DNA from: Pseudomonadota bacterium
GTDB lineage: Bacteria; Pseudomonadota; Gammaproteobacteria; Burkholderiales; Rhodocyclaceae
NCBI GenBank assembly: GCA_026399515.1
Contig: JAPLQT010000122.1
Coordinates: 1 to 64,000 of the forward strand
Direction of reading: 5' to 3'
DNA length: 64,000 bases
Under the pieces are notes generated by a model. It did not search any database. It saw only the letters and a list, made by a program, of their open reading frames with translations, and was not told where the DNA came from. Each line of letters begins with the position of its first letter. The stretch's first letter is position 1. Below are positions 1 to 64,000 of the stretch, one piece after another. Made by a program: the position numbers and the translations under genes.

Positions 1-41
1 GGGCACCAGACTCCCTGATCGACTTCCTGAACGCGCTGTGA
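1..41 (+). CDS. C-terminal end of an unidentified protein (partial)
   Basis: Only the last dozen codons are in the window: one plus-strand frame reads APDSLIDFLNAL and then TGA at 39-41. Such an ending is common in c-type cytochrome or cytochrome c peroxidase-like proteins, but twelve residues cannot establish a family. It matters mainly as a left boundary: an ordinary plus-strand gene ends here, so the minus-strand cassette array that follows is bounded on this side within the window. Confidence 0.4.
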   Translation, partial: APDSLIDFLNAL

Positions 42-216
42 TTATGCGGACAGCGAAATGCACGCCCGCCGCTCATCAGCAGCGGTTGGCGCTCGTTTCG
101 TATCCCTAATCCACATAATCGAGAGGTCAGCATAAGTGCCCATTCCTGCCTGATGCCATTTTCGTGATCAATGGCGGGTCACGCCCCAAAGCGGTAGTAG
201 AAAGATCGGGAAAGTT
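42..216. other. Non-coding stretch at the left edge of the cassette array
   Basis: No convincing ORF is seen between the end of the flanking gene and the first attC-like palindrome. No clear terminator was found. It could be a decayed cassette remnant, but nothing in it supports that directly. Confidence 0.35.
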
Positions 217-287
217 GCCCTTACGCCTGACATAACCGGCTGGCGCGGCTTTATCGCGCCAGTCCGTGTTGATGGATGGGTAAGGGC
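217..287 (-). repeat. attC-like site of the caspase-like cassette
   Basis: Outer arms GCCCTTAC (217-224) and GTAAGGGC (280-287) are perfectly complementary. Inside them ACATAAC (230-236) and GTTGATG (268-274) resemble the two integron core sites, and CTGGCGCG pairs with CGCGCCAG around a short loop. It lies directly 3' of the minus-strand gene ending at 291, the expected place for a cassette's attC. The outer arms deviate from the consensus GTTRRRY, so the exact boundaries are uncertain. Confidence 0.6.
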
Positions 288-290
288 TTC

Positions 291-1010
291 TCATCGAAGG
301 CGCTTTAGGTTTTCCTGATTTTCAGGCGATTCATTGGTGACGAGTTGCTCCAGATTCGCCTGCGCTGCCTCAGGAGAGATATTGTTGTTGATGTACTCAA
401 TGTAGCTCTGACGACTGTTTTCGGCATGTTGGACCCAGAACATTTGATTTCCTGATGCCACCTGCATGGCATTGACAGCTATGGTGATGTGCTCGCCGCG
501 ACAGAGTTGGTGATAGAGCGTTGCGTACGCAACTGCTGTCTCTGCCCACGTTGGCTTGTTCCCCGAACCAATGATTGCGTAAAAGGGGAGAGCTATGTCT
601 TCCGGATGCATAGCCATCTGGACACCCGAATAGCCCTCACAGCTTGACATGCACACTACAAGTGAACCTCCGAGTGCCTGGTTGATCGGGCGAAGGTGTT
701 CCCGGAGCTCGCGCCATGCCATGACGTAACCATCCGAGAGTTGGATTCCTTGAGAATCACCATGCGCGCTGATATGCAGCAATGGAACAAAGCCAGGGAG
801 TCTATTCATTGCCTCAGAGAGGCCGATCTTCAAGCAGGCGTCAAACGCCTCCAATGAGATTGCAGTCTTGACAACGCACGTGATGCCATTCAACTCCACC
901 GCTTGTCGCACGATGTCGCCTTCACTACGACGATGATATAGGTCGACCGCGGACGGCGACTCAATCACAAAAACGAAGAACTTGATTCTTTGCTCAGGTG
1001 GAAGCGGCAT
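291..1010 (-). CDS. Caspase-like (CHAT/C14-type) cysteine protease cassette protein
   Basis: The 239-residue protein has the caspase-fold signature: a hydrophobic strand ending in a His-Gly pair (LLHISAHGDSQG, H79 and H83), then a strand leading into a cysteine (LVVCMSSCEGYSG, C124), with about 40 residues between. In CHAT and C14 peptidases these supply the catalytic His/Cys dyad. The N-terminal third (FFVFVIESP, then YHRRSEGDIV) fits the first strand and helix of the fold. No repeat or membrane segment is seen, so the protein is essentially a stand-alone protease domain. A strong Shine-Dalgarno (AAGGAG) lies six bases before the ATG, unlike the other cassettes. Bacterial caspase-like proteases often act in phage defence or cell-death modules, usually with a sensor; none is obvious here apart from cassette neighbours. 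The fold assignment rests on motif reading alone. Confidence 0.7.
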   Translation of the reverse strand: MPLPPEQRIKFFVFVIESPSAVDLYHRRSEGDIVRQAVELNGITCVVKTAISLEAFDACLKIGLSEAMNRLPGFVPLLHISAHGDSQGIQLSDGYVMAWRELREHLRPINQALGGSLVVCMSSCEGYSGVQMAMHPEDIALPFYAIIGSGNKPTWAETAVAYATLYHQLCRGEHITIAVNAMQVASGNQMFWVQHAENSRQSYIEYINNNISPEAAQANLEQLVTNESPENQENLKRLR

Positions 1011-1030
1011 ATGTTCTCCTTGCCCAAACG

Positions 1031-1094
1031 TGCTAACTCAGGGGCGCGAAGCCGGCTTGCCGGCGTAGCGTCCCTCTGGAGCGGCGGGTTAGAC
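1031..1094 (-). repeat. attC site between caspase-like and nuclease-like cassettes
   Basis: On the minus strand it begins GTCTAAC and ends GTTAGCA, with a near-complete inverted repeat between: the centre pairs CGCCGGC with GCCGGC around a two-base loop, flanked by arms with bulges, as in folded attC hairpins. GTTAGAC on the plus strand (1088-1094) is a perfect core site. It sits between two minus-strand ORFs, the first ending at 1117 and the second starting at 1010. Confidence 0.75.
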
Positions 1095-1116
1095 ATTGTT
1101 TGCATTCGGCACAGCT

Positions 1117-2208
1117 TTAAGAAAGCTCGCTCAGTAGAGCCAGTTCTAGTTGTGCAGGCTCCTCTGAAACTTCTAGATGCAGTTTGATTTCCATCCAGAC
1201 ACTATCCATGTCCGCGAGATCCTCGTCCGTATAGATAATGTACGTAACTCCATACTTCCTCCAGTATTTCTTGTGCTTTCTCATTTCAGCTTCAAACTTC
1301 TCCTTGGCTTCTTTGTTGTATTCGGACATAGAGCGACCAGCACCTTCGAGCTGCCCATGTGTTGACCAGGGGGAAAATTCAAAGCCGAATTTCTCTAGAC
1401 TCCATGGGTTGACTACTAGAAGGTCAAGGCGATGTTGATGCTTGTTCTTGAATGGGTCATATCGAAGTTCGGGGATGAGTATTGGGATTGAGAGTGGATT
1501 GCTGTGACCATTCACGTAGGCAATGTAGCGATCGGCAATATCAAGTTGATATTTCGATTTGCTTCGCCGAACGACATCTCGAAAGAACTGTAGATAGTCG
1601 CTGAGCTTCGAAAATGAGCGAATCTTGTTCTCGCTCATGTAACACAGCCCAGTTTCCATTACATGTGAGAGAGTCCAATACGGGTGCTTAAAGTGGCGAA
1701 TTTCCGATTTGTCATTTTCCCAAAGATTATTTACATGGCGCGGAGTGACAAGCAAACCGAATTCATCCGCATTGTTTCCAAACCAATACTCGCTTTCATC
1801 GATCTTTGGCTTGGCTTTGTAGTGCTCCTCGTAGTGCTTTAGGAACGATCCTTCCAAGAACAACGAAAGATATTTTTTGAAGTTTGGATAAGTGCCAGTA
1901 ATCAATTGGTGCATCCGAACGTGCCGAGGGTCTGCTCTCGAATCCTTCGACTTCGAATACGCTTTCTTGAGGCCGTTTAACCACCTGCTCTTGTACTCCA
2001 TTGGAGTATGAATAACGTCATCCTTGAGGTTAATGTAGTCATCGGCTCGACCACCGATAAATGCATTGAGGGAACTCTCATTGCAGTATCTACCTTCCTC
2101 AAATCTCTGAAGTTCTATAAACACACTAGGCTGAAGAGCCCTGCGCTGATCCTTAATACATTGGATCATTTTGTTCCTGGCGGTCTTGTTTGGGTCTCGT
2201 TGTGCCAT
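1117..2208 (-). CDS. Hypothetical cassette protein, possible PD-(D/E)XK nuclease
   Basis: I do not recognise this 363-residue protein by name. Its C-terminal third has the pattern of a PD-(D/E)XK nuclease core: E247 (LIPEL), then HRLDLLVVNP with D262 on a hydrophobic strand, then KFGFEFSPWS with E277 followed two residues later by S279 instead of lysine, then a long charged helix (KEKFEAEMRKHKKYW) and a strand (YGVTYIIYTDED). The first 240 residues are helical and charged (many K, R, Y, H) without a recognisable domain. The gene starts with ATG close to an attC and has no clear ribosome binding site. A role in restricting foreign DNA would suit the context but is inference; a non-nuclease restriction-like fold is equally possible. 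Confidence 0.5.
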   Translation of the reverse strand: MAQRDPNKTARNKMIQCIKDQRRALQPSVFIELQRFEEGRYCNESSLNAFIGGRADDYINLKDDVIHTPMEYKSRWLNGLKKAYSKSKDSRADPRHVRMHQLITGTYPNFKKYLSLFLEGSFLKHYEEHYKAKPKIDESEYWFGNNADEFGLLVTPRHVNNLWENDKSEIRHFKHPYWTLSHVMETGLCYMSENKIRSFSKLSDYLQFFRDVVRRSKSKYQLDIADRYIAYVNGHSNPLSIPILIPELRYDPFKNKHQHRLDLLVVNPWSLEKFGFEFSPWSTHGQLEGAGRSMSEYNKEAKEKFEAEMRKHKKYWRKYGVTYIIYTDEDLADMDSVWMEIKLHLEVSEEPAQLELALLSELS

Positions 2209-2220
2209 ATTTTTTGCAAT

Positions 2221-2290
2221 GTCTAACGTCCTAGTGCAGGGGGGCTGCGCCGCTATTTAGCGCAGAGTCCCCTGCAACGACGGGTTGGGC
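2221..2290 (-). repeat. attC site of the GNAT cassette (70 bp, near-canonical)
   Basis: On the minus strand it starts GCCCAAC and ends GTTAGAC, both perfect integron core sites. The centre folds as GCAGGGGACTCTGCGC against GCGGCGCAGCCCCCCTGC, around a short loop, with an extrahelical base or two. This is the best attC in the array. The 3' end of the GNAT gene is read from inside it. Confidence 0.85.
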
Positions 2291-2788
2291 AGCATGGCGG
2301 ACAAAGACCTGCACTGAGTGCTTGCCTCGCCCAGACGCGAAAGTGTTACCGGCTGGCACAAAACCAAGTTTGGTGAGTGACCGGTGCATAGCACTGTTCT
2401 CGGTGCGCGACGTGGCGAACACGCCAGCGCCGGCAGATGAAGCGAGTGCCGCCTGCGACAACGACAGCGAGAGCCCTTTGCGACGAGCCCCCAGAGAAAC
2501 GTACAGCCAGCCTAGCTCGTAGGGAAACTCGACTGCGGGAAGCGGGACGCCACTCTCAGAACTTACCCGACGGCGATAGCTGGCTTGAGGTTGCTTGAGC
2601 GCGGCCACGCCGACCAATTCCCCAGCAAGGCGAGCAAACACCAACGCGGGCGCGCTACTGACGCGTTCGACGAGGCCCTGCATTGAGACTTCGCCGCCAG
2701 CGCGAACAAACGCGATGAACGCCCCTCTCTCGGGAGCCGAGCAATCGCCGAAAGTCTTCACGGTCAGTTCAGCCATAGCCGTAGTCAT
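2231..2788 (-). CDS. GNAT-family N-acetyltransferase cassette protein
   Basis: A 185-residue protein with the GNAT core: LVFARLAGELVGVAALKQP (strands 2-3), ELGWLYVSLGARRKGLSLSL (strand 4 and a variant R-x-x-G-x acetyl-CoA loop), then TSRTENSAMHRSLTKLGFVP (strand 5 to helix 4, the usual N-x-x-M-x-x-x-x-x-K-x-G-F motif). The substrate is unknown; cassette GNATs often modify drugs, proteins or toxins. I place the start at the ATG at 2788; a longer TTG reading at 2797 begins inside the upstream attC and another ATG lies four codons inward. The last 14 codons (AGDSALNSGAAPLH and stop) are encoded by this cassette's own attC, so the C-terminal tail is supplied by the recombination site. Confidence 0.8.
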   Translation of the reverse strand: MTTAMAELTVKTFGDCSAPERGAFIAFVRAGGEVSMQGLVERVSSAPALVFARLAGELVGVAALKQPQASYRRRVSSESGVPLPAVEFPYELGWLYVSLGARRKGLSLSLSQAALASSAGAGVFATSRTENSAMHRSLTKLGFVPAGNTFASGRGKHSVQVFVRHAAQPVVAGDSALNSGAAPLH

Positions 2789-2791
2789 GAT

Positions 2792-2848
2792 GCCCAACGT
2801 CCGAATTGCGCGGCGCCGATAGGCGTCCGCACCAACGAGTAGTTATGT
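2792..2848 (-). repeat. attC site between GNAT and GIY-YIG cassettes
   Basis: The minus strand starts ACATAAC and ends GTTGGGC, integron core-like ends. GTGCGGACGCC and GGCGCCGCGCA pair imperfectly around a TATC loop. At 57 bp it is the shortest site of the array apart from uncertainties at the left edge. Confidence 0.7.
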
Positions 2849-2857
2849 GTCACGTTG

Positions 2858-3232
2858 CTATCTCCGGACGTTCCAGTCTGTCTCAAAGATGCTGATCAAC
2901 TGCGACTCTTCTTTCTCTAGTTCGGTCTGCGATACGTTTGGGCGGCGCAGTCCATACAACTCGATTTCGTTACCTTCATCGAGGTAGTTTCGGATAAGCG
3001 TTCGTACGCGATCATTTGGCATGTCACGGTAAGTGTCCATTCGGCTTCTAAGCACCATGGTCGTTATTCCCACATAGCGGACGCGGTCGTGCGCCACGAA
3101 AGCGTAGATCCAGCCAGCAGTCTCAGTCCAAGCTAACGACTCCAGCCCTATTTTCTCTTTGTAAGGGGTCCATCGAGTCAACAGCTCGAATCCATACTCC
3201 ATAAGGCGACTACGACAATCGTGTGCGGCCAT
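2858..3232 (-). CDS. GIY-YIG domain protein (cassette)
   Basis: A 124-residue protein whose middle carries a GIY-YIG nuclease motif: GWIYAFVAHDRVRYVGIT, where W-I-Y replaces G-I-Y and Y-V-G replaces Y-I-G, followed by arginines in LRSRMDTYRD and an acidic helix with candidate metal-binding glutamates (ELEKEESQLI) near the C terminus. The order strand, strand, helix with R, helix with E, final N (DWNVRR) is what the family requires. The first 38 residues form a helical N-terminal extension. Stand-alone GIY-YIG proteins occur as homing, repair or restriction nucleases. Its place in a cassette beside other nuclease-like genes favours an anti-element role, but no specificity domain is visible. 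Confidence 0.7.
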   Translation of the reverse strand: MAAHDCRSRLMEYGFELLTRWTPYKEKIGLESLAWTETAGWIYAFVAHDRVRYVGITTMVLRSRMDTYRDMPNDRVRTLIRNYLDEGNEIELYGLRRPNVSQTELEKEESQLISIFETDWNVRR

Positions 3233-3251
3233 AAACTGTTATTCAAGTGAC

Positions 3252-3320
3252 ACATAACGTCCTGCATAACGCACCGTCACCAGCAGCGCAAAGCGGCGCT
3301 GGTGACGGTCGCTGTTGATG
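3252..3320 (-). repeat. attC-like site between GIY-YIG and four-cysteine cassettes
   Basis: A strong hairpin: CACCGTCACCAGCAGCGC pairs with GCGCTGGTGACGGT across an AAAGCG loop region. Plus-strand core-like sequences are ACATAAC (3252-3258), GCATAAC (3264-3270) and GTTGATG (3314-3320). Two core-like copies on one side leave the exact crossover point open. An outer TGACAC/GTGTCA pair (3248-3253 and 3324-3329) extends the palindrome. Confidence 0.65.
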
Positions 3321-3353
3321 CGGGTGTCAGGTGGCGTCATTTGTTCTTGCCGC

Positions 3354-3881
3354 TCATAACGCTCGGACGGCCTTGCAACTTTTGCAAAGCGCGAGCGGAA
3401 ACGTCGCCGATGGAATATGCCGAAATAGCGCATCTGTATTCTCTTGAAACAGGTGGTAGCAGTAGTCGAAAACACCCAGAATGTTCAAACCATCGACTCC
3501 GCGATTCTCGGGTTTGTCCAGATGATGGATCAGTTTGTTGGCATGCTTCCGCAATTGCCCCAGGCGCGGAAATAGGCGCCCGCGGATTACATGTAGTCCA
3601 ATTGTTGCTTCACGGCACTTTGGGCACGAGATCCGTGGTTCCTCAGGAATGTGGTTCTGGATGTCCTGCATCAGCCAAGAGTCCGCCGACCGTGTAGCGA
3701 TCGCGACGATGTATGCTGTAGAGAGCTTCTCCATCCAGTTACCCGCAGCGGCATAACTGCTGTACGCCCGAAGCGCAGTCGTGCGCTGAATGATCGCGCT
3801 AGAGATCCGGACCGTGGTCCCTTCACCGAGTTGAATTGCCGCGGCATCAATCGATTTTGGAACGAAGTCAAAATTACTCAT
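3354..3881 (-). CDS. Hypothetical cassette protein, four-cysteine helical (DUF4145/HEPN-like?)
   Basis: A 175-residue protein not recognised by name. It has two CxxC pairs, SCPKC (C86, C89) and LCKSC (C166, C169), which could form one zinc site, enclosing a helical insert. That insert contains LRKHANKLIHHLD, similar to the L-R-x-x-G-N-x-x-x-H motif of DUF4145-type HEPN-related proteins, followed by a second helix (LNILGVFDYCYHLFQ). The N-terminal 80 residues are a further predicted helical region. HEPN-like domains are frequent in RNA-targeting defence and toxin systems, but the classical R-x4-6-H dyad is not present in that spacing, so nuclease activity cannot be claimed. It is the first cassette at the presumed promoter-proximal end. 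Confidence 0.5.
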   Translation of the reverse strand: MSNFDFVPKSIDAAAIQLGEGTTVRISSAIIQRTTALRAYSSYAAAGNWMEKLSTAYIVAIATRSADSWLMQDIQNHIPEEPRISCPKCREATIGLHVIRGRLFPRLGQLRKHANKLIHHLDKPENRGVDGLNILGVFDYCYHLFQENTDALFRHIPSATFPLALCKSCKAVRAL

Positions 3882-3896
3882 GGGGATTGCCGAGAC

Positions 3897-3944
3897 ACAT
3901 AACAGTGTTTACACGGGCGCAGAAGTCCGTATAACAATTGATAT
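3897..3944 (-). other. Possible attI or degenerate attC at the head of the array
   Basis: On the minus strand two core-like sequences lie in direct orientation, GTTATAC and then GTTATGT, about 30 bases apart just before the first cassette. Direct core repeats beside the first cassette are a property of attI sites, whereas attC sites carry inverted ones. A weak ACGG/CCGT hairpin lies between them. No integrase gene accompanies it, so this may be the scar of a lost platform or a decayed attC. Confidence 0.3.
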
Positions 3945-4508
3945 TGATGACACCAAGAATGGAACACTAGGTACATAGTTTTCAGTCACTTGGCATGTTG
4001 GCTATCAGTATATATCAGCAATATGCCGGACGCTTGGGGAAATTTCGCCGCGTCCCGATGCAAGGTATCCTGTCCAATTTTTTTACTACTTTGAAGGTCC
4101 GCTTCGGTAGGAGTTAGCTGCCGCTCAGCGGAGGAGTTTTTCGACGGTCGCTACGACCGGACTTGGCCGAAAGTGTGAGTTCGGCTAATTTCCGCAACGC
4201 TGTCATTCGCCAATCTTGCACCGATCCTCGCGAACGTCAGCAATGCCGAGCAACGGAAGCTCGCTCAAGTAGGAACAATATCTACTGTCTATCTTCTCAG
4301 TGCAGCGCTAGTTCGTCGCGAGTCCTATTGATAAACCCTCTCTCTCACCGTCGAGGGAGGTGGGGACGGTTTCGCGTTCGACCAACAGTTTCGCTTGCCG
4401 TCGGTTGAAACCGCTTCGACCGCCGAAATGGCCAGGCCGGCTCGGGATAGAATGACGGCCTATCCAACAGAAGCCCTGCGACGCACTCGCCAAGAGCTCA
4501 TCGACCGC
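3945..4508. other. Gap between cassette array and FAD oxidoreductase
   Basis: About 560 bases without a gene I can support. It is AT-richer than the DNA to its right. It contains a T7 run near 4080, a small GCCGCTCAGCGG palindrome near 4121 and an 80-codon plus-strand ORF (4163-4408) with no recognisable domain and biased, arginine/serine-rich composition. I saw no tyrosine recombinase motif in any frame. A promoter reading leftward into the cassettes could lie here but no convincing -35/-10 pair was identified. Confidence 0.4.
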
Positions 4509-6122
4509 ATGCTGCGATTGACTGAAGTCAGGCTGCCCCTCGATCATCCGCAAGATGCGCTGCCGGTCGCCATCCTCAAGCGGCTGGGTGTTGCCGAAAA
4601 TGACCTGCGTGGCTACACGGTCTTCCGCCGCGCTTACGACGCCCGCAAGAAATCGGACATCGTCCTGACCTACACGCTGGATGTGGAGGTGCGTGACGAG
4701 GCGGCGCTGCTCGAACGTCTGCGCGCCGACCGCCATGTCTCGCCCACGCCGGATACCAGTTACCGCTTCGTCGCCCGCGCGCCCGATGCGACCGACGCCA
4801 GGCAACGCCCGGTGGTGATCGGCAGCGGCCCCTGCGGCTTGTTCGCCGCCCTGATCCTGGCGCAGATGGGTTTTCGCCCTATCCTTCTGGAACGCGGCAA
4901 GTCGGTGCGCGAGCGCACCCAGGACACTTGGGGCCTGTGGCGCAAGGGCCAGCTCGATCCGGAATCCAACGTTCAGTTCGGCGAAGGCGGCGCCGGCACC
5001 TTCTCAGACGGCAAGCTGCACAGCGGCATCAAGGACCCGCAACACCGTGCCCGCAAGGTGCTGACGGAGTTCGTCGCCGCCGGCGCCCCGCCGGAAATCC
5101 TCTACGTCAGCAAACCGCACATCGGCACCTTCCGCCTGGTGACGGTGGTGGAACATCTGCGCGCCGGCATCGAAGCCTTGGGCGGCGAGATACGCTTCCG
5201 CAGCCGGGTTGAGGATATCCTCGTCGAGGACGGGCAGGTGCGCGGCGTGGTACTCGAGGATGGCGAGCAGATCGCGACCACGCATGTGGTGCTGGCCGTC
5301 GGCCACAGCGCCCGCGACACCTTTCGCATGCTCCAGCGGCGCGGCGTGTTCATCGAGGCCAAGCCTTTCTCGATGGGGGTGCGCATCGAGCATCCGCAAT
5401 CGCTGATCGACCGTGCGCGCTTCGGCAAATTCGCCGGCCATCCGCTGCTCGGCGCGGCCGACTACAAGCTGGTGCATCACTGCGCCAACGGCCGCTCGGT
5501 GTACAGCTTCTGCATGTGCCCCGGCGGTACCGTGGTGGCGGCGGCATCGGAACTGGGCGGCGTGGTCACCAACGGCATGAGCCAATATTCGCGCAACGAG
5601 CGCAACGCCAACAGCGGTCTCGTCGTCGGCATCACGCCCGCCGACTACCCCGGCGACGCCCTGGCCGGCATGGCCTTCCAGCGCCACTGGGAGGAGCGCG
5701 CCTTCGTCGCGGGCGGCGGTACTTACGACGCCCCGGCGCAGCGCGTCGGCGATTTCCTGGCCGGCCGTCCCTCCACCGCCATCGGCGCGGTGCAGCCGTC
5801 CTACACACCCGGCGTACATTGGACCGATCTATCCGCCTGCCTGCCCGATTACGTCACCGCCGCGCTGCGTGAGGCGCTGCCGGCTTTCGACAAGCAGATC
5901 CGCGGTTTCGCCATGGACGACGCGGTGCTGACCGGCGTCGAAACGCGGACCTCGTCGCCGATCCGCATCAAGCGCGGCGACGACCTGCAAAGCATCAATA
6001 CCCGTGGGCTCTACCCGGCAGGGGAAGGCGCCGGTTATGCCGGCGGAATCCTCTCGGCGGCGGTGGATGGCATCAAGACTGCGGAGGCGTTGGCTTTGGA
6101 CCTCCTAGGCGGAAAGTCTTGA
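4509..6122 (+). CDS. FAD-dependent oxidoreductase (COG2509-like)
   Basis: A 537-residue flavoprotein of the uncharacterised FAD-dependent dehydrogenase group. The N-terminal part (MLRLTEVRLPLDH, DALPVAILKRLGV, RGYTVFRRAYDARKK) is the family-specific domain. An FAD-binding Rossmann motif follows (VVIGSGPCGLFAALILAQMG), then NVQFGEGGAGTFSDGKL, which is characteristic of the group, and a C-terminal FAD motif (GLYPAGEGAGYAGGI). I chose the ATG at 4509 because homologues usually start at MLRLTE; a longer reading from 4395 adds 38 residues resembling non-coding translation. The substrate is unknown. It stands alone between the cassette array and a convergent spermidine-synthase-like gene. Confidence 0.85.
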   Translation: MLRLTEVRLPLDHPQDALPVAILKRLGVAENDLRGYTVFRRAYDARKKSDIVLTYTLDVEVRDEAALLERLRADRHVSPTPDTSYRFVARAPDATDARQRPVVIGSGPCGLFAALILAQMGFRPILLERGKSVRERTQDTWGLWRKGQLDPESNVQFGEGGAGTFSDGKLHSGIKDPQHRARKVLTEFVAAGAPPEILYVSKPHIGTFRLVTVVEHLRAGIEALGGEIRFRSRVEDILVEDGQVRGVVLEDGEQIATTHVVLAVGHSARDTFRMLQRRGVFIEAKPFSMGVRIEHPQSLIDRARFGKFAGHPLLGAADYKLVHHCANGRSVYSFCMCPGGTVVAAASELGGVVTNGMSQYSRNERNANSGLVVGITPADYPGDALAGMAFQRHWEERAFVAGGGTYDAPAQRVGDFLAGRPSTAIGAVQPSYTPGVHWTDLSACLPDYVTAALREALPAFDKQIRGFAMDDAVLTGVETRTSSPIRIKRGDDLQSINTRGLYPAGEGAGYAGGILSAAVDGIKTAEALALDLLGGKS

Positions 6123-6148
6123 ATCCTGCGCCGTCGCATCGACGGCAC

Positions 6149-6928
6149 TCATACGGCAGAGACGGGCTCAGGCGGCAGCGCATTGATCAGCGGAAGCCAC
6201 TCGCGCGCGGGCAGATGGAAACGAGATTCGATGTTTCGCGCGCGCGCGGCAAGCAGGGACTGGTCGGGAAAGGGTCCGCTTTTCATCGCCACGACGATCG
6301 AGTTACCCGCGCGGGTGGGCTCCATCATGCGTACTTGCGACTCGCCGAAGACTGCGGCGATACGCCCGGCGCTGTGAGCGCAGGCCGATTGGCGGCCGAA
6401 CACGTTTACGCTCATGACGCCGTCGTCGCCGAGCAGGCGCCGGCAATCGGCATAAAACGCCTCGCTGTCCAATGCCGGCGCGGCGGCTTCGTGGTCATAC
6501 AAATCGACGCACAAGACCTGTGCCGATCCGGCACGCGCCGCTTCAGCGACGAACACGGCGGCATCCTGTTCGAGCACCGCAAGGCGCGGTCCGTCGAGCG
6601 GCAAATGGAACGAAGCCCGGCACGCGGCGATCACCGTGGGATTTATCTCGACCGCCGTCGTTCGCATGCGCAGCTTGCCGTGGCAAAAGCGGGTGATCGA
6701 CCCGGCGCCCAGGCCGAGTTGCACTGCATGTCCCTTGTCGAGATCGGAGCCCCGGCGCAATAGCAGCCAGGCCATCATGCGCTGCGCGTATTCGAGTTCG
6801 ATGGCGAGCGGTTTGCCGACGCGCATCGCTCCTTGTACCCACTGCGTGCCCAGGCTCAGGTAGCGCACGCCGTCGGCCTCTGAAATCGTGGCGGACGGCA
6901 AGTCAAGGCATGACTTCCGCGTATTCAT
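6149..6928 (-). CDS. Spermidine synthase-like SAM-binding protein
   Basis: A 259-residue protein with a class I methyltransferase-type fold: AVQLGLGAGSITRFC is the SAM/dcSAM glycine loop, TTAVEINPTVIAACR the acidic end of strand 2, and QVLCVDLYDHEAAAP the motif that in SpeE carries the catalytic Asp. This fits spermidine synthase-family (polyamine aminopropyltransferase-like) proteins, many of which, especially short ones like this, are not proven aminopropyltransferases. The gene is convergent with the FAD oxidoreductase (26-base gap) and stands alone. Confidence 0.75.
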   Translation of the reverse strand: MNTRKSCLDLPSATISEADGVRYLSLGTQWVQGAMRVGKPLAIELEYAQRMMAWLLLRRGSDLDKGHAVQLGLGAGSITRFCHGKLRMRTTAVEINPTVIAACRASFHLPLDGPRLAVLEQDAAVFVAEAARAGSAQVLCVDLYDHEAAAPALDSEAFYADCRRLLGDDGVMSVNVFGRQSACAHSAGRIAAVFGESQVRMMEPTRAGNSIVVAMKSGPFPDQSLLAARARNIESRFHLPAREWLPLINALPPEPVSAV

Positions 6929-7024
6929 GGATTTCGCGATCGGTCGATTCCCGGCGTAATGTCGGCGCGAGTTTGGCCTGCCATTCGTGTAGGGTCAGCT
7001 CTTATGATTGCAATCGACTGGCCA

Positions 7025-7879
7025 TCAAGTGCCCGACACGGCATCGATCGCGAGGATGGTGGCATCCTCGGCGCCATGTCCCGCGGCAATGAGTTGGTCC
7101 ATCCTGGCCGCGATCGCCGGCAGCGCCGCCATCGGTCGATTGCCCGTAGTCTCCAGCATCAATCGGACATCCTTGCGCGCCATTGCCAACTCAAAACCGA
7201 GAGGGAACTTACCCTTGGCCATGTTCCCTCCTCGACTCGCCACCACCGCGTTCAAGTCGAGCAGCCCAAGCAATCCGATGGCGTCTTCACCGCCTACGCC
7301 ACTCGCCTGCGCCAGCGTGAGGACGTCCGCCATCACCGCGGAGAGCCCGATGAGCATGGCGTTTCCCATCAATTTGTTTGCCGCGGCCAGATCGCCGCGC
7401 TCACCCAGATACTCGAGGCGCCCTGTCATCCTGGCGAGATCCGTCTTGACGGATTCGAAGAGCATGCTTGGCCCTGATACGACCATCGACCCCTGGGCAT
7501 TCCGGGCGTGCACCGGCGCCATGAAGACCGGACAGTGCAGATATTTCACCCCGTCCGCCTTGAGCGCCGCTGCCCGTTTGGCGGTGAGCGTCGGCAAGGT
7601 CGTGCTGTGGTCGATCAGAATCGCATCGGCGGATAGCCCGGGGCGCGCCGCCGCAATGACTTCTGCGACCACCGCGTCGTCCTTCAGAACCAGATGCACC
7701 CTCGAGGCGCCACGCACCGCCTCAGCGGGCGTCGCGGCGGCCTTCACGCCGAACTGGGCTAGGGCCAGCACTTTGTCGGCGGATCGATTCCATGCGGTGA
7801 CGGAATCACCCCGCTTCGCCGCAGCCTCGGCAAAAGCCGCCCCAAGCAAACCAGTACCGAGAAATGCGATGTTCGTCAT
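7025..7879 (-). CDS. 3-hydroxyisobutyrate dehydrogenase-family NAD(P) oxidoreductase
   Basis: A 284-residue beta-hydroxyacid dehydrogenase. It starts with the NAD(P)-binding motif IAFLGTGLLGAAFAEAAAKRG, has the substrate-binding segment VSGPSMLFESVK, and the catalytic-lysine region LAAANKLMGNAMLIG. W-N-R-S after strand 2 suggests preference for NADPH. The start at 7879 is set by a GGGGAG ribosome site eight bases upstream; a longer reading to 7912 adds 11 non-homologous residues. Likely reactions are oxidation of 3-hydroxyisobutyrate-like acids or reduction of succinic semialdehyde/glyoxylate; the exact substrate cannot be told. It lies 34 bases after the DUF2461 gene on the same strand and may be co-transcribed. 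Confidence 0.85.
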   Translation of the reverse strand: MTNIAFLGTGLLGAAFAEAAAKRGDSVTAWNRSADKVLALAQFGVKAAATPAEAVRGASRVHLVLKDDAVVAEVIAAARPGLSADAILIDHSTTLPTLTAKRAAALKADGVKYLHCPVFMAPVHARNAQGSMVVSGPSMLFESVKTDLARMTGRLEYLGERGDLAAANKLMGNAMLIGLSAVMADVLTLAQASGVGGEDAIGLLGLLDLNAVVASRGGNMAKGKFPLGFELAMARKDVRLMLETTGNRPMAALPAIAARMDQLIAAGHGAEDATILAIDAVSGT

Positions 7880-7913
7880 GCCGTGTCTCCCCTTTGAATT
7901 GAACCTGAACAAG

Positions 7914-8588
7914 TCAGTACTGCACCCCCAGCGCCTCGCAGAGGAATTTCATCAAAGGCGCGGCGGCGGCGAAGCGCGCACCGGCCAGCTTGACCAGATC
8001 CGGCGCGGTGACTTCCGCGGCAGACAATGACGCCAGGCCGATGAAGTCCTTGCGCTTCAGATCCTCGATGGCCGCATTATCGGCGGCATAACCGCGCGGC
8101 GGGCGCGTCAGGCTGTCGCCGGCGAGCGACCAATGCGCGGACAATTTCTTGTCGTCGCGCGCGGCGAACCAGCGCTCGGGTTTGGCGGCAATCAGGTCGC
8201 GTATCCGGCCCAGCGCATCGGCATCGGGATGCCAGCAGCCGGCGCCGAGGAAGCATTCGTCATTGGCGACATGCAGGTAGAAGCCGGGGGCATGCACGTT
8301 CTTGCCCAGCGCGTGGCGGAACTGGATGCCGATGTTGGTCTTGTACGGGGTCTTGTCGCGCGAGAAGCGCGTGTCGCGGAACACCCGCATCAGCGAGCCG
8401 CCCATTTTGCGCGGCTCGGCGCGGAAGTGGGGGGCGAATTTTTCCAGGACCGGCCCCATGGCCTCGATGAACTCGAGAGCAGGTTCGCGCACCAGGGACT
8501 CGTAGCGCGGCTTGTTGGCTTCGAACCATGCCCTGTTATTGTTGGTGTTCAATTCGTCGAGGAATTTGAAAGTGGCTTTGGTGAACAT
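7914..8588 (-). CDS. DUF2461 domain protein
   Basis: A 224-residue full-length member of the DUF2461/TIGR02453 family: FLDELNTNNNRAWFEANK at the N terminus, RVFRDTRFSRDKTPYKTNIG in the middle and PGFYLHVANDECFLGAG are its conserved blocks. The function of the family is unknown; it is widespread, cytoplasmic and lacks signal or membrane segments. It lies upstream of the dehydrogenase gene on the same strand. Confidence 0.9.
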   Translation of the reverse strand: MFTKATFKFLDELNTNNNRAWFEANKPRYESLVREPALEFIEAMGPVLEKFAPHFRAEPRKMGGSLMRVFRDTRFSRDKTPYKTNIGIQFRHALGKNVHAPGFYLHVANDECFLGAGCWHPDADALGRIRDLIAAKPERWFAARDDKKLSAHWSLAGDSLTRPPRGYAADNAAIEDLKRKDFIGLASLSAAEVTAPDLVKLAGARFAAAAPLMKFLCEALGVQY

Positions 8589-8629
8589 CCTAAGCTCCGT
8601 AGTCGATGTTTAGAGATGCCCGCATTCTC

Positions 8630-11152
8630 TCATTTCGCCGCGACGCCGGCCAACGTTCCGGCCAATGCCCCGGTGTCCAGCCGCGTCATGGAAAATATCG
8701 TCTGGCGCACATCCGGCGGCAGGACGAAGCGCGCCTGCCCGGCTTCGGCTTCGAGCCGTTCACCGAAATACAGCTTGCCGTCTTCGCGCAACTCGGCCTG
8801 TCCGTTGGCCCTCAGCGTGTCGACGAAGGCATGGAAGATCGCCTTGTCGAAAAACTCCGGCGCGTTGAATTCGCGCAGCAGGGTCAGGCGCTGCGCCAGT
8901 AGGCGGCACATGGCCTCCAGTTCGGTTGGGGTCATGACGCCCGAGCTCTGCTGGGTCAGCAATCCCAGGGTGATGAAATAGCGGATCAGCGTCGGCCGTA
9001 GCGCCTGGCCGAGCAGGGCCAGTTGGGCATAGGCCTCGCTGTTGAAGGCGGGCGCCGCATATCGGGCGCATTCTCCGGCAGCCTCGGTGCGTTCCAGCCA
9101 GCCCAGGCCGGCCAGTGCCTCCAGGTAGTTGTCCAGCGTCGCGTCGAGTTCGTCATTGGTCCAGCGCAAGAACAGCTCGGCGCGCAGGAAGGGGTAGATG
9201 GTGTGGGCGACGCGCAGCAACTGCTCGCGGCTCAGCGCGACATTGCGCGCATACAGGCAGGCGAGCAGAGCGGGCAGGGCATACAGGTGGAGGATGTTGT
9301 TGCGGGTATAGGGGGCCAGCACGGCCTCCTCGGCAGGGAAATGCAGCACGTCGCCGAGGGGATGGGAATGGCGCTGGACGATGTTGAGCTTCTCGCAGTA
9401 GGCGACGATGTCCGCGCCATCCAGCGGCGTCACCCGGCTGCGCCCGGCATAGGGCGCGGCGAGCGCCAGGCGGCGGTAGGCATCGAGCTGGCGTACCAGT
9501 TGCCGCTCGTCCATCGCCAGGCGCGGCGTGGCCAGCAGTGCGAGGCCGAGCAGGTTGACCGGGTTGGCGACCGCCGCGCTGTTGAGCCCTTCGGTTATCT
9601 TGAGCATCAGGCGATCGATGCCGGCGTTGAGCCAATCCGGGCGTGAGTCACTCGCAACCGAAACGTCGCGCCAGCCGGGATTTTCGGCGGCCAGGATGTC
9701 GGCAAGCTTGATCGGCTCGCCGAAATTCACATGCACCTTGCCGAAGTTCTTCTTCAGCTCGCGCACCGTCAGCAGCAGGTCCAGCAGCGACTCCTGTTTC
9801 TTCGGCCGGCCCATCAGCTCGCCGATATAGTTGCGCCCCTCGAACAGCTTCTCGTAGCCGATATACACCGGCAGGAACACGATGGGGCGGGTCGGGTTGC
9901 GCAGGAAGCTCTTCACCGTCATCGCCAGCATGCCGGCCTTGGCGGCGAGTTGGCGGCCGGTGCGGCTGCGCCCGCCCTCGACGAAATACTCGATGGCGTA
10001 GCCCTTGCTGATCATCATGTGCAGGTATTCGTTGAACACTGCCGCATACAACTTGTTGTCCTTAAAGGAACGGCGCAGGAAGAAGGCACCGCCGCGCCGC
10101 AGGATGCCGCCCAGCATGGGCAGGTTGAGGTTCTCACCGGCGGCGATGTGCGGGACCATCAGGCCGCGATTGAAGACGATGTAGGAGAGCAGCAGGTAGT
10201 CGATGTGGCTGCGGTGGCAGGGAACATAAACGATCTCGTGATCGGGAGCGACGCCGCTGACGGTGTCGAAGTTGTCGACCTCGACGCCGTCGTAGAGGCG
10301 GGTCCACAGCCAGGTCAGGAAGCGGGCGAGAATCAGGGTGACCGGATAGGAATAATCGGAGGCGATTTCCCAGGCATAGGCGCGTGCCTGCGCCTGGGCT
10401 TGCTGCAAGGCCGCCGCGCCGCCGCCCTTGGCCGCCGCCTCGGCTTCAACCGCGGCGCGGATATTCGGGGCCTCGATCAGCTTGCCGACCTGGTTGCGGC
10501 GGTGGGAGAGGTCGGGGCCGATCGCCATTTCGCGCTGGCGGCGGAAGTGCACGCGCAGAATGCGGGCGACTTTCCGCAGGGTGCGCTCTTCGTCGAGTCC
10601 TTCGGCGACGATCTGACGCAGCGACAAAGGCTCGCTGAAACGCAGCAGCGTCTGCCGGCCATGGATCAGCACGGTGAAGAACTGCTTGAGTTCGCCGCGC
10701 GCCGCCCAGCCGTCGGCGAAGAGCAGCTTCCAGACCGAGTTGGCCTTGTCCGGGGCGCGGCCCCAGAGGATAGCGACCGGTACGATTTGCACGTCGAAGC
10801 CGTCCTGCGCCCGCGCCTGGGCCACCAGGCGGCGCAGCAAGCCGGAATAGGTCGCCCGCCGGGAGCTCAGCAGCGGCTCTCGGCGGGTCAGGAAGAAGAA
10901 CGACACCGCTTCGCGCAATCCTCCCACCGCCAGCCTGCCGCGCGCCGGCGGCAGCCCCAGCGATTTGGTCTCGCGCGCCAGCACCAGCAGGTTCGACAGG
11001 AAACGCCGCTGCATCACATACACCACCGGTTTCGCCGGGTCGAGGCCCAGCGTGGACAGGTCCTGAGGCTGGACATGGGTGCGGACACAGGCATACAGCA
11101 GCTTGCTGGCGACGAAGAGGAACAGGCGGTCTAGTCCGAAGTACCGGTTCAT
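8630..11152 (-). CDS. plsB: Glycerol-3-phosphate 1-O-acyltransferase PlsB
   Basis: An 840-residue membrane-associated acyltransferase that acylates sn-1 of glycerol 3-phosphate, the first step of phospholipid synthesis. The four acyltransferase blocks are all present in order: HRSHIDYLLLSY (catalytic His-x4-Asp), GGAFFLRRSF, YFVEGGRSRTGR (glycerol-phosphate binding) and IVFLPVYIGYEKL. Length is close to E. coli PlsB (about 807). The gene is monocistronic on the minus strand, 41 bases upstream of the DUF2461 gene, and divergent from the ABC exporter at 11342. Confidence 0.96.
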   Translation of the reverse strand: MNRYFGLDRLFLFVASKLLYACVRTHVQPQDLSTLGLDPAKPVVYVMQRRFLSNLLVLARETKSLGLPPARGRLAVGGLREAVSFFFLTRREPLLSSRRATYSGLLRRLVAQARAQDGFDVQIVPVAILWGRAPDKANSVWKLLFADGWAARGELKQFFTVLIHGRQTLLRFSEPLSLRQIVAEGLDEERTLRKVARILRVHFRRQREMAIGPDLSHRRNQVGKLIEAPNIRAAVEAEAAAKGGGAAALQQAQAQARAYAWEIASDYSYPVTLILARFLTWLWTRLYDGVEVDNFDTVSGVAPDHEIVYVPCHRSHIDYLLLSYIVFNRGLMVPHIAAGENLNLPMLGGILRRGGAFFLRRSFKDNKLYAAVFNEYLHMMISKGYAIEYFVEGGRSRTGRQLAAKAGMLAMTVKSFLRNPTRPIVFLPVYIGYEKLFEGRNYIGELMGRPKKQESLLDLLLTVRELKKNFGKVHVNFGEPIKLADILAAENPGWRDVSVASDSRPDWLNAGIDRLMLKITEGLNSAAVANPVNLLGLALLATPRLAMDERQLVRQLDAYRRLALAAPYAGRSRVTPLDGADIVAYCEKLNIVQRHSHPLGDVLHFPAEEAVLAPYTRNNILHLYALPALLACLYARNVALSREQLLRVAHTIYPFLRAELFLRWTNDELDATLDNYLEALAGLGWLERTEAAGECARYAAPAFNSEAYAQLALLGQALRPTLIRYFITLGLLTQQSSGVMTPTELEAMCRLLAQRLTLLREFNAPEFFDKAIFHAFVDTLRANGQAELREDGKLYFGERLEAEAGQARFVLPPDVRQTIFSMTRLDTGALAGTLAGVAAK

Positions 11153-11341
11153 TGCACGTGGTCCGTCAGGTTTATCTCAGGCAAACGCTTTTCCGGTGGG
11201 GTGGATGGCAGCGGCACGCCGACCGGCGCGACGCTTCCACTTGTCATTGCGTTATGATAAAACCTTCCGCTCGTCAGCGCACCTGCCGACGTCAGACCGC
11301 AAGCCGGCTCCACTCGTCGTTTTCAAGTGATTACCCCACCT

Positions 11342-13114
11342 ATGCCAGATTCGTCCAACCCCTCACCCGCCGGCAAACTCGCACCCCTGGCCCGGCTGGG
11401 GCGCTTCCTGCGGCCATATCGGAGCCGGCTGGCGCTGGCCTTCGTCGCGCTCACAATCGCCGCCGCCGCGTCGCTGGTGCTGCCGATCGCCGTGCGGCAG
11501 ATGATAGACCTGGGTTTCTCGCGCGCCAATGCCGAGCATATCGATCGCTATTTCCTGTTCCTGTTCGTCGTGGCGGTGGTGCTCGGCCTGTTCGTCGCGG
11601 TGCGCTTCTACCTGGTGTCGTGGCTCGGCGAGCGGGTGGTGGCCGACATCCGCAGCGCCGTGTATCGACATGTCATCGGCATGAGCCCGGCCTTCTTCGA
11701 AGTCACCCGCACCGGCGAGGTGTTGTCGCGCCTGACCACCGACACCACGCTAATCCAGGTGGTGGTCGGCACCAGCATGTCGATGGCACTGCGCAGCGCA
11801 CTGATGCTGGCCGGTGGCCTGGTCATGATGGGCTTCACCAGCCCGCGCCTGACCGGTTACACGCTGGCCCTGCTGCTGACGGTGGTCCTCCCCATCATCC
11901 TGTTCGGCCGCCAGGTGCGGCGATTGTCGCGCGACAGCCAGGACCGGGTGGCCGACTCCAGCGCGCTGGCCGGCGAAAAGCTCAACGCCGTCACCACCGT
12001 GCAGGCCTTCACCCAGGAAGCGCGGGAAACAGCGCGCTTCGACGAGTCGGTCGAATCATCCTTCCGCACCGCCTTGCGGCGCATCAGCATGCGCGCCATG
12101 CTCACGGTGATCATCATCGTCATGGTGTTCGGGGCGATCGTGCTGGTGCTGTGGCTGGGCGCGCACGCAGTGCTGGACGGCGGCATGAGCGCCGGCGAGC
12201 TGAGCCAGTTCGTACTCTACGCGGTGATGGTGGCCAGCAGCATCGGCGCCTTGTCGGAAGTGTGGGGCGACGTGCAGCGCGCCGCCGGCGCCACCGAGCG
12301 CCTGATGGAACTGCTGGCGGCGAAGGCCGACATCGTGGTCGTAGCGCAACCGCTGCCGCTGCCTGCGCCGCGCGGCGAAATCAGCATGGAGCACTTGACC
12401 TTCCATTACCCTTCGCGGCCGGATCATCCGTCGTTGGCGGATTTCTCGCTGCAAGTGCGCACCGGCGAGACGGTTGCGCTGGTCGGCCCGTCCGGCGCCG
12501 GCAAGAGTACCTTGTTCCAGTTGCTGCTGCGTTTCTATGACCCGCAGCAGGGACGCATCGTCCTCGACGGCGTCGACCTGGCGCAAGCCGATCCGCTCGA
12601 GGTGCGGCGCCGCATCGGCATCGTGCCGCAGGATACCGTGCTGTTCTCTGCCGACGCCATGGAGAACATCCGCTATGGCCGCGCCGATGCCAGCGACGAG
12701 GAGGTGAAGGCAGCAGCCCGCGCGGCGGTCGCCGACGAATTCATCGAGCGCCTGCCCGAAGGTTATCGCAGCTTTCTCGGCGAGCGCGGCGTGCGCCTCT
12801 CGGGTGGACAGCGCCAGCGCATCGCCATCGCCCGCGCCATCCTGAAAAATCCGCCGCTGATGCTCCTCGACGAAGCGACCAGCGCTCTCGACGCCGAAAG
12901 CGAACGGCTGGTGCAGACCGCCCTGGAACACCTGGTCGAAGGCCGCACCACGCTGGTCATCGCCCATCGCCTGGCGACGGTGCGCAAGGCCGACCGGATC
13001 ATCGTGATGGACGACGGGCGCATCGTCGCCAGCGGCACCCACGACAGCCTGATACGCGAGGATGGGCTGTACGCACGGCTCGCCGCCTTGCAGTTCGGGC
13101 TGCATGCGGAGTAA
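11342..13114 (+). CDS. ABC exporter, fused permease/ATPase (MsbA-related)
   Basis: A 590-residue half-transporter. The N-terminal 320 residues hold six transmembrane helices of the type I exporter fold; the C-terminal half is a nucleotide-binding domain with Walker A ([12 protein letters not shown]), Q-loop ([11 protein letters not shown]), signature ([16 protein letters not shown]), Walker B ([12 protein letters not shown]) and H-loop (LVIAHRL). It resembles the MsbA-related proteobacterial group (TIGR02204-like) rather than true MsbA. I take the ATG at 11342; a GTG five codons earlier is possible. Substrate unknown, probably a lipid or drug, working as a homodimer in the inner membrane. It is divergent from plsB, which may or may not be meaningful. 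Confidence 0.9.
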
Positions 13115-13251
13115 CCGTTCGTCGGCCGGACGCAGGCGTTCGTCATTTGGCATGCTTGAGAAATAAAAGATTCCTGTAATATGACCGTAACCGATAGCTG
13201 TCATAAATCGGCTGGTCTGGCCGTGCCTTTTTAAATACTTCCCCATAACTT

Positions 13252-15306
13252 ATGAAAATTTCACGACTGCTTGGTCTTTTGACCCTCATGGCGCTTGGCA
13301 GCCAGTCCCATGCCGCGGGCAGGGCCGATGTCTTCGATGCCAAGGGCGATTATGCCGGCGCCTCCAACGCGCTCACCTTGTCGGCCAGCATTTCTCCCGC
13401 CGCGGTGGATGCCGGTCTGCCGGGTTCCTACTATGTGGCGGCGTTGTATGGCAGCAATCTGCTCTTTCTCTCCCCGACGGGTTGGGCGCCTTACGCCGGC
13501 GCCCAGATTCCCAGCGCGGTTTCCGGTACTTTGAGCCAACTCTCGATTCCGCTGCTGGCGAACGCGGATATATCGGCCCTGGAATGCGCATCGATAATCG
13601 CCGGGTATGGCAAGGATGCGAATGATATGGCCACCAACGGCCTGTACCGGACGATCTATCAGGTACCGGCACGAATCCCGCATGCATCGCCCTTGCCCTG
13701 TAGTGCCATGGCGGACGCCGACATCTCGCGCTTCCTCGAACAAGCCAGCTTCGGGCCGACGGATGCGAGCATCGCCGATGTCAAGCTGCGCGGTCTTTCC
13801 GGTTGGCTGGCGAATCAAGTCGCCCTGCCCAGGACCGGCTATGTACCGCCCTCCGGCGTCGGGGACTGGACCTATTATCCCGAATCGCAACCGGCCTCGT
13901 GTACCAACGACGGCATCCCGACCAGTTGGGCAACACTCTGCCTGCGAGACAACTATTCCCTCTATCAGGTACAGCGGGAGTTCTTCCAGAACGCGATTTC
14001 GGCGCCGGACCAGCTTCGGCAGCGGGTGGCGTTCGCCTTGTCGCAAATACTGGTGATCTCGGGCACGGATTCTCCGCTCGCCAAGCCCTATGCATTCGTG
14101 CCCTATCAGAACATCCTCCTGGATAACGCATTCGGCAATTACGAAACCATTCTGAACAAGATCACCTTGTCGCCGGCGATGGGACGCTATCTCGACATGG
14201 CCAACAATCCCAAGGCCACGAATGCCAACCAGCAGCCCAACGAGAACTATGCGCGGGAGCTGTTGCAGTTGTTCTCGATCGGCTTGTACAAGCTGAATCT
14301 CGACGGCTCGGTGCAAACCGATGCCGCCGGCATCGCCGTTCCCAGTTATGACGAGAACGTCATCAAGGGGTTTGCCAAGACCTTCACCGGCTGGACCTAT
14401 GCACCGGTGCCGGGGGCAGCATCCCAATCCTTCAATCCGATCTACTTCGGCGCCGACATGGTTGTGGTGGAGAAGAACCACGATACCACCAGCAAGCAAT
14501 TGCTGGACACCACCGTACTGCCCGCGGGCCAGACGTCGGCGGCCGATTTGACCGCCGCGGTCCACACCGCGTTCATGCATCCCAATGTCGGACCCTTCAT
14601 CGGCAGGCAGTTGATCCAGCGCCTGGTCACCAGCAACCCCAGCCCCGCCTACGTCAGCCGCGTGGCGAGTGTTTTCAACGACAACGGTAGCGGGGCGCGC
14701 GGCGATATGCAGGCCGTCATCCGCGCCATCCTGCTGGACACGGAAGCGCGCGGTGGCATGCGTAGTGAATCCAATTACGGCCACCTGCGCGAACCCGCGC
14801 TGTTTATCGCGCGGTTCTATCGTTCGCTCGGCGGCATCAGCGACGGAGTATGGCTCAAGGATCGGAGCAATGAGATGGGACAGAACCTGTTCTATCCGGA
14901 CACCGTGTTCAACTATTACCCCGCCGATTACGCGCTTGCTAGCGGTCAGGCGGCGCCTGAATTCGGCATCCAGAACACCGCAACAGCCCTGGCGCGCGCC
15001 AATTTCGTTTACAGCGCGATCCTCGGCACCCCAACCGGCAACACGGTCTATGCCGCACAACCGAGTGCGACCGTAATCGGCGCGACCGGGACCTACCTTG
15101 ACCTGACTCCCTATGTGGCCCTTGCCCCCGATCCCGCCGCATTGATCGACAGGCTCAACATCCTGCTGCTGCACGGCAGTATGGCGCCGGAGACGCGGAC
15201 ACAGCTCATCAGCACAGTCACCGGCGCTTCCAGCGACCCGAAGGTGAGGGCGCAGACGGCAATTTATCTCGTGGCAAATTTGCCACAATTCATGGTGGAG
15301 CGTTGA
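13252..15306 (+). CDS. DUF1800 domain protein, secreted
   Basis: A 684-residue protein with a Sec signal peptide (KISRLLGLLTLMALGSQSHAAG). After about 110 residues of a beta-rich N-terminal segment comes the DUF1800 region: DISRFLEQASFGPTDASI (start), LRQRVAFALSQILVIS, RYLDMANNPKA, PNENYARELLQLFSIGLYKL and KGFAKTFTGW, which are family hallmarks. The function of DUF1800 is unknown; it almost always sits next to a DUF1501 gene, as here with a one-base gap. Both products are exported, one unfolded (Sec) and one probably folded (Tat). Confidence 0.93.
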   Translation: MKISRLLGLLTLMALGSQSHAAGRADVFDAKGDYAGASNALTLSASISPAAVDAGLPGSYYVAALYGSNLLFLSPTGWAPYAGAQIPSAVSGTLSQLSIPLLANADISALECASIIAGYGKDANDMATNGLYRTIYQVPARIPHASPLPCSAMADADISRFLEQASFGPTDASIADVKLRGLSGWLANQVALPRTGYVPPSGVGDWTYYPESQPASCTNDGIPTSWATLCLRDNYSLYQVQREFFQNAISAPDQLRQRVAFALSQILVISGTDSPLAKPYAFVPYQNILLDNAFGNYETILNKITLSPAMGRYLDMANNPKATNANQQPNENYARELLQLFSIGLYKLNLDGSVQTDAAGIAVPSYDENVIKGFAKTFTGWTYAPVPGAASQSFNPIYFGADMVVVEKNHDTTSKQLLDTTVLPAGQTSAADLTAAVHTAFMHPNVGPFIGRQLIQRLVTSNPSPAYVSRVASVFNDNGSGARGDMQAVIRAILLDTEARGGMRSESNYGHLREPALFIARFYRSLGGISDGVWLKDRSNEMGQNLFYPDTVFNYYPADYALASGQAAPEFGIQNTATALARANFVYSAILGTPTGNTVYAAQPSATVIGATGTYLDLTPYVALAPDPAALIDRLNILLLHGSMAPETRTQLISTVTGASSDPKVRAQTAIYLVANLPQFMVER

Positions 15307-15307
15307 T

Positions 15308-16657
15308 ATGAGCTTCTCTCGCAGAGATTTCCTAAAGCTGGCCGCGCTGTCGTCCGCAGCCGCTCCCTGGGGCTGGATGCCGGCACTGGCCGCCACGCCG
15401 GCCACCGACGATTACCGGGCCTTGGTATGCATTTTTCTCTATGGCGGCAATGACGGGAACAACCTGCTGATCCCGACCGACAGCGCCGGCTATGCGGCTT
15501 ATGCCGGGGCCCGTGGTTCCCTGGCGTTGCAGGCGTCCGACCTGGCGACGCTGGGCGCCGCCGCCAGCCAGGGCGGCAAGTCGTTCGCCCTGCACTCCGG
15601 GCTCTCCCCGATTGCGCCGCTTTACCTGCAAGGCAAGCTGGCCGCGGTGGCCAATGTCGGTACGCTGGTCAATCCCATGACGGCGGCAGACTACCGCGCG
15701 AAAACCAAACAAAGGCCCTTCAGCCTGTTTTCGCATTCGGACCAGCAACATCAATGGCAGAGCGCGGAATCGGCGGTCCTGTCGGCCACGGGTTGGGGTG
15801 GCCGGATTGCGGATGCGGTACTTTCCAGCAACGCTCAGGTAACAGTTCCCGCCTTGATGTCGATTGCCGGGTCCAGCCTGTTCAACAACGGCAAGCACAC
15901 CGCGCCGCTGGTTATACCCGGCAGCGGTACCTTCGGTTTGAAGGACAATGGCACCAGCGCGGCGGCCAAGGCGCGCAACAGCGGCCTGGCGCAACTGCTC
16001 GGACTGGATCAAGGCAATGCCCTGGTCAGCGCATCCGCCAATGTAATAACGCAGGCCATCGCCAGCAGCGTTCTGGTCAACCCGATTATTCAAGGCACCA
16101 GTGCGACGATCTCGCCCGCATTTGCCGGCCTGAGTTCAAGTATCGCCACACAACTGATGATGGTCGCGAAATTGATCGAGGCACGGGCAACGACCGGCTT
16201 GAAGCGGCAGGTGTTCTATGTCGCCTTGAACGGCTTCGACACTCACAGCAATCAACTCAACGTGCAGCAAACGCTTTTTGGCCAACTCGGCCCCGCCATG
16301 CTGGCTTTCTACAATGCCACGGTGGCCTTGGGTGTTGCCGATAAAGTCACGAGTTTCACCATGTCGGATTTTTCCCGCACGCTCAAGCCGAATTCGAGCG
16401 GTACCGACCATGCCTGGGGCAATCATCATCTGGTGCTGGGGGGCGCAGTTAAAGGGGGCGATGTTTACGGCGCGTTCCCGACCTTGGCGTTGAACGGCGC
16501 CGACGATGCCGATGGCGCTGGCCGGTGGGTGCCGACCACATCGGTGGATCAATACGCGGCAACGCTGGCCAGTTGGCTGGGTGTATCTACGGGAGACCTG
16601 GCGACGGTGCTGCCCAATCTCTCCCGCTTTGCATCCTCCAATATCGGTTTCGTCTGA
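15308..16657 (+). CDS. DUF1501 domain protein, Tat-exported
   Basis: A 449-residue protein starting with a twin-arginine signal (SFSRRDFLKLAALSSAAAP). The remainder matches DUF1501, which is related to the alkaline phosphatase/sulfatase fold: LVCIFLYGGNDGNNLLIP near the start, FSHSDQQHQWQS, YVALNGFDTHSNQ and DHAWGNHHLVLGG at the end are the conserved blocks with likely metal-binding Asp/His residues. Tat export suggests it folds with a cofactor in the cytoplasm. It follows the DUF1800 gene directly and is followed by a cytochrome c gene 41 bases on. Confidence 0.93.
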   Translation: MSFSRRDFLKLAALSSAAAPWGWMPALAATPATDDYRALVCIFLYGGNDGNNLLIPTDSAGYAAYAGARGSLALQASDLATLGAAASQGGKSFALHSGLSPIAPLYLQGKLAAVANVGTLVNPMTAADYRAKTKQRPFSLFSHSDQQHQWQSAESAVLSATGWGGRIADAVLSSNAQVTVPALMSIAGSSLFNNGKHTAPLVIPGSGTFGLKDNGTSAAAKARNSGLAQLLGLDQGNALVSASANVITQAIASSVLVNPIIQGTSATISPAFAGLSSSIATQLMMVAKLIEARATTGLKRQVFYVALNGFDTHSNQLNVQQTLFGQLGPAMLAFYNATVALGVADKVTSFTMSDFSRTLKPNSSGTDHAWGNHHLVLGGAVKGGDVYGAFPTLALNGADDADGAGRWVPTTSVDQYAATLASWLGVSTGDLATVLPNLSRFASSNIGFV

Positions 16658-16698
16658 CAGATCGAAGCCGATAATGCGGTAGCGTTATATTTGACCGT

Positions 16699-17244
16699 AT
16701 GAGGAAAAGCCATCGCTCCCTGGCGGGTGTATTGATTGCGGGCCTGGTCAGTACCCCTGTTCTCGGAGCTACCAGCATCGATGCTGGACAGGCGCTCTAC
16801 ACGGCCAATTGCGTCGGCTGCCATGGCATGCCTCCCAACGGCCTGAAGATCGACAACCTGGTGGCGGCGAATCGGCCGGACCTGATACGCCGGCAGATTC
16901 AAATCAATCCCGCCATGAAATTCCTCACAGCCTTGATGGACGCCGATCTTGCAGAAATCGCCACCTTTATCGCCTATCCCACCACCACCGACGCGGATTG
17001 CATATTCGGCTGGGGCGAAGCGATACTGCCGGCGCTGCTGGCGCCGAGAACCCTGTCCGCCAGGGCGAACGGCTTCGACTACCGCTACTACCCGCCCGCC
17101 AATGTCTATGTCGGCGTCGCAATCGCCGCCACTGACCATCAACGCCATCTCTACTTTCTCGACGCCAAGACCAGCGACGGACTACTCGATCTGGGGAATA
17201 TTGGCAGCTATCTGAGTGCCGCCTTGGCGGCGGGGTGCCCATAA
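16699..17244 (+). CDS. Periplasmic monohaem c-type cytochrome
   Basis: A 181-residue protein with a signal peptide (HRSLAGVLIAGLVSTPVLGA) and one c-haem site, ANCVGCHGMPPN; the methionine in NPAMKFL is a candidate sixth ligand. The class I cytochrome domain ends near residue 100, after which comes an unusual 75-residue beta-rich tail (NGFDYRYYPPANVYVGV, RHLYFLDAKTSDGLLDLG) that I cannot assign. It lies just after the DUF1800/DUF1501 pair on the same strand, suggesting that the exported pair works with a redox partner. Confidence 0.85.
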   Translation: MRKSHRSLAGVLIAGLVSTPVLGATSIDAGQALYTANCVGCHGMPPNGLKIDNLVAANRPDLIRRQIQINPAMKFLTALMDADLAEIATFIAYPTTTDADCIFGWGEAILPALLAPRTLSARANGFDYRYYPPANVYVGVAIAATDHQRHLYFLDAKTSDGLLDLGNIGSYLSAALAAGCP

Positions 17245-17464
17245 CGGCGGATATTGCCAAATTCCCGAAAAGTGCCTTCATCATGACGTATGTCAATTGG
17301 CATGATTCATTATGCAAGGATAATACCCGCCATGATCAGCGCAAAGCGGTGTATCAGGCAATGGTACCAATTCGGCAAGGCAGGGGCGCATCACTTCATC
17401 CCTCGGCCCGCTTCGGATTCAAGCTCGATGCGTTGGTGAAAATTCCGATGACGGGGCCAGCGAC
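17245..17464. promoter_or_regulatory. Leader region of the chemoreceptor gene
   Basis: A 220-base gap separating the cytochrome operon from the chemoreceptor. No ORF with homology or strong hairpin was seen. It probably carries the chemoreceptor promoter, but no confident promoter elements were identified. Confidence 0.3.
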
Positions 17465-19081
17465 ATGAACTTCCTCAAAGATTCAAAAATCTGGGTGCGC
17501 CTGGTGTTGGGCATCTCCATCATGATGATCGTCTCATGGTCGGTCATCATCTGGTGGGTGACGGCGCAGCAACAGGAAATGGGCATCAAGCAGGCAAAGG
17601 ATTTCTCGGTCAGCGTCAATCAGATGACCATAGCCTCGCTGACGGCTTTAATGATCATCGAGAAGATGGATAAGCGGGATATCTACCTCGATCAAATCCA
17701 GAAGTCGGAAAACGTGACCGAGCTTCATACCGTAAAAGGCGCCGAAATCGATAAGGAGTTCAACAGAACTGCCAGCGACCGGATGCCCGATGCCGTCGAA
17801 CAGCAGGTTCTGACCAGCGGCAAGCCCTACTTCCAGGTGATCAAGAATGCCCAGGGGGAAATCCTGCGCGCCGTGATTCCATCCACCAACGAAAAGAATT
17901 ATCTCGGCAAGGATTGCACCAAATGCCACGGCGCCCCCGATGGGGCAGTGCTCGGCGTGGTCAGCATGAATATATCGCTGAACAAGATCAATGATGCCAT
18001 ACGCGATGCCAGCCTGAAATTTGTAGTGGCGGCGGTGGGTGTGGCGGTCTTGCTAATCGGGTTTATTTACGTGTTTGTGAATCGTTCTGTCAGCGTTCCT
18101 CTCGTAAAACTGGCGCACAGCCTGAGAGAAATTGCCGAGGGTGAAGGAGACTTGACGCGCCGGTTGAAAGTGGAACGCAACGACGAGATCGGCAGGACCT
18201 CGGTCATATTCAACACTTTCATGGACAAACTGCAATCGGTGGTGAAAGACGTCAAGCTCAGTGCCGAGAGAGTAATGGCCACTTCCCAGCAACTTTCATC
18301 GGCGGCCAACGAATTGACCAGGAGCTCCAACGAACAAAGCGATGCGACCGCATCCATGGCTGCCTCGCTCGAGGAAGTCACCGTCAGTATCAAGCAAGTC
18401 GCCGACAACTCCGACCGGGCGCATGAGATGGCATCGGAGGCCGGCGGACTTTCGGGAGAAGGACACAAAGCGGTTGGCGAGGCGATAGAAGAAATGCAAA
18501 AGATTTCGGATTCCGTCAATTCTTCGTCGGCCGCCATTACCACCCTGGAAGAAAAGTCGACGCAGATTACCAGTGTCGCCAACGTGATCAAGGATATTGC
18601 GGACCAGACCAACCTCCTGGCGCTCAATGCCGCGATCGAGGCCGCCCGCGCCGGCGAACAGGGACGGGGTTTCGCGGTCGTGGCGGATGAGGTCCGCAAG
18701 CTTGCCGAACGCACGGCAACCGCCACTCATGAGATAACCAATACCATCGACGAGATCCAACAAAGCACCCAACGCTCCGTTTCGGGAATGGAGTTCAGTG
18801 TCGGGCAGGTTCAGAAAGGGGTGGAAATGGCAAGGCATTCCGGCGTTGCCATGGCCAACATCGAAACGAGCACGAACAAGGTCAAGGCATCCGTGGACGA
18901 AATTTCCCTGGCCTTGCGCGAACAGAGTACCGCCGCAACGCAACTGGCGCAGGACGTCGAGGTCATCGCACAGAAAGCCGAAAGAAACGGCGCCCTGGCG
19001 AACGAATCCGCCCAGGCGGCCAATCATTTGGCGGAACTGGCGGTCACGCTGAAGCAGTCGGTCGATCGGTTCGTGGTCTGA
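17465..19081 (+). CDS. Methyl-accepting chemotaxis protein with CxxCH haem motif sensor
   Basis: A 538-residue chemoreceptor. TM1 spans about 12-34, a periplasmic sensor of about 150 residues follows, TM2 lies at about 185-206, then HAMP ([26 protein letters not shown]) and a signalling domain whose hairpin tip [37 protein letters not shown] is typical (split here only for description). The sensor resembles DUF3365/Tll0287-type domains and contains C151-x-x-C154-H155 ([10 protein letters not shown]), so it likely binds a c-type haem covalently and senses redox state, oxygen or a haem ligand such as NO. It follows the cytochrome operon on the same strand. Confidence 0.93.
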
Positions 19082-19137
19082 CTCGTATCGTCGTCGGACC
19101 ACCCCTGTGCCATGAAATTGCTCAAAGACGGAATTAA

Positions 19138-19227
19138 CGCCCCCACCCCCAACCCCCGCCCGGGCGGGAGGCTGCAACTGCTCGCTGCGCTCGTTGGTTG
19201 CGGGGCGCTTCGTAACTGTATTCCACG
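19138..19227 (+). repeat. 90-bp dispersed repeat, copy 1
   Basis: Begins with C-rich CGCCCCCACCCCC, passes a GCCCGGGCGGG palindrome and CTCGCTGCGCTCG, and ends CGCTTCGTAAC followed by TATTCCACG. The reverse complement at 42290-42378 matches over the whole length with about ten to fifteen differences. Both copies are intergenic and close to gene ends. It looks like a REP-type element. Confidence 0.8.
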
Positions 19228-19641
19228 CTAAAACATTCCGGCCCCGGCCGCCACCAGCACATAGCGGCCGAATTTCCCCAGCGCCATCCACAGCAAACAA
19301 CTGAGCCAGTTGAGCCGCAGCCAGCCGGCGGCGGCGCACAGCGCGTCGCCGATCAGCGGCGCCCAGGCCAGGACCAGGGCGACCGCGCCATAACGTTTCA
19401 CAAACTCCAGACGCACCGGCAACTCACGTTGCGGCAACAGGCGGGCCAGCAGATAGGTGCTCATTCCGCCGAGCGTGTTGCCGACCGTCGCCAGCATCAG
19501 CGCGGCCGTGGTCTGCTCGGGATGCAGGCGCACCACGGCGAACAGCACTGCCTCGGAACCGCCCGGCAACAGGGTTGCGGACAGGAAGCTGGAAACGAAC
19601 AGGCCCAGCAGGCCGGCCTCGGCGGAGAACAGGTAATCCAT
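19228..19641 (-). CDS. yqaA: YqaA-family inner-membrane protein (DedA/VTT-related)
   Basis: A 137-residue membrane protein with about four hydrophobic segments. Typical YqaA residues are seen: GLFVSSFLSATLLPGGSEAVL, ATVGNTLGGMSTYLLAR and WAPLIGDALCAAAGWLR. The family is a small relative of DedA/SNARE-associated (VTT) proteins with unknown biochemical role, possibly lipid or membrane homeostasis. The gene lies 41 bases downstream of gabT on the same strand. Confidence 0.9.
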   Translation of the reverse strand: MDYLFSAEAGLLGLFVSSFLSATLLPGGSEAVLFAVVRLHPEQTTAALMLATVGNTLGGMSTYLLARLLPQRELPVRLEFVKRYGAVALVLAWAPLIGDALCAAAGWLRLNWLSCLLWMALGKFGRYVLVAAGAGMF

Positions 19642-19682
19642 GCGGACATATTACCGTGACGGCGCCCGAGTTCGTCGGAGTA

Positions 19683-21005
19683 TCACCCACCCACGACGGC
19701 GCGCTCCAGTTTCAGCAGCGCTTCGCTGAAAACCCCATCCTGGATGGTCAGCGGCATCAGGAAGCGAATCGCATTCGAGTGCGTCCCGCAGGTCAGCAGC
19801 ACTAGGCCGGATTGCAGGGCGTCGGCCTGCACCCGGCGGGCGAAGGCGGGATTCGGCTCGCCGCTGTCGGGCTGCTTGAACTCGATGGCAATCATCGCGC
19901 CGAGGCCGCGAACCTCGGCGATTTCAGGCACGGCTGGCTTGAGCCGGTTCAGCAAGTTCTTCAGCCGTGCCCCGAGCTGGTCGGCGCGTTCGAGCAATTT
20001 CTCCTCGGCAATGATGTCCAGCACGGCGAGTGCGGCGACGACCGCCAGCGGGTTGCCGCCGTAGGTGCCGCCAAGGCCGCCTTCGGCGGCAGCATCCATG
20101 AGTTCCGCGCGGCCGGTCACGGCGGACAGCGGAAAGCCTCCCGCCAGGCTCTTGGCCATAACCACCAGGTCCGGCACGACAGCGTAATGCTCCATGGCGA
20201 ACAGCTTGCCGGTCCGGCCGAAACCGGTCTGCACCTCGTCGGCGATCAGCACGATGCCGTGGGTGTCGCAAACCTCCCTCAGCCCGCGCATCAAATCCGG
20301 CGGTGCGACGTGGAATCCTCCTTCGCCTTGGACTGGCTCGATGATGATCGCCGCGACGCGTTGCGCATCGACATCGACCCTGAGCAAGTCGTCGAGCGCG
20401 CGCAGCGAGTCGTCCACCGAAACGCCCCGCAAGGCGATCGGAAACGGGATGTGATACACCTCGGCGGGTAGCGGGCCGAAACCGGTCTTGTAGGGAGCGA
20501 CCTTGCCGGTGAGCGCCAGGCCCATCATGCCGCGCCCATGGAAGGCCCCGGAGAAGGCGATGACCGCACTGCGTCCGGTGGCGACCCGGGCAATCTTGAC
20601 GGCATTCTCGACCGCCTCGGCGCCCGTCGAGAAGAACGCGGTCTTCTTGGCGAACTTGCCCGGCGTCAGGCCATTGAGTTTTTCCGCCAGTTCGACATAG
20701 CCCGGATCGGGAAAGATCTGGTGGCAGACATGGGTGAACTTCTTCATTTGTGCCTCCACCGTGGCCATCACCTTGGGATGGCGATGGCCGGTATTGAGCG
20801 TGCCGATGCCGCCGACGAAGTCGATATAGCGCCTGCCTTCCACGTCCCACAGTTCGGCGTTTTCGGCGCGCTGCGCATAGATCTTCGTCAGCACCCGGGT
20901 GCCGCGCGCGGTTGCCCGTTCCTTCCGTTCCTGCCACCGGCTGTTTCCGTCCATGACGGGCGCCTCATGGGTTTCTCCCACCCGCGCTTCCGTTGCGTTG
21001 TTCAT
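19683..21005 (-). CDS. gabT: 4-aminobutyrate aminotransferase
   Basis: A 440-residue class III PLP aminotransferase converting GABA and 2-oxoglutarate to succinic semialdehyde and glutamate. Visible: GIGTLNTGHRHPKV near the N terminus, FFSTGAEAVENAVKIAR (cofactor phosphate), LIADEVQTGFGRTGKLFA (Asp to pyridine N), and the PLP lysine in VVMAKSLAGGFPLS. AGGAG precedes the ATG. A closely related 5-aminovalerate aminotransferase cannot be excluded. It is divergent from a LysR gene that is a likely regulator; no succinic semialdehyde dehydrogenase gene is adjacent. Confidence 0.93.
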   Translation of the reverse strand: MNNATEARVGETHEAPVMDGNSRWQERKERATARGTRVLTKIYAQRAENAELWDVEGRRYIDFVGGIGTLNTGHRHPKVMATVEAQMKKFTHVCHQIFPDPGYVELAEKLNGLTPGKFAKKTAFFSTGAEAVENAVKIARVATGRSAVIAFSGAFHGRGMMGLALTGKVAPYKTGFGPLPAEVYHIPFPIALRGVSVDDSLRALDDLLRVDVDAQRVAAIIIEPVQGEGGFHVAPPDLMRGLREVCDTHGIVLIADEVQTGFGRTGKLFAMEHYAVVPDLVVMAKSLAGGFPLSAVTGRAELMDAAAEGGLGGTYGGNPLAVVAALAVLDIIAEEKLLERADQLGARLKNLLNRLKPAVPEIAEVRGLGAMIAIEFKQPDSGEPNPAFARRVQADALQSGLVLLTCGTHSNAIRFLMPLTIQDGVFSEALLKLERAVVGG

Positions 21006-21156
21006 TGCTGTGCTCCTGTGTCGAATGGGGCGTTCCGCTGTCGGCTGCGGCCAACGGAATGCCAGTGAGGAAATTCTAGGCTAAACGTCGAAATTGACAA
21101 TCCACAGCTGTAGAACAATACTGTTTCCATTTCGACAACAGTGGAGCGAACCCGGA

Positions 21157-22101
21157 ATGCAGTACTTGACCGAAATGAGTATCTTCGCCAAGGTGGTCGA
21201 AGCCAAGAGTTTTTCAGGCGCGGCGCGCAGCCTCAAGCTCACCAAGTCTGCCGTCAGCAAACAGGTTTCGCGCCTGGAGCAGGCGCTCGGCACCCGGTTG
21301 CTCAACCGCACAACCCGCACGCTGAGCCTCACCGAAGCCGGTGGCGCGGTCTACGAGCATTGCGCACGCATCGTCTCCTCGGCGGAGGCGGCGCAACTCG
21401 CCGCCAGCCGACTTGCCGCCACGCCACGCGGTGTCCTCAGGCTGAGCGCGCCAGTCACCTTCGGGAAAATGCACGTCGCGCCGTGTGTCCCGGAATTCCT
21501 GCGACGCTACCCGGATGTGGCGGTGCAGATATCCCTGCTGGACCGCATCGTCGATCTCGCCGAGGAAGGCTACGATCTGGCGATACGCTTGACCCAAAAA
21601 CCGGGAGAAAATCTGGTCGCGCGCAAGCTCGCGACGATCCGGTATGTGATCTGCGGGTCGCCGGAGTATTTTGCGCGCGCCGGCCTGCCGAAAAAGCCTG
21701 AGGATCTGACCGGCCACAACTGCGTCTCTTACGGCAGCGAGGGATTCGGCGAGCGCTGGCAATTCGAGGGGCCGCAGGGCCGGGTGGCGGTCAAGGTAAA
21801 AGGCAATTTCCAGATCAACAGCAGCGAGGCGATACGCCAGGCCCTGCTCGACGGCATCGGCATCGCCCTGGTCCCGACGCTGACGGTCGGGGCGGACTTG
21901 CAATCCGGCGCACTGAAAATGGCGATGAAAAGCTATCGTCCGATCGGACCGTTCAGCAGCGAGGCTTACGCCATCTATCTGCCGAATCGCCAGCTTTCGC
22001 CGAAAGTCAGGGCTTTCATCGATTTTCTCGTGGAGCGTTTCGGCACGGTGCCGTATTGGGACGCGGTGTCGCCGGTAACCGAATCGCCGCGCCTGCCTTG
22101 A
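21157..22101 (+). CDS. LysR-family transcriptional regulator
   Basis: A 314-residue LysR regulator: N-terminal winged helix (FAKVVEAKSFSGAARSL, KSAVSKQVSRLEQALGTRL, NRTTRTLSLTEAG) and a periplasmic-binding-protein-like effector domain. It is of the CrgA/DmlR-like branch, judging from the VRVSRLE-equivalent motif and SARVVFGRRHVAP-like segment (LSAPVTFGKMHVAP). I start it at ATG 21157 with GGAG upstream; 21 extra residues from 21094 are non-homologous. Divergent position beside gabT, with 151 bases between the starts, suggests that it regulates gabT. Confidence 0.93.
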   Translation: MQYLTEMSIFAKVVEAKSFSGAARSLKLTKSAVSKQVSRLEQALGTRLLNRTTRTLSLTEAGGAVYEHCARIVSSAEAAQLAASRLAATPRGVLRLSAPVTFGKMHVAPCVPEFLRRYPDVAVQISLLDRIVDLAEEGYDLAIRLTQKPGENLVARKLATIRYVICGSPEYFARAGLPKKPEDLTGHNCVSYGSEGFGERWQFEGPQGRVAVKVKGNFQINSSEAIRQALLDGIGIALVPTLTVGADLQSGALKMAMKSYRPIGPFSSEAYAIYLPNRQLSPKVRAFIDFLVERFGTVPYWDAVSPVTESPRLP

Positions 22102-22136
22102 TCAGTTCTTCCGTGCCGAAGTTTCATTCGGATAGT

Positions 22137-22414
22137 TGCGTTTGAATGTGTTGGCCGGAACAGCCAGTTTCGGTAGTTCAAACAAGGACCGGAATGAGCG
22201 TTTGCACGGGCGCTGACACGGGGTCTCGCTTCGTCTCCCGGTGCTGGGGAGCGCACATATCGCCGAATCGAGACCCCGTGCCAGCGCTTGAGTCAGCCCG
22301 GGTTGGTTTCTTGTCAAAAACAACTGTGAGGATCACAGCAAGGTCCGGGGGGTTTGACCGACCGATATGTGCGCGTTTGCACCGAGAGGGCGGGCAAACT
22401 CCCCGGACCTTGCC
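22137..22414 (+). repeat. 277-bp nested-hairpin repeat, copy A
   Basis: About 85 percent identical by eye to 35869-36145. It contains four inverted-repeat pairs: GTTTGAA/TTCAAAC (22140 and 22177); 19-base arms 22210-22228 with 22269-22287 (one mismatch); GCGCACATATCG/CGATATGTGCGC (22251-22262 with 22363-22374); and 19-base arms 22338-22356 with 22395-22413 (one mismatch). Apparent ORFs inside it are not conserved between copies. It lies between the LysR gene and ilvA. It may be a MITE-like element, a structured RNA or a bidirectional terminator. Confidence 0.85.
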
Positions 22415-22518
22415 TCCTAGGGCAAGTCTTTCAAACTACTCCCGCATGTATCCCCAGCTTGCGCGCATGCGCCAGCCCCTGCTACGCTTCGCCTCTTATC
22501 GATTCCGACCAGACCACC

Positions 22519-24060
<1,542 letters not shown>

Positions 24061-24127
24061 TAGTGGTTCGGCTCTTTGGCGCAAGAATGGAGTTGTTGTA
24101 GAACGAACTCAACGGGGTACTGGCCGC

Positions 24128-24544
24128 ATGAATACACAAGACATACGCTGGCAGCAACGCTTCGATAATTTCAACCGGGCACTCGAACAATTGACGCAGG
24201 CCGTCCAGCTTTCCCGGCAGCGCCCCCTTTCCGATCTGGAAAAACAGGGCGTTATTCAGGGCTTTGAAATTGTGCACGAACTGGCCTGGAATGTGCTCAA
24301 GGATTTCCTCGACTACGAGGGAATCACGGGCATTGTGGGGTCACGGGGAGCGGTGCGCGAAGCGTTCAGGCGCGAACTGCTTATCGATGGCGATCTTTGG
24401 ATGGACATGATAGTGAAGCGCAACCTTTCCTCGCACACCTACAACAAGGCGCTCGCGGAAGAGTTGGTCAACGCCATAGTCGGCGGTTATCACGCAGCCT
24501 TCCTAGCCTTGCAAAAAGAAATGCAGTCCAGGCTGCAAGCATGA
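24128..24544 (+). CDS. hepT: HepT-like HEPN toxin (nucleotidyltransferase substrate-binding family)
   Basis: A 138-residue helical protein of the HI0074/TIGR01987 group. It carries KRNLSSHTYNK, which matches the R-x4-H-x-Y motif of HepT toxins: R and H form the RNase site and the Tyr is the residue that the partner MntA modifies with AMP in characterised systems. The product would be an RNase toxin, neutralised by AMPylation. The stop codon overlaps the start of the nucleotidyltransferase gene (ATGA), indicating translational coupling. The order toxin then antitoxin fits this family. Confidence 0.88.
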   Translation: MNTQDIRWQQRFDNFNRALEQLTQAVQLSRQRPLSDLEKQGVIQGFEIVHELAWNVLKDFLDYEGITGIVGSRGAVREAFRRELLIDGDLWMDMIVKRNLSSHTYNKALAEELVNAIVGGYHAAFLALQKEMQSRLQA

Positions 24545-24858
24545 CCAGTTTCGGTTTGTCAGACCAAACCCTCGCCACGGTTCGCGCCATCCTGGCCGAC
24601 TATCCCGAGATTGAGAAAGCCATCCTCTATGGTTCCCGCGCCAAGGGCAACTATAGCAAGGGCTCCGACATCGACCTGACGCTGGTGGGCGCCGGGCTCG
24701 ATCATCGCCTGCTGGCGCAAGTCGCCGGACGGCTGGAAGACTCTCCCATTCCCTATCAGGTGGACTTGTCGCTGAAGGCCGACATCGACAACCCCAATTT
24801 ATTGGCGCATATCGAGCGCGTGGGTGTGGTGATTTATCAGGGCGAGAGTCGCGGGTGA
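24541..24858 (+). CDS. mntA: MntA-like minimal nucleotidyltransferase antitoxin
   Basis: A 105-residue minimal nucleotidyltransferase (HI0073/COG1669 type). It has the diagnostic G-S-x10-D-x-D motif, GSRAKGNYSKGSDIDLTL, with a third acidic residue in QVDLSLKADI. Members of characterised MntA/HepT pairs AMPylate the HEPN toxin on a tyrosine, silencing it. It starts at the ATG overlapping the hepT stop; a longer in-frame reading from 24397 lies within hepT and is discounted. Confidence 0.88.
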   Translation: MTSFGLSDQTLATVRAILADYPEIEKAILYGSRAKGNYSKGSDIDLTLVGAGLDHRLLAQVAGRLEDSPIPYQVDLSLKADIDNPNLLAHIERVGVVIYQGESRG

Positions 24859-24972
24859 ACGCTCGGAACAACACGCTGTGGAACGGGAATGTGGCTCGTC
24901 GAGGAACGAATGAAGCGCTTGATACCTGATTTAAGTACAATCCACACATCGCGCATAGATGCGGAGAATCTC

Positions 24973-25169
24973 GTGGCTCAACTGCGTTGTTATGTACCCG
25001 AAGAACTTGCCCAGCAAGCACAGCGCCGCGCCGAGCAAGCCGGTTTGAGCCTGTCGCCAATAGCACCAGCGGTCCGGAAGGATATTTCGGCTTGTTCGTA
25101 CCCATTGAAGGTGCAGAATTGGTGCGCCTCCCGCAAGGCGAATATGAGGAGAGGCTGACCCTGGAATAA
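24973..25169 (+). pseudogene. Broken RHH (CopG-like) antitoxin remnant
   Basis: From a GTG preceded by GGAG, the frame reads VAQLRCYVPEELAQQAQRRAEQ then AGLSLS, the ribbon-helix-helix start of a family of antitoxins. After that it goes out of register, and the neighbouring frame continues GPEGYFGLFVPIEGAEL and then VRLPQGEYEERLTLE with a stop at 25169, the usual C-terminal half. The piece between (SRYLAELVRKE-type helix 2) is missing, so a small frame-shifting deletion broke the gene. No toxin partner is next to it. Distinct from the intact HepT/MntA pair upstream. Confidence 0.65.
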
Positions 25170-25193
25170 CACCGAGGCGACGCCAAAGCCGCC

Positions 25194-26138
25194 TCATATG
25201 CAGGCGTCCTCCCCGCCGCCGCGCAGCGTCGCCTCGATTGCCTTGCGCGTCAGGTGCGGCGCGAACAACTCGATGAACACGTAAGCGTAGCCACGCATCC
25301 AGGCGTCCTTGCGGATGCCGATGCGGGTTGTGCTCGACTCGATCAGGTGCGAGGCGTCGAGTGCGCGCAGCCCCTTGTCGCGCGTTGGGTCGAAAGCCAT
25401 TGCCGCCATCAGCCCGACGCCCAGTCCGAGCGCGACATAGGTCTTGATGATGTCCGCGTCGATGGCGGTGAGCACCACGTTGGGCGTGAGTCCGCGCAGC
25501 GCGAAGGCGCGGTTGATCTTGCCGCGGCCGGAGAATGCGGAATCGTAGGTGACCAGCGGGTAGCGGGCGATGGCCTCTAGCGTCAGGAGCTTCTCCTTCA
25601 GGATCGGGTGGCGCGACGGCGCCACGACGCAGTGGTTCCACTGGTAGCAAGGCATCACCGCCAGCTTATCCGGATAGTTGTCGATGGCTTCGGTGGCGAT
25701 GGCGATGTCCGAGTGGCCGGCGATCACCCATTCGCAGATCTGCGTCGGGTTGCCCTGGTGAAGTTCGAGCCGCACCTTGGGGTAACGCTCCATGAACATT
25801 TTCACCGCCTGCGGCAGGGCGTAGCGCGCCTGGGTGTGGGTGGTGGCGATGGAAAGTGTGCCTTCCATTTCGTTGCTGAATTCGTCGCCGACCTGTTTGA
25901 GGTTAACCAGTTCGCGCAGGGTCCGCTCGGCGATGGCCAGGATCTGCCGTCCCGGATCGGTGATGCCGGTCAGCCGCTTGCCATGACGCACGAAGATTTC
26001 GACGCCGAGTTCATCCTCAAGAAGGCGAATCTGCTTGGAGATTCCCGGTTGAGAGGTGAACAGCGCCGCGGCGGCTTCGGAGACATTGAGGCCTTGCCTG
26101 GCGACTTCGAGGACGTAACGCAGCTGCTGGATGTTCAT
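25194..26138 (-). CDS. cysB: CysB-like LysR regulator of sulfur assimilation
   Basis: A 314-residue LysR protein of the CysB/Cbl type: MNIQQLRYVLEVARQGLNVS, AALFTSQPGISKQIRLLEDEL and VRHGKRLTGITDPG in the helix-turn-helix domain, then the effector domain with [11 protein letters not shown] (the CysB sulfate/acetylserine pocket region) and AVMPCYQWNHCVV. CysB proteins activate sulfate assimilation genes when O-acetylserine signals sulfur shortage. It is divergent from cysI with 102 bases between the starts, the expected arrangement. A second paralogue lies at 38802. Confidence 0.92.
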   Translation of the reverse strand: MNIQQLRYVLEVARQGLNVSEAAAALFTSQPGISKQIRLLEDELGVEIFVRHGKRLTGITDPGRQILAIAERTLRELVNLKQVGDEFSNEMEGTLSIATTHTQARYALPQAVKMFMERYPKVRLELHQGNPTQICEWVIAGHSDIAIATEAIDNYPDKLAVMPCYQWNHCVVAPSRHPILKEKLLTLEAIARYPLVTYDSAFSGRGKINRAFALRGLTPNVVLTAIDADIIKTYVALGLGVGLMAAMAFDPTRDKGLRALDASHLIESSTTRIGIRKDAWMRGYAYVFIELFAPHLTRKAIEATLRGGGEDACI

Positions 26139-26240
26139 GGTCTATATATCGTCTGGTTATTTGCATTTAACTACAAAGTATTTCGTTCGTCTATAGCGAA
26201 CCGCTACGATGCGCCGCAACAACCCCTATCGGAGCGCAGC
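26139..26240. promoter_or_regulatory. cysB-cysI divergent promoter region
   Basis: This AT-rich 102-base gap between two divergent starts must carry both promoters. It includes TTTCGTTCGTCTATAGCGAA at 26181-26200, an imperfect palindrome similar to ATTCGTTCTATTAATAACG at 33954-33972 upstream of sbp. The shared TTCGTTC..TAT core may be a CysB site; this rests on two occurrences only. Confidence 0.3.
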
Positions 26241-27932
26241 ATGTATCGCTACAACGAGATCGACCGCCGCATGGTCACCGAACGCGTGGCGCAATTTCGC
26301 GACCAGACCTCCCGCCATCTGGCCGGCGAGTTGAGCGAAGACGAATTCCGCCCCTTGCGTCTGCAAAACGGACTGTATGTCCAGCGCCATGCGCCCATGC
26401 TGCGGCTCGCCATTCCCTACGGCGTATTGTCGAGCCGGCAGATGCGTGCCTTCGCCGGCGTGACCCGCACGTTCGACCGGGGTACCGGCCACTTCAGCAC
26501 CCGTCAGAACCTCCAGTTGAATTGGGTCAGCCTGGAAGATGCGCCGGAGGTCCTGGCCGAACTGGCCAAGGATGACCTGCACGCCATCCAGACCTCGGGC
26601 GCCTGCATCCGCAATATCACCACCGATCCGTTCGCCGGGGTGGCGCCGGATGAGGTGTCCGATCCGCGGCCCTGGGCTGAAATTCTTCGCCAATGGTCCA
26701 CCTTCCATCCTGAATTCGCCTATTTGCCGCGCAAGTTCAAGGTCGCGTTCAGCGGCGGACGGGATGATGCGGCCTTCGTGCGCATCAACGACCTGGGCTA
26801 CCAGCTCGCCCGCAATGCCGACGACGAGCTCGGCTTCCGCGTCTGGGTGGGCGGCGGACTGGGGCGCACGCCGATCTTGGCCAAGGTGTTGCGGGAATTC
26901 CTGCCGTGGCAGGACTTGTTGAGCTATTCCGAGGCCATCCTGCGCACCTACAATTTGCATGGCCGGCGCGACAACAAATACAAGGCGCGGATCAAGATCC
27001 TGGTCCACGCACTCGGCATCGAGGAATTCGCGCGCCAGGTCGAAGCCGAATGGGCCCCTCTCAAGGATGGCCCGGCGACCCTGACTGAGGCCGAAGCGGC
27101 GCGCATTACCGAGCATTTTGCGGCGCCGGATTACGAGAACCTGCCCAAATTCGATACCGGCTTCGAGTTCGCAAAACGCCACGACCGCGAGTTCGCCGCC
27201 TGGGTCGCCCGCAACGTGCATGAGCACCGCGTCCCCGGCTATGCCGCGGTGACCCTGTCGCTCAAGGCTGCCGGACAGGCGCCGGGCGATGCCACGGCCG
27301 AGCAGATGGATATCGTCGCCGATCTCGCCGAGCGTTTTGGATTTGCCGAAATCCGTACGACCGTGGCCCAGAACCTGGTACTGCCCGATGTGAAGAGATC
27401 CGCGCTGTTCAAGCTCTGGCAGGAAGTCGGCGCGGCCGGCCTGGCGACGCCCAACATCGGCCTGCTTACCGACATCGTCTCCTGCCCGGGCGGCGATTTC
27501 TGTTCGCTCGCCAATGCCAAATCCATACCCTTGGCCAAGGCCATCCAGGACCGGTTTTCGGATCGGAATCAGGTAGCCGATATCGGCGAGCTCAAGTTGA
27601 ACATTTCCGGTTGCGTCAACGCCTGCGGCCATCACCACGTCGGCCACATCGGCATCCTCGGCGTCGACAAGCAGGGTGAAGAGTATTTTCAGATTACCCT
27701 GGGCGGCGCCTGGGGCATCGAAGCCGCACTCGGCAAGGTGATCGGCCCCTCGCTGGCCGCCGAAGAAGTTCCGCCGGCGATCGAACGCATGGTCGCCAAC
27801 TACCGGGTTTTTCGCCGTCCCCACGAGCGTTTCATCGACACCCTGAAGCGCGTCGGCCCGGAAAGTTTCCGCGAGGCCGTCTACGGCAACTCCTCTATTC
27901 ACGAATATGCAAAGGAAGCGACAAATGGCTAA
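26241..27932 (+). CDS. cysI: Sulfite reductase haemoprotein (beta subunit)
   Basis: A 563-residue nitrite/sulfite reductase reducing sulfite to sulfide. The duplicated ferredoxin-like half domains appear as YGVLSSRQMRAFAGVTR and GHFSTRQNLQLNWV. Sirohaem and [4Fe-4S] ligands come from SCPGGDFCSLANAK (C-x5-C) and SGCVNACGHHHVGHIG (C-x3-C). No flavoprotein subunit (cysJ) gene is near, so the electron donor may be ferredoxin, or the DUF934 partner may be involved. I start it at ATG 26241. Its stop overlaps the DUF934 gene by eight bases; cysH, cysD and cysN follow as one operon. Confidence 0.95.
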   Translation: MYRYNEIDRRMVTERVAQFRDQTSRHLAGELSEDEFRPLRLQNGLYVQRHAPMLRLAIPYGVLSSRQMRAFAGVTRTFDRGTGHFSTRQNLQLNWVSLEDAPEVLAELAKDDLHAIQTSGACIRNITTDPFAGVAPDEVSDPRPWAEILRQWSTFHPEFAYLPRKFKVAFSGGRDDAAFVRINDLGYQLARNADDELGFRVWVGGGLGRTPILAKVLREFLPWQDLLSYSEAILRTYNLHGRRDNKYKARIKILVHALGIEEFARQVEAEWAPLKDGPATLTEAEAARITEHFAAPDYENLPKFDTGFEFAKRHDREFAAWVARNVHEHRVPGYAAVTLSLKAAGQAPGDATAEQMDIVADLAERFGFAEIRTTVAQNLVLPDVKRSALFKLWQEVGAAGLATPNIGLLTDIVSCPGGDFCSLANAKSIPLAKAIQDRFSDRNQVADIGELKLNISGCVNACGHHHVGHIGILGVDKQGEEYFQITLGGAWGIEAALGKVIGPSLAAEEVPPAIERMVANYRVFRRPHERFIDTLKRVGPESFREAVYGNSSIHEYAKEATNG

Positions 27933-28440
27933 GCTCATCAAGAACCGCGACATCGTCGAAGACAACTGGAAGGTGTTGACACTCGCAGCCAACGACACGC
28001 CGGAAACCGTCAAGCTGCCGGTCGGACCGCTGCTGGTGCCGCTGTCGGTATGGCGTGCGCGCAGGGCCGAACTGGTTCGCCGCGAATGGGAACAGCACGA
28101 TCCGCTCGGCGTCTGGCTTGCGCCTGAGGACGATCCCGCCGACATTGCCGCCGACCTGGATGATTTCAGCGTTATCGCCATTCACTTTCCGCTTGCCGCC
28201 GATGGCCGCGGCTATTCCATCGCCACCCTGTTGCGCACGCGTTTCGGCTACCGGGGGGAGTTGCGTGCCTTCGGCGACGTGGGCCGGGATCATCTCCACT
28301 ATCTCCATCGAGTGGGCTTCGACGCGTTCGTGGTCAAGCAGCCGGAACTGGCGATCGCCAGCCTCGACGATTTCTCCGAGGCCTACCAGGCGGCCGCCAA
28401 CCAGCCCTTGCCGCTGTTCCGACGAACGCTGACAGCCTGA
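27925..28440 (+). CDS. DUF934 protein of the sulfite-reduction operon
   Basis: A 171-residue member of DUF934, a family restricted mainly to proteobacterial cysI neighbourhoods. Typical blocks are LIKNRDIVEDNWKVL, LPVGPLLVPLSVW, FPLAADGRGYSIATLLR and GDVGRDHLHYLHRVGFDAF. It has been proposed as an accessory to sulfite reductase, but the biochemical role is not established. The ATG lies inside the cysI 3' end (eight-base overlap) with GGAAG upstream, so translation is probably coupled. Confidence 0.93.
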   Translation: MAKLIKNRDIVEDNWKVLTLAANDTPETVKLPVGPLLVPLSVWRARRAELVRREWEQHDPLGVWLAPEDDPADIAADLDDFSVIAIHFPLAADGRGYSIATLLRTRFGYRGELRAFGDVGRDHLHYLHRVGFDAFVVKQPELAIASLDDFSEAYQAAANQPLPLFRRTLTA

Positions 28441-28450
28441 GAAGAACCAC

Positions 28451-29167
28451 ATGACCATCCTTGCGGAAGATCCGGCGCTGATCAACAGCGTCGCGGAAAA
28501 GACCGTCCTGCTCCGGCATAGACTGGCGGAAATCGCCACGGATTTAGCGCCGGCGGTGTTCGCCAACAGTCTCGGCGCCGAGGATATGGTACTGACCGAT
28601 CTCATCGTCACCGGCAAGCTCGACATCGAGATATTCTCGCTCGACACCGGTCGCTTGCCGGCGGAGACCTACGCCCTGATGAGCCGCCTGAGCCGCCATT
28701 ACGGCCTGACTTTGAAGCTCTATTACCCGCGTCACGAACTGGTCGAGACCTATACGCGATCACATGGCATCAACGGGTTCTATGATTCCGTGGAACTGCG
28801 CAAGGGCTGCTGCCATGCCCGCAAGGTCGAGCCGCTACAGCGCGCGCTGGCCGGTAAAAAGGCCTGGATCACCGGGCTGCGCGCCGACCAGGCGGCCACT
28901 CGTGCCGGGGTCGCGCAACGGGAATTCGACAACACGAACCAGTTGGAAAAATTCAACCCGCTGGCCGAATGGAGCGAGCGCGAAGTCTGGGCGTACATCC
29001 ACGCCAACGACGTGCCTTACAACAAGCTGCACGATCAACATTATCCGAGCATAGGCTGCGCCCCGTGTACCCGCGCCGTTGCCGTGGGCGAGGATGTTCG
29101 CGCAGGGCGTTGGTGGTGGGAAGACCCTGCAACCAAGGAATGCGGATTACACATCAAACGCGCCTGA
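28451..29167 (+). CDS. cysH: Assimilatory APS/PAPS reductase
   Basis: A 238-residue reductase of the CysH family. The PP-loop-like region is NSLGAEDMVLTDLI. Both cysteine pairs of the iron-sulfur type are present: KGCCHARKVEPL and CAPCTRAVAVG; these ligate a [4Fe-4S] cluster and mark the enzymes that use APS (adenylylsulfate). It would reduce APS from CysDN to sulfite with thioredoxin, bypassing the APS kinase, and no cysC domain is seen in the operon. It starts ten bases after the DUF934 gene. Confidence 0.95.
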   Translation: MTILAEDPALINSVAEKTVLLRHRLAEIATDLAPAVFANSLGAEDMVLTDLIVTGKLDIEIFSLDTGRLPAETYALMSRLSRHYGLTLKLYYPRHELVETYTRSHGINGFYDSVELRKGCCHARKVEPLQRALAGKKAWITGLRADQAATRAGVAQREFDNTNQLEKFNPLAEWSEREVWAYIHANDVPYNKLHDQHYPSIGCAPCTRAVAVGEDVRAGRWWWEDPATKECGLHIKRA

Positions 29168-29178
29168 AGAAACCCATC

Positions 29179-30099
29179 ATGACGACATCACTGCTGACAC
29201 GCCCGACGCTATCCCACCTCGACTGGCTCGAGGCAGAAGCCATCCACATCCTGCGCGAAGTCGCGGGCCAATGCGCGAACCCGGTGCTGCTGTTTTCCGG
29301 CGGCAAGGACTCGATCTGCCTGCTGCGCCTGGCGGAGAAGGCGTTTCGCCCCGGCCGATTCCCCTTTCCCTTGCTGCACATCGACACCGGCCACAACTAT
29401 TCCGAGGTCACCGATTTCCGCGACCGGCGCGCGGCGGAGCTCGGCGAACGGTTGCTGGTGCGCTCGGTGGAAGACTCGATGCGGCGCGGCAGCGTGGTGC
29501 TGAAGACACCGGGCGAGTCGCGCAACAAGCACCAGTCGGTGACCCTGCTCGAAGCCATCGAGGAATTCGGCTTCGATGCCTGCATCGGCGGCGCTCGCCG
29601 CGACGAGGAGAAAGCGCGCGCCAAGGAGCGCATTTTTTCCTTCCGCGACGAATTCGGACTATGGGATCCGAAGAACCAGCGGCCGGAGCTCTGGGATCTC
29701 TATAACGCCCGCACCCACCGGGGCGAGAACATCCGCGTCTTCCCGATATCCAACTGGACCGAGTTGGACGTGTGGCAATACATCCTGCGCGAGCGCCTCG
29801 AACTGCCCTCGATCTACTTCGCCCACCGGCGGCCGGTGGTACGCAGGAAAGGCCTGCTCCAGCCGGTCACGCCGCTGACACCCGCGAAGCCGGATGATGT
29901 CGTGGAGACGCTCAGCGTGCGCTTTCGCACCGTCGGCGACATCACCTGCACCGCGCCGGTCGAATCGGCTGCCGCCAGCCTGGCCGAGATCATCGCCGAA
30001 ACCGCCACCACCACCATCACCGAACGCGGCGCCACCCGGCTCGACGACCAGACCTCCGATGCTTCGATGGAGCTGCGCAAGAAAGAGGGATATTTCTGA
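29179..30099 (+). CDS. cysD: Sulfate adenylyltransferase subunit 2
   Basis: A 306-residue ATP sulfurylase catalytic subunit that forms APS from sulfate and ATP. The PP-loop is LLFSGGKDSICLLRLA; further hallmarks are LHIDTGHNYSEVTDFRD, FDACIGGARRDEEKARAKER and SNWTELDVWQYI. The ATG at 29179 is chosen by homology; a longer frame starts inside cysH. Its stop overlaps the cysN start by one base (TGATG), typical of the CysDN complex. Confidence 0.97.
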   Translation: MTTSLLTRPTLSHLDWLEAEAIHILREVAGQCANPVLLFSGGKDSICLLRLAEKAFRPGRFPFPLLHIDTGHNYSEVTDFRDRRAAELGERLLVRSVEDSMRRGSVVLKTPGESRNKHQSVTLLEAIEEFGFDACIGGARRDEEKARAKERIFSFRDEFGLWDPKNQRPELWDLYNARTHRGENIRVFPISNWTELDVWQYILRERLELPSIYFAHRRPVVRRKGLLQPVTPLTPAKPDDVVETLSVRFRTVGDITCTAPVESAAASLAEIIAETATTTITERGATRLDDQTSDASMELRKKEGYF

Positions 30100-31388
30100 T
30101 GAACGCCCCGCAACGTCTGCCTGAACTCGACAACGGACTGCTGCGCTTCCTGACCTGCGGCAGCGTGGACGACGGCAAGAGCACCCTGATCGGCCGCCTG
30201 CTTTACGACTCCAAGTCCATTCTCGCCGATACGCTGCACGCCATCGGTCGAACCTCCAAACAGCGCGGGCTCGACGCGCCGGACTTGTCGCTGCTCACCG
30301 ACGGCCTGCAAGCCGAGCGCGAGCAGGGCATCACCATCGATGTCGCCTACCGCTACTTCACCACCGGCACGCGCAAGTACATCATTGCCGATGCGCCGGG
30401 ACACGAGCAGTACACCCGCAACATGGTGACGGCCGCGTCGACGGCCGACCTCGCCATCATCCTGGTCGATGCGCGCAAGGGCGTGCTGACCCAGACGCGG
30501 CGTCATTCAACCATCGCTCACTTAATGGGCATTCCGCACCTGCTGGTGGCGGTGAACAAGATGGACCTGGTCGGCTACCAACAAGAGGTATTCCAGCGCA
30601 TCCGCGCCGACTATCGCGACTTCGCGCGCAAGCTGGGTATCGCCGAGGTCAGCTTCATCCCGATCTCGGCCTTGAACGGCGATATGATCGTGGAACGCGG
30701 GGACCGGCTCGGCTGGTATTTCGGTCCGACCCTGCTGGAGATTCTCGAAGAAGTTTCCACCGACCGCACCGAGTCGGCGACCCATGAGGGGCGATTCCGC
30801 TTTCCCGTGCAGTACGTCTGCCGACCTCAGCAGGCCGAAGATCCGGCCTTGCACGACTACCGCGGTTTCATGGGGCGCATCGAATCCGGCGAGATCGCCG
30901 TCGGCGACGAGGTGACCCATCTGCCGTCGAATCTGAAGACGCGCATCAAGGATATCCAGATCGCCGGTCAGTCCTTGTCCGTGGCTTTTGCCGAGCAATC
31001 AATTACGCTGCTGCTGGCGGACGAGATCGATATCTCGCGCGGCGACATGCTGTTCAACAGCGCGGCGGTGCCGGCGACGCGCAGCTCGATCAGCGCCCAT
31101 CTTTGCTGGCTGTCGGAAACGCCTCTCGATCGCCAGAGGACTTACCTGGTGCGGCACACCACGCGCTCGGTCAAGGCGAAGCTGGCCAGCATAGACAGCC
31201 GGCTGAATATCGCCACGCTGGAACACGAAGACGCAACCGGCCTGGTTATGAACGACATCGCCCGGGTGACGCTGCGGCTGGCCCAGCCGCTGTTTGCCGA
31301 CAGCTATGCGGAGAACCGGGTCACCGGCGCCTTCATCGTCATCGATGAATCGAGCAATAACACTGTCGCCGCCGGGATGATTCTCTAG
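30099..31388 (+). CDS. cysN: Sulfate adenylyltransferase subunit 1 (GTPase)
   Basis: A 429-residue EF-Tu-like GTPase that drives CysD. The G1 loop is GSVDDGKSTLIGRLLYD, G2 GITIDVAYRYF, G3 DAPGHEQYTRN and G4 VNKMDLVG; beta-barrel domains 2 and 3 follow. Length fits a CysN without a fused CysC kinase (which would be about 630), consistent with the APS-type CysH. It is the last gene of the operon and is convergent with the acylase gene. Confidence 0.97.
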   Translation: MNAPQRLPELDNGLLRFLTCGSVDDGKSTLIGRLLYDSKSILADTLHAIGRTSKQRGLDAPDLSLLTDGLQAEREQGITIDVAYRYFTTGTRKYIIADAPGHEQYTRNMVTAASTADLAIILVDARKGVLTQTRRHSTIAHLMGIPHLLVAVNKMDLVGYQQEVFQRIRADYRDFARKLGIAEVSFIPISALNGDMIVERGDRLGWYFGPTLLEILEEVSTDRTESATHEGRFRFPVQYVCRPQQAEDPALHDYRGFMGRIESGEIAVGDEVTHLPSNLKTRIKDIQIAGQSLSVAFAEQSITLLLADEIDISRGDMLFNSAAVPATRSSISAHLCWLSETPLDRQRTYLVRHTTRSVKAKLASIDSRLNIATLEHEDATGLVMNDIARVTLRLAQPLFADSYAENRVTGAFIVIDESSNNTVAAGMIL

Positions 31389-31462
31389 GTTGCGTTGATT
31401 CGTGCTGCCGGACCGATGTCTGTCGGAAGCGCGGGCGGGGGATGAGCGTTATCCCGCCAAGT

Positions 31463-33895
31463 TCAAGGCGAGAGCACGACTCGTGATTTCGCGTTGGCCT
31501 CGGCCTGGCGCGGGTTGAACCACCAGGGCCGGCGTTGACCCGCCGCCCAAAGCTTCGCCTGGTCGTTCTGATGGGCCTGGAAGAGGCGCTCGCTGACGCC
31601 ACCCGCGAGTATCGCCTCGATCTTGTCGGGGTCACCAAAGTCCACGACGAGCTGCATCGAGGCGAAGTACTTGACGTCAAAAAACTTCTGGAAATCATAG
31701 ACGCCGCGGTTGAGGGTTTCGCCGCTGCCGGACCGCTCCAGCGTGAAGCCGCCCAGCAGTTCCTGCCCCGCGCCCTCGCGGCGCAGCGGACTGACGAAAC
31801 GCAAGGTGTGCGCCTTGCCCCAGAGCCATGCGGATGGATCCTTGCCCTGCGCCGCTTCGAGCGTGGCGCGGGCGCGCGGCGCCGCGCCGCGGATGACGTC
31901 GGCGAGCGTTTCGCGACGATCGGGCGTGCGCACATCGTCGAACCATGCGGAATCGGGCGTCGCCACCAGCGCATCGAAGCGCTGCTGCCAGAAGTACCAT
32001 GTCGATAGCATTTCCTTCGCCAGCTCGTCGCCCAGTTTGTCGCTGAAAGTGCCGAGCGCGATTTCGCGATAGAGCGCCTGGTAGATCAGCGGCGCCGCCT
32101 GATCGGCGCGATCCACGCCATCCCATTTTTCCAGGATGGCGGCGAGATCGCGCTGGGCCGGATCGTCCTTGAGCGCCGCGACGATGGCCGGGCGCAGTTT
32201 GTCGCTCTGCAGATTGCGGTCGTCGTGCATCAGCTTCCAGTGATCGTCCACGGTCATCTGCTTGCCTGCCCCCAGCACCTGGCCTATACGCGTGTAGCGA
32301 TAGTTCGGCGCCACGTAGGTGGTGTAGTACCACGGGAAGTCTTGCGGCCGGGTGTCGTGGTTGGCCGTGCCGACCCAGGCCCGCGCCGGGTTGATCATGC
32401 CAGGCATGCGGTCCTTGGGGATGAAGCCGGTCCAGTCGTCGCTGCCGTCAGTCGCCGGCAGGCGCGGATAGCCGCCGTCGGCTCCGGCGCGTATCGGCAC
32501 TGCGCCAGTGGCGCGGTGGGCGATAGTTCCCTGGTCGTCGGCGAAGACGAAGTTGAACATCATCAGGTCGATCTTCTGTACTTCGCGATCGAACGCCGCC
32601 GCGTCGGCGGCCGTCAACAAGCCTTCGATGCCGGTCACCGGCGCCAGCACTTCGGCGTCGGTCGAGCGCAGCACCAGCAGCTTGTCGCCCTTCGGCCACA
32701 GGCCGGGATGGTCGGTGATCACCGGCCCGTGCTTGGTGTAGCGCAGCTTGAGCGGATGCTCGCGAAAACCGCCTTCCGCAGCCTTGTCCTTGATCCGGAT
32801 CGACTCGGTCACCACTTCGAACGGCAAGCTGCGCCCGGCGTCGAGATAGCGCGTGGCGTCGGCGGGATCGAGGGTCTCGACGTACAAGTCCTGGACATCG
32901 CCATAGGCATTGGTGACGCCGAAGGCCACATGCCGGGTGCGGCCGACGAGGATGCCCGGCATGCCCGGCAGCGCGGCGCCGACCACCTGGATGTCGGGCG
33001 AAAACAGGCCCACCGGATGCCAGGTGCCCGGCAGCATGCGGTTGTCCAGATGCGGATCGTTGGAGACCATGGCCTTGCCCGAAGCGCTGCGGGACGGCCC
33101 CACGGCCCAGTTGTTCGAGCCCAGTCCCTGGTGGTTGAGGGTCTCCGGCGCTATCGCCAGATCGCTCCAATCGACATCGAGTTTTGCCCAGTCGGTGCGG
33201 ACAGCGGGAGCCTGATTGGACGAGCTACGTGCCGTCCAGTCGGGGTTGCCGGTCAGCGGAAAAATTTCGCGGGCGCGATCGAAGCCCAGCTTGTCGATCA
33301 GTTTCTGCGCGACGATTTCGGCGGTGAAATTGGTGGCGTGGGTGTAATGCACATAGTGGATCAGTGCGATCAGGTCGGCGACGCTCCATGGCTTCGGCAC
33401 CAGACCCGCCGCCTTCAGTTCGATCGGATGCTCCGTTCGGTAGCCTTCGACATACGCATTGACGCCATCCACGTAATTCTGGAAAAAGGCGCGCGCGGCA
33501 GGATCCAGCTTGAGGGCGTGGAGGTCGCCGTTGCGGCGTATGCCCAGCACCCGCATGCGTATGTCCGAGGGCAGCGCGTCGGCGCCGAAGGTCGCGGCGA
33601 GTTCGCCGCGCCAGGTGGCCCGAAACAATTCCATTTGCATAAGCCTGTTCTGTGCGGTGACGAAGCCCTGGGCGCGGATCAGATCGGGCGTGTTGGCCGC
33701 AAAGATATACGGTACGCCGAGTTCGTCGCACAGTATCGTCACCGGCGCGGTGAGGCCGGGGAGTTTCATATTGCCATCCACTTGCGGATGGCCGGCGGAG
33801 CGTACCATCAGATAGGCACCGATCGCCGCGACGACGATCAAGGCCAGCAGTCCGAGCACGGACCACTTCAGGATATTAAGCGGCGACTTTTTCAT
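31463..33895 (-). CDS. Penicillin acylase family protein (N-acyl amide hydrolase)
   Basis: An 810-residue Ntn-hydrolase precursor. An N-terminal signal/anchor (ILKWSVLGLLALIVVAAIGA) targets it to the periplasm. The alpha region includes GVPYIFAANTPDLIRAQGFV; the autoprocessing site is G259-S260 in GLGSNNWAVGPSRS, leaving Ser260 as the N-terminal nucleophile of the beta chain; MVSNDPHLDNRMLPGTWH follows. Family members hydrolyse penicillins, acyl-homoserine lactones or other N-acyl amides; the substrate is not predictable. It lies between cysN and sbp on the opposite strand. Confidence 0.9.
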   Translation of the reverse strand: MKKSPLNILKWSVLGLLALIVVAAIGAYLMVRSAGHPQVDGNMKLPGLTAPVTILCDELGVPYIFAANTPDLIRAQGFVTAQNRLMQMELFRATWRGELAATFGADALPSDIRMRVLGIRRNGDLHALKLDPAARAFFQNYVDGVNAYVEGYRTEHPIELKAAGLVPKPWSVADLIALIHYVHYTHATNFTAEIVAQKLIDKLGFDRAREIFPLTGNPDWTARSSSNQAPAVRTDWAKLDVDWSDLAIAPETLNHQGLGSNNWAVGPSRSASGKAMVSNDPHLDNRMLPGTWHPVGLFSPDIQVVGAALPGMPGILVGRTRHVAFGVTNAYGDVQDLYVETLDPADATRYLDAGRSLPFEVVTESIRIKDKAAEGGFREHPLKLRYTKHGPVITDHPGLWPKGDKLLVLRSTDAEVLAPVTGIEGLLTAADAAAFDREVQKIDLMMFNFVFADDQGTIAHRATGAVPIRAGADGGYPRLPATDGSDDWTGFIPKDRMPGMINPARAWVGTANHDTRPQDFPWYYTTYVAPNYRYTRIGQVLGAGKQMTVDDHWKLMHDDRNLQSDKLRPAIVAALKDDPAQRDLAAILEKWDGVDRADQAAPLIYQALYREIALGTFSDKLGDELAKEMLSTWYFWQQRFDALVATPDSAWFDDVRTPDRRETLADVIRGAAPRARATLEAAQGKDPSAWLWGKAHTLRFVSPLRREGAGQELLGGFTLERSGSGETLNRGVYDFQKFFDVKYFASMQLVVDFGDPDKIEAILAGGVSERLFQAHQNDQAKLWAAGQRRPWWFNPRQAEANAKSRVVLSP

Positions 33896-34022
33896 AATGT
33901 CCTCGGGTCAAGGGCGGCGCATATGCGCTCTTGTTATATCGATGTGAAAATCAATTCGTTCTATTAATAACGGGCTGATCCTAGACTGCCGACTTCGCCA
34001 AATCCAAACTACGGAGAGTCCC
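33896..34022. promoter_or_regulatory. Divergent promoter region, acylase and sbp
   Basis: A 127-base AT-rich gap between divergent starts. It contains ATTCGTTCTATTAATAACG at 33954-33972, which shares TTCGTTC..TAT with the cysI promoter region at 26181-26195. A GGAG-type site (ACGGAGAGTCCC) precedes the sbp ATG. Confidence 0.3.
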
Positions 34023-35024
34023 ATGTACCGCAAGTTCTTGAGCGCCTTGATCGCGGCAGTGGCGCTGCTGACCGCCGCCACGGCAGGCGCCGATACTACC
34101 CTGCTCAACGTTTCCTACGATCCGACCCGCGAACTGTATCAGGAATTCAACGCCGCATTTGCCAAGCACTGGAAGGCCAAGAGCGGCGAGACCGTAACCA
34201 TCAAGCAGTCCCACGGCGGCTCCGGCAAGCAGGCGCGCGCGGTGATCGACGGTCTCGAAGCCGACGTGGTGACGCTGGCGCTGGCCTACGACATCGATGC
34301 CATCGCCGACAAGGCTAGGCTGTTGCCGGCCGACTGGCAGATGCGCCTGCCGCACAACGCCTCGCCCTATACTTCGACCATCGTTTTCCTGGTGCGCAAG
34401 GGCAACCCGAAAGGCATCAAGGATTGGGGCGACCTGGTCAAGCCGGGCATCGGCGTGATCACGCCGAATCCGAAGACCTCAGGCGGCGCCCGCTGGAATT
34501 ATCTGGCGGCCTGGGCTTACGCGCTGAAGCAGCCGGGCGGCAACGAGGTTAAGGCCAAGGAATTCGTCGCCAAGCTGTATGCCAATGTGCCGGTGCTCGA
34601 TTCGGGCGCGCGCGGCTCCACCGTGACCTTCGTCGAACGCGGTATCGGCGACGTGCTGCTGGCCTGGGAAAACGAAGCCTATCTGGCGGTCAAGGAACTC
34701 GGCCCCGACAAAGTCGAGATCGTCACGCCTTCGCTGTCGATCCTGGCCGAGCCACCGGTCAGCGTGGTGGATAAAGTCGTCGACAAGCGCGGCACGCGCA
34801 AACTGGCGCAAGCCTATCTCGACTACCTGTATACCCCGGAAGGTCAGGAGATCGCCGGCAAGAATTACTACCGGCCGATCGACAAGGCCATTGCCGCCAA
34901 GTTTGCCAAGCAGTTGGCCGGCATCAAGCTGATCACCATCGACGAGGTCTTCGGAGGCTGGCAGAAAGCCCAGAAAACCCACTTCGAAGATGGCGGCAGT
35001 TTCGACCAGATCTACCACCGCTAG
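34023..35024 (+). CDS. sbp: Periplasmic sulfate-binding protein
   Basis: A 333-residue binding protein with signal peptide ([18 protein letters not shown]). Family blocks: [65 protein letters not shown] and [20 protein letters not shown] (each within one stretch of the protein). It captures sulfate or thiosulfate for CysTWA. The next gene, an EAL-like protein, starts 34 bases downstream, and cysT follows after a repeat. Confidence 0.95.
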
Positions 35025-35058
35025 ACCGAAATCGCAGGCTGTCGTACATCGAATTGTC

Positions 35059-35877
35059 ATGTCCTTCAACGCCGCCGCTCTGGGCCGTTTGATCACCGGC
35101 CTGCGGCGCGCCCTGCCTGAGATCACCGGGCTGCAACTGACGCCGACCCGGCAGGTGGTCGGCAAGTTCTACGGCAGCTACATCGCCACGGCATTCCAGC
35201 CGTGGCGGCGGCCGACGGATCGCGGCGTCTTCGCCTGGGAGGCATACGCCCGCTCGCATTCGAAAAGCGGCGCGGACCAGTCGCCGGGACTGCTGTTCGC
35301 CGACGCGGTGGTGGATAGCGATCTGGTGGCCCTCGACCGACTGTGCCGCACCGTGCATGCGCTCAACTACTTTGCACGCGGCGAATCGGCGCAGCCGCTG
35401 GTGCTGAATGTCGATACGCGGCTACTGCACGCAGTCCCGGAAAAACACGGCGAGTTCTTCGGCAAGGTGCTGGCCATGCTCGACGTCGCGCCGCAACGCA
35501 TCATCATCGACATCAATACCACGCGGGTATTCGATTTGAGCCGGCTGCGGCAGATCATCGCGAGTTATCGCCGCAACGGTTTCGCTGTCGCGGTCAGTGC
35601 CGAAAGTGTGATTCACGCCCGCTCGGTGGCCCATCTGCTGCTTCCCGACTTGCTTGTCCTGGATGCTTCCGGGTTCAACACGGACAACCTGCTTCAGCAT
35701 GCCGCTTTGCTGGTCCGGGACGGCATCCGCGTCGGAGTCAAGCATATCGAAACCTCGGCGCATCTGGATGCTGCTCTTGCCGCGGGAGTCGAATGCGTCA
35801 AAGGTTACCTGCTGGATGCGCCTACCAGTGAACGCCGGACAATTCCATCCGCGCAAGGATCGATTGAGTGCGTTTGA
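35059..35877 (+). CDS. Degenerate EAL-domain protein in the sulfate transport locus
   Basis: A 272-residue protein with the EAL (c-di-GMP phosphodiesterase) fold but not its catalytic residues. The EAL signature itself reads WEAYARSHS; the metal-ligand Asp-Asp motif (DDFG) is replaced by AVSAES, the T-E-S strand by IDINTTRV, K-I-D by LVLDASG and the E-G-V-E loop by VKHIETS; the terminal QGY becomes VKGYLLDAP. It is thus likely a c-di-GMP- or protein-binding effector rather than a hydrolase. Starting at ATG 35059, 34 bases after sbp on the same strand, it appears to be part of that transcript. A regulatory role for sulfate uptake is inferred only from position. Confidence 0.75.
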   Translation: MSFNAAALGRLITGLRRALPEITGLQLTPTRQVVGKFYGSYIATAFQPWRRPTDRGVFAWEAYARSHSKSGADQSPGLLFADAVVDSDLVALDRLCRTVHALNYFARGESAQPLVLNVDTRLLHAVPEKHGEFFGKVLAMLDVAPQRIIIDINTTRVFDLSRLRQIIASYRRNGFAVAVSAESVIHARSVAHLLLPDLLVLDASGFNTDNLLQHAALLVRDGIRVGVKHIETSAHLDAALAAGVECVKGYLLDAPTSERRTIPSAQGSIECV

Positions 35878-36145
35878 ATAGGTGGTTGGAACAGCCAGTT
35901 CCGGTAGTTCAAACAAGAAGCGGAATGAGCGGTTGCACGAGCGCTGACACGGGGTCTCGCTTCGTCTCCCGGTGCTGGGGGACGCACATATCGCCGAATC
36001 GAGACTCCGTGCCAGCGCGTGACTCGGCTGGGGTCGGTTTTTATCAAAAACAAGCACGAGGATCACAGCAAGGCCTGGGGAGTCTGCCCGACCGATATGT
36101 GCGCCTTTTGCACCGGGAGGGCGAGCAAACTCCCCGGACCTTGCC
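35869..36145 (+). repeat. 277-bp nested-hairpin repeat, copy B
   Basis: Second copy of the element at 22137-22414, same orientation. Main arms: 35941-35959 with 36000-36018 (GCGCTGACACGGGGTCTCG and its imperfect complement) and the terminal CAAGGCCTGGGGAG/CTCCCCGGACCTTG pair. Several differences from copy A fall within stem positions, some becoming G-T wobbles and some mismatches. The first eight bases overlap the 3' end of the EAL-like gene. It separates the sbp/EAL genes from cysT. Confidence 0.85.
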
Positions 36146-36328
36146 CTCCAGACCAACGCTCACCAACGCATCCTCATTGATTGCGCGCGAATTGTTCGAG
36201 GTGTAAGCCGGGCATAGTCAGAGGTAGCACCTCGTTATTCACTATTGTTATAACCAAAGTGGAAATCGGTATTTCCTGCTTATGACGCAACTGGCCATAA
36301 TCCGCCCGGACTAATTAGGAATTCTGAT
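36146..36328. promoter_or_regulatory. cysT leader region
   Basis: An AT-rich gap after the repeat that likely carries a separate promoter for cysTWA. It contains TTATTCACTATTGTTATAACC near 36234, which includes half-site-like TTATTC elements reminiscent of CysB sites, and AGGAATT eight or so bases before the original ATG at 36329. No precise promoter assigned. Confidence 0.3.
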
Positions 36329-36375
36329 ATGGCTTCTGGCTCCGGTCTCCTCACTCGCCACAGCGTGCTTCCCCA
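36329..36375 (+). pseudogene. Out-of-frame N-terminal remnant of cysT
   Basis: From an ATG at 36329 preceded by AGGA, the frame reads [15 protein letters not shown], the usual cytoplasmic start of CysT proteins. It should continue into G-F-G-x-x-L-G-F-T..., the first membrane helix, but instead meets [13 protein letters not shown] coded in another frame from 36376. The distance of 77 bases from this ATG to the ATG at 36406 compares with about 135 expected, so roughly 58 bases, including the codons for TM1, are missing. Confidence 0.7.
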
Positions 36376-36405
36376 CTGTCGGCAACCTTCTTCAAGACCG
36401 CGACG

Positions 36406-37119
36406 ATGGGCTGGCCGGCCTTCTGGGAAGCGGTGACGGCGCCGCGCGTGGTGGCGTCGCTGCGCCTGACCTTCGGCGCCTCGCTGATCGCCGCATCCAT
36501 CAATGCGGTCTTCGGCCTGCTGGTGGCCTGGGTGCTGGTGCGCTACGACTTCTTCGGCAAGAAGCTGGTGGATGCCTTGGTCGATCTGCCTTTCGCCCTG
36601 CCGACCGCCGTGGCCGGCATCGCCCTGACCGCACTCTACGCCGGCAACGGATTGATAGGCGGCCTGCTCGAACCCTACGGCATCAAGGTGGCATTCACTC
36701 CAGTCGGCATCACCGTGGCGCTGACCTTCATCGGACTGCCCTTCGTCGTCCGCACCGTGCAGCCCGTCCTGGAAGATCTGGAATTGGAACTGGAGGAAGC
36801 GGCCGCCTGTCTCGGCGCCAGCCGCCTGCAAACCTTTCAGCGCGTCATCCTGCCGGCCATAGGCCCGGCCCTGCTGACCGGATTCGCCCTGGCCCTGGCG
36901 CGCGCCATCGGCGAGTATGGCTCGGTCGTCTTCATCGCCGGCAACATGCCGATGATCTCGGAAATCGCTCCCTTGCTGATCATCACCAAGCTGGAACAAT
37001 ACGACTATGCCGGTGCCACCGCCATCGCCGTGGTGATGCTGATCATATCCTTCGTGCTGCTGTTCGCCATCAATGCCTTGCAGTGGTGGAGCCGCCGCCG
37101 AAGCGGGAAAGGCGACTGA
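36406..37119 (+). CDS. cysT: Sulfate ABC transporter permease CysT, lacking the first TM
   Basis: A 237-residue readable remainder of CysT (CysU), normally about 275-280 residues. Conserved pieces: [53 protein letters not shown], the ABC-docking EAA loop [20 protein letters not shown] and [14 protein letters not shown]. About five membrane segments remain. The N-terminal helix is missing because of a deletion with a frame shift just upstream (see 36329-36375). The 3' part is intact and well conserved, and cysW follows after one base, so loss must be recent, or internal initiation at this ATG still yields a working protein, or the deletion is a sequence error. Confidence 0.85.
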
Positions 37120-37120
37120 G

Positions 37121-37995
37121 ATGACCGCCGCCATCGCCCTGTCCACGGCACGCAGCGCCAGCACCGAGGAACCGCCCTGGGTGCGCTGGTGCCTGATTTT
37201 CCTGGCCCTATCCTTCCTGACCCTGTTCCTCTTCGTTCCGCTTGCCACGGTCTTCCATCAAGCCTTGAAGAAGGGTGTCGCCGTCTACCTCAATGCGATT
37301 GCCGAAGCGGACGCGCTTTCCGCCATCCGCCTGACGCTGATCGCCGCCGCCATTTCGGTGCCGGCCAACCTGGTGTTCGGCGTGGCCGCGGCCTGGGCCA
37401 TCGCCAAGTTCGAGTTTCGCGGCAAGAGCCTGCTGCTGACACTGATCGACCTGCCTTTCGCCGTCTCGCCGGTGATTTCCGGTTTGATCTACGTCTTGAT
37501 GTTCGGCGCCCAGGGCTGGTTCGGGCCATGGCTGCAAGCCAACGACATTCATATACTCTTCGCCGTGCCGGGCATCGTCCTGGCGACGGTATTCGTCACC
37601 TTCCCCTTCGTCGCGCGCGAACTGATTCCGCTGATGCAGGCGCAGGGCAACGACGAGGAGGAGGCCGCCATCTCACTCGGCGCCTCCGGCTGGCAGACCC
37701 TGTGGCGGGTCACCCTGCCGAATGTGAAATGGGGCCTGCTGTACGGCGTGATTCTCTGCAACGCCCGCGCCATGGGCGAATTCGGCGCGGTATCTGTCGT
37801 CTCCGGCCACATCCGCGGCATGACCAACACCCTGCCGCTGCATGTGGAAATCCTCTACAACGAATACAACTTCGCCGCCGCCTTCGCCGTAGCCTCGATC
37901 CTGGCGCTGCTGGCGTTGGTGACGCTGGCGGCCAAGACTTACGTTGAATGGCACTTCGGCCACGATGAACGGACCATCATCCAGGAGCATGCGGC

Positions 37996-37999
<4 letters not shown>
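37121..37999 (+). CDS. cysW: Sulfate ABC transporter permease CysW
   Basis: A 292-residue inner-membrane permease with six predicted helices. Family blocks: [64 protein letters not shown], the EAA loop [22 protein letters not shown] and [18 protein letters not shown]. It should pair with CysT. The start at 37121 is one base after the cysT stop; its own stop overlaps cysA (ATGA). Confidence 0.95.
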
Positions 38000-38801
<802 letters not shown>

Positions 38802-38805
<4 letters not shown>

Positions 38806-39728
38806 ATTTCCAGCAACTGAAAATCGTTCGTGAAACGGTGCGGCGCGGCTACAACCTGACCGAGGTCGCCAACGCCTTGTACACCTCGCAGCCGGGGGTC
38901 AGCAAGAACATCAAGGATCTCGAAGACGAACTCGGCGTCGAGCTCTTCGTGCGGCGCGGCAAGCGCCTGCTGGGGCTGACCGAGCCGGGCAAGGAATTGC
39001 TCGAAACGGTCGAGCGCATCCTGCGCGACGCCCAGAACCTGCGCAACATCGCCGACCAGTTCGCCAGCCGCGAGCAGGGTAGCCTGACGGTGGCGACCAC
39101 CCACACCCAGGCCCGCTATGCGCTGCCGGAAGTCATCAAGCAGTTCAAGGCGCGCTACCCGCAGGTGCATCTGGCCCTGCACCAGTGCAGCCCGCGCGAG
39201 ATCGTCGAGATGCTACTGGCGGGCGAGGCTGACATCGGCATCGCCACCGAGGCCATCGAGGGTGTCGCCGAACTGGTCAGCTTTCCTTGCTATAGCTGGC
39301 ACCACGCCGTCATCGTGCCGCAAGGCCATGCGCTGACGCAGTTGCCCGCGCTGACCCTGGATGCTATCGCCGCGTATCCGATCGTCACCTACCACGAGGG
39401 CTTTACCGGTCGCGCCCATATCGACAAGGCTTTCGCCGCCGCCGGACAGGCGGTGGACATCGTGCTCTCCGCCATCGATGCGGACGTCATCAAGACCTAT
39501 GTCGAGATCGGGCTGGGCATCGGCATCGTCGCGCCGATGGCCTTCAATCCGGCCAAGGACACCGGGCTTGCGCTGCTTGCCGCCGACCACCTGTTCGACG
39601 ACAATACCACCCGCCTGGCGGTGCATCGCGGTGTTTACCTGCGCGACTATGCGCGCCAGTTCGTGACCATGGTGGCGCCCGGCGTCGACGAGAAGGTTTT
39701 GCAGAAGGCGCTGAACGGCGGGGAATAG
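38802..39728 (+). CDS. Second CysB-like LysR regulator
   Basis: A 308-residue LysR protein paralogous to the one at 25194: [72 protein letters not shown]. Its position as the last gene of the sulfate transporter operon, overlapping cysA by ATGA, is a common arrangement in betaproteobacteria, where it is often annotated cysB. It probably controls sulfate uptake or reduction; which of the two paralogues is CysB and which is Cbl-like cannot be decided here. Confidence 0.92.
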
Positions 39729-39735
39729 CGGCACC

Positions 39736-40776
39736 ATGATCGTCATTGAAAATCTGGCCAAGCACTACGGGGGCGGTGGCGCCGTCGGCAATGCAGTCGA
39801 AGCGCTGGCGGGCATCGACCTTCGAGTCGAGGCCGGCGAGATCTTCGGCATCATCGGCCGCAGCGGCGCCGGCAAGAGCACCCTGGTCCGCTGCATCAAC
39901 CTGCTGGAGCGTCCCAGCGCCGGAAGCGTCCGGGTGGCCGGGCGCGAGCTGACGGCGCTCGGCGATGCCGAGCTGCGCGCCGCCCGCCGCGACATCGGCA
40001 TGATCTTCCAGCACTTCAACCTACTTTCGTCGCGCACGGTGTTCGACAATGTGGCGTTGCCGCTGGAACTGGCGGGTGTGGACGAGGCCGAGATCGAGGC
40101 GCGCGTCGCGCCGCTGCTCGATCTGGTCGGACTGGCCGAACAGCGCGCCCGTTATCCGGCCCAGCTCTCGGGCGGCCAGAAACAGCGCGTCGGCATCGCC
40201 CGGGCGCTGGCCAACCGGCCGCGGGTTCTGCTTTGCGACGAGGCGACTTCGGCACTCGACCCTGAGACCACGCGGTCCATACTCTCCTTGCTGCGCGACA
40301 TCAACCGGCGCCTCGGCCTGACCGTGATCGTCGTCACCCACGAGATGCAGGTGATCAAGGATCTGTGCGACCGCGTGGCGGTGCTCGACCGCGGCCGCGT
40401 CGTCGAACAAGGCAGTGTCTTCGAGGTATTCACCGATCCGCGGCACGAGACCACGCGAGCCCTGATCCGCGACGTGGTCGGCCAGGAACTGCCGGCCGGC
40501 CTGCTCGAACGGCTGGCCCAGCCGCACCTGAGCACCGGCGGGCGGCTGCTGCGCCTGGTGTTCACCGGCGCCGCCGCCGACGCGCCGCTGATCTCGGTGC
40601 TGACGCGGCGCTTCGGCCTCGATCTCAACATCCTGCACGGCCAGATCGACGAGATTCAGGGGCGACCGTTCGGCTCGCTGCTGGTGCTGATGGAAGGGGT
40701 GGCCGAACGCCGCGACGAAGCAATGGCCTGGCTAGTCGAACAGAGTATTCGCGTGGAGGCCGTCCATGTCGGCTGA
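39736..40776 (+). CDS. metN: Methionine ABC transporter ATPase MetN
   Basis: A 346-residue ATPase with Walker A ([19 protein letters not shown]), signature ([15 protein letters not shown]), Walker B ([15 protein letters not shown]) and a C-terminal NIL domain ([17 protein letters not shown], then [17 protein letters not shown]) that senses methionine and inhibits transport. It starts seven bases after the CysB-like gene and overlaps metI by eleven, so metNIQ may be transcribed with the cys genes. Confidence 0.96.
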
Positions 40777-41419
40777 ACTCCTTACGCTGTTCTGGGACTC
40801 GTTCGTCGAGACCTTGATCATGGTCGGCGCCGCCGGCGGACTGGCGACCGTGCTGGGCATTCCGCTCGGCCTGATCCTGACCGTCACCGGGCCGGGGCAC
40901 ATCCTACCGCGACCGGTCTTCAACCGCAGTCTCGGACTGCTGGTCAACGCGCTGCGCTCGACGCCCTTCATCATCCTGATGGTGGCGATCATCCCGTTGA
41001 CGCGGCTCTTGGCCGGCACCTCGATAGGCACGGGCGCCGCCATCGTGCCGCTGACCCTGGCGGCGATTCCCTTCGTCGGCCGCCTGGTCGAAGCCTCGCT
41101 GCGCGAAGTCGATGCCGGCCTGATCGAGGCCGTCGAGGCGATGGGCGCGACGCCGCTGCAGATCGTCCGCAAGGTGCTGATCCCGGAAGCCCTGCCCGGC
41201 ATCGTGAACGGCCTGACCATCATGCTGGTCAGCCTGATCGGCTATTCCGCCATGGCCGGCGCGGTCGGCGGCGGCGGTCTCGGCGATCTGGGCATCCGCT
41301 ACGGCTACCAGCGCTTCATGCCCGACGTCATGGCCATGGTGGTGGTGGTGCTGATCGTCTTCGTCCAGATCGTGCAAAGCCTCGGCGACCACTTGTCGCG
41401 GGCGCTCGATCATCGCTGA
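40766..41419 (+). CDS. metI: Methionine ABC transporter permease MetI
   Basis: A 217-residue permease with five membrane segments. Family pieces are [23 protein letters not shown] (start), [20 protein letters not shown], and the EAA loop [20 protein letters not shown], followed by [23 protein letters not shown] in two strings. Overlaps metN by eleven bases; metQ starts 21 bases downstream with AAGGAGG preceding. Confidence 0.96.
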
Positions 41420-41440
41420 TTTCAACCAAGGAGGTATCCC

Positions 41441-42226
41441 ATGTTGCGCGTTACAAAATTGTTCGTTGCCCTGCTTGCAATTGCCGGCCTGAGCGCCCAT
41501 GCCCAGGAGCGTGCGCTGAAGATCGGCGTCACCGCCGGGCCGCATGCCCAGATCATGGAGCAGGTGAAGAAGCTGGCCGAGAAGGACGGCCTGAAGCTGC
41601 AGATCGTCGAATTCTCCGACTACGTCCAGCCCAACGCGGCGCTGGCCGCCGGCGATCTCGACGCCAACAGCTACCAGCACCAGCCCTACCTCGACAACCA
41701 GAACCGCGATCGCGGCTATAAGTTGGTGACGGCGGCCACCACCGTCAACTTCCCGATGGGCGTGTATTCGAAGAAGATCAAGTCGCTGGCCGAATTGGCG
41801 CCGGGCGCCACCGTAGCCGTTCCCAACGACCCGACCAACGGTGGCCGCGCCTTGTTGCTGCTGGCGAAGCAAGGCGTGCTCAAACTCAAGCCTGACGCCG
41901 GCCTCAAGGCCACGCCGCTCGACATCGTCGACAATCCGAAGAAGCTGAAGATCAAGGAACTCGACGCCGCCCAGTTGCCGCGCACCCTCGCCGACGTAGA
42001 TGCCGCCGTCATCAACACCAACTACGCGATCTCCGCCGGACTCAATCCGGTCAAGGACGCCATCGCCATCGAGGAAGCCAAGGGCCCCTACGTCAATGTC
42101 ATCGCGGTACGCGAAAAGGACAAGGATGCGGCATGGGTCAAGACGCTGGTCAAGGCCTATCACAGCGCCGAAGTGAAGAAGTTCGTCGACACCGAGTTCA
42201 AGGGATCGGTGATCTCCTCCTGGTAA
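41441..42226 (+). CDS. metQ: Methionine-binding protein MetQ
   Basis: A 261-residue NLPA/MetQ-type binding protein. Signal peptide VTKLFVALLAIAGLSAHAQ lacks a lipobox cysteine, so it is probably soluble in the periplasm. Hallmarks are KIGVTAGPHAQIMEQVKK, LAAGDLDANSYQHQPYLD and VAVPNDPTNGGRALLLL. A strong AAGGAGG ribosome site precedes the ATG. A GC-rich hairpin at 42251-42274 follows the stop. Confidence 0.96.
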   Translation: MLRVTKLFVALLAIAGLSAHAQERALKIGVTAGPHAQIMEQVKKLAEKDGLKLQIVEFSDYVQPNAALAAGDLDANSYQHQPYLDNQNRDRGYKLVTAATTVNFPMGVYSKKIKSLAELAPGATVAVPNDPTNGGRALLLLAKQGVLKLKPDAGLKATPLDIVDNPKKLKIKELDAAQLPRTLADVDAAVINTNYAISAGLNPVKDAIAIEEAKGPYVNVIAVREKDKDAAWVKTLVKAYHSAEVKKFVDTEFKGSVISSW

Positions 42227-42250
42227 TCATTCCGGAGCCTTGTCTCAAAG

Positions 42251-42274
42251 AGAAGGGCGCCTCGGCGCCCTTCT
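42251..42274 (+). terminator. Hairpin after metQ
   Basis: A perfect 11-bp stem, AGAAGGGCGCC with GGCGCCCTTCT around a TC loop, 24 bases after the metQ stop. It has no long T-run (TCCCCATGT follows), so it may be a weak or bidirectional terminator or an mRNA-stabilising structure. Confidence 0.6.
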
Positions 42275-42289
42275 CCCCATGTAACTTAA

Positions 42290-42378
42290 CGTGAAATACC
42301 GTTACGAAGCGCCCCTAACCCACGAGCGCAGCGAGCAACTTGTAGTCCCCGCCTGGGCGGGGGTTGGGGGTGGGGGCG
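42290..42378 (-). repeat. 90-bp dispersed repeat, copy 2 (inverted)
   Basis: Reverse complement of the element at 19138-19227: read on the minus strand it starts CGCCCCCACCCCC and ends with CGCTTCGTAACGGTATTTCACG. It lies just after the metQ hairpin and before the lipase leader (42379-42543), where no other gene is seen. Confidence 0.8.
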
Positions 42379-42543
42379 TGGCCCAAGGCCACTTCCTTCG
42401 GGGCGTAAACCCTGTTTTTGAACGATTTCATGGCACGGGGGTGGTCTGACGACGATGCGAGTTTCATTGACTTTAGTTCTCTGTTGGCTCAATCTTCCGA
42501 CTGCATGTTTAGGTTTAAAACAACACATAATGAGGAGATACGG

Positions 42544-44391
42544 ATGATAGGAAACAAGGGGCTACTAGCCGCGTTAAGCGCTGCAACACTTCTGGCGGGT
42601 TGTCTTGGGGGAGGAGGCAGTCCGCCCAACCCGACCATCACCGGCCTGGCTGCCACCGGCGGCGCTCTGTCCAATGCCACGATAACCGCAAAATGTACGA
42701 CCGGCGCGGCGGTGACGGGCAAGACCGGGGCAGACGGCACTTTCTCCCTGGAACTCAACGGTCTCCAGACTTTCCCCTGCATCCTGGAGGCAAGTAATGG
42801 CACGGTGGTCTTGCACAGCTTTGCCACGGCGGCGGGTAACACCAACGTCACACCCCTGACCGATCTGGTCATTACCAGGGCGCTAGGTTCAGATGCGACC
42901 GCCGCGTTTACAAGCTTCGACGCAGCCAAGGGTACCGCGATCACCGCCGGACTGACTGCCGCAAAAGCCTATGTGAAGGCCGAGGCGACCGCACTGACAG
43001 GCGGAGCCCCATCGGGCGACCTGCTTACAGGCGTGTTCAAGGTCGGCGATGCCGACGACAAGCTGCTCGACAATCTAAAGCTCGCGCTGACGGCTGCCAG
43101 CAAGGAACTCGGCGACTTGGGCCTTGTTGCTATCTCGGGCTTGCCTCTCAAGGCAGCCCTGGACCGCGGAACGCTGGTTGACCCGGCCGCCGTGGTGACG
43201 ACACTCACCATGGCGCAGATTGACGGCGGATCGTTGGCCAGCGGTCTACAGGCGATCAGCGGCAAGGCCAAGTGCGACGTGAAGGTAGTGGCTCTGAACT
43301 ACAACACCATAGGCGTGAGCGGCGAAAAGACCAATGCTTCAGGTGTACTGCTGGTGCCGACGGGCAGTTGCACCGCCGCTGCCGGTCTGCTCGCCTACGC
43401 CAAGGGCACCGACGTACAGAAGCCCCGCACGCTGGCAAACCCGACCGACGGCGAGACCTTCATGCTGACCGCTATTTACGCCGCACAGGGTTATGCTGTG
43501 GTCGCCACGGACTATCTCGGCTACGCCAAGTCGGCCTACACTTACCATCCTTACCTCCATGCCGATTCCGAGGCGTCCTCGGTGATCGACTCCATCCGGG
43601 CGGCCCGAAATGCCGCCAAGACGGTAGGCGCATCCCTGTCCGGCAAGGTGATGCTGGCGGGGTATTCACAGGGCGGGCACTCTTCAATGGCGACACATCG
43701 CGCCATCGAGCGTGACAACGCCAAGGAAATCAATGTGGTCGCCGGTGCGCACCTCGCGGGCCCCTACAACCTGTCGGCTTCGATGAAATCCACGGCTGTT
43801 ATCGCCGGCTATCAGTTCTTCGTGCCCTTCATAGTCACGTCATGGCAAAAAGTCTATGGGACGATTTACAGCGACGTCAAAACAGTCTTCAAGACGCCCT
43901 ATTCTGATTACATCGAAAGCTTGCTGCCCAGCCCAACGCTTAACTACACCACCCTGGTAACCTCGGGCAAGGTTCCCGGCGCAGCAGGTGAAACGCCCAC
44001 GCAGGCGCGCGATGCGATGTTTCAAGCGGCCTTCATTGCCGACATACAGACCAACGACAAGAGTCCCCTATATCTGGCGGCCAAGAAAAATGACCTGCTG
44101 GGCTGGAATCCGAAGTCCAAAGTCATGCTATGTGGCGGTGCCGGCGATCCAACCGTGCCGCCCGCGTTGCACCTGATCCCGATGAAGGCCGATTTTGACA
44201 GCCGCAAGCTCACCAATGTCACCACGGTGGACGTGGACCCCATGGTCCAAGCGGTCTTCGGCACCGGCGGCAAGGCACCGACCGACCCATCCCTGCCCGC
44301 ATTTGCGACCTACTATGGCAACTACCACGGCGTATACGAACCCCCGTTCTGTAACGCCCAGGCCAAGGCGCTATTTGACTCGGTAAGCTGA
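42544..44391 (+). CDS. Secreted lipase-like alpha/beta hydrolase lipoprotein
   Basis: A 615-residue predicted lipoprotein: signal KGLLAALSAATLLAG followed by the lipobox cysteine C20. After a glycine-rich linker and a small beta domain (ITGLAATGGALSNATITA, carboxypeptidase-like) comes an alpha/beta hydrolase resembling secretory lipases: AVVATDYLGYAKSAY, nucleophile elbow AGYSQGGHSS with Ser near residue 374, acid loop LCGGAGDPTVPPALH and histidine YYGNYHGVYEPP near the C terminus. GAGGAGATACGG precedes the ATG at 42544; the longer frame from 42418 lacks one. A textbook terminator follows. Confidence 0.85.
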   Translation: MIGNKGLLAALSAATLLAGCLGGGGSPPNPTITGLAATGGALSNATITAKCTTGAAVTGKTGADGTFSLELNGLQTFPCILEASNGTVVLHSFATAAGNTNVTPLTDLVITRALGSDATAAFTSFDAAKGTAITAGLTAAKAYVKAEATALTGGAPSGDLLTGVFKVGDADDKLLDNLKLALTAASKELGDLGLVAISGLPLKAALDRGTLVDPAAVVTTLTMAQIDGGSLASGLQAISGKAKCDVKVVALNYNTIGVSGEKTNASGVLLVPTGSCTAAAGLLAYAKGTDVQKPRTLANPTDGETFMLTAIYAAQGYAVVATDYLGYAKSAYTYHPYLHADSEASSVIDSIRAARNAAKTVGASLSGKVMLAGYSQGGHSSMATHRAIERDNAKEINVVAGAHLAGPYNLSASMKSTAVIAGYQFFVPFIVTSWQKVYGTIYSDVKTVFKTPYSDYIESLLPSPTLNYTTLVTSGKVPGAAGETPTQARDAMFQAAFIADIQTNDKSPLYLAAKKNDLLGWNPKSKVMLCGGAGDPTVPPALHLIPMKADFDSRKLTNVTTVDVDPMVQAVFGTGGKAPTDPSLPAFATYYGNYHGVYEPPFCNAQAKALFDSVS

Positions 44392-44407
44392 AGCACGTCG
44401 GGAGATG

Positions 44408-44442
44408 AAATGGAGCGCCTCCCCGGCGCTCCATTTTTTTTT
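44408..44442 (+). terminator. Rho-independent terminator of the lipase gene
   Basis: Stem AAATGGAGCGCC (44408-44419) pairs perfectly with GGCGCTCCATTT (44425-44436) around TCCCC, and is followed by a run of T residues to 44442. It begins 16 bases after the lipase stop. Because the A-run on the other side is short, it works chiefly for the plus strand. Confidence 0.9.
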
Positions 44443-44501
44443 GCGCGGAGGTTGCTACTCCGCTTGCGAACGGCAAACACCAAGCGATATGGTTGGCGGC
44501 C

Positions 44502-45605
44502 CTAAGCCGCCCTGTCGGAACTCCGCTGGTAGTCCTCCATGAAGCCCATCAGTTTTTCGACCGCGGCGATGGCCAAGGCATTGTAAATCGAAGCCCGGAC
44601 GCCTCCGACGGCACGATGGCCGGACAAGCCCGAAAATCCAGCGGCCGTTGCCGCAGCCAGGAAATGATTTTCAACTTCCGGATTAGCCAGATTGAATGTG
44701 ACGTTCATCATGGAGCGGTCCTGAGGCTCGACCCTGCCCCGATAAAATCCTTGGCTTTCGTCCAACAGCTTATAGAGCAGTTCGGCCTTGGTCCGGTTCA
44801 GCTCGGCCATGCGCTCCACGCCGCCGATTTCGGCCATCATCCAACGGGTAACCAGTAGCACCACGTAGATCGCAAGAACCGGCGGAGTATTGAAGTTGGA
44901 ATGCGCCTCGATCTGGCTGGGATAGTCCAGAAAGCCGGGAAGGTTTTCAGGAGCGTCCTTGAGCAACGCATCGCGGATCAGAACCACGGTCACCCCGGCC
45001 GGGCCGAGGTTCTTCTGGGCATGGGCGTAGATCAGGGAAAACCGTTCCGCTTCGCAGGGGCGGGACAGGAAGTCTGAGGACATGTCGCAGACACGGGGCA
45101 CATCGTCCCGTCCCAAGACCCGATGAAACTGGAGTCCTTCCACGGTTTCATTGGAAACATAATGAATATAAGGTGCGTCCGCTGAGAAGGACAGTTCGTC
45201 GTCTCCGGGCAGTCGCCGGAAATCGCTCGCCTCGCCGCTCCAGACGACGCGAACCGGACCTTCGCGGCGTGCTTCGGGAAGCGCCTTCCCGCTCCAGTAG
45301 CCGGTGTGCAGGTATTCCGCGGCAGACGTTTTGCCTCGCAGCAGGGTCATCGGCACCATGGAGAATTGTTGCGTTGCCCCGCCTTGCAGCAACAACACGT
45401 GATAATCCCCGGATAGCCCAAGGAGCTTGCAGATATTGGTTTCCACCTCGGCGACGATGGATGCGAACCAGTCCGAACGGTGACTGATAGCCAGGACCGA
45501 CAGACCGACTTCGGGTACCGCGATCACGGCTTCCTGGACCTGTAGCAGCACGCTCTCGGGCAATGCACCCGGCCCGCCGGAGAAATTCAGGCTGTTGCGG
45601 TTCAT
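44502..45605 (-). CDS. serC: Phosphoserine aminotransferase-like protein
   Basis: A 367-residue class V PLP aminotransferase matching SerC: NFSGGPGALPESVL (start), LLLQGGATQQFSMVP, DMSSDFLSRP, PLP lysine in YAHAQKNLGPAGVT, HSNFNTPPVLAIYV and GFSGLSGHRAVGGVRASIYN at the end. It would make 3-phosphoserine from 3-phosphohydroxypyruvate. It is somewhat divergent, and its start overlaps the stop of an ATP-grasp gene by four bases, an unusual partner, so a specialised role in making a serine-derived compound is possible. I cannot tell whether the genome has another serC. Confidence 0.88.
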   Translation of the reverse strand: MNRNSLNFSGGPGALPESVLLQVQEAVIAVPEVGLSVLAISHRSDWFASIVAEVETNICKLLGLSGDYHVLLLQGGATQQFSMVPMTLLRGKTSAAEYLHTGYWSGKALPEARREGPVRVVWSGEASDFRRLPGDDELSFSADAPYIHYVSNETVEGLQFHRVLGRDDVPRVCDMSSDFLSRPCEAERFSLIYAHAQKNLGPAGVTVVLIRDALLKDAPENLPGFLDYPSQIEAHSNFNTPPVLAIYVVLLVTRWMMAEIGGVERMAELNRTKAELLYKLLDESQGFYRGRVEPQDRSMMNVTFNLANPEVENHFLAAATAAGFSGLSGHRAVGGVRASIYNALAIAAVEKLMGFMEDYQRSSDRAA

Positions 45606-46858
45606 TTTTCGGTGGCTTTTACGTGTTGTTGGGAGCCAGTAGTCAGGCGGATAAGAAAATTCTCGAATGCCGTCTGCACCTTCCGCATATGTTGCTGCTT
45701 GTAGGGAAACAGGTCTTCCGTATCCATGGCATGCACGACCATGGCGTGGTCGATTTCAAAAATAAACAGTTGCCCATCGGCGGTTTCCGCACAATCGATG
45801 CAGAGATAGTCGAGTTTCGTGCGTGTGTAAATCGCATCCAGCGCCGGTCCGTGACGTTCGACGAAGTCGTCGAAATTCGCCATGAACAAGGCCTCTTCCG
45901 CTCTCTTCCGCGCATCCTCATACATGCCGGCATTCACGTAATGGATCATCCAGTGCGACGAAACCGCCATATGGCAGGCGAAAGGCTTGCCATCGATCAG
46001 CGCAACCCTGAATTTCCGGAACAGCCCGTCCTTACCGCTGTAGTCGATGAAGCGGGACAGGAAGAACTCCGTTCCTTCCACCTTGGAAAGATAGGCTGCA
46101 ATGTCCTCGGGACCGCCGGCCTTGTCCAGATCGCGGCCGGCATGGGAGCCGACCGGGCGCAGAATAACCGGAAAATCACAACCCGCAAAGAACTCCGGGA
46201 TGCGTGCCGCGCCGGTCGCAAAGGCCTGCAATTGTTCCCGGGAGGCAGACAGGGTCGGGGTGACGAGCAAGCCTGGCGCATTCTGAAGAAGCGAACTGGC
46301 GGCAATTCGTCCCGTTGCCGGTATGTTTCGCGGCGAGTTGATGATGGGTTTCGGCCAATTGGCCAGCGCCTGTTCGAGTGTCGCCAACAGGCCCAGATTC
46401 TCTTCGGATTCGCTGATTGCCACGATCAGGGCGTCATGTTCGGGAACGGGCAGCGCGAAGGGCGAACCCGGAGAGACATAATAGAAATCCAGATCGATAT
46501 CGCTGTCTTCCAGCAGGCAATCGAGAGGCGTATTGGCAGCCAGGTCGCCCGGCGCCATGATCATCAGCAAGCGTAATCTTGCGGGCTGGCGGGATGCGGC
46601 CAAGCGGTAGATGCGCTGCATCTCCAAGGCTTGAGCCTGGATTGCCAGACCGTGATCGCGCTGCCCGAGACATAGCATGGCGGTGGACAAATTCATCCAA
46701 AGGTTTGCATTGTCGGGCTCTTGTTCGGCGGCAAGCAACATCTCTTGGGCGATAGGCCGCAAATCGACACCGGCGATGTCTACGCGAAGAAAAGGAGCCA
46801 GCCCCAGGAAAGGGGATTCGGGCTGGTTCGTGTCGCCTGGATGGGTGGAGGAAGTCAA
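45602..46858 (-). CDS. TPR and ATP-grasp domain protein
   Basis: A 418-residue protein of unknown function. Residues about 35-85 look like one or two TPR-type helical hairpins (AAEQEPDNANLWMNLSTAML). A middle alpha/beta region (LRLLMIMAPGDLAANTP) follows, then an ATP-grasp fold: FPVILRPVGSHAGRDLDK (nucleotide-binding strand and glycine loop), FFLSRFIDYSGKDGLFRKFR, and metal-site strand GQLFIFEID near the end. ATP-grasp enzymes ligate carboxylates to amines or thiols. It is translationally coupled to the SerC-like gene, suggesting a shared product built on phosphoserine or serine; this is inference. Confidence 0.75.
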   Translation of the reverse strand: MTSSTHPGDTNQPESPFLGLAPFLRVDIAGVDLRPIAQEMLLAAEQEPDNANLWMNLSTAMLCLGQRDHGLAIQAQALEMQRIYRLAASRQPARLRLLMIMAPGDLAANTPLDCLLEDSDIDLDFYYVSPGSPFALPVPEHDALIVAISESEENLGLLATLEQALANWPKPIINSPRNIPATGRIAASSLLQNAPGLLVTPTLSASREQLQAFATGAARIPEFFAGCDFPVILRPVGSHAGRDLDKAGGPEDIAAYLSKVEGTEFFLSRFIDYSGKDGLFRKFRVALIDGKPFACHMAVSSHWMIHYVNAGMYEDARKRAEEALFMANFDDFVERHGPALDAIYTRTKLDYLCIDCAETADGQLFIFEIDHAMVVHAMDTEDLFPYKQQHMRKVQTAFENFLIRLTTGSQQHVKATEK

Positions 46859-46966
46859 TGAATTACAGTGGTCAAGCTTGGATTCAAGGTATCAAGAAAA
46901 GCGACGGCTGCCAAGGCTAACCGCACAAGCATGCCTAATCGACGACTTGTAACAATCATTTACATC

Positions 46967-47737
46967 TCAGGCGGGTTGGTACGCCCCATCCACGAACATC
47001 GTCACCGTGTCCGTCGGCAGCGGGGTCCAGGTCTCGTTGTCGGTCAGCGGCAGGGTGGCGATCAGGGCGACGCGGTCGTCCGGGTTCGCGACCTCGTTGA
47101 AATCCAGCGCCACGTCCTGGTCCTTGAGGTGGGCGACGGCAAACGGCGCCTGGCGGACGATGTAGTGCAGTTCGGTCGAGCGGTGGGCGAACAGGCAGTC
47201 GCCGTTGGAGAGCAGGAAATTGAATTGCCCGTGCGGCCTGACCTGTGCCGCGAATTCCTCCAGCGCGTCGCGCAGCGCGACGCGCTCGGGTGCCCCTGCG
47301 GGGAAGCGCAGGCGCAGGGTTTGCAGCAGGTGGCAGAAGACCCGTTCGCTGTCGGTTTGCCCTACCGGCAGATAGCTGCCGTCGAGTGTCGGCGCGTAGG
47401 CATCGAGGTTGCCGTTGTGGGCGAAGATCCAGTAGCGGCCCCACAGTTCGCGCATGAAGGGATGGGTGTTTTCCAGACCGACCGGACCCTGCGTCGCCTT
47501 GCGGATATGGGCGATGACGTTGAGCGAACGGATCGGGTAATGGCGCACCAGCTCGGCCACCGGGGACTCGCACGAAGGCTGTGGATCCAGGAACATGCGC
47601 ACCCCGCGCCCCTCGAAGAAAGCGATGCCCCAGCCGTCGCGATGCACGTCGGTCGCCCCGCCGCGCGCCTGGAAACCGGTGAAGGAAAAGCAGATATCGG
47701 TGGGAACATTGCAGTTCATCCCCAGCAGTTCGCACAT
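46967..47737 (-). CDS. Class II glutamine amidotransferase (YafJ-like)
   Basis: A 256-residue Ntn amidotransferase domain protein. Cys2 after the initiator Met (MCELLGMNCNVP) is the N-terminal nucleophile, and FTGFQARGGATDVHRDGWGIAFF, HIRKATQGPVGLENTHPF and IFAHNGNL mark the glutaminase site (Asn/Gly oxyanion, His, Arg). There is no synthetase domain, as in YafJ/EgtC-type proteins; the acceptor is unknown. It lies 16 bases after the thioesterase gene on the same strand and about 110 before the ATP-grasp gene. Confidence 0.88.
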   Translation of the reverse strand: MCELLGMNCNVPTDICFSFTGFQARGGATDVHRDGWGIAFFEGRGVRMFLDPQPSCESPVAELVRHYPIRSLNVIAHIRKATQGPVGLENTHPFMRELWGRYWIFAHNGNLDAYAPTLDGSYLPVGQTDSERVFCHLLQTLRLRFPAGAPERVALRDALEEFAAQVRPHGQFNFLLSNGDCLFAHRSTELHYIVRQAPFAVAHLKDQDVALDFNEVANPDDRVALIATLPLTDNETWTPLPTDTVTMFVDGAYQPA

Positions 47738-47753
47738 GGATTACCCTCTAGTC

Positions 47754-48569
47754 TCAGTCGATCTTCCGTACCACCAGGCTCTGCGTCGCGCGACCGATCA
47801 ATCCCTGCTCGTCGAAGAGCCGGGACTCGGCCAGCGCGGAGCCGTTGGGTCCAATGTAAGTCGCGGCGTCGATGCAGATCCATACGCCCTGAGGCCGACG
47901 CAAGAGATTGATCGTCAGGTCCGAATTGACGAAGTTGTATGTCTTGAAGTCCAGGATCGCGCTGATGCCATTGCCCGAATCCGCGGCGACGGCAACGCGT
48001 TGATAGGCGCTCGGCTCCTCGGTTTCGACCAGGGGATGGCGCAGACGAAACCAGATCGCGCATGGTCCCCTGAAAAACTCTCCTTTTGCCACGCGAGCCT
48101 CGACGAAATCCGCGTAACCGACATGCCTGCCGGCAAACGGGAAACCCGCCAGGGGCGATGCCTCCGGTCCCTGCGTTGCCATGGGCAAGGGATGGCCGGG
48201 CAATCCATCCGGGATATGGATCTCGTTCTCGCGTTGCGCCAAGGCAGTGAATCTGGCGACCTCCTTCTCTTCCGCGATCAGGCGTGCGGAAAAATGCCCC
48301 GTGTTGCGGCCGACATAATCCTCCGTCACCTCCACCGTGAGTCGGTCGATCGGCACCGGACGCAGCAGGTTGGCTGTGAGGCGCGAGATATGTGTGAGCT
48401 TGTGCTTTGCGGCCACTTGCTCTATTGCCCGGCACACCAGGGCGATCGGCGGACCGGCATGTTGGTGCCGGGGGTGCCAGGGGCCACGGGTCAGCAGGCT
48501 GCTCTGGTAGCTGTTGTCGCCAAGCGCCGAATAGGCGCTGGACGGCATCGGCTCTGATTTTGTCGTCAT
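47754..48569 (-). CDS. Acyl-CoA thioesterase-like protein (double hotdog)
   Basis: A 271-residue protein of the TesB-like/4HBT_3 thioesterase family. The N-terminal hotdog includes HPRHQHAGPPIALVCRAIEQ, ISRLTANLLRPVPIDRL and GRNTGHFSARLIAEEKEVAR; the C-terminal hotdog includes AILDFKTYNFVNSDLTINL, VWICIDAATYIGPNG and AESRLFDEQGLIGRATQSL. It likely hydrolyses acyl-CoA. The ATG at 48569 is preceded by TTGGAG; a TTG four codons upstream overlaps that site and is rejected as the start. Confidence 0.85.
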   Translation of the reverse strand: MTTKSEPMPSSAYSALGDNSYQSSLLTRGPWHPRHQHAGPPIALVCRAIEQVAAKHKLTHISRLTANLLRPVPIDRLTVEVTEDYVGRNTGHFSARLIAEEKEVARFTALAQRENEIHIPDGLPGHPLPMATQGPEASPLAGFPFAGRHVGYADFVEARVAKGEFFRGPCAIWFRLRHPLVETEEPSAYQRVAVAADSGNGISAILDFKTYNFVNSDLTINLLRRPQGVWICIDAATYIGPNGSALAESRLFDEQGLIGRATQSLVVRKID

Positions 48570-48614
48570 TGGTAACTCCAAGGTCTGGGAAGCGTTATAC
48601 CAGACTCACAAAAA

Positions 48615-50270
48615 TCAGGAGCGCACTTCCGGCGCCGTTGTGGCGTGGAACTCAAGCTGGTAGCGTTTCAGGCTGTTGATCGATCCGCATACGAAGAGCG
48701 CATCATCCGGGCGCACCAGGAAGTCGTGGTCGAATTCGACGATCACGTCACGTTGCCGCTCCACGGCGACGATCTTGGCCCCCGTTCGTTCCAGCGTCTC
48801 GTTGCGCCATGGATGCTGGCCGCTCAGCGTGCCGGCGCTCAAACGCACGAACTTGATGCGATTTTCGACGAGGACGACTTGCTCGCCGAGCAGATGATAG
48901 GCAAGGATCTGTCCCGCCACCTGTCCCACCGAAATGGCGAAGTCGGCGCCTGCGCGGTATAGCCGGGCCGTATTGGGTGTCCTGAGAACCCGCACGATCA
49001 GCGGTACCTCCGGTGCGTAGTTGCGTACCACGGCCGTGGCAAACACGGATTCGCTGTCGTCGCTCAAGGCGAGGACGACCGCACCGGCCTCGCGAACCTT
49101 GGCCTGATCGAGAGTCGCCTGTTCGAGCACGCTGCCCACAACGTCGACTCCGGGTGCCGATACACGGTCGATCACGACGCAGGTTTCACCGGCGTCATGC
49201 AGCATTTCAACGACCTTGTGCCCCACGGCGCCGTAGCCGGCCAGCACGATCGGGCCGGTTCGACGAATCGGCATGGCCATCCGTTCGACTTTTTCCAGAT
49301 TGGCGTGGCGACCGACCACGACGAGAATGGCACCCGGCTCAACCTGGGTTTCCGGCCCCTTCGTAGTGGTAAAAACGCCTCCGTGCCATTGTCCGATGAC
49401 GGACACGCCATGCTGTTCGCGAAGATGCAGATCGCCGAGTCGCTTCCCCGCCAGCGGACTTCCCGCCCGGACCCGGAATTCGGCCATTCCCACGATGGTG
49501 CCGAGCAGATGCATGCCTTCCGCCGGCGGGCTGATCCGCGTGCTGGCGTGGGAAGCCAGGGCGGCGCCGAGAACATGCGCCGGCGTAAATACTTCCGTCG
49601 CGCCGATCTGTATCATCGGCGCCCGGTAGAGCGGATCGTCGGCCAAGGCGTAGATCGGGCCGGTAAAGCCGAGCTCGCGGACAACCAGCGTGCAGGTTGC
49701 ATTGGCGTGATCGCCGGCATTGGTGACCACCGCCTGTGCCTGATCCACGCGCATGAACGCCGAAGAGTCCTCCGCCAGCTTGCCGAAGACCACGTTGTAG
49801 CCACGATCGCGGAGGTTGCGCGCCAGCGCCATGTCTTCTTCGAAAACGACGAACGGGCTGTTGATGCTGTTGAACTCCTCCAGCAAGGATTCGATCGCCG
49901 GGCCATAGCGGTAGAAGAGCACTTTCCCGGCCATCGGCGGTAGCACGGGCTGCAAGCGGACTTCGAACTGTTCCTCGAAGTAGGGCAACACCAATACCGG
50001 AAATATCAGGAAGACGAGAAACTGGCCGAGAAACTGGCTGACGATGACGAACGCCGCCATGACCGGGTGATTCCACCGGCTGTCGGCGCCATAGCCCGTC
50101 GTGGTAAGCGTTTCGGACGCCCACTCGATGCTTTGCAGAAACGTGCGGGAAGTCCCTTCCAGATGCTCCATCCCGAGCATGTAGATCGCGCCGAGGAGTA
50201 GCACCGCCATGGGCAGTAGGACCAGCAGCGCCAGAAGGTGTTTGGTGGAACGCTTCAATTTTGACTGCAT
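48615..50270 (-). CDS. Potassium channel with RCK/TrkA-N and TrkA-C domains
   Basis: A 551-residue protein with TM1 (about 10-32), a pore loop with the K+ filter TLTTTGYG (54-61) and TM2 (about 70-95), then two RCK modules. The first has a weak nucleotide loop and contains RNLRDRGYNVVFGKLAEDS; the second has a clear NAD-binding loop, IVLAGYGAVGHKVVEMLHDAG. TrkA-C-type pieces lie near 265-335 and at the C terminus. It resembles MthK/VIC-type ligand-gated channels, with TTTGYG rather than TTVGYG. Role: K+ flux gated by nucleotide or ions in the inner membrane. Monocistronic, 45 bases upstream of the thioesterase gene on the same strand. Confidence 0.9.
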   Translation of the reverse strand: MQSKLKRSTKHLLALLVLLPMAVLLLGAIYMLGMEHLEGTSRTFLQSIEWASETLTTTGYGADSRWNHPVMAAFVIVSQFLGQFLVFLIFPVLVLPYFEEQFEVRLQPVLPPMAGKVLFYRYGPAIESLLEEFNSINSPFVVFEEDMALARNLRDRGYNVVFGKLAEDSSAFMRVDQAQAVVTNAGDHANATCTLVVRELGFTGPIYALADDPLYRAPMIQIGATEVFTPAHVLGAALASHASTRISPPAEGMHLLGTIVGMAEFRVRAGSPLAGKRLGDLHLREQHGVSVIGQWHGGVFTTTKGPETQVEPGAILVVVGRHANLEKVERMAMPIRRTGPIVLAGYGAVGHKVVEMLHDAGETCVVIDRVSAPGVDVVGSVLEQATLDQAKVREAGAVVLALSDDSESVFATAVVRNYAPEVPLIVRVLRTPNTARLYRAGADFAISVGQVAGQILAYHLLGEQVVLVENRIKFVRLSAGTLSGQHPWRNETLERTGAKIVAVERQRDVIVEFDHDFLVRPDDALFVCGSINSLKRYQLEFHATTAPEVRS

Positions 50271-50457
50271 GTTACGAGACTCTGCAAATCAACAGCCGTA
50301 AGTATCCTCGGCGCTTGCAGCGCGGTCAAACACCATCGCAGCGGGGATGGCGTGGGGCAAGTCCAGGCCGGGTGATGTTCACGTCACCACGACAGACGTC
50401 GCAATTGATGGAAGTGCTGGGTCGATACCGGGCTTTCGAAGATTCGTTGTTAGCGTC

Positions 50458-50790
50458 TTATCGAATTTCGATCACGGCATCACCAGCCGCCAACATATCA
50501 CGCAACGCAGGCAGTATTCTTGAAAACGCCGCCAGCAATTCGACCTTCCGGCAATTGCCGAGTCGAACCCATACCACCTGTGGAGGGATGCTGCCTTGCC
50601 GATTGGCGAGCGCCTGGAAATCTTCGTCCTTGGTGATGATGGTTAGGTCACGCTCTTTGGCGTACTGCCAAATTGTTCTGTCTTCGGCTGCTTCCAGCCC
50701 AACGTCCTGAACATAGGTGCATTCCCAACCATTGGCGGCAAGATAACGAGCCAGAGCCAGTGGCAACTGGTTATCGACCAACAGGGTCAT
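50458..50790 (-). CDS. DUF5615 PIN-like toxin
   Basis: A 110-residue protein of the PIN-like DUF5615 (Mut7-C-related) family. It starts LLVDNQLPLALARYLAANG with a candidate catalytic Asp, has EAAEDRTIWQYAKERDLTIITKDEDFQ with further acidic residues, and PPQVVWVRLGNC. The family is usually the toxin half of a pair with DUF433, as here: the start overlaps the DUF433 stop (ATGA). Presumed RNase. Confidence 0.88.
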   Translation of the reverse strand: MTLLVDNQLPLALARYLAANGWECTYVQDVGLEAAEDRTIWQYAKERDLTIITKDEDFQALANRQGSIPPQVVWVRLGNCRKVELLAAFSRILPALRDMLAAGDAVIEIR

Positions 50791-51017
50791 GCGGCAATCA
50801 GGATGGCATGGTCGGTCTGGGCCGCGGCATATTCAAGCGCTGCCAGAATGTCATCCTCTTCGAGGAGAGGATAGTCCGCAAGAATTTCCTGATGAGAAGC
50901 CCCGGCGCCGAGCAGACCCAAAATATCGGTGACGCGGATGCGCTGGCCGCGAATGCATGGACGTCCGCCGCACTTGCCGGGTTCGATGGTGATTCGATTG
51001 AGCAGACTGGGTTTCAT
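50787..51017 (-). CDS. DUF433 antitoxin
   Basis: A 76-residue DUF433 protein with a winged helix-type fold. Typical sequence: NRITIEPGKCGGRPCIRGQRIRVTDIL, GASHQEILADYPLLEEDDILAALEYAAA. DUF433 acts as DNA-binding antitoxin in DUF433/DUF5615 pairs. It precedes the toxin gene and overlaps it by four bases. Confidence 0.9.
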   Translation of the reverse strand: MKPSLLNRITIEPGKCGGRPCIRGQRIRVTDILGLLGAGASHQEILADYPLLEEDDILAALEYAAAQTDHAILIAA

Positions 51018-51190
51018 GATTCTTCCAATGAGGTGAGACCGTATCGGGAAGTATGACGTTCAGACACATGATTGGCAAGATCTGGCCTGCTCTCTGCCCC
51101 TGGCGCTCTCGCCGTCACTGCGGAAGCCGCCAATTGATAGAATACAGAATTCGAACCTTCCCTCCTTTGCATCCGCGTCAGGCACATCTC

Positions 51191-52228
51191 ATGAGACTTC
51201 CCACGTTTGCGCACCGGCTGCGCGCGACGATTGCGCTGGCGGCACTGCTACTGCCGTTCGCCGATGCCCACGCCGGCAAGACCCTGGAGCAGATCAGGCA
51301 GCGGGCGCAACTGGTGTGCGGGGTCAGCACCGGCGTGATCGGCTTTTCCTCGACGGACAGCCAGGGCAACTGGAGCGGCCTGGATGTGGATGTCTGCCGT
51401 GCCATCGCGGCGGCCGTGCTGGGCAACGCGGGCAAGATCAAATATGTTCCGCTCACCTCGCAGCAGCGCTTCACCGCGCTGCAATCGGGAGATGTGGATG
51501 TGCTCCTGAACAACGCCACCTGGACCTTGACGCGCGACGCTTCGCTTGGCCTGCACTTCACCACCGTCACCTACTACGACGGCCAGGGTTTCCTGGTGCC
51601 AAAAAGGCTCAAGATCTCCAGCGCCAGGCAGTTGAAGAACGCCGAAATCTGCGTGCAGTCCGGCACCACCACCGAGAAGAACCTCAACGACTATTTCAGG
51701 ATGCAGGGCATCAAGATCAAACCCGTCGTCTTCGAGAAACTCGAGACAGCGCTCAAGGCCTTCTTCAGCGGCCGTTGCCAGGCCTACACCACCGACGCAT
51801 CGGCGCTGGCCTTTATACGCAGCAAGGAAGCGCCCAAGCCGGATGACTATGCAGTGCTGCCGGAACTGATCTCCAAGGAGCCGCTAGGGCCGGTGGTGCG
51901 GCGTGGCGACGACGAGTGGTTCGCCATCGTCAAGTGGGTGGTCTTTGCACTGATCGAAGCCGAAGAATACGGTATCACCCAGGCCAATCTGGAACAGATG
52001 AAAGCAAGCACCGATCCGGTTGTCCAGCGCCTGCTCGGCAGCGCCGAGGACAGCGGCAAGCCGCTCGGGCTGGATCGCGAGTGGGCGGCGCGAGCGCTGA
52101 AGACGGCCGGCAACTATGGCGAGATATTCGAGCGCAATGTCGGCGACGGCTCGCCGCGGAAGCTGCCGCGCGGCCTCAATGCGCAGTGGAACAAGGGCGG
52201 GCTGATGTATGCGCCGCCCATCCGCTAG
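51191..52228 (+). CDS. aapJ: General L-amino acid-binding periplasmic protein (AapJ-like)
   Basis: A 345-residue binding protein with a signal peptide (RATIALAALLLPFADAHAG). AapJ/BztA hallmarks: VCGVSTGVIGFSSTDSQGNW, GLDVDVCRAIAAAVLG, FTALQSGDVDVLLNNATWT, YYDGQGFLV and CVQSGTTTEKNL. It would deliver amino acids to the AapQM permease. The ATG at 51191 is supported by the signal peptide; the longer frame from 51053 is not. A 176-bp inverted-repeat element separates it from aapQ. Confidence 0.93.
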   Translation: MRLPTFAHRLRATIALAALLLPFADAHAGKTLEQIRQRAQLVCGVSTGVIGFSSTDSQGNWSGLDVDVCRAIAAAVLGNAGKIKYVPLTSQQRFTALQSGDVDVLLNNATWTLTRDASLGLHFTTVTYYDGQGFLVPKRLKISSARQLKNAEICVQSGTTTEKNLNDYFRMQGIKIKPVVFEKLETALKAFFSGRCQAYTTDASALAFIRSKEAPKPDDYAVLPELISKEPLGPVVRRGDDEWFAIVKWVVFALIEAEEYGITQANLEQMKASTDPVVQRLLGSAEDSGKPLGLDREWAARALKTAGNYGEIFERNVGDGSPRKLPRGLNAQWNKGGLMYAPPIR

Positions 52229-52232
52229 ACTA

Positions 52233-52408
52233 TTCCAATTCAAAATCAACCGTGACTTTGTCCCCCAAGGGGATTTCCTGATGGGCATCGACTTCGCCTC
52301 GCCGTGTAACTTACACTGTCCCACGGGGATTTCCTGCGGTCATCTTCGGCTCGTCCCACGGGGATTTCCGCTGGTCATCTTCGCGTCACACTTGATTTGG
52401 AATTGGAA
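52233..52408. repeat. 176-bp element with 24-bp inverted ends and three internal repeats
   Basis: Left end 52233-52256 (TTCCAATTCAAAATCAACCG then TGAC) is the reverse complement of 52385-52408 with three mismatches. Inside, the motif GGGGATTTCC appears three times (near 52269, 52325 and 52360), the last two embedded in a ~35-bp tandem-like unit that includes GGTCATCTTCG. A perfect GTGTAA-C-TTACAC palindrome sits near 52304. It lies wholly between aapJ and aapQ and has no ORF. It may be a MITE-like insertion or a structured intercistronic RNA. Confidence 0.75.
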
Positions 52409-52417
52409 TCAACACCC

Positions 52418-53389
52418 ATGAACAGTAGGCGCTGGCAGGGCTTTGCTGCACAAGCGGTATTGGCGGCGGGACTGCTCCTGTTGCTCTGGCTGCTGCTCGA
52501 CACGACCGCCGCCAACCTGCACGAACGAGGCATCCGCAGCGGCTTCGGTTTCCTGCGCGAGCCGGCGGGGTTCGCCATCGGCGAGAGCCTGCTGCCCTTC
52601 GATTCCGCCGACAGCGTGTTGTGGGCGCTGGTGGTCGGGCTGATCAATACCTTGCGCGTGGCGCTGCCAGCGGTCGTCGTCAGCACCCTGCTCGGCACGT
52701 TTATCGGGCTGGGACGGCTGTCGCCCAACCTGCTGCTGCGCGGTCTGTGCAAGGCCTACGTCGAAGCCCTGCGCAATGTGCCGCTGTTGCTGCAACTGCT
52801 GGCCTGGTACTTCGTGGTGACCGACCTGCTGCCGGCGGCGAGCGCCGCGCTGGAAATCATGCCGCATGTGTTCCTGAGCAAGAGCGGTTTGTTCATGCCG
52901 TGGTTCGGCGGCGGCGGCGCCTGCCTCGACCTGCCGGTGCGCGGCGAGATGACGATCTCCGGGGGTGCCTCACTGACCCCGGAATTCCTTGCCCTGCTGC
53001 TCGGCCTGAGCCTGTACACCGCCGCCTATGTCGCCGAAACCGTGCGCGCCGGGATACTGGCGGTGCCGCGCGGACAGAGCGAGGCGGCGCTGGCGCTGGG
53101 CTTGTCGCGCGTCCAGAGCTTCCGTCTGGTGCTGCTGCCGCAGGCCTTGCGCAGCATCATTCCGCCGCTCACCAACCAGCATCTGAGCCTGGCCAAGAAT
53201 GCCTCGCTGGCGGTCGCAATCGGTTATCCAGACCTGGTTTCGGTCGCTAACACCACTCTCAACCAGACCGGCCGCGCGGCCGAATGTATCGCCTTGATCA
53301 TGGTGGTGTACCTGGTCCTGTCCCTGCTCACGGCGTGGTTCAGCGTTTGGCTGGAACGCCGCACCGGGCATTGGGCGGAGCGTTCATGA
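52418..53389 (+). CDS. aapQ: Amino acid ABC transporter permease AapQ-like
   Basis: A 323-residue permease. AapQ-type features: TM1 with AAGLLLLLWLLLDTTAANL, RGIRSGFGFLREPAGFAIGE, NTLRVALPAVVVSTLLGTFI, YVEALRNVPLLLQL, and the EAA loop SEAALALGLSRVQSFRLVLLPQALRSIIPP (in two parts). I start at ATG 52418; the longer frame begins with TTG inside the upstream inverted repeat. Its stop overlaps the aapM start by four bases. Confidence 0.93.
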   Translation: MNSRRWQGFAAQAVLAAGLLLLLWLLLDTTAANLHERGIRSGFGFLREPAGFAIGESLLPFDSADSVLWALVVGLINTLRVALPAVVVSTLLGTFIGLGRLSPNLLLRGLCKAYVEALRNVPLLLQLLAWYFVVTDLLPAASAALEIMPHVFLSKSGLFMPWFGGGGACLDLPVRGEMTISGGASLTPEFLALLLGLSLYTAAYVAETVRAGILAVPRGQSEAALALGLSRVQSFRLVLLPQALRSIIPPLTNQHLSLAKNASLAVAIGYPDLVSVANTTLNQTGRAAECIALIMVVYLVLSLLTAWFSVWLERRTGHWAERS

Positions 53390-54450
53390 CGCAGACGGCG
53401 GCGACCCGCGAGTGGCTGCGGCGCAACCTGTTTTCCGATGCCTGGAGCGGTCTGACGACGCTGCTGCTGCTGGGCGGCGTGCTCTACTGGCTGCCGGGGC
53501 TGATCGAATGGACGCTGGTCAAGGCGGTATTTCGGCCGGATGCCGCGGCCTGCGGCGCCATCGAGCATGCCGGCGCCTGCTGGGGCGTGGTGGCGGAGAA
53601 ATACCGGTTCATCCTGTTTGGCCGCTATCCCCATGCCGAGCAGTGGAGGCCGCTGCTGGCGACCGTCCTGTTGCTGCTGGTGATCGTGGTCAGCGGCTTG
53701 CGATTGCTGAATCGAAGTGGCCTGTTCGCGGCCTGGGTCCTGGCGTTGCCGGCATTCTTCCTGCTGATGGGCGGCGGACTGCTGGGCCTCACTCCGGTCG
53801 GTAGCGACCAGTGGGGCGGCTTTCCGCTGACCCTGTTGCTGGCGACCCTGGGCATGCTGCTGGCTTTTCCGCTGGCCGTGCTGGTGGCGCTGGGCCGTTA
53901 TCAATCCGACCTGCCCCTGCTGCGCATCCTGTGCACCTTCTATGTCGAACTGGTGCGCGGCGTGCCGCTGATATCGGTGCTGTTCCTGGCCTCGTTCCTG
54001 TTCCCCATCATTCTGCCGCCGGGTATTTCGATCGACGTGCTGCTGCGCGTGCAGGCCGGCATCGTGCTGTTCGCCGCCGCGTATCTGTCGGAAACCCTGC
54101 GCGGCGGTTTGCAGGCGGTGTCCGCCGGCCAGCACGACGCGGCGTCTGCTCTCGGCCTCTCCCGCTGGCAGGCGATGCGCTGGATCATCCTGCCCCAGGC
54201 CATCCGAGCGGTGATTCCATCGATCGTTAACAGCGCCGTCAGCGTCTTCAAGGACACCTCGCTGGTCACCGTGGTCAGTCTCTACGAGTTGACCGGCGCG
54301 CTGTCGCTGGCGCTGGCGGGCGACGCCGAGTGGCGCTCTTACTACCTCGAAGGCTATCTGTTCATCGGCCTGATCTACTGGATAGGCTGCTATTCCATGT
54401 CGCGCTTCGGTGCCGACCTGGAGCGGCGGCTGGCGGCAGGCGTCCGTTGA
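53386..54450 (+). CDS. aapM: Amino acid ABC transporter permease AapM-like
   Basis: A 354-residue permease partner of AapQ. Family pieces: LRRNLFSDAWSGLTTLLLLG, CWGVVAEKYRFILFGRYP, WGGFPLTLLLATLGMLLAFP, FYVELVRGVPLISVLFLASF and EAA loop HDAASALGLSRWQAMRWIILPQAIRAVIP (two parts). The ATP-binding protein AapP, normally the next gene, is missing: cysK follows 104 bases downstream. The transporter must borrow an ATPase from elsewhere, or aapP is located at another locus. Confidence 0.93.
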   Translation: MTQTAATREWLRRNLFSDAWSGLTTLLLLGGVLYWLPGLIEWTLVKAVFRPDAAACGAIEHAGACWGVVAEKYRFILFGRYPHAEQWRPLLATVLLLLVIVVSGLRLLNRSGLFAAWVLALPAFFLLMGGGLLGLTPVGSDQWGGFPLTLLLATLGMLLAFPLAVLVALGRYQSDLPLLRILCTFYVELVRGVPLISVLFLASFLFPIILPPGISIDVLLRVQAGIVLFAAAYLSETLRGGLQAVSAGQHDAASALGLSRWQAMRWIILPQAIRAVIPSIVNSAVSVFKDTSLVTVVSLYELTGALSLALAGDAEWRSYYLEGYLFIGLIYWIGCYSMSRFGADLERRLAAGVR

Positions 54451-54554
54451 TGGCGTCAAATGGAATTTGCTTATTCGAATAAAGTCTTTTGCTTGCGGGA
54501 CAAGTATAGGCAAGCTGAGATCGTTTACCGATTTGAACATAGGAGTGCACTGCC

Positions 54555-55487
54555 ATGGCCATCGCCAACAACATCACCGAACTCATCGGCAATACCCCGC
54601 TGGTCAAACTCAATCGCGTCAATGCAGGGATAGACGCCACCATCGCGCTGAAGCTGGAGTTCTTCAATCCGGCCCATAGCGTCAAGGACCGCATCGCCGT
54701 CGCCATGCTCGACGCCGCCGAGAAGGCCGGCAAGATCAAGCCCGACACCATCATCCTGGAACCGACCTCAGGCAACACCGGCATCGGCCTGGCCATGGTC
54801 GCCGCGGCGCGCGGCTACAAGGCCGCCTTCGTCATGCCCGAGACCATGAGCCGCGAACGCAAGCTGATCCTCAAGGCCTACGGCGCGGAGCTGATCCTCA
54901 CGCCGGGGCCGGAAGGCATGGGCGGCGCGATCAAAAAAGCGCAGGAACTGGCGGCGGCCGATAGCCGCTACTTCATTCCGCAGCAGTTCGAGAACCCCGC
55001 CAACCCGGAGATCCATCGCCACACCACGGCCGAGGAGATCTGGCGCGACACCGACGGCAAGGTCGATATCTTCGTCTCCGGCATCGGCACCGGCGGCACC
55101 ATCACCGGTGTCGGCGAAGTGCTGAAGGCGCGCAAGCCCGGCGTGCAGATCATAGCCGTCGAGCCGGATGCCAGCCCGGTATTGTCTGGCGGCCAGAAAG
55201 GCCCGCACCCGATCCAAGGCATAGGCGCCGGCTTCGTGCCGGCCATCCTCAACACCAAGATCTACGACGAGGTGGTCCGGGTCAAGAACGACGACGCTCT
55301 GGGCACCGCGCGCAAGCTGGCCACCGACGAAGGCCTGCTGGTCGGGATTTCATCGGGTGCGGCGGTCTGGGCGGCGCTGGAAGTGGCGAAGCGCCCGGAG
55401 AACAAGGGCAAGTTGGTGGTGGTGATCATTCCTTCGTTCGGCGAACGTTACTTGTCGACCGTGCTGTATCAGCACCTGGAGGTATAG
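54555..55487 (+). CDS. cysK: Cysteine synthase A
   Basis: A 310-residue O-acetylserine sulfhydrylase forming cysteine from O-acetylserine and sulfide. Hallmarks: [18 protein letters not shown] lysine in [53 protein letters not shown] and [12 protein letters not shown]. It follows a promoter-sized gap after aapM with AGGAG before its ATG. It is the sulfide-fixing end of the pathway encoded at 26241-31388. Confidence 0.96.
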
Positions 55488-55511
55488 GCGCCGTAGTAAA
55501 CTCGGGGGATC

Positions 55512-56699
55512 ATGCCATTCGATTTCGATACCTCCATCGCCCGTAGCGACCGCGACTCCATCAAGTGGGGCAAATACGCCGGGCGTGACACCATCCCGCT
55601 GTGGGTCGCCGACATGGATTTCACCGCACCCCCGTCGGTGCTCGATGCGTTGCGGCGGCGGATCGAGCATGGCGTGTTCGGCTACGGCGGGCCGTGGCCA
55701 TCGCTCACCGATGCGGTGCTGGAACATTTGGCGAGCGAGTATCGCTGGCAGGTGGAAGCGGACTGGCTGGTGTGGTTGCCGGGCCTGGTCGTCGGCCTCA
55801 ATGTGGCCTGCCGCGCGGTCGGCGAACCGGACAGCGAGGTGTTCACCGCGACGCCCGTCTATCCCCCGTTTCTTTCCTCGCCGCGTTTCTCGCAGCGCCG
55901 TGTGGTGAGCGCGCCGCTGGCCAGAACCGACGGCCATTGGGAATGGGATTTCGCCGCGCTTGAAGCGGCACTGTCGCCCGCCACCCGGTTGTTTCTACTG
56001 TGTCATCCGCACAATCCGGTGGGGCGGGGGTGGCGCGAGGACGAACTTCGGCGCATCGCGGAGATTGCCGAGCGGCATGATCTGATCGTCTGTTCCGACG
56101 AGATTCATTGCGGGCTGGTGCTCGATCCCGATTTGCGTCACCAGCCCTTTGCCGCAATTTCTCCCGAGGCGGCGCGGCGCAGCATCACCCTGATGGCGCC
56201 ATCCAAGACCTTCAACATTCCTGGCCTGGGCAGCGCCTTCGCGGTGATCCCCGATGCCGAATTGCGCCGCGCGTTCCGTGCTGCAATGCAGGGCATCGTG
56301 CCGGACGTGAATGTGCTGGGATTGGCGGCGACCGAGGCGGCCTACAGCAGTATTGGCGATGCGGGCGCCTGGCATGCGGCCTTGATCGAGTATCTGCGCG
56401 GCAACCGCGACCATGTCGAGGCGCGCATCGCGGCGATGCCCGGACTCGCCATGACCCACGTCGAGGCGACTTACCTGGCCTGGATCGATGCGCGCCAGCT
56501 CTGTCAAACCCGTGGCCTGGAGAACCCGCAGCGTTTCTTCGAGCAAGCCGGGGTCGGGCTATCCAACGGCGCCGATTTCGGCCGCGGTCCGCGTGGCGAG
56601 GGCGGCGACAGCAGCGGCTTCGTGCGCCTCAATTTCGGCTGTCCGCGCGCCCTCCTCGACGCCGCCCTCGATCGCATGCAGTCGGCGGTAATGGCTTGA
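55512..56699 (+). CDS. patB: MalY/PatB-type aminotransferase or C-S lyase
   Basis: A 395-residue fold-type I PLP enzyme. MalY/PatB hallmarks: PLWVADMDFTAPPSVLDALRRR, VFGYGGPWPSLTDAV, WLVWLPGLVVGLNVACR, HPHNPVGRGWREDELRR, CSDEIHCGLVLDPD and PLP lysine in LMAPSKTFNIPGLGSAFAV. Likely cystathionine beta-lyase, making homocysteine, pyruvate and ammonia, or a related C-S lyase. It starts 24 bases after cysK and is probably co-transcribed, consistent with sulfur amino acid metabolism. Confidence 0.92.
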   Translation: MPFDFDTSIARSDRDSIKWGKYAGRDTIPLWVADMDFTAPPSVLDALRRRIEHGVFGYGGPWPSLTDAVLEHLASEYRWQVEADWLVWLPGLVVGLNVACRAVGEPDSEVFTATPVYPPFLSSPRFSQRRVVSAPLARTDGHWEWDFAALEAALSPATRLFLLCHPHNPVGRGWREDELRRIAEIAERHDLIVCSDEIHCGLVLDPDLRHQPFAAISPEAARRSITLMAPSKTFNIPGLGSAFAVIPDAELRRAFRAAMQGIVPDVNVLGLAATEAAYSSIGDAGAWHAALIEYLRGNRDHVEARIAAMPGLAMTHVEATYLAWIDARQLCQTRGLENPQRFFEQAGVGLSNGADFGRGPRGEGGDSSGFVRLNFGCPRALLDAALDRMQSAVMA

Positions 56700-56791
56700 G
56701 GACTGGCTATGCCGACGAGTTTGCCAATTTGCCATCGGGTCGCAAAGCCAACATATAATCGCAATCGCCACCATTCCTGAGGAGCACCGGA

Positions 56792-58015
56792 TTGAAATTC
56801 AAGAAGATTGCCCTGGGGGCGCTGGTCGTCCTTGCCGCTGCTGGCATTACCGGTTGGTTCAGCCTCGACAAAGAAACGCGCGGACTTCTGGCGACGCTGC
56901 CCACCAACCGGGATCTACTGTTTTGGAGCGAGCCTCAGCGCGATGCGGCGTTTCGCGCATTGGACCGGCTTCCTATCCTCGCGAAGTCGCATGGCATTCC
57001 AGCTGGAAGCAATCCATCACCATTGCCGCCGGGATCACCGCTGAAGCTGACTATGGACGTCAATGCCTACATGGCGGGCCAGCGCAGCGCAGCGCTCTTA
57101 GTGCTGCATGACGGCAAGTTGCGTCTGGAGCGTTACGGCCTGGACTTTGCCAGCAGCGGGCGCTGGACCAGTTTCTCCGTAGCCAAGTCCATCACCTCCA
57201 CCCTGGTGGGTGCGGCCATCCGCGATGGCTACATCAAAAGCATGGACGACAAGGTCAGCGACTACGTCCCGCAGATGAAAGGCTCAGCCTACGACGACGT
57301 CAGCATCCGCCAGTTGCTGACCATGACCTCGGGCGTGAAGTGGAACGAGGACTACTCGGACCCGAACTCCGACGTGGCGAAGTTCAACAACCACAAGCCC
57401 GAAGATGGCGTGGACGCACTTGTGAGCTATCTGCGCAAACTCCCGCTCGAGGCGCCCGCCGGCACGCGCTGGCTATACAGCACAGGCGAGACCAACTTGG
57501 TGGGCATCCTCCTTAACCAGGCGACGAAGAAGCCCTTGTCGGCCTATCTGTCGGAAAAAATCTGGGTGCCGGCCGGTATGGAACAGCAGGCCACCTGGCT
57601 TCTCAGTAAGACCGGGCAAGAGATCAGCGGCTGCTGCATTCAGGCTGCGTCGCGGGACTTTGTACGTTTCGGGCAATTCATCCTGAATGGTGCCACGGTT
57701 AACGGGCAAAGCATCCTTCCCGAAGGCTGGCTGGCCGAGGCCACCACCACACGCACCGGCATCGGTCAGCCAGACCGTGGCTACGGCTACCTGTGGTGGA
57801 CCTATGCCGACGGTAGCTTTGCCGCGCGCGGCATCTTCGGCCAGGGCATCTTCATCGACCCCAAGCGCAAACTCGTGATCGCCTCCAACGCGAACTGGGC
57901 GGGTGGCGCCAGAGACCCGGTCGCCATGGCATCACGCGAGGCGTTTTACAGAGCGGTACAGAAGGCTGTGGATGATGAGATTGTGGCCGTGCCCGGTGCT
58001 TCGCCTACGCGCTGA
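56792..58015 (+). CDS. Serine hydrolase (class C beta-lactamase/DD-peptidase fold), TTG start
   Basis: A 407-residue serine hydrolase with an N-terminal signal/anchor (KKIALGALVVLAAAGITGW). The catalytic S129-x-x-K132 is in WTSFSVAKSITSTL; Y-S-D equivalent is probably YSDPNSD (Y near residue 188) and a C-terminal H/K-x-G-like segment is ARGIFGQGIFID. It belongs to the PBP4*/EstB-like family, so it may be an esterase or peptidase rather than a true beta-lactamase. It starts with TTG, preceded by TGAGGAG at good spacing, and lacks an upstream ATG. It stands alone. Confidence 0.85.
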   Translation: MKFKKIALGALVVLAAAGITGWFSLDKETRGLLATLPTNRDLLFWSEPQRDAAFRALDRLPILAKSHGIPAGSNPSPLPPGSPLKLTMDVNAYMAGQRSAALLVLHDGKLRLERYGLDFASSGRWTSFSVAKSITSTLVGAAIRDGYIKSMDDKVSDYVPQMKGSAYDDVSIRQLLTMTSGVKWNEDYSDPNSDVAKFNNHKPEDGVDALVSYLRKLPLEAPAGTRWLYSTGETNLVGILLNQATKKPLSAYLSEKIWVPAGMEQQATWLLSKTGQEISGCCIQAASRDFVRFGQFILNGATVNGQSILPEGWLAEATTTRTGIGQPDRGYGYLWWTYADGSFAARGIFGQGIFIDPKRKLVIASNANWAGGARDPVAMASREAFYRAVQKAVDDEIVAVPGASPTR

Positions 58016-58457
58016 TGGCTGTACCGACCGGTATACGCCGGAGGCTGCCTCTGGCGGGGTGTTCCACATTGCGGCGGTTGGCAAAACCGTTGATTTTCCA
58101 TGGGCCGCAATGGAGCGCGTGGCTCTAAAGACCATCTCCGGCCAAGTCCGGACGGTGGGAATTCTTCTACACTGACGACGTTCGCGGTTGCTTGCAAAAA
58201 TTCTGGGGGACTTTCGTCACGATACCTCTCGAATTAATTTCGACGCTGGCCCCTTTGATACTGACCACAAGAGCCCGCCGCACTCTAATCGCCCTCTGCT
58301 AGCAATCCAACCAACACCTAACGTTGGCCAGGGATGTCACGAGTTGAAATCCGTCCATATCGTTGCCGCATCATGCAAGCTGAATGGATTGGCGAGCAAT
58401 ACGACGGAGCATTCGTGTATTAGGATGCTTAGAGTCATCGGGACGAGGAGAATGGGC
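58016..58457. other. Composition shift upstream of the HEPN gene
   Basis: A 440-base region without a supported gene. The first 170 bases match the GC-rich chromosome; around 58190 the DNA becomes AT-richer, marking a likely junction of acquired DNA. An in-frame extension of the next ORF runs back to 58188 but has no ribosome site and no homology. ACCTAAC immediately followed by GTTGGCC at 58318-58331 resembles integron core sites but no palindrome accompanies it. Confidence 0.35.
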
Positions 58458-59705
58458 ATGGAAGTAGTTGCAAACTTCGAGGTCAAATCGGAATGCTCGG
58501 TAGTAGCAGATGATCTGCGTTTGGAGATCAAGCATCCGCAAGGGCTATACCGCGCACTCATCAAGAATATTCAACGCAACGACTACTCCACGCCGTTTCT
58601 CTTGGCATTGCATATTTACTTCGATTCACCGGACTTGGATGGTGCGAAGGAGATTGCGGAGGAGCGATTGGCTGACTGTCTCAATATGCTCGCGTTTACA
58701 GTCGGATCAGGATTTTCGCGTCATCGGATTCGGCAGATTGTGGATTGCACCGAGGACACTGGGATGCGGGACGTACGTTTCTGGGGTGACGCAATTGACC
58801 ATGACGATCCTCAACCGTTCTTGGACGATCACACTACCAAGGCCATAGAGCGGCTTTCTGAATTCCAGATCCCGCCCGCAATTCGGCGCGCAATGCGTTG
58901 GTACCGTCTAGGAGTCAACGCGGCGGTTCCTAGCGATCAATTTCAGTACTTCTGGTTTGCGCTAGAAATCATTGCCGAGTTTCAAAAGGGGGAAGAGAAA
59001 GTACCGAGCAATTGCCCCCATTGCGCCTCGCCGCTGTTCTGCAAATCTTGCGAAACGCACCCAGTGCACAAGAGATACCAGAAACAAGCAATTCAATCAC
59101 TGCTGACAACCGTGGACAAGGACTGCGATGATTCAATGTTCAAGCGCCTGGACAAGATGCGAAATGGACTCATGCATGGAGAGACAATGGAGGAAATTGA
59201 GGCTGACCAGTTCGAGGGACAAAAGCACATTGTTGATATCTTGGGCAGCCTCGTGTGGAAGGCCTTGATTTACCAATTTCCGCTCGATTGGTTCGATGGC
59301 AGTATTTCGTTGGGTGTGCCGTCGAAATATGTCCATCATAAACTCCACGGAGTTGTACACATCCGGACCATCATTCCGAAGGACGCAGAGGGAAATCTTG
59401 ATCTAAGCTTCAGCGGCACCAAGATGGAGTTGGTTAGCGACGGGCCGCCACAGAGCGCTTTACCAAGCTTAATAGTTTTGACCGATGACCAGTACGCCCG
59501 TTTAGCCAAGTTGAGTGTCGAGAACGGCGACCACCAAGAAATGTGCCGCCGAATAGTAAAGAGGGTCAATGGCAAGAAGGAAGGGCGTGTAGGTTGCCTT
59601 GTTCTCGCGACCGACTTTACTCAGATAAAGAAGGCTGTCGATGGCGGCGAAGTTGGCAACTGGCAGAACTTGTTTCGGGAAATCATCGGCCGTGAGAGAG
59701 AGTAA
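58458..59705 (+). CDS. HEPN-domain protein with zinc-ribbon insert (Apea-like)
   Basis: A 415-residue protein with base composition lower in GC than its surroundings. The central helical region holds WYRLGVNAAVPSDQFQYFWF and ALEIIAEF, then a four-cysteine cluster NCPHCASPLFCKSC (C186, C189, C195, C198), then KMRNGLMHGE, whose R235-x4-H240 is the HEPN ribonuclease dyad. The N-terminal 130 residues and the C-terminal 150 are of unknown fold. This resembles Apea-like HEPN proteins seen near restriction and defence genes. The ATG at 58458 is set by GAGGAG seven bases upstream. No partner toxin or antitoxin is adjacent. Confidence 0.65.
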   Translation: MEVVANFEVKSECSVVADDLRLEIKHPQGLYRALIKNIQRNDYSTPFLLALHIYFDSPDLDGAKEIAEERLADCLNMLAFTVGSGFSRHRIRQIVDCTEDTGMRDVRFWGDAIDHDDPQPFLDDHTTKAIERLSEFQIPPAIRRAMRWYRLGVNAAVPSDQFQYFWFALEIIAEFQKGEEKVPSNCPHCASPLFCKSCETHPVHKRYQKQAIQSLLTTVDKDCDDSMFKRLDKMRNGLMHGETMEEIEADQFEGQKHIVDILGSLVWKALIYQFPLDWFDGSISLGVPSKYVHHKLHGVVHIRTIIPKDAEGNLDLSFSGTKMELVSDGPPQSALPSLIVLTDDQYARLAKLSVENGDHQEMCRRIVKRVNGKKEGRVGCLVLATDFTQIKKAVDGGEVGNWQNLFREIIGRERE

Positions 59706-60026
59706 AACAGGTTCGCCAGTACTTTGACCTTGGAGTGGGTCCATAGATGGCATTCACTCGACGGTTTGGGGTTAGCGTCTCTGGCCCGATGTCAGGTATG
59801 CGTGCATTGCCAACAAGTAACGACTGACGGGTTGATTTGGTCGAGCAGTTGTCCGCAGGCGGACGCGCGAAGCGACAAGGCAACTCTGATATATGCCGTT
59901 CAACATCTGACAGCTCGACCGGCGGCTGTGGGTCGATAGTTCGCATTCGATTCCACTCTTCCACTCCCGGTTAGCGGACGGCCATTTTCTTCTTGTCCCC
60001 ATCAAGTTCATTGAGAACTAGAGCGC
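59706..60026. other. Gap between HEPN gene and diguanylate cyclase gene
   Basis: About 320 bases between two convergent genes. No ORF with recognisable features: a 93-codon minus-strand reading overlaps the end of the HEPN gene and has no homology signature. I saw no strong hairpin followed by T residues. Confidence 0.35.
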
Positions 60027-62420
60027 TCAGGTTTCAGCCAGCCGGCTTTCCGAATTGATCAACGCCATCAGTTCGTCGGCGGGCAAGGGACGGGAAAAAA
60101 AGTAGCCTTGGATTTCGTCGCAGTCCAGACTTTTCAGGAAGGTAAGTTGGGCCGCGTTTTCGACGCCTTCGGCGATGACTTTGAGCCGCAACTGTTTGGC
60201 CATGCCGGCGATGGCGCCGGCGATGGCGCAGTCGTCGGCGTCGCCGGGGGTGCCGGTGATGAAGGAGCGGTCGATCTTCAGCGTGTCGATCGGGAAACGC
60301 TTCAAGTACGACAGGCTGGCAAAGCCGGTGCCGAAATCGTCCAGCGACAGCGAAATGCCCATCGCATGCAATTCGTCCATCATAGAGATGACGCTCTCGG
60401 TGTTGTTCATCAACATGCTTTCGGTCAATTCCAGTTCCAGCCAGGCTGGGGTCAGCCGGTGCCGGCTGAGCAAGGCCCCGATGATGCCCGGAAGCTTGGA
60501 GGTGATCTGGCGCGCCGAAATATTCACCGCCAGCTTCACCGGCGCAAAGCCGCTTTGCTCCCAACTGCGGGCTTGGGAACAGGCTTCCTCCAGCACCCAT
60601 TCGCCGATGCTGACGATCAGGCCGGTTTCCTCGGCGATCGGGATGAACTCGCCCGGCGGCACCATCCCGCGTTCGGGATGGTTCCAGCGCACCAGCGCCT
60701 CGGCGCCGATGATGCGGCCCGAGGCGATATCCACTTTCGGCTGATAGTGCAACACCAGTTCGCCTTTTTCCAGGGCCCGGCGCAAGCCCTCTTCCATGGC
60801 CAGGCGGCCGAGCGCGAGCTGGTTCATCTCGGCGCTGAAGTAGGCGTAACTTTCCTGCGGGTTTTGCTTCGCCCGGTACATGGCGACATCGGCGTAACGC
60901 AGCAGGGTCGCAGTATCCAGGCCGTCCTCAGGGTAGACGCTGATGCCGACGCTGGCGCCGACGCGCAGCTCGTGTCCGTCGATCAGGATCGGCTCGCGCA
61001 GCGAGTCGAGCAGTTTTTGGGCGACATAGCCGGCGTGTTCGCGGCGGGAGATATTGAAGAGCGCCGCGACGAACTCGTCGCCGCCCATCCGTGCCACGAC
61101 GTCGGCGGTGCGCAAGGCGTTGCGGAAACGCTGGCCGACTTGTTGCAGCAGGCGGTCGCCGACATCGTGCCCCAGCGTATCGTTGATCGGTTTGAAGCGG
61201 TTCAGGTCGATGAACAGCAGCGCACCCTGATGCTGGCTGCGCTCGGCTTCGACCAGAGCCTGGTCGATCAGGCGATGGATCAGGGTGCGGTTGGGCAGGC
61301 CGGTGAGCGAATCGTAGAAGGCGAGATAGTTGATGCGCTCTTCGCTGCGCTTGCGTTCGGTGATATCGCTGAATATCGAGAAATAGTGGGTGGTCCGGTT
61401 CTGTTCGTTCTTCACCGCGCTGATCGACGACCACTTCGGATAGACCTCGTTGTTCTTGCGGCGCTCCCAGACTTCTCCATGCCAACTTCCCCTGGCCAGG
61501 ATGGCTTCGTCCCTCAGTTGGTAAAAAGTTTCGTCATGGCGGTCCGAATCGAACAGGCGCGGCGTCTGGCCGATCACCTCGGCCGCCGTATAGCCGGTGA
61601 TGCGGCAAAAAGCCGGGTTCACCGAGATGATGCGTTCGGCCTCGTCGGTGATATAGATGCCTTCCTGGCTATGTTCGAACATGCGGGTATTGAGCCGCTG
61701 TCTTTCCGCCGCTTCGATGCGTCCGGTAATGTCGGTCAGGTAGCCGATCAGGCCGCTGGGCTCGCCGTCGGCATCGCGGATCAGCGACAGGGAAAGGCTG
61801 GCCCAGAATATCTCGCCGGATTTCCGGCGGCGGCGAACCTCCATCTCCCGCCCGCCATGCTCGAGAAAAGTGTCCTGGAGTTGCGGACCGTCTTCCTCGT
61901 CTTCATCGGCATACAGGAACAGGATGTTGTTGCCGACGGCTTCCTTTTCCGTATAACCGAATAGACGCTCTGCGCCCTTGTTCCAGTGGGTGATGAAGCC
62001 GGCCAGATCCATGGTGACGACGGAGTCGTTGATCTGGTCCAGGATCTGCGTCTGGCGGTGGATGCGTTCCCCGCTCTGGCTGAGCTCCGCCGCGAGACGG
62101 TCGGTGTGTTCATGCAGGCGCAGCAGCCAACTTGTCATCTGGGCCAGGGCGCCGAGCTGTTGGCGCTCGGTTTCGCCATAGCCGCCGGGACGTCCGGCAA
62201 GCGCGTAGTAGCCTTGAGTCTTTCCGTCCAGCGAGACTTCCTGGACGATTTCATGGGTCGTATCGTAGGTGCCCAGAAAACCGCCGCGAGGGCTTTCCAA
62301 CAGGTGCCGTGCGATATTTCCCAATAGTTCGCCGCGTGCGTCCGCGTCGAGCCGTTGTGCGGTCCTGAGTTGTTCGGCATAGGCGCCGAAAAGCTCCGAG
62401 CCTGCCGAAAGGACGGTCAT
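60027..62420 (-). CDS. PAS-PAS-GGDEF-EAL c-di-GMP turnover protein
   Basis: A 797-residue cytoplasmic protein. After a 120-residue N-terminal helical part come PAS domains at about 125-235 (ITHWNKGAERLFGYTEKE) and 245-360 (ISVNPAFCRITGYTAAEVIG), a GGDEF domain with intact GGDEF (446-450) and an RxxD inhibitory site (437-440), and an EAL domain with EALVRW (574-579), LELTESMLM, LDDFGTGFASL and EGVENAAQL all intact. Both synthase and phosphodiesterase activity are therefore possible. It is preceded on the same strand by an HDOD gene three bases upstream, so both likely form an operon. Confidence 0.95.
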   Translation of the reverse strand: MTVLSAGSELFGAYAEQLRTAQRLDADARGELLGNIARHLLESPRGGFLGTYDTTHEIVQEVSLDGKTQGYYALAGRPGGYGETERQQLGALAQMTSWLLRLHEHTDRLAAELSQSGERIHRQTQILDQINDSVVTMDLAGFITHWNKGAERLFGYTEKEAVGNNILFLYADEDEEDGPQLQDTFLEHGGREMEVRRRRKSGEIFWASLSLSLIRDADGEPSGLIGYLTDITGRIEAAERQRLNTRMFEHSQEGIYITDEAERIISVNPAFCRITGYTAAEVIGQTPRLFDSDRHDETFYQLRDEAILARGSWHGEVWERRKNNEVYPKWSSISAVKNEQNRTTHYFSIFSDITERKRSEERINYLAFYDSLTGLPNRTLIHRLIDQALVEAERSQHQGALLFIDLNRFKPINDTLGHDVGDRLLQQVGQRFRNALRTADVVARMGGDEFVAALFNISRREHAGYVAQKLLDSLREPILIDGHELRVGASVGISVYPEDGLDTATLLRYADVAMYRAKQNPQESYAYFSAEMNQLALGRLAMEEGLRRALEKGELVLHYQPKVDIASGRIIGAEALVRWNHPERGMVPPGEFIPIAEETGLIVSIGEWVLEEACSQARSWEQSGFAPVKLAVNISARQITSKLPGIIGALLSRHRLTPAWLELELTESMLMNNTESVISMMDELHAMGISLSLDDFGTGFASLSYLKRFPIDTLKIDRSFITGTPGDADDCAIAGAIAGMAKQLRLKVIAEGVENAAQLTFLKSLDCDEIQGYFFSRPLPADELMALINSESRLAET

Positions 62421-62423
62421 GGC

Positions 62424-63650
62424 CTAGATTTCCCGGTTGACCTGGATGGTCCAGCGGCAAGCCTGCACCAGGCTCTGGCAATAACTTGCCGGCGTCAGCC
62501 CGACGGCCGCCAGGCGTTCGGCGAAATCCGGTCCGGGTGCGTGCTCGGATTGCTCGACGAGAGCCAGCACGGCGCCGATCCGGCCGCCGCGTTTCAGCAG
62601 CGCATCGACCACGTCTTCGGCAAGATTCAGCGGGGTCAGGATGTCTTCCAGGGGCATGGCGAACAGCGCTTCCAGCAGGGAAAACATGCCGACCATGAAG
62701 CCGCGTTCCTGTTCCTCGCGGTCGCCGCCGCTGGCCTTGCAGAGCGCTTCGATCAGGCTGGCGCGCAGGGCGGCGCGATCCATCAGCGGGTTGTGTGCGT
62801 CGCCGCGATTCTGCGCATACAGCAACAATTGCAGCCAGCGCTGCAACTGGCGGCGGCCGAGGATGGCGATGGCCTGGCGGAAATTGGAAATCTTGTTGGC
62901 CAGCGAGAAACTCACCGAGTTCACCAGCTTGAGCAACTGGTAGGACAGCTCGGGCGTCTGTTTCAGCAAGACCTCGATGGCGTGCGCTTCGGCATCGCTC
63001 GCCACCAGGCCCAGCAGCTTCAGCAGCAGGGCGCGCGACGGGCCATGCTGCTGCTGATTCGGCGGCGGATGCAGGGGATATTCGCCGGCGAACAGGCTGC
63101 ATCCGGCGGCCAGGGTCTGCGCGAAACATGCGGGGGTATCCGTGCGAACCGCGAGGTGTGGGCCGGGCAGATGTCTGAGGATTTTCGGCGGAGCGTTGTT
63201 GCCGCTATCGGGGGCGTCCACGGCGATCGCCGTGACGGCCTCGTGCAGCTTATCGCCCGGCGGCGGCAGACCCTCGGCCATCACGCGGAAGCCGAGAAGC
63301 CTGAGTCGCTCCATATCCCCCGTCGCCAGCGGATCGACGCAATGCGCCAGCGGGATCAGCAGGGTGATGCGCTGGATCGGCAGTTGCTGGGCCAGTGCAT
63401 TGGAGAGAGCAGTCGGGTCGGCCAGCGGCACGATGCAAGGCATTGCGCCGAGTGCCTCGTCGAGGCCGAACTCGTCGAACAGCCGGGCCAGATGGTCCAA
63501 TCGCGTGCCGGGTGAAACGGCGAGCAGCACCGCCGTCCAAACGTTGCGGGCGTTGGTCACCGGATACAGGTAGGGCGGCGGAAAATATTCCGTATTGGAT
63601 GATTCAGGCGTGGACATGGGTTTCAGACGAGCTTGGTTCGACGACAGCAT
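62424..63650 (-). CDS. HDOD domain signalling protein with EAL-like N-terminal part
   Basis: A 408-residue protein like YuxH-type EAL-HDOD proteins. The N-terminal 190 residues look like a degenerate EAL barrel (RNVWTAVLLAVSP, ITLLIPLAHCVDP, LRLLGFRVMAEGLPP) without catalytic motifs. The C-terminal HDOD domain (about 200-400) includes LLKLLGLVASDAEAHAIEVL, PELSYQLLKLVNSVSF and ISNFRQAIAILGRRQLQRWL. Such proteins act as signalling scaffolds, often with c-di-GMP enzymes; it lies three bases upstream of one. The start could alternatively be the ATG at 63617. Confidence 0.88.
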   Translation of the reverse strand: MLSSNQARLKPMSTPESSNTEYFPPPYLYPVTNARNVWTAVLLAVSPGTRLDHLARLFDEFGLDEALGAMPCIVPLADPTALSNALAQQLPIQRITLLIPLAHCVDPLATGDMERLRLLGFRVMAEGLPPPGDKLHEAVTAIAVDAPDSGNNAPPKILRHLPGPHLAVRTDTPACFAQTLAAGCSLFAGEYPLHPPPNQQQHGPSRALLLKLLGLVASDAEAHAIEVLLKQTPELSYQLLKLVNSVSFSLANKISNFRQAIAILGRRQLQRWLQLLLYAQNRGDAHNPLMDRAALRASLIEALCKASGGDREEQERGFMVGMFSLLEALFAMPLEDILTPLNLAEDVVDALLKRGGRIGAVLALVEQSEHAPGPDFAERLAAVGLTPASYCQSLVQACRWTIQVNREI

Positions 63651-63674
63651 GACAGGTTTTGTGGGATTCTTGGA

Positions 63675-64000
63675 TCATTTCCGCCCGAGCCGCGCCGGGA
63701 AGCTGTCGATTCCAAGCTCTGTCACCACCGCGTCGAGAGGCATATCATGTGGTCCCGGGTAGATGCTGTCGACCCGCGCCAGCTCGAATCCGACGCCGAT
63801 CGCCACGGGCCGCTGTGCGAGTGCCGCGAGCTCCGCCAGGGTCCGGTCGAAGTATCCACCGCCGTAGCCGAGGCGGTATCCCGCCGCATCGAAGGCATTC
63901 ACCGGCATCAGCAGCACATCGGGCGTCAGCATTTCACCGCTTGCGGGGTAGTGGATGCCGTAACGGTCGATCAGCATCTCGCTGTCCGGCCGCCAGGCGC
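63675..64000 (-). CDS. 5-formyltetrahydrofolate cyclo-ligase (C-terminal part, partial)
   Basis: The last 108 or so residues of the protein; the N-terminal half lies beyond the window edge. Family blocks are AWRPDSEML, YGIHYPAS, PDVLLMPVNAFDAAGYRLGYGGGYFDRTLA (the conserved phosphate-loop region G-Y-G-G-G-Y-Y/F-D-R in two parts) and VAIGVGFELARVDSIYPGPHDMPLD. It converts 5-formyl-THF to 5,10-methenyl-THF with ATP. It is on the minus strand just upstream of the HDOD gene. Confidence 0.93.
   Translation of the reverse strand, partial: AWRPDSEMLIDRYGIHYPASGEMLTPDVLLMPVNAFDAAGYRLGYGGGYFDRTLAELAALAQRPVAIGVGFELARVDSIYPGPHDMPLDAVVTELGIDSFPARLGRK

Follow-up and report, generated by a model that had tools for sequence, protein, structure and literature searches.

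The protein encoded next to the contig edge described here very probably adopts a caspase/CHAT-type fold with an intact His-Cys dyad, as judged from a predicted structure and the alignment of its relatives, and we hold with a like degree of confidence that its gene is an integron cassette, composed of a single ORF with attC sites on both sides. The protein, which on the predicted structure consists of a CHAT-type catalytic domain followed by a helical tail, belongs to an uncatalogued, minimal caspase-fold family. The reading we favor, at about even confidence, is that of a minimal stand-alone CHAT/caspase-type effector, serving in anti-phage or stress responses and spread as a single gene.

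A conserved coding sequence with a probable His-Cys dyad

The gene is a 239-codon ORF on the minus strand of the window (the whole stretch of 64,000 nucleotides that was analyzed), with an ATG start and a stop codon at positions 291-293 [Table 1]. The first-pass annotation had described an ORF of this size with its own ribosome-binding site, leaving the strand unstated, and an AAGGAG motif is indeed found five bases ahead of the ATG. Between the window gene and its five close homologues synonymous change is saturated, with non-synonymous change amounting to just 15-31%, and dN/dS is 0.044 in the sole unsaturated pair, formed by two Polynucleobacter genes. These values rule out a chance ORF; the window gene is a real protein-coding gene under strong purifying selection.

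H79 and H83 (within LLHISAHG) and C124 (within LVVCMSSCEG) had together been put forward as the CHAT/caspase dyad, a proposal that stands for two of the three residues. All 24 aligned family members have H83, and C124 occurs in 23 of 23 (the truncated frame L078 has no residue at this position and was dropped), counts that omit L013 and L019 as near copies of L012 and L017, retain the near-identical pair L074/L075 and, as for H79, are favored by the recruitment of members with profiles that contained the dyad columns. Relatives with as little as 17% identity retain both residues. H79 is present in 23 of 24 members and is replaced by Q in one relative in which H83 and C124 are intact, so that H79 was rejected as a catalytic residue. 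With H79 not fully conserved, the catalytic histidine is likely to be H83, which would form the dyad with C124; H79 is probably structural. Among the 24 aligned members, G84 and W99 are each conserved in 22, and the first cysteine of LVVCMSSC is not conserved.

Table 1 Features at the contig-edge end of the window (z, hairpin or fold score against single-base shuffles)
Feature	Position	Strand	Evidence
Multi-copy element end at contig edge	1..141		Ends of three other contigs match identically over 115-140 bases
attC-like site closing the caspase-like cassette on its 3' side (R'' at 280-287 and R' at 217-224; core GTA, non-canonical)	217..287	-	Recurs three times near an integron integrase; R boxes complementary in situ
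Caspase/CHAT-like protein, 239 aa	291..1010	-	ORF; conserved family; AF2 model pLDDT 85.6, pTM 0.87; SAVED-CHAT Z 17.8
C124 codon, predicted catalytic cysteine	639..641	-	C124 in 23/23 (one truncated frame left out)
H83 codon, predicted catalytic histidine	762..764	-	H83 in 24/24 family members
H79 codon, near-invariant, probably structural	774..776	-	23/24; Q in one relative keeping H83 and C124
Ribosome-binding site AAGGAG, 5 nt ahead of ATG	1016..1021	-	Sequence
attC of preceding cassette; its R' (1030-1037) bounds the caspase-like cassette on the 5' side	1030..1094	-	Hairpin z -2.5; box analysis
Preceding cassette ORF, 363 aa, no Pfam/PADLOC match	1117..2208	-	Weak PHROGs match of unknown function, E 0.012; end rule 7/7
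attC after GNAT-like cassette	2221..2290	-	attC scan; fold z -4.0
GNAT acetyltransferase-like cassette ORF	2231..2797	-	Pfam Acetyltransf_1 E 0.0011, 19.7 bits, just below cut-off 20.7; end rule 7/7
attC; end rule 7/7	2792..2853	-	Hairpin no better than in shuffled sequence, z -0.5
Endonuclease-like cassette ORF, 124 aa	2858..3232	-	phrog_1111 endonuclease E 4.7e-10; end rule 7/7
attC with a strong hairpin; R'' box judged degenerate on inspection	3252..3321	-	Fold z -5.6
First cassette ORF of the window, 175 aa, no family match	3354..3881	-	ORF; Pfam, PHROGs

Predicted fold and family assignment

An AlphaFold2 model of the window protein was built from eight sequences and reached a pLDDT of 85.6 and a pTM of 0.87. 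In this model, H83 sits close to where strand 75-85 ends, and C124 comes right after the next core strand (118-122), which is the caspase arrangement, at the ends of adjacent core strands, and agrees with the strand context that had been read from the sequence. A Foldseek search with the model returned the CHAT-containing structure SAVED-CHAT (8tl0) on top (E 1.1e-7), followed by legumains and caspases. A second structural comparison again placed SAVED-CHAT first (Z 17.8 over 180 residues, 3.3 Å, 12% identity), with caspase-7 at Z 13.8, legumain at Z 13.4 and caspase-8 at Z 13-14. Residues 9-205 of the window protein align with the CHAT part of 8tl0 only (chain residues 304-514), and this core is followed by a tail of ~35 mostly helical residues. 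The predicted model thus has the caspase-like alpha/beta core of the caspase-fold cysteine peptidases, a group that we take to be clan CD, and bears out the caspase fold suggested by the first-pass annotation. A relative with 27% identity that lies beside Gabija genes (L023) was modelled separately; its model (pLDDT 69) shows the same order of core elements and again has SAVED-CHAT as best match (Z 15.4). In a library of viral structures, an uncharacterised phage protein and caspase-like proteins of giant viruses were among the best matches.

The fold includes proteins with other roles, and Raptor chains and peptide ligases are found among the structural matches, as would be the case if the family were a pseudo-enzyme scaffold, a ligase or another hydrolase; given that each dyad position is unchanged in all members covering it, we consider a caspase fold with other or no chemistry very improbable.

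Searches at the sequence level returned weak signals. The Pfam CHAT family (PF12770) matched residues 73-138 with 13.1 bits (E 0.064), short of its curated cut-off of 24 bits, and had no match at E ≤ 0.001 in the genome that carries the window. For 11 members of the family, NCBIfam yielded sub-threshold matches and no family over its cut-off; a weak match on the tail was to the TPR protein BatC (E 0.042, 13.3 vs 175 bits). Sequence searches of the PDB with the single protein and with two profiles gave chance matches only, and neither the window protein nor its Salmonella relative found a match among 50,697 phage records. A type IV restriction identity, the sole PADLOC match of the window protein (E 7e-4, residues 151-236), was rejected, as fold and dyad point elsewhere. 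No fused sensor domain was recognized in the 239 residues, in keeping with what had been claimed: Pfam offers nothing beyond the weak CHAT match, and the caspase core fills nearly the entire protein.

The part of the model core with the lowest confidence is the stretch around and after C124 (residues 121-140, with a loop at ~125-140). Caspases are activated by a cut in a linker located after the catalytic cysteine, and it is a guess, by analogy, that the window protein might process itself near residues 121-140.

Integron cassettes at the contig edge

Between the contig edge (window base 1, the first base of the contig) and ~3,900 lie five minus-strand, cassette-like ORFs, and the GC content of this stretch is 52.2% compared to 62.1% for the rest of the window. 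The attC sites at both ends of the caspase-like cassette were missed by a strict attC scan and were located by sequence reading and a genome-wide DNA match. On the 5' side, the caspase-like gene begins just past the R' box of the preceding attC. On the 3' side, a 71-base site begins three bases past the stop codon; the overlapping stretch 202-283 scores as a hairpin with z -2.7 against single-base shuffles, which are a less stringent null than dinucleotide ones. This site matches, at 80-82% identity, three sites on contig 22 of the same genome that lie between cassette-like ORFs, 2-4 kb from an integron integrase (43680-44633). Because it recurs in the array next to the integrase, the site is an attC of a family that this genome uses. 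The claim that the gene is an integron cassette was thereby upheld, with the qualification that the R boxes of the 3' site (GTAAGGG/CCCTTAC) are non-canonical: they are complementary to each other and complement the start of the caspase-like cassette at only 4 of 7 positions, whereas each of the three neighboring cassettes follows the R''/R' cassette end rule at 7 of 7. These boxes reflect either drift of the site or a rearrangement at the cassette's 3' end, and remobilisation of the caspase-like cassette may be impaired. The core of the site reads GTA in place of GTT and the opposite box is changed to match, as in a compensated, possibly inactive, attC.

Two integron integrases score over the cut-off in this genome, on contigs 22 and 87, and none does on the contig of the window. 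The end of a multi-copy element at the contig edge probably explains why the contig breaks at this point. This element end has one weak plasmid match, annotated as a tyrosine-type recombinase.

Close homologues and distribution of the family

Genome contigs yielded five close homologues, from Gallionella (75% identity), Dyella (75%), two Polynucleobacter (67%) and an Acidobacteria assembly (57%). The Acidobacteria relative is a clean single-gene cassette that starts with GTTAGGAG and ends with CTCCTAAC, obeys the end rule at 8 of 8 positions, and is followed on its contig by two further cassettes that obey the same rule. Integron integrases over the cut-off number one in the Gallionella genome, four in Dyella and one in Acidobacteria; the two Polynucleobacter genomes have none. 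At least some members of the close branch thus move as integron cassettes. No obvious attC flanks the Gallionella copy, which lies between genes that we read as arnB and arnC, in what is presumably a lipid A (arn) operon (L010:4849-7771), 15 bases after one gene and ~60 before the next. By eye, an apparent right half of an attC precedes the Dyella copy. A similar 91-aa ORF follows both Polynucleobacter copies (L012:6768-7043 and L013:6769-7044), the one at L012 being without Pfam match.

Scanning of 41 neighbors (37 from the five close loci and four window cassettes) gave one match at E ≤ 1e-15, and no complete defence system was recognized at the five closest loci with PADLOC-type models applied to ORFs of at least 150 aa within 5 kb. 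The match is a C-terminal helicase fragment located ~4.9 kb from the Dyella copy (L011:14-1093), which fits the helicase end of DpdE (3.7e-141), ZorD and others; we read it as a putative general SNF2-type helicase.

In genome draws that included the window's own genome each time, family members were present in 2 of 369 genomes of the class, 3 of 200 of the order, 6 of 398 of the phylum and 4 of 395 of the family. Relatives were also found in 19 of 72,556 plasmid records, in two contigs of a virus collection and, by a DNA-level search with the Salmonella relative, in 6 of 5,426 E. coli genomes. The relatives from Salmonella, Vibrio and E. coli (186-194 aa) are tail-less and correspond to the bare core; another branch (~270-300 aa) has a longer tail. 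Most of the relatives in the examined records of E. coli, Salmonella and Klebsiella are annotated as hypothetical proteins. Two relatives (L017:3854-4732 and L019:2782-3669, the latter annotated as an HMG-box protein) lie near the replication gene of ~110-kb IncFIB Klebsiella plasmids, which we presume to resemble phage-plasmids. The phage-protein family phrog_38219 is matched by the L017 relative (E 3.5e-14), by L023 (4.8e-9) and, weakly, by the window protein (6e-4).

The strong purifying selection on the close branch, as measured in its one unsaturated pair, and the finding of its members alone or in mostly non-defence surroundings, including the apparent lipid A modification operon of Gallionella, would suit a conserved regulatory or stress protease whose cleavage target is a specific host regulator and which integrons carry for its general benefit rather than as an immune effector. 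We regard this as the less likely of the two roles, though one to be kept in view, as the distribution of the family is very patchy (see the phylum and family draws above) and its distant relatives lie near several unrelated defence systems.

Genomic settings of the distant relatives

A defence-type neighbor was present at no fewer than 8 of 17 distant loci (L016, L023, L035, L041, L042, L043, L080 and L084), and a named system at 5 (E ≤ 1e-15); the former count is a lower bound, and the 17 loci omit L015 and L036, whose site is of the L035 kind, L019 and L075, which nearly duplicate L017 and L074, and the truncated L078. The test considered ORFs of at least 150 aa within 5 kb, so that small partners are missed. 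For 11 of the loci, 71 neighbors were scanned; the first 25 of the 113 families matched go back to Gabija, Lamassu, Drt5, the PDC-S05 protein of L042 and the dinD gene of E. coli. For the six further loci, 9 of 43 neighbors were scanned.

At L023, the relative lies directly after GajA and GajB of Gabija (E 1.2e-250 and 2.6e-237). It is on the same strand as this full gene pair (L023:1342-6690) and could be a third Gabija gene. Lamassu LmuA/LmuB genes lie ~2 kb from the L041 relative, and Drt5 lies near the L043 relative. IetAS is more than 1.3 kb away from the relative at L035, in a cargo hotspot. The remaining neighbors comprise a SIR2 protein (L016), an HNH nuclease like those of type IV restriction enzymes (L042) and a type II-like nuclease (L084). 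At L080 (433-10475), predicted ORFs form a type I restriction-modification operon in which the relative (5446-6321) overlaps hsdS by 8 bp; the operon also holds a PDC-S02 protein, and the relative is a possible translationally coupled caspase-like accessory. The relative at L041 (1011-8876) follows a PD-DExK-like gene by ~40 bp and just precedes an HNH nuclease gene, making up a possible caspase-nuclease operon. Several other distant loci resemble ordinary chromosome. One relative (L081) lies between genes that we take to be ribosomal-protein and rpoB genes, a setting that also fits the housekeeping or stress role considered above.

As a control, 15 regions chosen arbitrarily, mostly in the same records and none in the six further genomes, supplied 109 proteins for scanning. 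None of these proteins matched the models of Gabija, Lamassu, Drt5, type I restriction-modification or IetAS, and 11 models were matched by one protein each. Named systems were thus present at 5 of 17 loci versus 0 of 15 control regions (Fisher p 0.031 one-sided, 0.046 two-sided, for a comparison chosen post hoc). PADLOC candidate models also match the core gene dinD of E. coli, indicating that they respond to ordinary genes, and with 11 models matched in the control as well the defence enrichment is modest. The link to defence is suggestive across the family at large but unproven in the close branch.

The first-pass annotation had offered triggering by a neighboring cassette product as one option, and this found no support: the adjacent 363-aa cassette protein, the one neighbor searched for, was found in 0 of 8 other genomes searched that carry a family member, and this product was accordingly rejected as a partner. 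Neighbors of family members differ at nearly every locus, and no fixed or conserved partner was found. Both results weigh against an effector that depends on a partner sensor, encoded by a neighboring cassette or another host gene, in the manner of SAVED-CHAT, TPR-CHAT and canu. Such dependence would accord with the hsdS overlap at L080, the close spacing to the PD-DExK-like gene at L041, the same kind of 91-aa ORF after both Polynucleobacter copies, and the CRISPR, gasdermin, NLR, Thoeris and canu systems in which bacterial caspase-like proteases are reported (PMC12799240); on balance we judge it unlikely.

Proposed mode of action

Beyond the computed properties described above, and returning to the stand-alone effector that we favor, we infer proteolysis under a zymogen-like control, in an anti-phage or stress role that might entail cell death. 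The protease would be inactive at first, its active site being put in order by a signal derived from phage or stress, or else by self-association. Once active, it would cleave a single protein or a few, of host or invader origin, and this cleavage would stop growth or replication.

A bolder version would see in the family a sensor-less caspase-type immune or cell-death enzyme of fewer than 240 residues (186-194 aa in the bare-core relatives) that is self-sufficient and moves across phyla as a one-gene integron cassette, and whose relatives serve as an add-on to the unrelated systems Gabija, Lamassu, DRT, type I restriction-modification and IetAS; we consider it doubtful, slightly more so than the regulatory protease. 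A bare catalytic domain that moves on one cassette would make a simple model for switching on a protease without a partner, and proteolytic effectors would join the list of what integrons store.

Comparison with known systems

Bacterial caspase-like immune proteases have mostly been described as fused to, or paired with, sensors. SAVED-CHAT, a CRISPR-linked protein (PDB 8tl0), is the best fold match of two members of the present family, yet it carries a SAVED ligand-binding domain that the window protein lacks. TPR-CHAT (Csx29, Craspase) is likewise a CHAT-type caspase-like protease acting in immunity (PMC9729208), but binds a CRISPR effector, whereas the window protein has no TPR match in Pfam at E ≤ 1. 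The type III CRISPR, gasdermin, NLR, Thoeris and canu systems are those in which caspase-like proteases of bacteria are reported in PMC12799240. Canu (CanABC) features a caspase-family protease in defence islands, and some distant relatives described here similarly lie near nucleases; CanA, however, has an Ig-like domain and acts with CanB and a nuclease (PMC12799240), while the window protein has no Ig domain in Pfam, no conserved nuclease and an adjacent cassette that is not co-inherited.

A precedent in form is Borvo, a single-gene anti-phage system with a CHAT protease domain, which shares both its single-gene form and its CHAT-type domain with the window protein (PMC10952713; PMC11201134). 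The window protein had no PADLOC match to Borvo at E ≤ 1, in a library not confirmed to hold a Borvo model. With Borvo a single-gene CHAT system, a stand-alone CHAT defence protein is not new in kind. Within the libraries and literature searched, what is new is the family itself, its bare form and its carriage on cassettes; the same literature yielded no caspase-type integron-cassette protein. The matching family phrog_38219 is an uncharacterised family of phage proteins with no function assigned, and is best matched by the longer relatives (~270-290 aa).

Integrons are described as stores of anti-phage genes in two reports (PMC12409362; PMC12444791). In the former, cassettes with anti-phage activity number at least 16 of 179 in V. 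cholerae and 9 of 57 tested in V. parahaemolyticus. Like the caspase-like cassette of the window, these Vibrio anti-phage cassettes are single small genes flanked by attC sites (PMC12409362).
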